Assembly: GCA_021737425.1 (NCBI GenBank)
Contig: JAIPDZ010000012.1
Span: forward strand, 1-32,729
From: Deltaproteobacteria bacterium
Lineage (GTDB): Bacteria > Desulfobacterota > DSM-4660 > Desulfatiglandales > Desulfatiglandaceae
Reading direction: 5' to 3'
Length of the DNA stretch: 32,729 bases
The notes beneath the pieces are model-generated. The model worked only from the letters and a program-made list of their open reading frames with translations. It was not told the DNA's origin and made no database searches. Every line of letters begins with the position of its first letter. Within the stretch, counting starts at the first letter, position 1. Shown piece after piece: positions 1-32,729 of this stretch. Both the position numbers and the translations under genes were made by a program.

Positions 1-1
1 A

Positions 2-1093
2 GGCCCTGAATGCCTGGCCTGCCATCCGGTTCACGGCGAAGGGGAAGATCTGCATGCCCCTCATTTGAGAGTGGCCTGCCAGGCCTGTCACAGTGTGTAC
101 AAGACGGTGAAGCTGGATCAAAAATCCGATCAGGTGCGTCTGGCCCATGTGAATGACCAGGGGATCCCCATCGGCCTCACCGATCATGCGCTTCAGAATG
201 TCGAAGACCCCGAGTTTTGTGAACGGTGTCATCATACCAAAAACAAGGTGGGGGCACCCGCGGCCGTACTTCCCTCCAAGGGGTTTATCTGCATCCTCTG
301 TCACCATGCCCCCCTGCGCATGGGGAACCCCATTTTCTGGATCGCACTGGCCCTGTTCGTCCTGGGCGTCTTTTTGACGGTGAGGTTCTGGTTCCGGGGG
401 AGTGTCCAGGGCGAGAGCCAATCTCTGCATCGGAAAATCGCGCTCAGCTCCGAATCAATATGGGGGGTGATCTTTTCAAGGGAGTTTTTCCAGATCATCA
501 AGGCCGTTATTTTCGATGTGATCTTACAAAGACGCCTCTTGCAGGAAAGCGTCAGACGATGGGCCATTCATTCCCTCATTTTTCTGCCCATCTTGTTCCG
601 CTTGTCCCTAAGCGTTTTCACCTTTTTTGCCTATCACATCAGTCCGGAGAGTGCGCTCGCCACGGCCCTCATCGACAAAAACAACGGCTTTGTGGCCTTT
701 GTAAATGACCTGACCGGTCTGTTGATCCTGGTGGGGATTGTCTGGGCCCTGATCCAGCGGGTCATCATCAAGCCCCCCCACATCCTCTCTGAGACAAGGG
801 ACAATCTGGCCCTCGCCATCATCGGGGTCCTGGTGATCCTGGGGTTTATCCTGGAAGGCGCCAGAATCTTAATGACCGGCGTTCCGGACCATGTGTCCCT
901 GTATGCGTTTATGGGATACCCCGTATCCAGACTCCTGGCCCTATGGGATATGGACTGGACGAACGGTTATGTGTACCTGTGGTACGGCCATGCCGTGGTC
1001 GGCGCACTCCTGGTGGCCTACCTGCCTTTTGGCAAGATGCGCCACATATTTAACACCCCCTTGAATCTGGTGTTGAACTACAAGATGAAATAG
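2..1093 (+). CDS. Multihaem cytochrome c with C-terminal NarI/DsrM-like membrane domain (5' truncated)
   Basis: The reading frame is open from the window edge, so the true start lies upstream. Four CxxCH haem-binding motifs are visible (CLACH, CQACH, CERCH, CILCH); more may lie outside the window. They are followed by about five hydrophobic segments, the first beginning just after the last haem motif. Histidines in or beside the last segments (YGHAVVG, KMRHIF) could ligate b-type haem, as in NarI/DsrM/HmeC-like subunits. The protein probably passes electrons between the quinone pool and a partner, with the haem head on the periplasmic side. The next gene, 29 bases downstream, encodes an HdrD-like iron-sulfur protein, the usual partner of such membrane cytochromes in sulfate reducers and relatives. 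The fusion of c-type haems and the membrane part in one chain is inferred from the continuous frame. The exact complex (Hme, Tmc, Ohc or other) cannot be named. Confidence 0.88.
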   Translation, partial: GPECLACHPVHGEGEDLHAPHLRVACQACHSVYKTVKLDQKSDQVRLAHVNDQGIPIGLTDHALQNVEDPEFCERCHHTKNKVGAPAAVLPSKGFICILCHHAPLRMGNPIFWIALALFVLGVFLTVRFWFRGSVQGESQSLHRKIALSSESIWGVIFSREFFQIIKAVIFDVILQRRLLQESVRRWAIHSLIFLPILFRLSLSVFTFFAYHISPESALATALIDKNNGFVAFVNDLTGLLILVGIVWALIQRVIIKPPHILSETRDNLALAIIGVLVILGFILEGARILMTGVPDHVSLYAFMGYPVSRLLALWDMDWTNGYVYLWYGHAVVGALLVAYLPFGKMRHIFNTPLNLVLNYKMK

Positions 1094-1122
1094 ACCCAAC
1101 ACCTTTTAGATCAGGTAAAAAA

Positions 1123-2649
1123 ATGACCAAGGATGAACACACCGAGCCTTTGAACCGTGTAGAATCCACTGAACCCGCCGTGGAGACCGAAACAACGGAA
1201 CCGGCCCTACCCGCCCCGGATGCGCCTGAGACCACGGGCGCCGAGCGGGTAAAAGATCTTCTGGTATCCGATCTAAACATGCGCCGGTTGATCGAACTGG
1301 ACGCCTGCACCCGATGCGGTGAATGCCTCACCTGGTGTCCGGTATATGATCAGGACCAGAACGAACAGATCATCCCCCGGGCCAAGGTGACCGATTTTCT
1401 CAAGATCATTCGATCCCAGCAAGGGCTGATGGGGAGCATTATGCGAAGCCACAAGGCGCCCCAGGCCCTGAAGGATTTGCTCAAAACCGTGTTTCAATAC
1501 AGGGAGCCCACCGATGCCCAGGTGCAGGAATTCGTTAAAAACCTCTACGAGTGCTCCACCTGCGGTCAATGCCATGTGGTCTGTCCGGCCCACATCGATA
1601 CCGTAAACCTGTGGGAGGATATAAGGCGCATTATTGTCAAGGCCGATTACGGCCCCTTAGAGCAGCAGAAGGCCCTGGTCAAGAGCGTCAAATCCTACGA
1701 CAATCCCTGGCAGCAACCCAGGGCCGGCCGCACCAAGTGGGCGCGCCGGGCCAAAAAGGACAACCTCATCGCAGATCTCCCCAGGGAGATCAAAAAGACC
1801 CAAGGCAAAGTCCTCCTGTTTCTGGGGTGTACGGCGGCCTATGATATCAATGTCAAACAGGTGGCCGTGAGCACCATCAACATCCTGGAGGCCCTGGATG
1901 TGGATTACGGGGTATTTGGAAAGGACGAAAAGTGCTGCGGAAGCGTGATGCTCCGAATGGGCGATCCCGAGTTTGAACGCATTGCGGCCGACAACATCCA
2001 GATGTTTCACGAGGGCGGGTTTGAGACCCTCATTACCTCCTGTGCCGGATGTTTCAAGACCATCAAGCAGGATTATCCCAAAATCGGCAAGCTCAACTTT
2101 GAAGTCCTCCACACCGTGGAATTCCTTCGGCGGCTGTATGAGGCCGGAAGGCTCAAATTCAAGAACCCGGTGGAGAAAAAAGTCACCTACCATGACCCCT
2201 GCCATCTCGGTCGCGCCACCGGGGTGTTCGACGACCCCCGGTTCATCATGGACGTCCTTCCAGGGATTGAACTCATTGAAATGCCCAGGACCCGCGAGTA
2301 CTCCAGGTGCTGCGGTGCCGGGGGGGGACTCAAATCAGGCTATCCAGATATCCAGAACAAAATGGCCCAGAGACGGGTCAGGGAGGCCGAGGAAACCGGA
2401 GCGGAAGAACTTGTCTCTGCCTGTCCTTTCTGCTATCAGGGACTGCAGATCGGGATCTCCGCCATCAACTCCCCGCTTATCATGCGCGATATCAGTTATC
2501 TCGTGGAGGCGGCCCTGATCGATCCGGCTGAAAAGCAAAAACCGGAAAAAAAGGCCAGGCGGGTCAGAAAGACCCGGGATAAGTCCCCGGAAAAAACTGA
2601 AGCAGACAAAAAGGAAGATGAGGCGGAATCCACTGCCGATGCTTCCTGA
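1123..2649 (+). CDS. HdrD-like iron-sulfur protein (2x[4Fe-4S], 2xCCG domains)
   Basis: This 508-aa protein resembles heterodisulfide reductase subunit D and related redox proteins (DsrK, glycolate oxidase iron-sulfur subunit). Two ferredoxin-type clusters are seen at C62/C65/C68/C72 and C144/C147/C150/C154. Two CCG domains follow: the first with C236, CC at 271-272 and CAGC at 307-310, the second with C360, CC at 396-397 and CPFC at 434-437. Such CCG domains bind a non-cubane [4Fe-4S] cluster that handles disulfides or shuttles electrons. No signal peptide or membrane segment is visible, so it likely sits on the cytoplasmic face of the membrane cytochrome encoded just upstream. The N-terminal 40 residues are rich in E, T and P, and the tail after about residue 470 is rich in K and E; both look like disordered extensions. 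Only 13 bases separate it from the next gene, which suggests co-transcription with the ABC importer. Confidence 0.93.
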   Translation: MTKDEHTEPLNRVESTEPAVETETTEPALPAPDAPETTGAERVKDLLVSDLNMRRLIELDACTRCGECLTWCPVYDQDQNEQIIPRAKVTDFLKIIRSQQGLMGSIMRSHKAPQALKDLLKTVFQYREPTDAQVQEFVKNLYECSTCGQCHVVCPAHIDTVNLWEDIRRIIVKADYGPLEQQKALVKSVKSYDNPWQQPRAGRTKWARRAKKDNLIADLPREIKKTQGKVLLFLGCTAAYDINVKQVAVSTINILEALDVDYGVFGKDEKCCGSVMLRMGDPEFERIAADNIQMFHEGGFETLITSCAGCFKTIKQDYPKIGKLNFEVLHTVEFLRRLYEAGRLKFKNPVEKKVTYHDPCHLGRATGVFDDPRFIMDVLPGIELIEMPRTREYSRCCGAGGGLKSGYPDIQNKMAQRRVREAEETGAEELVSACPFCYQGLQIGISAINSPLIMRDISYLVEAALIDPAEKQKPEKKARRVRKTRDKSPEKTEADKKEDEAESTADAS

Positions 2650-2662
2650 AAGGAGGCGCTCC

Positions 2663-3628
2663 ATGAAACAGTGGGTATGGATCCTATTTGCGGTGGTCCT
2701 TCTCTCTCCCCTAACCGGGCCCGGGCCTGCGGATGCCGGTCCCCCCATCCGGATTGCCTATCTTCAGAGCGATATCCATCAACTGGCCTGCTGGGTGGCC
2801 CTGGACCAGGGCTATTACCAAGCGGCCGGCCTGGACGTAGAGGTGGCCGGGATCTTCAAGGCAGGCCCGGAAGAGATGAGTGCATTTGCCGCGGGCGAAC
2901 TGGATATGGGATATGTGGGGGAGGCCCCGGCCACCACGGCCGTGGCCAACGGGGTGGCCAGGGTGACGGTGCTGGCCCAGGTCAATACAGAGGGCTCCGC
3001 CATCATGGTCCGAAAAGACGCCCCGGTTAAGACCCTGAAGGATCTGGTGAACAAGCGGATCGCCATCCCCGGTCATTCCACGGTCCAGGACTTTTTGCTG
3101 AGAAAGGCCCTGACCAAATTCAAGGTGCCGCAATCCCAAGTGCAGATTACCGTGCTCAAACCGCCGGAGATGATCGGGGCCCTGTCCGGCCGGCAGATCA
3201 ACGCCTTTATCGCCTGGGAGCCCTACCCGGCCAAGGCCCAGATTGCGGGGATCGGAAAGGTGCTGCTCACCTCGGCCCAGATCTGGCGAAATCATCCCTG
3301 CTGTGTCCTGGTGGCGGACAACCGCTTTTTAAAGGAGCGGCCCCAGGAGGCCCGATCCCTGGTCAAGGCCCATGTCCGGGCCACCGACTATATCGACACC
3401 CATCCGGAGGATGCCGTCCGCATCGGGGTCAAGTACACGGGCATGGATACAGAGACCGTACGTCTCGCCATTAAAAATGTAAATTACACCTATCAATTGA
3501 GCGTGGAGGGCGAAACGGAATACGTGAATTTTCTGACCCGGTTGAAGTATATCCGGGTGCCTGACGTGACCGCCTTTGTGGATCGGTTCATCGATCAGGC
3601 GATCTTAGCGGAAATCCTTTCCCCATGA
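2663..3628 (+). CDS. ABC transporter substrate-binding protein, SsuA/TauA/NMT1-like
   Basis: A 321-aa periplasmic binding protein of the nitrate/sulfonate/taurine family (NMT1/SsuA-like). The start at 2663 is chosen because AAAGGAGG lies just upstream; an upstream in-frame ATG at 2618 lies inside the preceding gene and would spoil the signal peptide. The N-terminus has a charged start, a hydrophobic core and an ADAG cleavage region near residue 20, then the family-typical opening IRIAYLQSD. Typical elements follow: GYYQAAGLDVEV, a glycine-rich region with DMGYVGEAPA, and FIAWEPYPAKA. The ligand cannot be read from sequence. It is translationally coupled to the permease (ATGA overlap at 3625) and belongs to the same run of genes as the radical SAM/GNAT and AIR-synthase-like proteins, so its substrate may feed that pathway; this is inference. 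Confidence 0.92.
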   Translation: MKQWVWILFAVVLLSPLTGPGPADAGPPIRIAYLQSDIHQLACWVALDQGYYQAAGLDVEVAGIFKAGPEEMSAFAAGELDMGYVGEAPATTAVANGVARVTVLAQVNTEGSAIMVRKDAPVKTLKDLVNKRIAIPGHSTVQDFLLRKALTKFKVPQSQVQITVLKPPEMIGALSGRQINAFIAWEPYPAKAQIAGIGKVLLTSAQIWRNHPCCVLVADNRFLKERPQEARSLVKAHVRATDYIDTHPEDAVRIGVKYTGMDTETVRLAIKNVNYTYQLSVEGETEYVNFLTRLKYIRVPDVTAFVDRFIDQAILAEILSP

Positions 3629-4383
3629 ACTGGGCCCGGTACCTTCTGCCGCTCCTCCTGCTGGCGCTCTGGCAGGTCCTCTCCTCTCTCAAGGCCATAC
3701 CGGTCCATCTGCTTCCCTCGCCTTTTGCCATTCTTCTTGGGTTTCGGGATCTGATGCTCACCGGCATGCCCCCCGGGTACCGGTTGCCCTACCATGCGCT
3801 CTACAGTCTCTACCGGGTGGCCTGGGGATTTTTGGCCGCCGCCCTGCTGGGGATCCCCCTGGGTCTCCTGATGGGGTGGTCCGACCGCCTTCGAGACCTC
3901 ACCACCCCCATCATTGAACTGATCCGGCCCATTCCGCCCCTGGCCTGGATCCCCATTGCCATTTTATGGTTCGGGATCGGCATGAAATCTGCGGCCTTTA
4001 TCATTTTTCTGGGGGCGTTTTTCCCCATACTGCTCAACACCATTTCCGGGGTGTTGTCCATCAATCCCCTGTTTTTTGAGGTGGCCCAGACCCTCAACGC
4101 CAAAAAGAGGGATGTGTTTTTCAAGGTGCTGATTCCCGGTTCTCTGCCGTCCATATTCGTGGGCATGCGCATCGGCGTGGGGATCGGGTGGATGACCTTG
4201 GTGGCGGCCGAATTCACCGGGGTGAAGACCGGTTACGGCCTGGGATATATGATTATGACGGCCAGGGACATTCAGCGGCCGGACGAAATACTGGCGGGCA
4301 TGCTGGTCATCGGACTGATCGGCATTCTGATCAATACGGCGCTCAAGGCCTGCGAATCGCGCATTATTCGATGGAATGCATGA
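3625..4383 (+). CDS. ABC transporter permease, SsuC/TauC-like
   Basis: A 252-aa inner-membrane permease of the binding-protein-dependent type. It shows about six hydrophobic segments, starting with YLLPLLLLALWQVL. The cytoplasmic EAA coupling loop is recognisable around FEVAQTLNAKKRDVFFKVLIPGSLP, with the conserved spacing to I-LP that contacts the ATPase. Length and layout match SsuC/TauC-type permeases. Its ATG overlaps the stop of the binding-protein gene (ATGA), so the two are co-translated. The ATPase gene follows after a 108-base gap that holds no gene. Confidence 0.93.
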   Translation: MNWARYLLPLLLLALWQVLSSLKAIPVHLLPSPFAILLGFRDLMLTGMPPGYRLPYHALYSLYRVAWGFLAAALLGIPLGLLMGWSDRLRDLTTPIIELIRPIPPLAWIPIAILWFGIGMKSAAFIIFLGAFFPILLNTISGVLSINPLFFEVAQTLNAKKRDVFFKVLIPGSLPSIFVGMRIGVGIGWMTLVAAEFTGVKTGYGLGYMIMTARDIQRPDEILAGMLVIGLIGILINTALKACESRIIRWNA

Positions 4384-4491
4384 ATCTGCGTGGTAAAAAA
4401 GAGCCCTTTGGGGCAGCCACCATTTCGAGGAACCTGAACAGTTATGACTGTTACCGTGGAAACAACCCAAAAGCCCGCATGAGCCCTTGTT

Positions 4492-5250
4492 ATGACCCTT
4501 GACGTTTCAGGACTGACCAAACATTTTTCCCAGGAAAAGGACGGCTCCCCTTTATCGGTACTGGACTCTATTCATTTCCGGGTACAAGAAGGCCAGTTTG
4601 TCTCCATTGTGGGCCCCAGCGGGTGTGGCAAGACCACCCTGCTCCGGATCATTGCCGGTCTGGAAAACCCCTCTGCCGGACAGGTGCTTCTGGATGGCCG
4701 GGAGATCTCCCCTGATCGGGGCCAGATCGGCCTGGTGTTTCAGGACTACGCCCTCTTCCCCTGGCGCACCACCCTGCAGAACATCGAGATAGGCCTGGAG
4801 ATGATGAAGGTCCCCAAAAAAAGGCGGCGGTCCGCGGCCATGGACTATGTGCGTTCCTTCGGCCTCACCGGTTTTGAACACGCCTATCCCAAGGCCCTGT
4901 CCGGAGGGATGAAACAGCGGGTCGCCATTGCCCGGACCTTGATTACCAATCCCAAAGTGGTGCTCATGGATGAACCCTTCGGGTCCTTAGACAGCCAGAC
5001 CCGAAACGAATTACAACAATTTCTCCTGAACCTGTGGGAGGAACACCGAAAGACCATCCTCTTTGTCACCCATAATGTGGATGAAGCGGTTTTCCTGAGC
5101 GATCACATTGTGGTATTATCCAAACGGCCCGCCAGGATCCTGAAGACGGCACCGGTCACCTGTGCCCGGCCCCGGGATCGGACCAGTTCGGAATGCAACG
5201 CAGTCCGGCGGGAGGTCCTCAACACCCTGAAACACGCCAGGCTGGCGTAA
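4492..5250 (+). CDS. ABC transporter ATP-binding protein, SsuB/TauB-like
   Basis: A 252-aa ATPase that powers the importer encoded just upstream. All nucleotide-binding motifs are intact: Walker A GPSGCGKT (41-48), Q-loop VFQDYALFPW, signature LSGGMKQR, Walker B VVLMDEP with D-loop SLD, and the switch histidine in VTHNVDEA. The FPW following the Q-loop is typical of the SsuB/TauB/NrtD group. The ATG at 4492 is the first start after an in-frame TGA at 4480-4482, and no strong ribosome site precedes it; expression may depend on read-on from the permease. The gene is followed 30 bases later by the flavoprotein gene. Confidence 0.94.
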   Translation: MTLDVSGLTKHFSQEKDGSPLSVLDSIHFRVQEGQFVSIVGPSGCGKTTLLRIIAGLENPSAGQVLLDGREISPDRGQIGLVFQDYALFPWRTTLQNIEIGLEMMKVPKKRRRSAAMDYVRSFGLTGFEHAYPKALSGGMKQRVAIARTLITNPKVVLMDEPFGSLDSQTRNELQQFLLNLWEEHRKTILFVTHNVDEAVFLSDHIVVLSKRPARILKTAPVTCARPRDRTSSECNAVRREVLNTLKHARLA

Positions 5251-5280
5251 CCTATCAAACTCAAATGGAGGAACAATGGT

Positions 5281-5877
5281 ATGAAAATCTTGGGAATCTG
5301 TTGCAGTCCCCGTAAGGAGAAGACCACATATTATGCCCTGAAAACCAGCCTTACGGCCATCCCGGATGCCTACGGCCAGGTAAACACCCATCTCATTGAT
5401 TTATCGGAAAAAGAGATCAACGGATGCAAGGCGTGCGGGGCCTGTATGAAAAAACTAAAATGCAGCCAGGACGACGATTTCAACGCCCTGGTGCCCATTC
5501 TCTCCGATCCGGAGGTGGGGGGCATAATCGTGGCCACCCCCGTATACATGGGATCCATGAGTTCCCAGTGTAAGGCCTTTCTGGATCGATGTGTCATGTT
5601 CAGACGAAACGGTTTCCTGTTCCGGGACAAGGTGGGCGGCGTGATTACGGTGGGCGGCGTCAGAAACGGCGGGCAGAGCGCAACCATCCAGCATATTCAT
5701 GCGGTGATGCTGGTCCAGGATATGATCCTGGTGGGGGACGGCCAGCCCGGGGCCCACTTCGGCGGGACCATGTGGAGCGGTCATCCGGACGGCATAGAAA
5801 GGGATGAAGTGGGCATGGCCACGGTGCAAAGCCTGGGGAAAAGGGTGGCGGAAGTGGCCCTAACCGTAAACCGGTAG
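5281..5877 (+). CDS. Isf-type iron-sulfur flavoprotein (NADPH-dependent FMN reductase fold)
   Basis: A 198-aa flavodoxin-like protein. It opens with MKILGICCSPRK, where SPRK...T is the FMN-phosphate loop. A compact cysteine motif at C49/C52/C55/C61 (CX2CX2CX5C) matches the [4Fe-4S] motif of archaeal and anaerobic bacterial iron-sulfur flavoproteins (Isf). TPVYMGSMSSQCKAFLDR and GGVRNGGQ are typical of the family. Such proteins move electrons between ferredoxin-like donors and small acceptors. GGAGG lies about 10 bases before the ATG at 5281; an ATG at 5276 reads only MV-stop. The stop codon overlaps the AGGAGG of the next gene, so it is tightly linked to the radical SAM gene. It may supply electrons to that enzyme or act on the imported substrate; this is inferred from position only. 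Confidence 0.9.
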   Translation: MKILGICCSPRKEKTTYYALKTSLTAIPDAYGQVNTHLIDLSEKEINGCKACGACMKKLKCSQDDDFNALVPILSDPEVGGIIVATPVYMGSMSSQCKAFLDRCVMFRRNGFLFRDKVGGVITVGGVRNGGQSATIQHIHAVMLVQDMILVGDGQPGAHFGGTMWSGHPDGIERDEVGMATVQSLGKRVAEVALTVNR

Positions 5878-5886
5878 GAGGAAAGG

Positions 5887-7428
5887 GTGGTCCAGGTCCC
5901 GGAAATCATCGCCGAGGTCCAAAGCCTGGGAATCAGGCTGCCCCCAGGGGGGGTACAGCGAAAAGGGGGCGCAGGCCCGGCCGAGTCCGGATCCCTCCTG
6001 ATTGCCGGGTATCCGGTCAGTGTGCCTTTCAGCAGCCCCTTTGTCTCCCGATCGCCCTACCGGTTACATTCAGAAGCAGGGGGGTTCGTTTTGTGCAAAG
6101 ACCATCATGCCTTACTCCCCGTCTCATTGGTACCGCGACCCGCCTTTTATGAGGAGTCCACCCGGGATGGCATTCCGCTTTCCAAGATCGCGCTTTTGCA
6201 CGGAAAAGACTGCCTGGCCTCGTCCGTGCTGCAGACCTGTATCCACTGGGACCCGAGGACGCGCTGCCGCTTTTGCGGCATCCAGCTTTCCCTTAAAGAC
6301 AGACAGACCGTTTCCCTCAAATCCCCGGCCCAGCTGGCCGAGACCGCGCAAAAGGCCCGGACCCTGGATGCGGTCCGCCATGTGGTGCTCACCACCGGCA
6401 CGGCCCATCCTCCGGGACATGAAACCACCCTTCTTTGTGAGGCCGCGGCTGCCGTTAAACAGGCCTCCGGCCTGCCGGTACATGCCCAGTTCCTCCCGCC
6501 TGCGGACATGAACCAGCTGGAGGCCCTGAAGGCATCCGGGGTGGACACTGTGGGGATCCATATTGAAAGCCTGGATCCGGACGTTCTCCAAAAGATGGCG
6601 CCCGTCAAGGCCGCCATGGGCCTGGACCGATATGAAACCGCCTGGAAAGCGGCGGTGGAGGTATTCGGACCCAATCAGGTGAGCAGCTTTCTGATTGCGG
6701 GCCTGGGTGAAGCCCCCAACTCCATCATTCAAGGGAGCCAGTCTTTGGCGGATACGGGGGTGTATCCCTTTGTGGTTCCCCTGCGGCCCATCCCCGGTTC
6801 CCTGATGGCGGATCACCTTCCGCCCCATCCGGACACCATGAAAGCGATCTATGAAAAGGTGGCCCGTATCCTCGCCCAAAAGGGGCTTGCCGCATCCCAT
6901 AGTCGGGCCGGGTGTGTGCGGTGCGGGGCCTGCTCCGCGCTGTCTGCCTACGAAAACCCCATGGATTCCCTGGTCTGTCATCCGGCTCGAACCACGGCCG
7001 AACTGGCTGCGGCCCTTGCCATCCGGGAGTCGGTCTTTGTCCGGGAACAACAACTCTTCGAGGGCTCCGACCAAGACCCCAGGGACGGCGACAGTATCCA
7101 TCTGGTGGTCAAACAGCACCATCGGGTGATCGGCACGGTGCGGGTGTATCCTGCCGGAAACGGCAATGGGCATTGGATCGGCGGCCGACTGGCGGTCCAA
7201 AAGGGGTTCAGGTCCTCCGGGGCCGGGGAATTGCTGGTCAAAAACGCCGTCACCTGCGTCAGGCAGAGGGGCTGCACCTGTTTTACCGCCCAGATTCAAG
7301 AGAAGAACATTCCCTTCTTCCAATACCTGGGCTGGCAGGGGATTGGCCCGGTAAAGCCCCACTGCGGCAAACCCCACCAAGAGATGGCGGCCGACCTGGC
7401 CCGGGGCGGTATCGAGGATAAGGGATAG
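5887..7428 (+). CDS. Radical SAM protein (MSMEG_0568/NitD type) fused to GNAT acetyltransferase (MSMEG_0567 N-terminal/NitE type)
   Basis: A 513-aa two-domain protein with a GTG start, preceded by AGGAGG at 5876-5881. Residues about 1-360 resemble the MSMEG_0568 radical SAM family of the Nit1C cluster. The likely SAM-cluster cysteines are C118, C127 and C130, a CX8CX2C spacing instead of the usual CX3CX2C, and a second triad C343/C346/C349 (CX2CX2C) ends the domain and may hold an auxiliary cluster. From about residue 362 a GNAT domain follows, with the acetyl-CoA loop at FRSSGAGELL (441-450) and a C-terminal FFQYLGW strand region typical of the fold. In described Nit1C clusters the GNAT domain is a separate protein or is fused to the AIR-synthase-like domain; here it is fused to the radical SAM part. 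The next gene starts directly after the stop codon. The reaction is not known for the family, which has been linked to cyanide/nitrile nitrogen use. Confidence 0.9.
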   Translation: MVQVPEIIAEVQSLGIRLPPGGVQRKGGAGPAESGSLLIAGYPVSVPFSSPFVSRSPYRLHSEAGGFVLCKDHHALLPVSLVPRPAFYEESTRDGIPLSKIALLHGKDCLASSVLQTCIHWDPRTRCRFCGIQLSLKDRQTVSLKSPAQLAETAQKARTLDAVRHVVLTTGTAHPPGHETTLLCEAAAAVKQASGLPVHAQFLPPADMNQLEALKASGVDTVGIHIESLDPDVLQKMAPVKAAMGLDRYETAWKAAVEVFGPNQVSSFLIAGLGEAPNSIIQGSQSLADTGVYPFVVPLRPIPGSLMADHLPPHPDTMKAIYEKVARILAQKGLAASHSRAGCVRCGACSALSAYENPMDSLVCHPARTTAELAAALAIRESVFVREQQLFEGSDQDPRDGDSIHLVVKQHHRVIGTVRVYPAGNGNGHWIGGRLAVQKGFRSSGAGELLVKNAVTCVRQRGCTCFTAQIQEKNIPFFQYLGWQGIGPVKPHCGKPHQEMAADLARGGIEDKG

Positions 7429-8412
7429 ATGGACACTGCGCTGGAACCACTGATTCATAACACCCGAAATTATCTGGGCCTGCTTCGCAAAAGGCCCATC
7501 CAGGAGATCTATGACACCCTTCACCGCTACGGTGTCCCCGGACCCCACCTCCCCAATTACGGCGACGATGCGGCCGTCATCCCCTTTAAGGATGAGTACC
7601 TCCTGTTTGCGGCAGACGGCATGATGACCCGGCTTCTACTCAACGAACCCTATGCCGCGGGCAAGGCCTCGGTCATGGTGACCGTGAACGACATCTATTC
7701 CATGGGCGGGACCCCCCTGGCCATGGTCAATGTACTGGCCAGCGGTGACGATCTGCATCGGCGCCGGGTGATTGAAGGCATCCAAAAGGGATGTGAGAAG
7801 TTACATGTGCCCATGGTCGGGGGGCACCTCCACCCGGATACTCCGTCCGACGCCCCCTCCCTGTCCGTGGCCATTTTGGGACACGCCCGCCACCTCCTCA
7901 GGAGCCACCTGGCAGGCCCGGGGGACGATCTCCTCTTTGCGGCCGATCTGAAGGGCCGGGCCGGCTGCACCTCAGTGGTGAGTTGGGATGCCAACTCGGG
8001 CAAGACCACCCAGGAACTCCTTTATCGGCTGGAAACCCTCCCGCTCATTTCGGAGAGGCAATGGGCCCATGCCTGCAAGGACGTGAGCAATGCGGGCCTG
8101 TTGGGGACCGCATCCATCATGATGGAAAACTCAGGCAAAGGGGCCCGCATCGTGCTGGATGCCGTTCCCCACCCCCCCCAACTGGATCTTTCAGACTGGT
8201 TCACGGCCTTTCAAAGCTTCGGGTTTATTCTTTCCGTCCCCCCTGAGCATTCCAAAGGGGTCATCGACCTGTTTCAAGAACGGGCCATTGATGCCGCCGT
8301 CATTGGGCAGGTGACCGAGGAAAGGAAGATTTTTTTACAGTCCGGGTCGCAGAGCCGATGCCTGTTTGACCTTGAAAAGGAAAAAATTACCGGGATTACT
8401 GCGCCCATTTGA
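7429..8412 (+). CDS. AIR-synthase-related protein, sll0787/NitF type
   Basis: A 327-aa protein of the PurM/ThiL/SelD/HypE ATP-using superfamily. The signature elements are NYGDDAAV near residue 43, FAADGMM near 60, the TVNDIYSMGG motif near 84-93 and VGGHLHPD near 129, which place it with the sll0787-type AIR-synthase-related proteins of Nit1C clusters. PurM relatives activate an amide or carboxylate oxygen with ATP. Its ATG immediately follows the TAG of the radical SAM/GNAT gene with no spacing, so the two are almost certainly co-translated and act together. In mycobacteria the corresponding domain is fused behind the GNAT domain, which fits the order rSAM-GNAT-AIR seen here. It is the last gene of the long + strand unit; a separate promoter for the next gene overlaps its stop codon. 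Confidence 0.91.
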   Translation: MDTALEPLIHNTRNYLGLLRKRPIQEIYDTLHRYGVPGPHLPNYGDDAAVIPFKDEYLLFAADGMMTRLLLNEPYAAGKASVMVTVNDIYSMGGTPLAMVNVLASGDDLHRRRVIEGIQKGCEKLHVPMVGGHLHPDTPSDAPSLSVAILGHARHLLRSHLAGPGDDLLFAADLKGRAGCTSVVSWDANSGKTTQELLYRLETLPLISERQWAHACKDVSNAGLLGTASIMMENSGKGARIVLDAVPHPPQLDLSDWFTAFQSFGFILSVPPEHSKGVIDLFQERAIDAAVIGQVTEERKIFLQSGSQSRCLFDLEKEKITGITAPI

Positions 8413-8437
8413 AATGGATAACGGAACCTGGTATCCT
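8409..8437 (+). promoter_or_regulatory. Sigma-70-like promoter for the DUF2780 gene
   Basis: TTGAAA at 8409-8414 and TATCCT at 8432-8437 are separated by 17 bases. The -35 box overlaps the stop codon of the AIR-synthase-like gene. It would give a leader of roughly 45-50 bases before the ATG at 8492. Seen by eye only. Confidence 0.45.
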
Positions 8438-8491
8438 GGAATACAGAGCCTTTTCCATTACACACAAACACGTCCAAATTGGGAGGAAAAA

Positions 8492-8962
8492 ATGAAACCA
8501 ATACAATCGGGTATATGGATGTTGGGTATGGTGCTATTGCTGGTGGGCGCCCTTGGACTGAATGTGGGACACGCAGGGGGCATGGAGTTGGTCTCCATGC
8601 TGGTGGACAAACTGGGTGTTTCCCAGGAACAGGCCACGGGCGGAGCCGGGGCCCTGTTTCAGAACGCCAAAGAGAACCTGAGCACAGCGGCCTTTCAGAA
8701 AGTGGCCGATGCGGTGCCGGGAATGGACAAGTACCTGGCTGCTGCACCCGCCAAGAGTGAGGCCGGCAGCGCCCTGGGCAGCCTCTCCTCACTGGGAAAG
8801 GGTGCGGGGAAACTGGGGTCTATGGCCGGCCTGGCCGATTCCTTCAAGAGCCTGGGAATGGATTCGGGCATGGTTTCCAAATTCGCCCCGGTGGTCATGG
8901 AGTATGTCCAATCCAAGGGCGGGGATTCGGTGGCCGGATTGTTAAAAGGGCTGTGGAAGTAG
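8492..8962 (+). CDS. Exported DUF2780 (VcgC/VcgE-like) protein
   Basis: A 156-aa small protein with an N-terminal signal peptide (hydrophobic core IWMLGMVLLLVGALGL, likely cleavage near VGHAG). The rest is low in aromatic residues and rich in G, A, S and L. It carries the segments LVSMLVDKLGVSQEQATGGAGALFQ and VPGMDKYL, which match what is known of the DUF2780/VcgC family. No function is known for this family; predicted helices suggest an oligomeric envelope protein. The start at 8492 is set by GGAGG 9 bases upstream; the frame extends further upstream into the previous gene but without a ribosome site. It has its own likely promoter and faces an oppositely oriented gene after 24 bases. Confidence 0.85.
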   Translation: MKPIQSGIWMLGMVLLLVGALGLNVGHAGGMELVSMLVDKLGVSQEQATGGAGALFQNAKENLSTAAFQKVADAVPGMDKYLAAAPAKSEAGSALGSLSSLGKGAGKLGSMAGLADSFKSLGMDSGMVSKFAPVVMEYVQSKGGDSVAGLLKGLWK

Positions 8963-8986
8963 AAAATTAAAGCCGGCCCAGGGCGA

Positions 8987-10102
8987 TCACCCCTCCCCTT
9001 TCTCGGCCAGTTTTTTCTCCACCACGCACTGGATCCCCTCCCCTGCCAGGGCCGGGCCGAAACACTGGTTATCCGAAAGGCACGTGGCCGGCCTCAAATC
9101 GCCGGCGGCCCACCGGTTGATGAGTCCGGGTTCGCGGATAAACGGACGGCTCATGGAAATATAGTCGGCATATCCCTCATCAATGAGGCGCTCTGCCACC
9201 TCATGGGAACGGTTCCCCCCCACCAGGATCAGGGGGATATGAACGTGTTTCTTGAACTCCCGGGCGGCCTCTTTAAAATAGGCCTCCCGGTCACTGGAGG
9301 TGATGCCGGCCCTGCTGGGACTCAACTCCCCCGAAACAAGGGTTCCCCCGCTCAACTCAATGGCGTCCAGCCCCCTTTCCTGGAGCATCACCCCCACCTG
9401 CACCGATTCGGCCAGGGTGAGACCCGAATCCAGAAAGTCCTCTGAATTCATCTTCACCAAAACCGGATAATCCGGACCCACCGCCTCGCGGGTCCTTTCC
9501 AGGACCTCCAATAAGAAACGGGCCCGGTTTTTGAGAGATCCCCCATAGGCATCGGTACGCCGGTTGAACTGGGGGGAGAGGGCCTGGCTTAAGAGATAAC
9601 CGTGGGCCGCATGGATCTGCACCCCGTCAAACCCGGCCGCCTTGGCCCGGCGGGCCGCCTGTCCAAAGGCCTCGGTCACCTGTTGAAAATCCTCGGGGGT
9701 CATCACCTTTTGAGGCGACTTGGCCTTTCCCTTGGAGGCGGCCAGGGCCAGGGCCGGCTTTCCGGTGATGTGGGTAAGGGCGAACCGGCCGGCATGGGCG
9801 AGCTGGAGCACCATCCGGCCCCCCCTGGCATGCACGCTGTCGGTCATCTCGGTGAGACCGTCTATGAGGTCGTCATGGTATATGCCTGTCTGCCAGGGAC
9901 TGGCCTGTCCCTCGGGCTGCACATAGGCATGGCCGGGGATGATCATCCCCACACCGCCGTCCGCCAGATCGGTCATGAGCTTCACCAGTGCGGGGGTGCA
10001 GGCGCCCTCCTCGGTGGCCAGCCCTTCCCAGGTGGCCGAACGGACAAACCGGTTTTTAAGAGACATTTTGTTGATTTGGGTCGTTTCAAATAAAGATGAC
10101 AT
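8987..10102 (-). CDS. Old Yellow Enzyme family NADH:flavin oxidoreductase
   Basis: A 371-aa single-domain FMN-dependent TIM-barrel oxidoreductase. Family hallmarks are QLAHAGR (100-106), the active-site histidine pair in IHAAHGYL (H164, H167), SPQFNRRTDAYGGS with its YGGS motif, and the phosphate-binding VGGNRS followed by SMSRPFIREP. Such enzymes reduce activated C=C bonds of enones or enoyl compounds. The C-terminal part keeps CLSDNQCFGP and a later C, a partial echo of the [4Fe-4S] site in 2,4-dienoyl-CoA reductases, but the second NAD(P)H/FAD half is absent. AAAGGAG precedes the ATG. It lies 47 bases behind an alpha/beta hydrolase gene on the same strand and may be in its operon. Confidence 0.94.
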   Translation of the reverse strand: MSSLFETTQINKMSLKNRFVRSATWEGLATEEGACTPALVKLMTDLADGGVGMIIPGHAYVQPEGQASPWQTGIYHDDLIDGLTEMTDSVHARGGRMVLQLAHAGRFALTHITGKPALALAASKGKAKSPQKVMTPEDFQQVTEAFGQAARRAKAAGFDGVQIHAAHGYLLSQALSPQFNRRTDAYGGSLKNRARFLLEVLERTREAVGPDYPVLVKMNSEDFLDSGLTLAESVQVGVMLQERGLDAIELSGGTLVSGELSPSRAGITSSDREAYFKEAAREFKKHVHIPLILVGGNRSHEVAERLIDEGYADYISMSRPFIREPGLINRWAAGDLRPATCLSDNQCFGPALAGEGIQCVVEKKLAEKGEG

Positions 10103-10149
10103 ATAACGCTCCTTTTGCGCTTACAGGTTGGGACACGCCACGCCAATGC

Positions 10150-11118
10150 CTACGGGGCTGATAAGACAAACCTCTCAATCAACCGGGCGGTCTTTTCCGG
10201 GTGCTCTTCCTGGGGGATGTGCCCACACTCCTGTATCACCACCAATCGGGACCTGGGGATCTCCCTATTAAAGCGATACCCTACCTTGTCGAGGGGGATC
10301 CACTCATCCTCCCGGCCCCAGATCAGCAACGTTTCCTGGGGGATGGAAGGGATTTTTTGAATGTATGCTTCCAGGTCTTCAGGATCCAGGGCCCGGGCCA
10401 CGACCACCTGGGCATCCAACCCGTTATGGGCCCGCAGGCGGTCCAAATAGGCGTTCACCTGGGCCTCTGTCACCCAGTCCTTATGATAATACACCTTTTT
10501 AAGCCCCCATCTCACCCAGGCCCTGGAGAAAAAAAGCTTTATCACCGGACCTGCCAGGGGGAAGGCGGCCAGGTTTATGGGAAACGGTTTTTGAATGGGG
10601 TATCCGGCCGCGTCCACCAGGATGAGGCGCCCCACCTTGTCCGGATGCTCCAGGGCCATCAACCAACCGATGGCCCCTCCCAGGGAGTTGCCCACAAAGA
10701 CCACCTTTCTGAGACCCACCGCCTCCATCCATTGATTCACCTCTTCCATAAGGGTCAGGGGATCATACGCGGCATGTTGGGGCTTATCCGACCAACCGAA
10801 TCCCTTCATGTCCAAGGCCCACACAGGGTGTCCCGCCTCAGTGAGGTGAGGGATCACCCCTTCCCAGGTGTAGGTGGAGGAGGCAAATCCATGGAGGAGG
10901 AAGACCGGATCCCCTTTCCCCGGGTACTCAAGATAGTGGAACCGGACACCCTGGATTTCGATGAAGTGGTCCCGGGGGCCATGGGTGAGGAGCTCCTCCT
11001 CCGGAAGCGGCCTTACAGACAACCCGCAACCCATCATCCCTGATAACCCCGCACCCATGAGAACCAGCGGGAACCATGTCTTGTAGGGCAGCATATATAC
11101 CTTCACCTTACGCTTCAT
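10150..11118 (-). CDS. Alpha/beta hydrolase with N-terminal membrane/lipoprotein-like signal
   Basis: A 322-aa serine hydrolase. After a basic start and hydrophobic stretch there is a cysteine at 31 (GMMGCG), a weak lipobox. The hydrolase fold shows the oxyanion region LLHGFAS (74-80), the nucleophile elbow VGNSLGG with S145, and a catalytic histidine in CGHIPQEEHPE. Such proteins hydrolyse esters, epoxides or C-C bonds; the substrate cannot be deduced. The ATG at 11094, eight codons in, is an alternative start with AAGG about 6 bases ahead and would also give a good signal sequence. A second, unrelated-looking alpha/beta hydrolase lies upstream on the same strand, and an Old Yellow Enzyme follows. 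Confidence 0.9.
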   Translation of the reverse strand: MKRKVKVYMLPYKTWFPLVLMGAGLSGMMGCGLSVRPLPEEELLTHGPRDHFIEIQGVRFHYLEYPGKGDPVFLLHGFASSTYTWEGVIPHLTEAGHPVWALDMKGFGWSDKPQHAAYDPLTLMEEVNQWMEAVGLRKVVFVGNSLGGAIGWLMALEHPDKVGRLILVDAAGYPIQKPFPINLAAFPLAGPVIKLFFSRAWVRWGLKKVYYHKDWVTEAQVNAYLDRLRAHNGLDAQVVVARALDPEDLEAYIQKIPSIPQETLLIWGREDEWIPLDKVGYRFNREIPRSRLVVIQECGHIPQEEHPEKTARLIERFVLSAP

Positions 11119-11222
11119 TCCCTCTCATATGGTTAAAACCCGTGTCAGGATAGCAGAATTCCGGTAAGGCTGTAAAGCCCAGGGTGGCGTCTTTGATTGG
11201 TTGGCCAACGCCTCTCAGGCCT

Positions 11223-12161
11223 TCATGGGGATTTCCTGCGATAGGCTTTGAAGAAATCCGCCAGCCTGTCCCGGTATTTGGGGGATAACGGCCAGTCAAT
11301 GAACAGCTTCACATGTTCGCAGCCTTGAACAGACCACAGATATTTGGGGGCCTCTGCCTGTTGGAAAAGGGCTTCAGCCTGCTTATGGGGAACAGCCGTA
11401 TCGGATTTGCAGTGAATGATCAGAAGCGGAACAGGGGAGACCCGGTCCACCAGATCAATGGGGCTGTAGGCGTCGCTGACCCCCACCAATGTGAGCGGTT
11501 CAATGGGCCAGGTCAGGCAGGAGGCCTGACCGATCGTCTGCCGGCTCTTATGCAACATCATGTAGCGGGCTTCCGCTCTGAAGGAGGCAAAGGTACCTTC
11601 TACCGCCACAGCGCGAATCCCGGGGAAACGGTTTTGGGCCACGGCGGCGATGGCGAAAACACCGCCGAGACTTTGACCATAGACAAAGAGGTTGTTTCGG
11701 TCAATGTCGGACCGGGTCTGCACATATTGGATGGCCGCCACGGAATCCAGGTATATACCGGATCGATCCGGTTTCCCGTCGGAGTCCCCGTATCCTCGAT
11801 AATCAAAGGTGAAGACATTGAACCCCTTTGGAGGCAACCAGTGAATGTGTTTCAGGTAGTAGGTCCGGTTGGCAAAATCGCCGTAAAAATAAATGACCGT
11901 CCCCATGGGCTCCCCGGTGGCGGGAATAAACCATCCATTCAGCCGGGTGTGGTCCCGGCTCCTAAACGAGACCGTTTCATAGGTCAGACCGTAGTCGGCC
12001 GGGGTCTTATAGATCTTGTCATTGGGATAATAGAAACTGGCGTTAAAACACCCCGGAAGGCAAGACCATAGGAAAAGACCTATGATGAAACAGGGCAGCT
12101 TCCACCTGATGGGATAATCCACCTCTACACTTCCATCCCTTAAACCTTTCTTTCCGGTCAT
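11223..12161 (-). CDS. Lipoprotein-like alpha/beta hydrolase (S33/BAAT-like)
   Basis: A 312-aa predicted hydrolase with a clear lipobox LPGC (cysteine 38) behind a hydrophobic core, so it is probably a lipid-anchored envelope protein. The catalytic frame shows FDYRGYGDSDG (119-129), the nucleophile elbow YGQSLGG with S164, an acid in IHCKSDTAVPH and a histidine in GCEHVKLF. Length and motifs fit the FAM108/BAAT-like S33 hydrolases of unknown substrate. Its ATG overlaps the stop of the histidine kinase gene (ATGA at 12158-12161), so it is translationally coupled to the sensor; this suggests the sensor and the hydrolase work on a common envelope or lipid signal, which is inference. Confidence 0.91.
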   Translation of the reverse strand: MTGKKGLRDGSVEVDYPIRWKLPCFIIGLFLWSCLPGCFNASFYYPNDKIYKTPADYGLTYETVSFRSRDHTRLNGWFIPATGEPMGTVIYFYGDFANRTYYLKHIHWLPPKGFNVFTFDYRGYGDSDGKPDRSGIYLDSVAAIQYVQTRSDIDRNNLFVYGQSLGGVFAIAAVAQNRFPGIRAVAVEGTFASFRAEARYMMLHKSRQTIGQASCLTWPIEPLTLVGVSDAYSPIDLVDRVSPVPLLIIHCKSDTAVPHKQAEALFQQAEAPKYLWSVQGCEHVKLFIDWPLSPKYRDRLADFFKAYRRKSP

Positions 12162-13672
12162 GAAAAGCGTGAAAGATCATCCGGGAAATGGACCGAAAAT
12201 TCACTTCCCCCGGATGAAAGACACCCTTCCCGATCCGTGATGAACCGGCATTTGGATATCCTTCCCGGGCACACATCCGTATCCTCCGGTATAAAAACAC
12301 AGCGCCGGCTCTCAAAATCCACGGAAAAACCGAATCGTTCCGAAAACACCTGGGTCCTCAACAGATCGGCGCCGGCCCCCCCTGCATTGAAGGCATAGGG
12401 CCTCTTGGAGGAATACAGGTCCGTATCCATGGTGTGAAAAAAACCGCTGAAGATGAATGCCTTGTTTGCCGGGGTGATGCCCACTCCGTGGTCCCGGACC
12501 CACACCCGGATCCCGTCCGAAGCCTTATTCGAACCGATCACAATTCTTCCCTCATCAGGGGTGTGTTCAATGGCGTTTCGGATGATGCCGCCCATGACCT
12601 TTTCCACAATTTGCCGGTCCATATGGATTTGGCCGGGCGCTTCCGTATTCAACATGAACTCAAGCTCCCGTGCCCCCATGGCCGAACGGGCGGCCTGAAG
12701 GAGATCCTCCAAAAGGGGCGCCAGCGGGAGCCACTCCGGCTGAATGGGATCTTTGCTGAACAAAGCCGCGATACGATCCGCAATGCCCTTCATAATCTCG
12801 GCCTGGTTCGCAGGCCCCTGATCTGTAAAGCCCTCCACCAGATCGGCGCTGTTTTGGATGATATCCAGGATCCTTTGCTGTTCCACAACCGGCCTTTGAT
12901 TCAGAATATCGTCGATCTTGTTCTGAAGATCAAACAGGCGCTGCAGTTGGCGGGTGCCCCGCTTCAGGGTCTCTTCCAGGTGGAGACCGGGGACTGTTCG
13001 GGTTTCCCGGGTCACCTTCTCCAGGACACCGGAGGCGATGGCCAGGGGGGTTTTGAGCTCATGTGCGAGATGATTGATCACCCGTTCCTTGGCCTTGTCT
13101 AAGAGTTTCAGGTCCTCGTAAAGTTTGGCATTTTCAAGGGCAATGGTCACATAATTGGCAACGGATTTGAGCTGTTCTTGATCCTCAACATCAAATGATC
13201 CGGATTTTTTGTTCAAGATCTGAAAGGTTCCGATGCATTTTTTATGGCGATTGATCAAGGGGACACAAAGGATGTTGCGGGTGGCAAAACCGGTCTTGCG
13301 ATCCACTTCCGGATAGAACCGGGGGTCTGCATGGACGTCGTTGATCAACAGGGGCTGTCCGTGTTGAAACACCCATCCGGTGATGCCGTGGTCTGCCGGA
13401 AAACGGATCTCGTCCTTTTTCAGGTCTGTGGAGACCCGGGACCAAAGCTGGTCCTTCTCCTCATCGAACAGAAAGACTGAACACCCTTGCGTATCCATAA
13501 AACGCCTTGTCTGCTCCGCGATCACCTCGAACAGGGTATCCATCTTAATTTCCGAGACAATGAGCTGTCCCAGTTCCACCAGCATCTGATATTGCCGGAG
13601 TCTTTTGGGGGATACCTCGTCGGTTTGAATCAGGGGAGTATTCTCATCCCTATCCGGTTCATGAAAACCCAT
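12158..13672 (-). CDS. GAF-domain sensor histidine kinase with C-terminal cysteine cluster
   Basis: A 504-aa soluble sensor kinase with no membrane segment. A GAF domain spans about residues 40-185. A short linker leads to the dimerisation/phospho-acceptor helix with H204 in HLAHELKTPL. The ATPase domain follows, with the N-box asparagine at 366 (IIRNAIEH), DHGVGI at 394-399 and FNAGGAGADLL as the G2 region. After that comes an unusual tail with four cysteines, C458, C468, C475 and C484 (CX9CX6CX8C), before the final EFSVHFP strand. The cysteines could bind a metal or Fe-S cluster or act as redox switches. No response regulator is encoded nearby, so it is an orphan kinase here. AGGAG lies about 8 bases before the ATG. 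It is coupled to a lipoprotein hydrolase downstream. Confidence 0.93.
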   Translation of the reverse strand: MGFHEPDRDENTPLIQTDEVSPKRLRQYQMLVELGQLIVSEIKMDTLFEVIAEQTRRFMDTQGCSVFLFDEEKDQLWSRVSTDLKKDEIRFPADHGITGWVFQHGQPLLINDVHADPRFYPEVDRKTGFATRNILCVPLINRHKKCIGTFQILNKKSGSFDVEDQEQLKSVANYVTIALENAKLYEDLKLLDKAKERVINHLAHELKTPLAIASGVLEKVTRETRTVPGLHLEETLKRGTRQLQRLFDLQNKIDDILNQRPVVEQQRILDIIQNSADLVEGFTDQGPANQAEIMKGIADRIAALFSKDPIQPEWLPLAPLLEDLLQAARSAMGARELEFMLNTEAPGQIHMDRQIVEKVMGGIIRNAIEHTPDEGRIVIGSNKASDGIRVWVRDHGVGITPANKAFIFSGFFHTMDTDLYSSKRPYAFNAGGAGADLLRTQVFSERFGFSVDFESRRCVFIPEDTDVCPGRISKCRFITDREGCLSSGGSEFSVHFPDDLSRFS

Positions 13673-13741
13673 GACCGTTCTCCTGTGGTCGCCATCATCT
13701 TATGGCCGGGGGCACAGCCTCACTTCCTCTCCACAGCCGCT

Positions 13742-14158
13742 CTATTCTTGGGAGGCCGACTGCCAGGCCTCATCCAAACGGGCCTCCACGTATCGGACGA
13801 GCTTGTCATCCCATGTTTCAATATCAAAGCAGACCGCATCCTCCCCCAGGAGGCCTTCAGGAACAAAATCGCCCTCTTCTTCAGGATCGGTGATCATTTC
13901 CCCGTAAAAGCATACGGAAAGCCACCGAGGAGTATCTTCGATCACATCCACCATGACAAAGAGATTCCTCTTTTTCTGGTCCGCATGAGCGGCCCTGAGC
14001 GAATAGGTGACCTCGGGCCGGGGGATGAATTCAAGGGTGACCCCCTCCTTTTGGCCGAGATATTCCTTACAATGGAGAAACATCTCCTTGTTTCTTTCCG
14101 GGGTTTCTTCCCATCCTTCAATAAAGGCCTTCAGTTTTGAATCGGTCTCTGTTCCCAT
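13742..14158 (-). CDS. Hypothetical protein, 138 aa, acidic
   Basis: I do not recognise this protein. It is soluble, acidic and without signal peptide or membrane segments. The start is set at the ATG at 14158 (MGTETDSKLKAF), because the in-frame extension further upstream (to 14266) has low-complexity, non-protein-like sequence and no ribosome site. A central part with alternating hydrophobic residues (RNLFVMVDVI, WLSVCFYGE) looks like beta strands, and the C-terminal part (YVEARLDEAW) like a helix, so a compact alpha/beta domain is likely. The regular amino acid make-up argues for a real gene. It lies 69 bases upstream of the histidine kinase on the same strand and could be co-transcribed with it. 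Confidence 0.72.
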   Translation of the reverse strand: MGTETDSKLKAFIEGWEETPERNKEMFLHCKEYLGQKEGVTLEFIPRPEVTYSLRAAHADQKKRNLFVMVDVIEDTPRWLSVCFYGEMITDPEEEGDFVPEGLLGEDAVCFDIETWDDKLVRYVEARLDEAWQSASQE

Positions 14159-14379
14159 TTTCCAACTTCTTGGCGGATTGTCTTTATCCCCCATTGCGGG
14201 GAGAGGGGAATCATCCACCCCGTCCCCTGGAACCCTCCTTACCGATACCGCATAACACACCCCCATCAGCGAATCAAGGTCCCCTTCTTAGACCTCGTCC
14301 AGGATGATTGCACCTGTCAGGGGGAAAAAGGGCATTCATGATGCCATCCATGGCGAGTCCCATGGACCTGAATCCGTCA

Positions 14380-14979
14380 TCAGCCCCGTTTCCGCAACAG
14401 GCATCTCCAGGCCCTGGGCGGATGGGGATGATTGGAGTCGAAATGGCTGGAGATCAGTGAAAGCACTTCAAAATGGGGTTCCACCGCCAGGACGATTTCT
14501 CCTGCAGTGCTTTGAGGGGGCCCCGGGCCCTGCCGATGCTCATCCGCGTTGCCTGCGATGGTGAGCCATAGACCCGCCCCCTCCAAATGGGCAGCCACAT
14601 TCCGGGCAAATCTGCTTCGGTCCTGTTGGGAGCGGAACGAGTGAAAGCAGCCCCTGTCAAATACAAAACCAAAAGGCGCCCCGGGAATCCTGTTGGCCAG
14701 AAAATCAATCCGCACAAAATCACACTCCACCTTGGCCTCAGACGCCTTTTCGACTCCCTTTTGGATGGCGATTTCCGAGGTATCCGTGCCGGTTACCTGA
14801 AAACCGTGTCCGGCCAGCCAGATGGAATTATCAGCGGTTCCGCACCCGATATCCAAGGCCTTGCAGCCTGGGATGGGTCTTTGGGTCACCACTTCCGTAA
14901 GATTGAAATCCGGCCTTCCCACATCCCAGGGAATGTCCCCTGATCGGTATCTCTTTCGGTACCCCTCTTCCACCGTCAT
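14380..14979 (-). CDS. Class I SAM-dependent methyltransferase
   Basis: A 199-aa methyltransferase. Motif I is seen as ALDIGCGTADNSIWLA, followed by an acidic residue at the end of strand 2 (VTGTDTSE) and a motif near CDFVRIDFL. The N-terminal PWDVGRPDFNL segment resembles the thiopurine methyltransferase/TehB-like group, where a W-D-GRP motif precedes the SAM site. Substrate unknown; small thiols, metalloids or halides are typical of relatives. It stands alone, with 221 bases without a gene behind it. Confidence 0.91.
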   Translation of the reverse strand: MTVEEGYRKRYRSGDIPWDVGRPDFNLTEVVTQRPIPGCKALDIGCGTADNSIWLAGHGFQVTGTDTSEIAIQKGVEKASEAKVECDFVRIDFLANRIPGAPFGFVFDRGCFHSFRSQQDRSRFARNVAAHLEGAGLWLTIAGNADEHRQGPGPPQSTAGEIVLAVEPHFEVLSLISSHFDSNHPHPPRAWRCLLRKRG

Positions 14980-15135
14980 CCGACTTCACCTGGTGTGAAA
15001 CTTCATAATTTCCATACTTGTCACTCCCTGAAAGGCGTTTCTTCCGAGAGACAAAATAGACCGATTTTCCTGATAGATCAAGCCGGCCCTTCTCACCCTA
15101 AAAATACAACTGTACGCCCACCTGAAGGGCATGGG

Positions 15136-15160
15136 TGAGGATGGCGCCTCCCCATCCTCA
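15136..15160. terminator. Perfect 9-bp hairpin behind the ECF operon
   Basis: TGAGGATGG at 15136-15144 and its exact complement CCATCCTCA at 15152-15160 enclose a 7-base loop. It lies 13 bases beyond the stop codon of the ECF S-component gene, where a transcription end is expected. No T-run follows on either strand, so it is either a weak or factor-dependent terminator or an mRNA 3'-end stabiliser. Confidence 0.38.
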
Positions 15161-15172
15161 TGACACCTTGTC

Positions 15173-15694
15173 TCACCCAATCAACCCGTGGGCCGAGAGT
15201 CTGCGGACAATGGGTGGGACCATGATAGACCCCACAGTTCCGAATATGACCCCGCTGGCAGAAGAGATCAGCGCGTGTTGAAGCATGATGTCCCAGTCCA
15301 CTCCCACCATCCATTCCACCGCAATAATGGATAAAAACCGGCTCGCGGATCCCAAGGCGCCCGTAACGGCACAGAGCAGGTAGCTTTTGGCCAGCTTGGG
15401 AAAGAAAAGCCCCGTCAGATCAACCACGAGACTGGGAAGCAGAAACTTCAGAATGATCAATGGACCGCCCTTTCCCATCCCCAACAGGGTGGTGAGAAGT
15501 CCCGCAACCAGTCCCATTAAGGTAGCGGCACCGAGTCGTGGGACACACCCCCTTCCCAGGATCATGAAAAACATGGTGAAAAACATGGCATGTCCAGGTA
15601 TGTTCAAATGGAGCCGGAAGGCCCCCCGGGTGATGACAATGAAACAGGCGCAGAAGGCCAGGCAAAGCGCGTCCTGAAGGGGAAATTTTCTCAT
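15173..15694 (-). CDS. ECF transporter S component, substrate unassigned
   Basis: A 173-aa very hydrophobic protein with about six membrane segments, the size of an energy-coupling-factor substrate-binding (S) subunit. It lies last in an operon behind EcfT and a double ATPase, its ATG overlapping the EcfT stop (ATGA at 15691-15694), so the role is set mainly by context. The first helix carries LCLAFCACFIVITRGAF, and conserved-looking glycines occur in GRGCVPRLGAATLMGLVAG. I do not recognise the signature of BioY, ThiT, RibU, CbrT, QueT or YkoE, so the ligand is open. A TonB receptor and a TiaS-like protein in the same operon suggest a scarce, bulky or modified compound. Confidence 0.8.
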   Translation of the reverse strand: MRKFPLQDALCLAFCACFIVITRGAFRLHLNIPGHAMFFTMFFMILGRGCVPRLGAATLMGLVAGLLTTLLGMGKGGPLIILKFLLPSLVVDLTGLFFPKLAKSYLLCAVTGALGSASRFLSIIAVEWMVGVDWDIMLQHALISSASGVIFGTVGSIMVPPIVRRLSAHGLIG

Positions 15695-16365
15695 GAGCGC
15701 GGCTGTTCCTCAAACCCCCTGGCCTCGGCGGATCGCGCCGCTGCCCGAGCGGTTTTGAGCGCCCTCACCATGATGGGGATCATCAAGCACTGAAACAGGT
15801 CTTTCCAATGCATCGGATTCCATGCACGACGTATTCCCACCGGTGCGCCGCGGAGCTGCTGGGCCATGGTAATTTCGCGAATTTCCCGGATAAAAAAGGG
15901 AACAAAGCGTAGGCTGGTAAACAAGAGAAAGGACAATCGCCGGGGCATCACCCATTTCAAACCTTCCATCATCTGAGACCCCTGGGTGGTTCGAAGCAGT
16001 ACGATTGAGGGGAGAAAGAGCAGCAAAATCTGAGAACCGGTCCGCAGTCCCGGCCAGAAGCCTTCCGCAGGACCGTATTTCAGCATATAGAGCAGCAGGA
16101 TAACACTTAGTTGGACCAGAAAGATGCGGATATCGCGCCAGAAATTGGCCAAGCCCAGACGCGCGGAAAAATAGCATGCGAGATTGAGGGCCAACAAGAT
16201 CATCAGCGTCCACCATTCCCGTGCGGCAACCGCCGCAGCCGACAAGACCAAGGCCACAATGATTTTCCATCCCCCTCCCAGCCGGTGGATGGGGGAATTT
16301 GCAGCACAATACTGAAAGGCGCTTTTTCTGAAACCAGCCCTTTCAGTGGGCGAATATTTCTTCAA
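15691..16365 (-). CDS. ecfT: ECF transporter transmembrane component EcfT (TTG start)
   Basis: A 224-aa CbiQ/EcfT-family coupling protein with about four to five membrane segments (WKIIVALVLSAAAVAA; LVQLSVILLLYMLKYG). Its cytoplasmic coupling helices carry the two small-Arg-Gly motifs expected for contact with the ATPases: AQQLRGAP and SAEARGFEE. The start is placed at TTG 16365, because AAGGAGG lies at 16372-16378 with a 6-base spacing; ATGs at 16425 and 16407 lie deeper in the ATPase gene and have no ribosome site. With this start the gene overlaps the ATPase gene by 23 bases and is coupled to it. It links the S component in the membrane to the double ATPase. Confidence 0.9.
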   Translation of the reverse strand: MKKYSPTERAGFRKSAFQYCAANSPIHRLGGGWKIIVALVLSAAAVAAREWWTLMILLALNLACYFSARLGLANFWRDIRIFLVQLSVILLLYMLKYGPAEGFWPGLRTGSQILLLFLPSIVLLRTTQGSQMMEGLKWVMPRRLSFLLFTSLRFVPFFIREIREITMAQQLRGAPVGIRRAWNPMHWKDLFQCLMIPIMVRALKTARAAARSAEARGFEEQPRS

Positions 16366-17731
16366 TCCGTCCCTCCTTGAGTAAGAGCGTCCTATGGGCC
16401 CACTCATTGTCCGGCAGGAATTCATGGGACGCGATCACCACCGTTGTTTTCCACTGCCTCCGCAACCGGGACAGGTTCCTCAATATGCGCTTCCTACGGA
16501 AAAAATCGAGGCCTGAAAACGGTTCATCCAGCATGAGTATATCCGGTTGAGGCGCAACTATGGACGCCAGGGCTACCCGGTGCTGTTCCCCGAAACTGAG
16601 CGTCAGAGGGGATTGCCCTTTCAAGTGAGCCACCTCAAACGTATCCAGCGCATCCGTTACACGGGCCTGGATCTCGTCAGTGGACAACCCCATCCGTTTC
16701 AGCGAAAACCCCACTTCATCCCACACCGTATCTTCAAACAGCTGACGCTCGGGATTCTGGAAAAGCAATCCCATCTTTCCCAAAACCCGATCGGGTCTCG
16801 GACGGCCCACACCGTCCATCTCAATGTGCCCGGCTTGAGGCCGAATAAGGCCTGCCATGCATTTCAACAGTGTGGATTTTCCCGCACCGTTTCGACCGTA
16901 TATAAGGATCTGCTGACCCGGAAAAAATCTCAGCGCCAGATCGTTGAACACCCGCTCTTTTTGCTCATTTAAAAGAAGAAGGCGCTCTATCTCCAACAGC
17001 GGCTGTGCCAATCCGTCTACCGACCCGGGCACCTTATGGAAAAGCGTTGACGGCCCAAGGGTGAACCCGGTTGGAAGGGTACGGTGTATTTTCTGAATAC
17101 GGCCCTGATCCATGAGCACGAAACGGTCTGCCAGCGATTCAAATGGGCCCAATTCATGATCGGCAATGAGCAATGTATGGCCTGCCGCCTTCAATCGGGC
17201 CAACAGGACCGCCAATGCCGCCTTTCCCTCGGCATCCAGTTGGGCAGTGGGTTCATCCAGGAGCAGAATTGCCGGGGATGTGGACAGCACCGAGGCAATG
17301 CCGAGGCGTTCCGCCTGCCCGGCGGACAGGGTCTCCACATTTCGCCTTTCAAGTCCGCTCAGGGAGACCGCTTCCAGGCTTTTCCTGACCGTCTCGGTCC
17401 TTTGTTGAGGGGTGAACCCCCGGTTCCGGGGGCCGAAGGCCGCTTCATCCGCCACCGTAGTGCAAATAAGGTGGCTTTCCGCGTTCTGAAACACCAGGCC
17501 CGTAGATCCAGAACCGTTCCCTGTGGTAAGCAGCCGGATAGAGCCGTTTTCCTGTCCATCCCTTAGAAGACCCTTCAGCGCGAGAAACAAGGTACTCTTT
17601 CCACACCCAGAGGGTCCAGTGAAACAGATGCATTCCCCTTTTTGTATGGACAGGGATATATCGGAGATAGCCCACTCGGTTCGGCCCGGATACTGGTAGG
17701 AATACGCACTGATGGCCACAGCAGGCTTCAT
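16343..17731 (-). CDS. ECF transporter double ATP-binding protein (EcfA-EcfA' fusion)
   Basis: A 462-aa polypeptide with two complete ABC domains in tandem, as in YkoD-type ECF ATPases. Domain 1 has Walker A GPSGCGKST, signature LSAGQ, Walker B AILLLDEP and H-loop ADHEL. Domain 2 has Walker A GRNGAGKST, signature LSFGE, Walker B DILMLDEP and H-loop ASHEF. All catalytic motifs are intact in both halves. The ATG at 17731 (MKPAVAI) is preferred over 17752, as neither the extra seven residues nor the upstream bases look like a translation start for 17752; this choice is moderate. It follows the TiaS-like gene by 36 bases and overlaps the EcfT gene, which carries its ribosome site inside this frame. 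Confidence 0.93.
   Translation of the reverse strand: MKPAVAISAYSYQYPGRTEWAISDISLSIQKGECICFTGPSGCGKSTLFLALKGLLRDGQENGSIRLLTTGNGSGSTGLVFQNAESHLICTTVADEAAFGPRNRGFTPQQRTETVRKSLEAVSLSGLERRNVETLSAGQAERLGIASVLSTSPAILLLDEPTAQLDAEGKAALAVLLARLKAAGHTLLIADHELGPFESLADRFVLMDQGRIQKIHRTLPTGFTLGPSTLFHKVPGSVDGLAQPLLEIERLLLLNEQKERVFNDLALRFFPGQQILIYGRNGAGKSTLLKCMAGLIRPQAGHIEMDGVGRPRPDRVLGKMGLLFQNPERQLFEDTVWDEVGFSLKRMGLSTDEIQARVTDALDTFEVAHLKGQSPLTLSFGEQHRVALASIVAPQPDILMLDEPFSGLDFFRRKRILRNLSRLRRQWKTTVVIASHEFLPDNEWAHRTLLLKEGRIEEIFAH
16372..16378 (-). promoter_or_regulatory. Ribosome binding site deciding the TTG start of EcfT
   Basis: On the - strand the sequence AAGGAGG lies 6 bases before TTG (16365-16363), inside the 3' end of the ATPase gene. 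None of the upstream ATG candidates has a comparable site. Confidence 0.7.
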
Positions 17732-17767
17732 AAGACCCCAGCCGAGTCCCATGGGAAATATGGGGGA

Positions 17768-18487
17768 TTAGTCCTTTTTTCGCTTTTCATCCAGGGATTC
17801 CCATGTGCCTTCCCCTGTTTTATGTACGGCAAGCACGGCCCTGTTCCCCCAGAGCCTGGGCCGCAGCCAGTTCTTGGTATATACCCGATCCTGGGGAGCC
17901 GGGGCCTGCGCATCCCGATCCAGCGATACCACCCGAATATGGGCCTGGTTCAATTCAGACACCCTCACCGTCTCGGGAAAATCGCGGAGGCCATTGAATT
18001 CAATAAATCGGCCGCTCCAACCCGAGGCCGTCAATCCCACGGCCGCCGCAGCACCGATGATGCCGTCATTCGTTCCCCCATGGCCCGAAAGGTGAAATCC
18101 GGAAGCCGCCCTGAGGGCCGCTTTCTGTTCAACCACTTCCCGGGTGCAGAGAAGACCGAAATGGACCAGGACCGACAGGTCCCTTACGCCGTTCGAGGCC
18201 ACGCATATACCCGGGTCGCTTCCCGGGAGAGAATGCTGCGTCAGGTGTGTCACAGCCCGATGGGTTAATTCCGGCAGCAGGGACAGGTCCTTCATGTCCA
18301 CCACCACGCATGCAGCACTGTTGTGGGAGGTATAGGGGATGTGGTCATGCAACAGCAGTTGCTGCCGAACCACTCCCCACATGCGGCACCCTTTTGGCAG
18401 CTCCTTTTCAAACCACCGGGCCAGCTTTCCGGTCCCGCGGTCGGCATATTTATTGTCGGTATCATCAAGACCGATATAGATACGCAT
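17768..18487 (-). CDS. TiaS N-terminal-like protein (stand-alone TCKD/ferredoxin-like domains)
   Basis: A 239-aa soluble protein that resembles the first half of archaeal tRNA(Ile2) 2-agmatinylcytidine synthase TiaS. Shared features seen by eye are the opening IYIGLDDTDN (ATP/Mg-binding DDTD), HIPYTSHNSAACVVVD (compare IPYKTRGNGAV in TiaS), GSDPGICVA (compare TNPG) and DGIIGAAAAVGL (compare GLIGALAAVG). The OB-fold and zinc-ribbon parts that bind tRNA in TiaS are absent, so it is unlikely to modify tRNA, and bacteria use TilS for that role. It lies between a TonB receptor (17 bases upstream) and an ECF ATPase (36 bases downstream), which suggests a role in handling or phosphorylating the imported compound. 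That role is inference; the family relation is fairly sure. Confidence 0.85.
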   Translation of the reverse strand: MRIYIGLDDTDNKYADRGTGKLARWFEKELPKGCRMWGVVRQQLLLHDHIPYTSHNSAACVVVDMKDLSLLPELTHRAVTHLTQHSLPGSDPGICVASNGVRDLSVLVHFGLLCTREVVEQKAALRAASGFHLSGHGGTNDGIIGAAAAVGLTASGWSGRFIEFNGLRDFPETVRVSELNQAHIRVVSLDRDAQAPAPQDRVYTKNWLRPRLWGNRAVLAVHKTGEGTWESLDEKRKKD

Positions 18488-18504
18488 GGGGTTTCTCCGG
18501 GTTC

Positions 18505-20529
18505 CTAAAAATGGACTGCCAGACCGCCGTAAATGGTGCGCCCGGCCGCTGGAAATCCGTAACTCTCTTCATAATATTTATCAAACAGATTATCTGCGCC
18601 CACATAGAGATCCAATAACCCGTTGAATAGGGTTTGGTCGAATTTTACGTTGACCACGGCGAAGTTATCCAAATCCCGCTTCTGGAGCGGTTCGGACCGG
18701 GAGTAATAAACCTGATCTGCATTATAAATGATATTGGCGTAGGCGGAAAAACCGAAGTAAAAGGTATATTTTCCCTCCAGGGTCAGTTTGTGTCGGGGCC
18801 GGTATTGAAGCTCCTCTTTCTGACTGCCGGGCGACTTGTCCTTCGTATCCATGAAGGTGTATCCCAGGCGCAGCATGAGGGATTCAATAAATCGGGTCTC
18901 AGCAGTCAATTCGATACCCTGGAACCGATACTTGTCGTAATTCTGGAAATAGTCATCGTCAGGCGGTTTCTCAATGTAGTTGTCCACATCACACAAAAAT
19001 CCGGTCAGCGCCACCCGGCTGTTAAGGGGAAGCATCTGCTCCACCCCCAGTTCATAGTTGTAGGCGGTTTCCGGCACCAGATCCGGATTGCCCTCGTTGA
19101 TCTGGTAGAGCTGCCGAATGGAGGGGAATCGTATCTTCTTGGCAAACGCCCCTCGAACCCGAGTGCCTTGCACAATGTCGTAATATACGCCTGCCATGTA
19201 ACTTCCCTTGTTTTCATTGGGTCCTGATTTCTTATCCTGCCAGTAGTGGCCGTACCCCAATACCACGCCCAGACGGTCAACCGGCTTGACTTCGTATTCC
19301 AGAGAGGCGCTGTAGATCCACATGCTCCAGTAGTTGTCAAAGTTTCTCAATTCATAATCACTCCCCGTTTTCACATCCCTGATCTTGCCTCTGGAATCAT
19401 ATTCCTGTTTCTGGGCGTCAAGGGCCAGGGTGAAGTCCCCTAAGGATGTCAGGTCCATGGCGGTCTGAAGGGTGCCGCCCCAGGTTTTGGATGTGCCGTC
19501 TTCAAAGTAGGTGTTTTTTGCGGTCATGGAATTGTAGTTGTCGTCATCATAACGGGTCCGCAGCTCGTCATACTGATTGAAATAGGCCCAGCCCCGAATC
19601 TCAAGAGGCCCTGGCAGGTCATAGCGGGTCGAAAACTGGGTATTGAAGCCCTCGAAATTATTGACCCGTTCATATTTCGGATTGTTGGCAAAGGGGTCGG
19701 GGTCGGTTTTGGTACTCTGCTCGGTGCTGGGGGGGATACCAAAATGCCCGTTTACAAAACTGGCCACCAGTCCAAGGTCCCAATCTTCTGTAGGCGAATA
19801 CCCGATATTACCGAAGAGGTTATTCCGCCGGTTGTCGCTGTTCTCCCTTGATCTGTCGCTCTGAAGCGGTGTGGGCGTAAAATCGTCGGCCAAAGGGAAG
19901 TCCCTCCGGGCCGCCATGCTGCCGCTGGCAAAAAAATCCATATTCTTTTGAGCGCCGCCTACGTTGAACCGGCCCACACGTTGTGTGCCTTCGCCGATCT
20001 CTCCGGAGGCCATCCCCTGAAGGCCCTTTTTTCCTTTTTTGGTGATAATGTTAATCACTCCCCCCATTCCCCCCTGGCCATAAAGCACGGAATTGGCGCC
20101 ATAGCTCACCTTTATTCTGGCTATGTTTTCGGTGGGAATGATGGAGGGATCGAATTGTCCGTCATAGGTGGAGTTGAGCGGCGCGCCGTCGAGCAGGAGC
20201 AGAACATGGCGCGACCTGAACCCATGGAGATCCACCCTTGGAATGCCTTGAGCACCGATCCTGATCTCCACCCCAGGCAGCAATTCCAGGGCCTGGTCCA
20301 GGGTCCTGGCGTCCTTGTTTTGAATGTCTTCGGCCGTGATCTCTCGAACGGTCCCGGCGCCTTCCACCACCTCCCGGCTGGCCGACACCACCACCTCGCC
20401 CAGGGTGTAAACGCCTTCCTCCTTCTTGTCCGGCTCAGCCGCACTCAGGGCGGGCACAGCCCAGATCGACGCCATAATAACCAAAAATGACATAAATAAA
20501 CCCGAGAAAACTTTCTTCGGCATGTGCAT
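18505..20529 (-). CDS. TonB-dependent outer-membrane receptor
   Basis: A 674-aa outer-membrane receptor. It has a signal peptide (VFSGLFMSFLVIMASIWAVPALSA) and then a plug domain with the TonB-box-like LGEVVVSASR, the DALELLPGVEIR and GFRSRHVLLLLDGAPLN segments, and YGQGGMGGVINIITKK. A long beta-barrel follows, ending in the aromatic-terminated GLAVHF. Length and plug motifs are nearest to BtuB/FepA-like receptors, but the ligand cannot be told from this. The ATG at 20529 is chosen because AGGAGG at 20536-20541 sits 6 bases ahead; GTG 20535 touches that site and ATG 20523 is 12 bases away. It is the first gene of a five-gene operon whose other members form an ECF importer, so both membranes are served by one transcript. 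Confidence 0.95.
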   Translation of the reverse strand: MHMPKKVFSGLFMSFLVIMASIWAVPALSAAEPDKKEEGVYTLGEVVVSASREVVEGAGTVREITAEDIQNKDARTLDQALELLPGVEIRIGAQGIPRVDLHGFRSRHVLLLLDGAPLNSTYDGQFDPSIIPTENIARIKVSYGANSVLYGQGGMGGVINIITKKGKKGLQGMASGEIGEGTQRVGRFNVGGAQKNMDFFASGSMAARRDFPLADDFTPTPLQSDRSRENSDNRRNNLFGNIGYSPTEDWDLGLVASFVNGHFGIPPSTEQSTKTDPDPFANNPKYERVNNFEGFNTQFSTRYDLPGPLEIRGWAYFNQYDELRTRYDDDNYNSMTAKNTYFEDGTSKTWGGTLQTAMDLTSLGDFTLALDAQKQEYDSRGKIRDVKTGSDYELRNFDNYWSMWIYSASLEYEVKPVDRLGVVLGYGHYWQDKKSGPNENKGSYMAGVYYDIVQGTRVRGAFAKKIRFPSIRQLYQINEGNPDLVPETAYNYELGVEQMLPLNSRVALTGFLCDVDNYIEKPPDDDYFQNYDKYRFQGIELTAETRFIESLMLRLGYTFMDTKDKSPGSQKEELQYRPRHKLTLEGKYTFYFGFSAYANIIYNADQVYYSRSEPLQKRDLDNFAVVNVKFDQTLFNGLLDLYVGADNLFDKYYEESYGFPAAGRTIYGGLAVHF

Positions 20530-20535
20530 GGACAC

Positions 20536-20541
20536 CCTCCT
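20536..20541 (-). promoter_or_regulatory. Ribosome binding site of the TonB receptor
   Basis: AGGAGG on the - strand directly abuts GTG 20535 but has the right 6-base spacing to ATG 20529, which decides the start. Confidence 0.65.
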
Positions 20542-20600
20542 CTCTTTTTTAGGTGGAATTGCAGCCCACTTTTTCTTGGCTCATCACAGAATATACTCAA

Positions 20601-20630
20601 ATGCTATCTTTTTGACCCTTCTGATGTCAA
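20601..20630 (-). promoter_or_regulatory. Sigma-70-like promoter of the TonB-ECF operon
   Basis: On the - strand a perfect TTGACA (complement of 20625-20630) is followed after 18 bases by TAGCAT (complement of 20601-20606). Transcription would start near 20594 and leave a leader of about 65 bases, which is too short for a cobalamin or TPP riboswitch. Confidence 0.5.
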
Positions 20631-20640
20631 TTTAAATCCT

Positions 20641-20880
20641 ACTACTCTTTCTTAAACGAATTTACAGACCTAAAAAGCCCTTTGCTAACTCGCGAGACTG
20701 ACCGGTTTGAGAGAGTTCCCTTTCACCGGCCGGACAGGGAGGGAAAAGAGGGAAAATGCCAGGCGTGTTTTCTCGTTCAGGGTGGCGAAATGGATGGCAT
20801 CAGGTGAACAGCGTATGCCTCCCCTTAAACGTAACAGGGGTTTGCGGCAAGACTTCTCGGCGTTTTTACGGCATAACCCG
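20641..20880. other. Unexplained 240-base stretch between divergent promoters
   Basis: The intergenic space 20536-20953 holds two divergent promoters at its ends and this unassigned middle part. It contains an 8-base palindrome CTCGCGAG (20689-20696), a possible 5-bp hairpin CCGGT/ACCGG (20702-20706 with 20725-20729) and CCCCT/AGGGG around a 10-base loop (20821-20840). A 67-codon open frame runs on the - strand (20685-20888), without a ribosome site or recognisable domain. I looked for a cobalamin, TPP, Moco or c-di-GMP riboswitch and did not find a convincing consensus. Confidence 0.3.
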
Positions 20881-20881
20881 G

Positions 20882-20910
20882 TTGACATTGGGAAATATTT
20901 GGCTTATGAA
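20882..20910 (+). promoter_or_regulatory. Sigma-70 promoter of the papain-family protease gene
   Basis: TTGACA at 20882-20887 and TATGAA at 20905-20910 are separated by exactly 17 bases. The predicted start near 20917 leaves a 37-base leader containing GGGAGAG before the ATG at 20954. The promoter falls downstream of the alternative in-frame starts, which supports 20954 as the real start. Confidence 0.62.
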
Positions 20911-20953
20911 CCCGCAAATCTTTACAAATTTAATCGACCGGGAGAGAATTGAA

Positions 20954-22252
20954 ATGAGAACATTGATGTTGATGATGATGGCAAGTGTATTGTTTTTAAC
21001 CCATACCCCCACGGCCCTGGCCGTGGACCTTCAGCGGGTCAAACAGGCCCTTTCAGCCTCCAGTGCCCAGTGGGAGGCCGTGGATCAAATCGACCCTGAC
21101 AATCCCATGCGACTGGGCCTTCTAAGCAGGGAGCATCCTTATCCCCAAAAACGCAGGCCTTCCATGCCCCAATTTCCCTTTTCCCTGCCCGGCTATTTTG
21201 ACTGGCGGGACGTGAGCGGCAAAAACTTTGTGACGCCGGTCCGGGATCAGGGATACTGCGGCTCCTGTTGGGCCTTTGCCTCCACAGCGGCACTTGAAGC
21301 GGCGACCCTGATCGGCCTCAACACCCCCAACGTGGATCTGGACCTGTCTGAACAGGCCCTGGTCTCCTGCGCCCCCTATAGCAGCTGCGACGGCGGCTAT
21401 ATATCCTTGGCCTCGGAGCACGTCATGAAACAGGGAATTCCTGTGGAAACCTGCTATCCTTATCTCCAGCACAACGCCCCGTGCGGCGCCATGTGTGACG
21501 CCAGCCTGGCATTTACCCATGCCTACGGCATTCGAGACTGGACTGAAATCAGCGATGGGAAGGTGATCAATATCGACATACTCAAAAGCATGCTGGTCAC
21601 CTGCGGCCCCCTCCCCGTCAGCTTTAATGTTTTCGAAGATTTTCGCGCCTATAAAAGCGGCGTATATTCATACACTTATGGGAAAAACGAAGGGGGTCAC
21701 GCCGTTTTGCTGGTGGGATATGACGATCAACTCCAGTGTTTTATGGTCAAGAACTCCTGGGGGCCTTCCTGGGGGGAAAACGGCTATTTCCGCATCGCCT
21801 ATGACCAGACAGAAAATCAGGTGCAATTCGCCACCAGGGGGGCGTTCGCCTATCTCGGGGCGGCAGTGCCTGAAAACCGATTGGTCCCCAAAATCACCGC
21901 CAACGGGAAAGAAACCCTGACCATCACCCCGGGTCAGCCCATTGAAATCCAGGTGAGCCTGAATCCGGTCAATCAGAAGGGCGGCTCCGAGAAGGATTGG
22001 TGGGTCTGGTACGAGGGGCCCTCAGGGGAGCTGGGGTTTGATATCACCCATGATCAGTGGACATCAGGCTTCCACAGAATCGGGTATCCTCCGGTGTATC
22101 TGAATGAATATTCCATCTACACCTTTAACACCACCGATCCGAATACCCTGCTGGGACCAGGCGAATATACCTTCCACATAGACATCGACGACAACGGGGA
22201 CGGTATTTATGACGGCACCTGGCAGGCCACAGCCACTGTCGCCATTCGGTAG
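20954..22252 (+). CDS. Secreted papain-family (C1A) cysteine protease with C-terminal beta domain
   Basis: A 432-aa exported protease. The signal peptide ends near TALA (about residue 23). A short pro-region is followed by the C1A catalytic domain starting at FDWRD. The catalytic set is complete: Q99 and C105 in RDQGYCGSCWAF, H249 in GGHAVLLVGYD and N267 in VKNSWGPSWGENGYF. GYISLASEHV after a CDGG motif also fits the family. The last 130 residues form a separate region rich in beta-strand patterns, ending in DIDDNGDGIYDGTW, whose Asp/Asn repeats could bind calcium. Papain-like C1A enzymes are much less common in bacteria than in eukaryotes. The long open frame continues upstream to 20756, but the promoter and ribosome site place the start at 20954. 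Expected location is periplasm or outside. Confidence 0.93.
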   Translation: MRTLMLMMMASVLFLTHTPTALAVDLQRVKQALSASSAQWEAVDQIDPDNPMRLGLLSREHPYPQKRRPSMPQFPFSLPGYFDWRDVSGKNFVTPVRDQGYCGSCWAFASTAALEAATLIGLNTPNVDLDLSEQALVSCAPYSSCDGGYISLASEHVMKQGIPVETCYPYLQHNAPCGAMCDASLAFTHAYGIRDWTEISDGKVINIDILKSMLVTCGPLPVSFNVFEDFRAYKSGVYSYTYGKNEGGHAVLLVGYDDQLQCFMVKNSWGPSWGENGYFRIAYDQTENQVQFATRGAFAYLGAAVPENRLVPKITANGKETLTITPGQPIEIQVSLNPVNQKGGSEKDWWVWYEGPSGELGFDITHDQWTSGFHRIGYPPVYLNEYSIYTFNTTDPNTLLGPGEYTFHIDIDDNGDGIYDGTWQATATVAIR

Positions 22253-22286
22253 GAGACCCTTTTATCCATTACCCGGGGCTGTTCGG

Positions 22287-22880
22287 CTATTGGCCCACGC
22301 TGCGCACGCCCCCGGTAAAGATAGCGATAATGATCTCGGATAATCGCTCCGGACCAATGGGGCCTGTGGGATCATACCAGGAGTAAATCCAGTTGCACAT
22401 CCCCAGCAAGGAAAAGGTCACCGCGGTGAGGACGCCCCGGTCCGGCGCTTGGCTGAGAAACGGGGTGATGACCCCGGCCACCGCAGCATAATAGCGCTCC
22501 TCTTTTGAGGTCAGCTGCCCCAATTGGTCGGAAGGGAGGTTGGTGGCATGCTTCAGCAATACCCGGGCCGCATGCATGTGACGGATGTAGATCTCCACGT
22601 GCCGGCGGACCAGAAGGGAAAGCCGCTCCTCAGCATTGTCCAAACCGGCCAGTTGCGCTTCTATGTCTTCGAGGACCTTGTCCATGAAATCGGACACAAT
22701 GGCGTAAAGGATCTCGGTCTTACTCCCGAAGTAATGGTAGACGCCCCCCTTGCTCATCCGGGCGCCCTGGGCGATCTCCTCCATGCTGGTCTCCATGAAT
22801 CCCCGGGTGCTGAAAAGCCGTGCCGCGGCCTCGGTCACGGCCCGGACCCGCTGATCCAAGACCAATCCTTTTTGTCTCAT
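22287..22880 (-). CDS. TetR/AcrR family transcriptional regulator
   Basis: A 197-aa repressor-type regulator. The N-terminal helix-turn-helix is seen in TSMEEIAQGARMSKGGVYHYFGSKTEIL, with the Y-H-Y-F-K signature of the family. The C-terminal ligand domain is all-helical (for example YIRHMHAARVLLKHATNLP), similar to TetR proteins that control fatty-acid or acyl-CoA genes. The ATG at 22880 has AAGGA just ahead, whereas the ATG at 22898 has none. It sits 46 bases behind the amidohydrolase gene, at the end of a - strand run with an acyl-CoA ligase, so it may regulate that run. Confidence 0.92.
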   Translation of the reverse strand: MRQKGLVLDQRVRAVTEAAARLFSTRGFMETSMEEIAQGARMSKGGVYHYFGSKTEILYAIVSDFMDKVLEDIEAQLAGLDNAEERLSLLVRRHVEIYIRHMHAARVLLKHATNLPSDQLGQLTSKEERYYAAVAGVITPFLSQAPDRGVLTAVTFSLLGMCNWIYSWYDPTGPIGPERLSEIIIAIFTGGVRSVGQ

Positions 22881-22926
22881 GGATTTCCTTTCCGGCATTC
22901 CGGAACCCAGGCAATCTGAGAGGTTC

Positions 22927-24687
22927 CTAAATCTCCCCTAATCCCACCACATCGCTTTCCCTGAAACGATAATACCCCTTTTCCGTCATGCGAATAAAGG
23001 GGATGGCCGGCGTGGTGAGCACACTCAGGGTCAGATGGGCGAAATCCAACCGAACGCCCAGGGAGGCCATGATCTTCTGGAAGCGGGTCAACCGCCCTGT
23101 CAGTTCCGCCATGTTCAGGTGTGAGACATAGCCCCCTACGCTCAGGGGAATCTCCAATATCAGCTCTCCGTCCACAAACACCGCAGTCCCCCCCTGGATG
23201 TGTATGAGGCGGTTAACGGCGGCAGTTAGATCCCGATCGTTTTCACCAATCCCCATAATGCCTCCGGCATCCCAGCAGAGGGTAGTGGCCACGGCCCCTT
23301 GTTTCTGGCCCCATCCCCGTACAAACCCTGTAAAGGAATCCCCCCGACCGCTGAGGCGCTCCATGAAGAAGATCTTGAGCAGGTCGTTTTCCGGATCGGC
23401 TGCCAAGTCTCCGGAGACGACCCTGGGGCGGGCCCTTCCCTCCCGCGCCACCAGGCCGCCCGGCTGGATATCCAGGGTGCGCACCATCCCGTCCGCGTCG
23501 GCCAGGGATTGTGACATGCCAAGATCACCGGACGAAACCGGATCGACCCTGACCGTGTTCATGAGCAATTCAGGGTACGGTGCTGCCGGGAAGGTGACTG
23601 TGGCCTGTCCATCCCGGGCCACCACCTTTCCCTTTGCAATCACCCATTGGGGCTTCATGGTGCGGGCGTCCGGCAGGATCAGCAGGTCCCCGTGACGACC
23701 GGGGGCAATGCCGCCCGTGAGGGTGTCTAAGCGTAGATGTTCGGCCGGATTCAGGGTCACCATGCGGATTGCATCCATGGGCTCGACCCCCAGGTCGATC
23801 GCCTTCTGAACCACATCCCGCAGGTAGCCGTTTTGCATCAATAGCCCGGGGTTGGTGCCGTCGGTCACCAGAATGACCCGGCGAAGATCGATCTTGTCTT
23901 TGAGGGGAAGGATGATTTCCAGGTCCCGCCGGATGTCCCCTTCCCGGATCATGGCATACAGTCCCATTTCCAGCCGGTTGAGCACGTCCTGGGTGGAAAT
24001 GGCCTCATGACACGACTCCACCCCCATGGCCGCATAAGCGGCCAGTTTTTGGTCAAAGGCCCCTGCAGCATGGCCCTGGACCGATTTTCCACACCGCTGG
24101 GTCTCAGCAATGAGGTCCAGCACCCGATCATCCGGGGTCAGGATGGTCCCCTGCCAGAATGACTCCCCCAACCCCATGACCCTGGTATCTTCAAAGAGCC
24201 CGGCCAACTGCTCCGGCCTGATCATGAGCGGTCTCACAGCCGGACTGAGGGAGATCATGGGCGGAACCAGGGCATAAATCTTGATGGGAGAGGATTCTAT
24301 CTGATTTAAAAAGATTCTCACTCCCTCCGCCCCTAAAATAAACCCGTAGCATTCCAGTTCCGTAACCAGCGTGGTCACGCCCGAGGGGATGGCATAGGAG
24401 AGAAATTCGGGCATATTGAAGTAATTGATGAGGTGGGTATGGGCGTCCATGAACCCCGGACACACCACCCGTCCTCCGGCATCGATCACCCGGGTGTCAG
24501 GCCCTACGGTGTGCCCGGCGTCGGATCCCACATAGGCGATCCATTCGTCTGTTATGGCAATGGACCGACCCGGCAGCATCCGCCCCGTATACACATCCAT
24601 GAGGTCCCCGTTTTGGACCACCAGATCCGCAGGCCGCCTTCCCAGGGCCGTGTCCACAAGTCTACGCATGTCTCTGCCCGATTCCAT
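22927..24687 (-). CDS. Adenine-deaminase-like amidohydrolase with altered active-site motifs
   Basis: A 586-aa amidohydrolase of the adenine deaminase family in length and layout: an N-terminal beta-sandwich, a TIM-barrel, and the C-terminal extension with GENDRDLTAAVNRLI. The segments MGLGES, QGHAAG, MIREGD and NPAEHL...GGIAPG match the family. Several key motifs differ: the first metal motif is DAHTHLINY (H83, H85) where adenine deaminases have HxHIESS; ELECYGF (110-116) stands where they have DPHE; SCHE replaces SDHE; and TDGT replaces TDDR. It may therefore use another substrate or hold its metals differently. GAGGAAGG precedes the ATG at 24687; an ATG 15 codons upstream lacks a ribosome site. 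Neighbours are a TetR gene downstream and a reductase upstream. Confidence 0.88.
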   Translation of the reverse strand: MESGRDMRRLVDTALGRRPADLVVQNGDLMDVYTGRMLPGRSIAITDEWIAYVGSDAGHTVGPDTRVIDAGGRVVCPGFMDAHTHLINYFNMPEFLSYAIPSGVTTLVTELECYGFILGAEGVRIFLNQIESSPIKIYALVPPMISLSPAVRPLMIRPEQLAGLFEDTRVMGLGESFWQGTILTPDDRVLDLIAETQRCGKSVQGHAAGAFDQKLAAYAAMGVESCHEAISTQDVLNRLEMGLYAMIREGDIRRDLEIILPLKDKIDLRRVILVTDGTNPGLLMQNGYLRDVVQKAIDLGVEPMDAIRMVTLNPAEHLRLDTLTGGIAPGRHGDLLILPDARTMKPQWVIAKGKVVARDGQATVTFPAAPYPELLMNTVRVDPVSSGDLGMSQSLADADGMVRTLDIQPGGLVAREGRARPRVVSGDLAADPENDLLKIFFMERLSGRGDSFTGFVRGWGQKQGAVATTLCWDAGGIMGIGENDRDLTAAVNRLIHIQGGTAVFVDGELILEIPLSVGGYVSHLNMAELTGRLTRFQKIMASLGVRLDFAHLTLSVLTTPAIPFIRMTEKGYYRFRESDVVGLGEI

Positions 24688-24872
24688 GAAATCCTTCCTC
24701 TCAAAGGGGATCGCCTGTTGGTTATCCCCCACTTATCGTGGTATCTCTCAGATTAAGGGGCCGCCCCGTCTCTGTCCTCAGGCCAATTGCCCTGCCGAGG
24801 AAGCCCTGTGTTTGAAAAAAGACCCCCATGCACCCCATACAGCATTCCCTACATGTAACCTCGCGCTCCCCG

Positions 24873-25805
24873 TTATAGATACTTGTCCTCCAGGTCCCTC
24901 ACCAGATGGGTCATCACCGAATAACAGGGGGTGGGCACCCCGGTTTCCCGCCCGTATTCCACGACCTTTCCTCCCAGAAAATCAATCTCGGTGCGGGATT
25001 GATTGGCCACATCAAAGCACATGGAATCCTTATGGATCCCCACTTTTTCCAGGTAGGCCAAGGCCTCTTTCAGGTAATCCGCTCCCAGATCATATCCCTT
25101 GGCCTTGGCCACGGCCATTGCCTCCTGAAAACAGCAATCGGCGATCTCCCGGGTGGGCGGAAAGCCCAGGGCGTCCTTGATGGTCCGGTCGGTGACCGCG
25201 CAGATAGAGGCCATGGTGCACTTCATGATCATTTTTTTCCACACATACGCCTTGATGTCATCCACATAGGCGGTATCCAGGCCGGCGGCGGTCAGGGCAT
25301 CGCTGAGCCACAGGCCGGTTTCCCGGCTTTCAGGGACCAGGCCGCCCAGGTGATTGGGCCGATTGAAAAAAGCGGTCTCCACCTGGCCAGGCCCTTTGAG
25401 AGAAACACCGTAATTCAAAGACATGCGCAGGGCACTCTCCGCCCCGAACTTGTCGGCGATCACATCTTCGGTGCCCAGGCCGTTATGGGTGCTGACGATC
25501 TTCATCCCGGGGTGAAACACCGCTTCCAGGTCCTCCAGGACCCGAGGCAGATGAAAGGTCTTGGTGGCCGCAAAGACCACATCGGGCCGACGATCCTTCA
25601 ATTCCTCAATTCCAGAGAAGACCTGTTTCACCGGAACCTGATACGCAATCTCCCCCGAAACCCTAAGCCCGTTCCGGGCCAGCGTTTCCGCCAGACCGGG
25701 CTGAGGGTCCACTACCAGCACGTCCGGATCCCTGTTCAGCAGGGCGGCGGCCAGAACCACGCCCGTAGCACCGATTCCGGCTACGGCCAAGACTGGTTTT
25801 TCCAT
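24873..25805 (-). CDS. Ketopantoate reductase (PanE/ApbA) family protein
   Basis: A 310-aa NAD(P)H-dependent 2-oxoacid reductase by fold. The Rossmann motif GIGATG (10-15), the NG(L)G of HNGLG and the C-terminal TEIDFLGGKVVEYG are as in PanE. In the central helix, PanE has K-x3-N-x3-N that hold ketopantoate; here K191 is kept but the two asparagines are K195 and A199. The substrate is thus probably not ketopantoate but another branched or bulky 2-oxoacid. GGAGGTG precedes the ATG. It lies 50 bases behind an acyl-CoA ligase gene on the same strand, more in line with a catabolic role than with pantothenate synthesis. Confidence 0.9.
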   Translation of the reverse strand: MEKPVLAVAGIGATGVVLAAALLNRDPDVLVVDPQPGLAETLARNGLRVSGEIAYQVPVKQVFSGIEELKDRRPDVVFAATKTFHLPRVLEDLEAVFHPGMKIVSTHNGLGTEDVIADKFGAESALRMSLNYGVSLKGPGQVETAFFNRPNHLGGLVPESRETGLWLSDALTAAGLDTAYVDDIKAYVWKKMIMKCTMASICAVTDRTIKDALGFPPTREIADCCFQEAMAVAKAKGYDLGADYLKEALAYLEKVGIHKDSMCFDVANQSRTEIDFLGGKVVEYGRETGVPTPCYSVMTHLVRDLEDKYL

Positions 25806-25855
25806 CTCACACCTCCGTTTCCCCTATCGCGCTCCGGTGGAGCACGGGAGATATT

Positions 25856-27412
25856 CTATACACTTCTTTCCATCCCCTTCCAGTATTCCTCACGAATGGC
25901 CCGTTTCAGCAGCTTTCCGGTGGGGCTTTTGGGAAGTTGGGAGCGGAACTCCACCGACTTGGGCTTTTTGTAGCTGGCCAGGGTATCCTTGCACAGGGCG
26001 ATGATCTCCTCCTCAGTGGCCTTCTTGCCAGGCTTCAGAACCACCAGGGCCTTGACCGATTCCCCCCAGTACTCGTCCGGCACGCCGATAACCGCGGTCT
26101 CCGAGACTGCGGGGTGGGTGTAGATCACCTCTTCGATCTCCCGCGGGTAGATATTCTTCCCGCCGCTGATGATCATATCATTCTTGCGGTCCACGATAAA
26201 CACGTAACGCTCTGCGTCCATTCTCCCGAAATCCCCGGTATGGAGCCATCCGCCCCGGAGGATCCGAGCGGTTTCTTGGGGCAGATCCCAGTACCCTGTG
26301 GTCATGGCCTCGCTGCGGACGGCGATTTCCCCCACCTGGCCCATGGGCACATCCCGGCCGTCTTCATCCACCAATCGAATTTCATAATCCAAAAGGGCCC
26401 GGCCGGCCGATGCCAAACGGGCCATTTGGTCCCTGGAACCCTCCAGGACATGGTCTTCCGGCCGCAGGGCCGTGGTGGCAGGGCCGGTTTCCGTCTGACC
26501 GTACATCTGCATGAACTGACAGTCGAGCTGCTGCATGGCCTTCTTCAGCAACTCCACCGGCATGGGGGAGGCGGCATAGATAAGGCGCCGAAATCGGCGC
26601 AAATCGTAAGTCTCCAAATCCTCCACCTGCAACAGGGCATTGATCATGGTGGGGACGAACTGGCACATGGTGATCCCTTCCCCGGACAGGAGGTCCAGGA
26701 CGTCGTGGGGATCAAATTTTCCCTCCCGCCGGATCACCGCGGTATTGCCCATGAGGAGATGGCGCATATTATCCACAAAGGTGACATGGTAAAAGGGAAA
26801 GACCAGCAATGTCCGGTCATCCCGTTGGACCCCCATTTCCAGGGCGCAACTCATCATATTGACCCAGTCATGCCGATGGGTCCGCATCACCCCCTTGGGC
26901 CGTCCGGTGGTCCCGGAGGTCAGGAAAATGCTGATGAGGTCGTCGTCTGACAAGGCGATTTGCGGTTCTTTGTCACTCCCTCCTTGCGTCAGCGTATGAT
27001 AGGATGGAAACTCTGCGCACACCTCTCCGAGACAAACGGCAAATTGGATAAAACCCAACCCAGGGAGAACGGATTGAATCAATTCAGTGAAATCGTGATC
27101 AAAGACCAGGGCCCGCGGCCTGATGTATTCCAGAATCTGGACCACTTCCCTCGCCTTTAACAGGTTGTTGAGGGGCACAAAGACCAGGCCGGACTTGGCG
27201 CAGGCGAAATACAGCTCAATGAACTCCACGGAGTTGTGCAGCAACACGGCCAGCCGATCCCCCTTTTGAAGTCCCATGTGGAGCAAATGATTTGCTGCCC
27301 GGTTGACCGTTTGATTCAATTCGCCGTAACTGACCCGCCGACCCTCGAAAACCAATGCGGTTTTATCCCCAAAATTAAAGGCGTTCCGTCTGAGAATACC
27401 CCCAACGGACAT
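25856..27412 (-). CDS. AMP-forming acyl-CoA ligase (ANL family)
   Basis: A 518-aa acyl-adenylating enzyme that makes acyl-CoA from a carboxylic acid, ATP and CoA. The P-loop is FLTSGTTGRPKGV, the adenine motif MYGQTETGP, the hinge region LHTGDFGR...VDRKNDMIISGGKNIYPREIEEV, and the catalytic lysine lies in PKSPTGKLLKR near the end. No signal peptide. Length and motifs fit medium/long-chain or aromatic acid ligases; the acid cannot be named. GGAGGAGG lies before the ATG. It appears to head a run with the PanE-like, amidohydrolase and TetR genes. Confidence 0.95.
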   Translation of the reverse strand: MSVGGILRRNAFNFGDKTALVFEGRRVSYGELNQTVNRAANHLLHMGLQKGDRLAVLLHNSVEFIELYFACAKSGLVFVPLNNLLKAREVVQILEYIRPRALVFDHDFTELIQSVLPGLGFIQFAVCLGEVCAEFPSYHTLTQGGSDKEPQIALSDDDLISIFLTSGTTGRPKGVMRTHRHDWVNMMSCALEMGVQRDDRTLLVFPFYHVTFVDNMRHLLMGNTAVIRREGKFDPHDVLDLLSGEGITMCQFVPTMINALLQVEDLETYDLRRFRRLIYAASPMPVELLKKAMQQLDCQFMQMYGQTETGPATTALRPEDHVLEGSRDQMARLASAGRALLDYEIRLVDEDGRDVPMGQVGEIAVRSEAMTTGYWDLPQETARILRGGWLHTGDFGRMDAERYVFIVDRKNDMIISGGKNIYPREIEEVIYTHPAVSETAVIGVPDEYWGESVKALVVLKPGKKATEEEIIALCKDTLASYKKPKSVEFRSQLPKSPTGKLLKRAIREEYWKGMERSV

Positions 27413-27639
27413 GGTGAATCCTCCTCCTGCTTTTTACCTCGAAAACATGCCCCGAGCGCACCTGTCCGCCCCCCTTTACCCACTGGCCCAAATCCTCTTT
27501 TCCGATGCATCCGGCCCCGGGCGGTAAAAGATGGGCGTCCAACAAGGGGGCGGCGGAGAGACTCGATCCCGGGGCTGAAGAGAGACGGCTACCCGCAGGA
27601 ACCCAATTAGGTGGTCCCGAAACTGCATGGCATTGTCTT

Positions 27640-27680
27640 CCATTCAGGCCCCCCACCGCACGGGCAAGGGGGATGAATGG
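27640..27680. repeat. Long imperfect inverted repeat
   Basis: CCATTCA (27640-27646) pairs with TGAATGG (27674-27680), and after a small internal bulge CCCCC (27649-27653) pairs with GGGGG (27668-27672). The loop is about 14 bases. It may be part of a dispersed repeat or a 3'-end structure. Confidence 0.45.
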
Positions 27681-27738
27681 CTATTCCGGGGATAGATGAT
27701 GGACAGACAAAAAGGAAAAAATGCCCTACGCCGTCATT

Positions 27739-27771
27739 CCCGCGGGGCCGTTACCCCAACGGTCCCGCGGG
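27739..27771 (-). terminator. Strong 14-bp hairpin behind the TRAP operon
   Basis: Bases 27739-27752 pair with 27758-27771 around a 5-base loop, with a single G-U pair. On the - strand it lies about 50 bases beyond the stop of the binding-protein gene, and a T-rich run (complement of 27708-27720) follows about 16 bases later. The position fits a transcription terminator for the TRAP operon, though the distance to the T-run is longer than usual. The flank GTCATTCCCGCGG resembles widespread bacterial REP-like hairpins. Confidence 0.5.
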
Positions 27772-27822
27772 GCGACAGGAAGCCTCCACGCTCCTTCCAT
27801 GAAAGGCCTTACACCAAATCCA

Positions 27823-28860
27823 CTATTTATATTCCTTGCTGTATTTTTCAACCATCTCCTGTACCGCGTTGAACACTTTCTCTCCGTCAACCCCCTGGGC
27901 ATTGGCCTTCTTGATATATTCGGCAAAGACCGGCGTCATGGCCTCTTTGAATTTCGCAGACTGCTCATCCGAGAGGGTGATGAACTCATGGCCCAGCTTC
28001 AGGGCGAACTCACGTCCGGATTTGTCGCTGTCCTCCCAGGCCTTGGCCGTGATATCTTCGTATTTCTTGCTGACCTCGGTGATGATCTTTTGAAGATCAG
28101 GCGGCAGGCTGTTCCATTTCTTGAGGTTCATGGCCACAAAGAAGCCCTGGGTATAGGCGCAGCTGTAGGTAAGCGTGGTGTACTTGAGGACCTCGGCCTG
28201 TTTGAAGCCCTCCAGGGCCTCTACGGGGACCAGGGTGCCGTCCACAATGTTCTTCTTGAGGGCATCGTAGGTTTCGCCCTGGGACATGGCCACAGGGGCG
28301 GCCCCCATGGCCCTCACGATCAACTGGCTGGTCCCGGTGGATCGGATCTTCATCCCCTTAACCTCCTCCAGTTTGTGAACCGGCTTTCTGGCCGTATGGA
28401 GCAGTCCGGGCCCATGGGCGAAGAGATAGCAGATGTGGACATCGTCCAGTTCCTTGGGTTTAAATTTTCGGTTCAGTTCATTGATGACCCGTGTGGCCAC
28501 AAAGGCGTTGGGATAGCCCAAGGGGTTGTCCACTGCCGACAGCACGGGAAAGCGGCCCGCAGAATAGGCCAAAACCGAAAGGCCGAAATCGGAAATCCCC
28601 TTGACCACGCCGTCGTAGATCTGCGGGGCCGGGGTCAACGAACCCCCCGTAAATATCTGAATCTTGATCTGACCGTCGGACCGTTCTTCAATTTCTTTTG
28701 CCCAGGCCTCGGGGACCTTGGTCTGGATGTGGGTTGGAGGGAAAAAAGTGCTGTAGGTGAAGTTATAAGTTGCCGCGTCACTAATGGGGACAGACATCAC
28801 CCCAAAAACAAAGAATACGCCCGCCAAAACCAAACCTGCCACAGTAAAACCTCTTTTCAT
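27823..28860 (-). CDS. dctP: TRAP transporter substrate-binding protein DctP
   Basis: A 345-aa periplasmic binding protein of the DctP family. The signal peptide ends around SDAAT (about residue 30), followed by the typical opening YNFTYSTFFPPTH. The ligand-binding arginine of the family is present in GMKIRSTGTSQLIVRAMGAAPV, and SQGETYDALKKNIVDG is the usual next block. TRAP transporters use the sodium or proton gradient to take up organic acids, in this group often aromatic or dicarboxylic acids. GGAGGAAGC lies before the ATG. It follows the permease genes (order Q-M-P), with 129 bases between, and its higher spacing may allow separate expression. Confidence 0.95.
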   Translation of the reverse strand: MKRGFTVAGLVLAGVFFVFGVMSVPISDAATYNFTYSTFFPPTHIQTKVPEAWAKEIEERSDGQIKIQIFTGGSLTPAPQIYDGVVKGISDFGLSVLAYSAGRFPVLSAVDNPLGYPNAFVATRVINELNRKFKPKELDDVHICYLFAHGPGLLHTARKPVHKLEEVKGMKIRSTGTSQLIVRAMGAAPVAMSQGETYDALKKNIVDGTLVPVEALEGFKQAEVLKYTTLTYSCAYTQGFFVAMNLKKWNSLPPDLQKIITEVSKKYEDITAKAWEDSDKSGREFALKLGHEFITLSDEQSAKFKEAMTPVFAEYIKKANAQGVDGEKVFNAVQEMVEKYSKEYK

Positions 28861-28989
28861 TTTGCTTCCTCCTTCTTGGTTGAATGATTGGATTGCCTAT
28901 GCTGCTCACCATCTTACACCCGGTGTGAAGACCGTATTAAAGTTGAAAACGCCTTCGGCAACTCGTTATGGCACTGCCCGCACCCGGCC

Positions 28990-30294
28990 CTAATGGGCCA
29001 CAAAACTCGGAAGAAACAGGGCGATCTGGGGAAAGATGACCATAATCACAAGATACGCTACCAGGGTCATGACAAACGGAAAGGTCCCTTTGAAGATGAC
29101 CTCCAGGGGTATATCCCTGGCGATGCCGCTGACCACGTACACGTTGATTCCCACCGGCGGGGTGATCACCCCCAGTTCGGTCACCAGGACGATCACCACG
29201 CCGAACCATATGGGGTCGTACCCGATGGCCACGGCCACCGGGTAGAAGATGGGGATGGTCAAAAGGATCATCCCCAGTGCGTCCATGAAGAAGCCGCCGA
29301 TAAAAAAGAAGAACATGATCACCAGCATAATGCCCCAGGGGGGGAAAGGGAGGCCCACCACCCACCCGGACAGCGTATTGGGGATGGTGCTGACTGCCAG
29401 GAAATGCCCGAATACGGTTGCGCCTGCCACGATCATCAAAATCATGCAGGTGGTTCGCGTGGAAGAAACCAGGGCATCCAGGAATCCTTTCCATGAAAGC
29501 TGGCCGCTCACCAAGGGGATCAGGAGTCCGCCAAAGGCCCCCACGGCCCCTGCTTCAGTGGGCGTGAAAATCCCCAGAAAGAGTCCGCCCATTACCAAAA
29601 TGAACAGGAGCAGCACCTCGATAAGACCGCCCAGGGCCTTGATTTTCTTTTTGAACCCCTGATTTTCCACCCGCGGCGCTATCTCGGGTTTCAGGGAAAC
29701 CCAGATATAGATGGTCAGGATGAACAGAATGGAAAGCAGGACCCCGGGAAAAATCCCGGCCATAAACAGCTTTCCAATGGATTGCTCGGTCATGATGCCG
29801 TAGACGATAAAGATCACACTGGGCGGGATGAGGATCCCCAGACTTCCCCCGGACGCTACCGTTCCTGCGGCCAGATCATCCCGATACTTGAGCCGTTTCA
29901 TCTCCGGCAAGGCCACGGAGGCCATGGTGGCGGCCGTGGCGTTGGTGGATCCGGCAATGGCGGAAAAGGAGGCGCAGGCCCCTACCGTGGCCATGGCCAG
30001 GCCGCCCTTGTAATGTCCGAACCAGACAAAGGCGGCATCGTACAGTTTGCGGCTGATTCCGGTATAAAAAAGGATCTGCCCCATAAAGACAAAGAGGGGA
30101 ACCACCGTCAAATCGTAGGAACTAAACACGGTATAAAAGTCTTTGATGATGATATTGAGGGCCGCTGCAGGCGAAACCAGATAGCCAAAGCCGACCACAC
30201 CCACAAGGGCCATACAGAAGGCCACCGGAAAATTGGAGAAAAGGAGGGCAATAAGAAGGACAACGCCGATGATTCCGATGTGAATTGGATCCAT
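28990..30294 (-). CDS. dctM: TRAP transporter large permease DctM
   Basis: A 434-aa, highly hydrophobic permease of the DctM family with about a dozen membrane segments. Family features include FSNFPVAFCMALVG near the start, AGSTNATAATMASVALPEM, GTVASGGSLGILIPPSVIFIVYG and LVTELGVITPPVGINVYV. The start is the ATG at 30294, which shares one base with the stop of the DctQ gene (TAATG), rather than the longer frame reaching back into that gene. With DctQ it forms the membrane part of the transporter. Confidence 0.95.
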   Translation of the reverse strand: MDPIHIGIIGVVLLIALLFSNFPVAFCMALVGVVGFGYLVSPAAALNIIIKDFYTVFSSYDLTVVPLFVFMGQILFYTGISRKLYDAAFVWFGHYKGGLAMATVGACASFSAIAGSTNATAATMASVALPEMKRLKYRDDLAAGTVASGGSLGILIPPSVIFIVYGIMTEQSIGKLFMAGIFPGVLLSILFILTIYIWVSLKPEIAPRVENQGFKKKIKALGGLIEVLLLFILVMGGLFLGIFTPTEAGAVGAFGGLLIPLVSGQLSWKGFLDALVSSTRTTCMILMIVAGATVFGHFLAVSTIPNTLSGWVVGLPFPPWGIMLVIMFFFFIGGFFMDALGMILLTIPIFYPVAVAIGYDPIWFGVVIVLVTELGVITPPVGINVYVVSGIARDIPLEVIFKGTFPFVMTLVAYLVIMVIFPQIALFLPSFVAH

Positions 30295-30785
30295 TATTTT
30301 GCTCTCTTTGTCCAGATACGTAAAAGATTGACCAGAATAGCGAGACAGAGGGCGAAAAAACAAACCGCCATGCAGTACAAGATGGGATAAAAGGGAAGAA
30401 ACAGGGTCGGGGTGACTTCGCCTGCCGCCTTCATATCTCGGGAGAGGAGAATGGCCTGCCAGATCAATACCCCAAAGAGTGAAATACCGAGAAGATGGGT
30501 AAAGGTTTCGACGATCAGTTGCTTCCCCCCTGACAGGCTTTGGATCAGGAGTTCAACAGACACATGCCCTTTTTTCAGCATGGTATACGGCATGGCAAAG
30601 GCGACCAGCACGGCCCCCATGAGGCTGACCAGGTCATAGGTTCCGATAATGGGCCTGCTGAACAAATATCTCATGAAGACATCGGCGCAAGTCAGCAGCA
30701 TCATCCCCGCGAGTGCGGCAGAGGATAGGAGGTTGAACGCGTAGCTGACTCCATTAATCGCCTTCTCGAAAAAAGACACCTTCAT
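30294..30785 (-). CDS. dctQ: TRAP transporter small permease DctQ
   Basis: A 163-aa protein with four membrane segments and the DctQ pattern (CADVFMRYLFSRPIIGTYDLVSLMGAVLVAFAMPYTMLKKGHVSVELL). The start is set at the ATG at 30785 by AAAGGAG about 10 bases upstream; the frame extends to 30857 with a proline/arginine-rich, unlikely stretch. It is the first gene of the TRAP operon and overlaps the DctM start. Confidence 0.93.
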   Translation of the reverse strand: MKVSFFEKAINGVSYAFNLLSSAALAGMMLLTCADVFMRYLFSRPIIGTYDLVSLMGAVLVAFAMPYTMLKKGHVSVELLIQSLSGGKQLIVETFTHLLGISLFGVLIWQAILLSRDMKAAGEVTPTLFLPFYPILYCMAVCFFALCLAILVNLLRIWTKRAK

Positions 30786-31105
30786 ATCTGTCAAGCTCCT
30801 TTCCCGGGCCGGGGCACGGGCAGTCCGTCCGGGAGCCCTGAAGCGGGCATCCCCCATGGTCCCCCGGCAAAAAAGGGCGAGTTTTTGGACGGAGGCTCAT
30901 AGGATCCGGGACGGCCTTCTGAAAAATCCCATTCCCAGCAGGCACGTGTGAGGCGTTTCAATTTTATACCTATGTATACTTTCAACGCTCATTTTTCAAG
31001 GGTTCTTATGGGGACACGCCCTTTCTGTGCGACTGGAGTGCCTGTCCATGATGGGCCCTTCCCACACCAGGGCCGGGTTTGAGGGGAAGATTTCCCGCTG
31101 CCGGT
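30786..31105. other. 320-base intergenic region upstream of the TRAP operon
   Basis: No gene is seen. The part near 30955-31000 is AT-rich and contains the candidate promoter and palindrome described separately. The side near the acyl-CoA ligase stop (31106) holds only a short GC hairpin (31054-31074) without a T-run. Confidence 0.45.
30965..30999 (-). promoter_or_regulatory. Candidate TRAP promoter with TATAC/GTATA palindrome
   Basis: On the - strand TTGAAA (complement of 30994-30999) is followed after 17 bases by TACATA (complement of 30971-30976). The -10 area lies in a perfect inverted repeat TATAC-N4-GTATA (30965-30978) that could be an operator. The leader to the DctQ ATG would be about 180 bases. 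Confidence 0.35.
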
Positions 31106-32668
31106 TCAGGTGGAAAGGGACTTTTCAGCGTATTTGGCCCTCAGCTTAGGCTTTTCGATTTTTCCGGTGGGACTCCTCGGCACTTCATCAAAGAGGATCT
31201 TTCTGGGACGCTTGTAGCGCGGCAACTGTTGTTCACAGAAAAGTGCGATTTCCTGCTCCGTGGGGGTCTCCCCTGCTTTGGGTTGGATCACGGCCACCAC
31301 GATTTCCCCCAGGCGATCATCTTTCGCGCCGATGACCGCGACGTCGTGTACCTGGGGATGTCCCAGGATCACCTCCTCCAGTTCCACGGGGAAGATGTTT
31401 TCCCCGCCACTGATGATGAGATCTTTTTTCCGATCCACCAGAAAGATGAACCCCTCCTCGTCGGTCTTTCCCAGATCGCCCGTATAAAGCCATCCGTCCT
31501 GAATCACCGTTTGGGTCAACTCCGGGTTCTTATAGTACCCCTTCATCACGCCCGGGCCTTTTACGATGATTTCGCCCACCTCGCCCCGGCCCACCTCGCC
31601 GCCCGTCTCTGACACGATCTTGGCGTCCCAAAAAAGGCTGGGCTTTCCAATGGCGCCCACCTTGTGCTCGTTTTCCGATCCCAAATGGATGATCCCCGGA
31701 CCGGTGGTTTCGCTCAATCCATAGACCGTATCGTATTCCATGTGAGGAAAATATTGCTTGAGGCGCTGGACCACCACCGGCGGTATGGATTGGGCCCCCA
31801 TGAAGGTCCGCCGCCATGGGCGCAGATCATACCTCTCCATTTGGATCTCTTTGCGGTCAAAGGCGTTTAGAAGATCAAAGGCCCAGGGAACCAGGAGAAA
31901 GACCATGGTTACTCCCTCTTTTGCCACGGTTTCCACAATATATGGGGGGGATATCTTCTCTGTGAGCAGCACCGAGCATCCGCCGCTCAACATGACGCCC
32001 AGCAGATGACCGATGGCGAGATGATACATGGGGGGCATCATCAAAAAACGATCCGAGGCCTTAAATCCGTGATTGACGGTCTCGGTTGCGGCCACACTCA
32101 TGAGGTTCTTGTGCCGGATCAGCACCGGTTTGGGTGCACCTGTGGTGCCGGAGGTGAAATAGAGGGCACATTCGTCCTCATCTGAGCGGTCCACTCTGAT
32201 GGGGCCGGGGTTCCCTGTCCTGACCAGCTCCTCCAGGGGAACAACATTTCGGGACTCATCCGGTCCGATCACGCTGTAAAAACGGACCGTATCAAGATCG
32301 CCTCCAAGCCCCTTCACCCGTTCTGCGTATTCTTCATCAAAGAAGAATGCCGAGGGCTCCGCCACCTGGGCACAATACCGAAGATCCTCGTCGTTAAACC
32401 GGAAGTTGAGGGGGACGGCCCAGGCCCCGGTCTTGAGCACCCCGAAATAGACCTCTAACCAACGGACGGAATTCCTCCCCAGGAGAAACACTTTATGGTG
32501 TTTCCGGATCCCTTCCTGTAAAAGGCGGTCGGCAATCCGGTCCGTCCGGTCCTGAAATTCGGCCCAGCTTATTTCGCTTCGATGGCCCGACACAGGGCGC
32601 ACCTCCACAAAAACAGGGGACTGGGGGGACAGATGGGCAAATTTGTCTACCACATCCAGCAGATTCAT
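31106..32668 (-). CDS. AMP-forming acyl-CoA ligase (ANL family), second copy type
   Basis: A 520-aa acyl-adenylating enzyme, clearly different in sequence from the ligase at 25856-27412. The P-loop reads YFTSGTTGAPKPV, with proline where most members have glycine (PKGV). The adenine motif is VYGLSETTGPG, the hinge LYTGDLGK...VDRKKDLIISGGENIFPVELEEV, and the catalytic lysine is in PRSPTGKIEKP. The start is set at the ATG at 32668 because GGAGGTGG lies 3-10 bases upstream; an ATG at 32686 has no such site. It could activate the acid brought in by the TRAP transporter encoded downstream on the same strand; this rests on position only. Confidence 0.94.
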   Translation of the reverse strand: MNLLDVVDKFAHLSPQSPVFVEVRPVSGHRSEISWAEFQDRTDRIADRLLQEGIRKHHKVFLLGRNSVRWLEVYFGVLKTGAWAVPLNFRFNDEDLRYCAQVAEPSAFFFDEEYAERVKGLGGDLDTVRFYSVIGPDESRNVVPLEELVRTGNPGPIRVDRSDEDECALYFTSGTTGAPKPVLIRHKNLMSVAATETVNHGFKASDRFLMMPPMYHLAIGHLLGVMLSGGCSVLLTEKISPPYIVETVAKEGVTMVFLLVPWAFDLLNAFDRKEIQMERYDLRPWRRTFMGAQSIPPVVVQRLKQYFPHMEYDTVYGLSETTGPGIIHLGSENEHKVGAIGKPSLFWDAKIVSETGGEVGRGEVGEIIVKGPGVMKGYYKNPELTQTVIQDGWLYTGDLGKTDEEGFIFLVDRKKDLIISGGENIFPVELEEVILGHPQVHDVAVIGAKDDRLGEIVVAVIQPKAGETPTEQEIALFCEQQLPRYKRPRKILFDEVPRSPTGKIEKPKLRAKYAEKSLST

Positions 32669-32729
32669 GGCCACCTCCGAATGCAAAGATGGGTTATACC
32701 AAAAGAAGGGGGATCAGGTCGCGGACATC

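Follow-up and report, generated by a model that had tools for sequence, protein, structure and literature searches.

A widespread relative of the Nit1C core that lacks the nitrilase and appears to serve an undescribed anaerobic pathway in Desulfobacterota

Introduction

What does the radical SAM (rSAM), GNAT and AIR-synthase-like (AIRS) core of the Nit1C cluster do in a genome without the Nit1C nitrilase? The question is raised by two adjoining genes in a window of 32,729 nucleotides, the entire contig C154 of a 4.14 Mb draft genome in 309 contigs. The Nit1C cluster, familiar from aerobes that consume cyanide, comprises NitBCDEFGH (Podar 2005, PMC1199592; Pseudomonas CECT 5344, PMC11049912). 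Its NitD (rSAM), NitE (GNAT) and NitF (AIRS-like) belong to the same families as the genes studied here and stand in the same order. We know of no established roles for NitD, NitE and NitF in cyanide assimilation. A first-pass annotation, made from the letters alone, had read the two genes as a Nit1C-like core lacking the nitrilase and the flavin monooxygenase, in an apparently anaerobic setting and possibly serving a variant pathway.

Results

The rSAM-GNAT fusion and its AIRS-like partner

Both genes lie on the forward strand, and their reported spacing of zero bases was confirmed.

5887..7428, +, rSAM-GNAT fusion, 513 aa, GTG start, AGGAGG-type ribosome site just 5'
7429..8412, +, AIRS-like protein, 327 aa, ATG start, between the Mm2 and sll0787 families

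Two of the three Nit1C hallmarks claimed for the pair stood, namely rSAM (TIGR04043, 387.3 bits against a cut-off of 303.7, residues 10-356, about 5914-6954) and GNAT (TIGR04045, 116.2 bits against 68.45, residues 364-505, about 6976-7401), and because the two matches fall within the same reading frame, the fusion is real. The third did not, since the AIRS-like protein stays below the cut-off of TIGR04049 (283.9 bits against 321.3) and ties with TIGR03267 (methan_mark_2, 284.0 bits), which is likewise below its cut-off of 365; by these scores it is not a clear member of the sll0787 family. Both the fusion and the pair have homologues in many independent genomes; relatives in genome contigs were found with an alignment query, none having been confirmed with a single-sequence query.

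Six cysteines of the rSAM protein, C118-X8-C127-X2-C130 and C343-X2-C346-X2-C349, are invariant across 36 homologues; we infer that the CX8CX2C motif provides the ligands of the SAM cluster, and the C-terminal CX2CX2C motif probably marks an auxiliary cluster. In the AF2 model of the fusion (pLDDT 92.9) the barrel folds like HydE, LipA, NifB and BioB and the GNAT domain like SACOL1063, and the AIRS model (pLDDT 92.3) matches HypE, SelD, ThiL and PurL. LipS2, LipA, BioB and HydE likewise have the barrel and a second cysteine motif, but here CX8CX2C stands in place of CX3CX2C and the sequence similarity is weak. A lipoyl-synthase relative was rejected as the identity of the protein: the LipS2 model NF053743 gives 35.1 bits against a cut-off of 270, and LipS2 carries the canonical CX3CX2C motif (PMC9585515).

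A DUF2780 (VcgC/VcgE) frame at 8366-8962 (+) overlaps the end of the AIRS gene; its true start is probably further downstream, the gene being independent of AIRS.

The pair ends an operon of import and electron-transfer genes

The pair forms the 3' end of an operon, here called arm A, whose start lies beyond the contig and whose other genes in the window are as follows.

1..1093, +, C-terminal part (363 aa) of a multihaem cytochrome c / NarI-like cytochrome b protein (PF02665, 26.0 bits), truncated by the contig end
1123..2649, +, HdrD-like protein with two complete CCG domains (PF02754, 118 bits) and two 4Fe-4S motifs
2618..3628, +, SsuA/TauA-type solute-binding protein of an ABC importer (TIGR01728, 182.5 bits, above the cut-off of 163.5)
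3625..4383, +, ABC importer permease (PF00528; top NCBIfam models SaoP and TauC, below their cut-offs)
4492..5250, +, ABC importer ATPase (PF00005; top NCBIfam model SaoA, below its cut-off)
5281..5877, +, flavodoxin-like / NADPH-dependent FMN reductase-family protein with a Cys-rich segment (PF03358, 101.8 bits)

The cytochrome protein is 62% identical to its homologue in another genome (G252), the HdrD-like protein has C..CC..CxxC motifs at residues 236-310 and 360-437 and CxxCxxCxxxC motifs at 62 and 144, the solved proteins closest to the solute-binding protein bind taurine and sulfonate, and the flavodoxin-like gene is kept at the same position in several genomes.

At its left end C154 has 139 bases in common, without mismatch, with the left end of contig C203 taken in reverse, an overlap typical of an assembler graph break, so that the two contigs likely adjoin in the genome; across the joint the cytochrome c/b frame stays open over 491 aa. 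C203 contributes a multihaem cytochrome c, a GATase-like protein (PF09825), an AOR-N protein and a ferredoxin, and with them arm A would read ferredoxin, AOR-N, GATase-like protein, multihaem cytochrome c, cytochrome c/b fusion, HdrD-like protein, SsuA-type ABC importer, flavodoxin-like protein, rSAM-GNAT and AIRS. The apparently anaerobic setting read from the window was supported, being of an anaerobic electron-transfer type. A nitrilase with further Nit1C genes just upstream would have contradicted the first reading; what the overlap leads to instead is the AOR-N, ferredoxin and multihaem cytochrome genes and a corrinoid methyltransferase operon.

A divergent corrinoid operon on the probably adjoining contig

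This operon, arm B, runs on C203 divergently from arm A, in the order GntR, ALDH, GlcD, HdrD2, LivKHMGF, MtrH, UROD (UROD2), corrinoid protein, RACo activator and MtaA-like UROD. The genome itself thus carries on this contig a UROD protein, a corrinoid protein, MtrH and a RACo-type activator, the Pfam assignments resting on its own MtrH and, for the remaining members, on homologues. The same divergent two-operon layout occurs in two further genomes (G252 and G118), and in a third (G258, L045) arm A and the corrinoid-set genes share one locus. Nine of ten hits of the MtaA-like protein among 297 genomes fall in the 25 that carry the rSAM (p about 4e-10, kinship ignored); the corrinoid protein, with 11 of 18 hits in these 25 (n=297), is less sharply tied than the arginase-family protein described below. 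Unfused relatives (families f36, f75 and f14) have parts of arm A without an arginase-family or MtaA-like gene, so that arm B is not obligatory.

Nit1C partner families are absent, and a distinct nitrilase is present

The claimed lack of nitrilase and flavin monooxygenase held genome-wide for the Nit1C families. Among the 27 rSAM genomes searched, none has the nitrilase NitC (TIGR04048) above cut-off, the best score in the window's genome being 226.9 bits against 502.6; none has NitB (TIGR04044) above cut-off, with no match at all in the window's genome; and none has the flavin oxidoreductase NitH (TIGR04046) at E 1e-10, a control genome scoring above cut-off. Besides the absence of these three families, the locus differs from Nit1C in the fusion of rSAM to GNAT, in an AIRS protein below the family cut-off, in its other operon partners and in the separate clade of its rSAM; the failed family tests and the rSAM tree rule out Nit1C as the identity of the cluster. 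A literature search for the gene arrangement returned Nit1C work and unrelated matches only.

The claim failed for nitrilases at large, as the genome holds a distinct true nitrilase of 323 aa on contig C187 (genome G000, L007:1891-2862, reverse strand), adjoining a HAD hydrolase and a GntR regulator. Nitrilases of this type occur in 7 of 11 genomes of the fused clade, this one included, and are 54-59% identical where read; of the other rSAM genomes, 1 of 16 has a nitrilase, a different one closer to Nit1C (Fisher p 0.002 against the fused clade). In one genome (G142) the gene lies within a cluster of Liv transporter, nitrilase and AOR.

Elsewhere, a weak NitB-like segment was seen just upstream of the rSAM gene in an HdrD context (G077, L060:10714-11064); this locus is a possible intermediate between the arrangements.

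An arginase-family protein accompanies the core from elsewhere in the genome

An arginase-family gene, 47% identical to the query, lies on contig C285 of the window's genome. Its product gives a clear Pfam arginase match and no match in a sequence search of the PDB; the arginase metal ligands are conserved, save that a single member carries Gln at the position of the first His. The protein was found in 12 of 297 genomes of the phylum (E 1e-30), and all 12 carry the rSAM (hypergeometric p about 7e-15, kinship ignored). Nine of these hits, at 41-52% identity to the query, belong to the fused clade, and the other three are at 30-33%. Each of four families (f1, f10, f12 and f18) includes genomes with both the arginase-family protein and the rSAM and genomes with neither.

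Distribution of the core and the rSAM tree

The TIGR04043 cut-off is exceeded in 25 of 297 sampled genomes of the phylum, and the order cytochrome, HdrD, ABC importer, (flavodoxin-like), rSAM(-GNAT) and AIRS recurs in several Desulfobacterota families. Neighbourhoods were called with a simple longest-ORF caller, which is error-prone in G+C-rich loci, and key places were rechecked by tblastn. In five Desulfobacterales-type loci (L085, L086, L087, L089 and L123) the core is preceded by arginase-family and ALDH genes, and in four of them also by an MtaA-like UROD. In L086 and L082 an SsuA-type ABC importer directly follows AIRS, which ties the two core arrangements together; L082 also has an ALDH gene before the core.

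In an unrooted tree of 66 rSAM rows, the window's protein falls in a separate 24-row clade (100/98), and the nitrilase-linked Nit1C proteins form a single 6-row clade (100/100). Judged from these sequences, the rSAM/GNAT fusion is a trait common to a large Desulfobacterota clade. The Nit1C clade is adjoined by Chloroflexota loci with NitB and Amidohydro_2 and without nitrilase; an Amidohydro_2 protein beside NitB takes the nitrilase's place in L098:8393-11557, L100:7270-10417, L105:8243-12686 and L102:4248-9368 (Chloroflexota and Desulfovibrio MAGs), two termite-gut-type Desulfovibrio MAGs, whose gut origin is read from isolate names, sharing this layout. No convincing match to the Chloroflexota-type amidohydrolase was found in the Desulfobacterota rSAM genomes. 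Outside the Nit1C clade the core occurs with other C-N hydrolases or with none, and the nitrilase is likely a late acquisition of Nit1C.

The archaeal rSAM proteins (Methanophagales, Lokiarchaeota and others) stand apart in the tree. Each of the eight rSAM genomes examined from archaea or actinobacteria also has an Mm2-type AIRS, from which rSAM and AIRS may be the minimal unit.

Several neighbourhoods of other rSAM copies were also recorded. Two copies in Methanophagales (L096:9959-11041 and 17409-18485) lie amid cysteine, methionine and homocysteine genes; an archaeal copy overlaps the end of an HcyBio gene (L106:1897-4484); lokiarchaeal copies (L118, L119, L120 and L122) lie near methylmalonyl-CoA mutase genes; and in a single-contig deltaproteobacterial MAG (L054:9478-14875) a threonine-synthase-like gene and one of the cystathionine-gamma-synthase family come after the fused rSAM-GNAT and AIRS.

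Discussion

The pair is a genuine and widespread relative of the Nit1C core, without its nitrilase, and stands within what appears to be an undescribed anaerobic pathway. The notion of a variant pathway with another substrate was thereby partly upheld, in that the core lacks the Nit1C nitrilase and probably serves another pathway, acting here on a substrate that is likely not a nitrile; it needs amending in that the fusion is not peculiar to this genome. We propose a set of anaerobic catabolic genes in two arms, one of which ends with the rSAM-GNAT/AIRS pair, and regard rSAM-AIRS(-GNAT) as a general module that is not bound to nitriles; we give this reading a little less than an even chance.

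In the proposed pathway, a methylated, nitrogen-containing organic compound would be imported by the two ABC systems, as their families suggest, and the corrinoid set, in the manner of MtoABCD (PMC8630106), would pass the methyl group of this compound on to folate. GlcD and ALDH could oxidise the carbon skeleton, with electrons passing through the HdrD-like proteins and cytochromes. The rSAM protein and the ATP-using AIRS protein could transform an intermediate or assemble a small co-substrate, and the GNAT domain could acylate the intermediate or co-substrate of that step. A lineage-specific C-N hydrolase would complete the route, namely the arginase-family protein in the window's genome, the nitrilase in true Nit1C, and the amidohydrolase in Chloroflexota and termite-gut Desulfovibrio. 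The order of the steps and the substrate are guesses. More broadly, and only tentatively, since we think it possible but doubtful, rSAM-AIRS(-GNAT) could be an old module that transforms small C-N (or C-S) compounds in an undescribed way, of which Nit1C would be one derived aerobic use and which in Desulfobacterota would belong to an undescribed anaerobic pathway combining corrinoid demethylation of a nitrogen compound with arginase-family cleavage.

Nitrile or cyanide assimilation could operate after all, the core acting as in Nit1C and the nitrilase step being supplied in trans from C187. The true nitrilase on that contig, its uneven distribution between the fused clade (7/11) and the other rSAM genomes (1/16), and its position between Liv transporter and AOR genes in G142 agree with this, but the NitB and NitH families are absent, the neighbourhoods of the nitrilase vary between genomes, and four fused-clade genomes lack it; we consider such a route rather unlikely. 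An unlikely but somewhat better alternative is that the product of the rSAM-AIRS core is a cofactor or amino-acid derivative that contains sulfur, made by sulfur insertion as in LipS2 or BioB for the methyltransferase and HdrD-like proteins, for example a CoM-like thiol. The BioB/LipA-like fold points this way together with a LipS2 similarity that is itself weak (35 bits against 270) and accompanied by CX8CX2C, as do the Methanophagales neighbours (IscS, IscU, CysK, MetY, MetX, LarE, ThiF and HcyBio), the overlap of HcyBio with rSAM in L106, and the threonine-synthase-like and cystathionine-synthase-family genes after AIRS in G031. The SsuA-type importer above cut-off, the MtaA-like protein and the HdrD-like protein with its two CCG domains would fit as well; however, CCG proteins have many non-thiol roles, and Nit1C shows no visible sulfur link.

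That the core is a mere passenger, a conserved housekeeping module standing by chance beside catabolic genes, could account for the identical core in very different settings, but it is at odds with the tight operon spacing, the gene order kept across families and the co-occurrence with the unlinked arginase-family and MtaA-like genes, and we regard it as very improbable. Against the two-arm catabolic reading that we prefer stand the archaeal and f34 rSAM copies, whose position beside sulfur-amino-acid genes fits a role other than the proposed pathway, the unfused relatives that have arm A parts without arginase-family or MtaA-like genes, and the nitrilase of this and six related genomes, which could take part.

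Parts of the gene set resemble known systems. Arm B shares with MtoABCD and bacterial O-demethylases (PMC8630106) the UROD methyltransferase, the small corrinoid protein, the MtrH-family protein and the 2Fe-2S activator; unlike these, it has two UROD-family proteins, ALDH, GlcD, HdrD2 and a Liv importer, with the arginase-family protein elsewhere in the genome. Arm A resembles HdrDE-type complexes in its two CCG domains, its 4Fe-4S motifs and the NarI-like cytochrome b that would be their partner, whereas the cytochrome b here forms one protein with a multihaem domain. The AIRS-like protein matches methanogenesis marker 2 (TIGR03267), which the archaeal rSAM genomes carry, as well as it does TIGR04049, but it is below the curated cut-off and its host lineage is bacterial.

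A core wired into a methyl- and electron-transfer set without nitrilase suggests a role more general than nitrile use, and its occurrence with another hydrolase and a corrinoid set offers a comparative handle on core function. It suggests that relatives of sulfate reducers have a catabolic pathway not yet described, and a nitrile or cyanide annotation of these genes in anaerobes is likely misleading.

Farther along the window, 15691-20535 (-) encodes a CbiQ-type cobalt/ECF transport protein, a double ABC ATPase and a TonB-dependent receptor, possibly for corrinoid or metal uptake near the corrinoid-dependent gene set.
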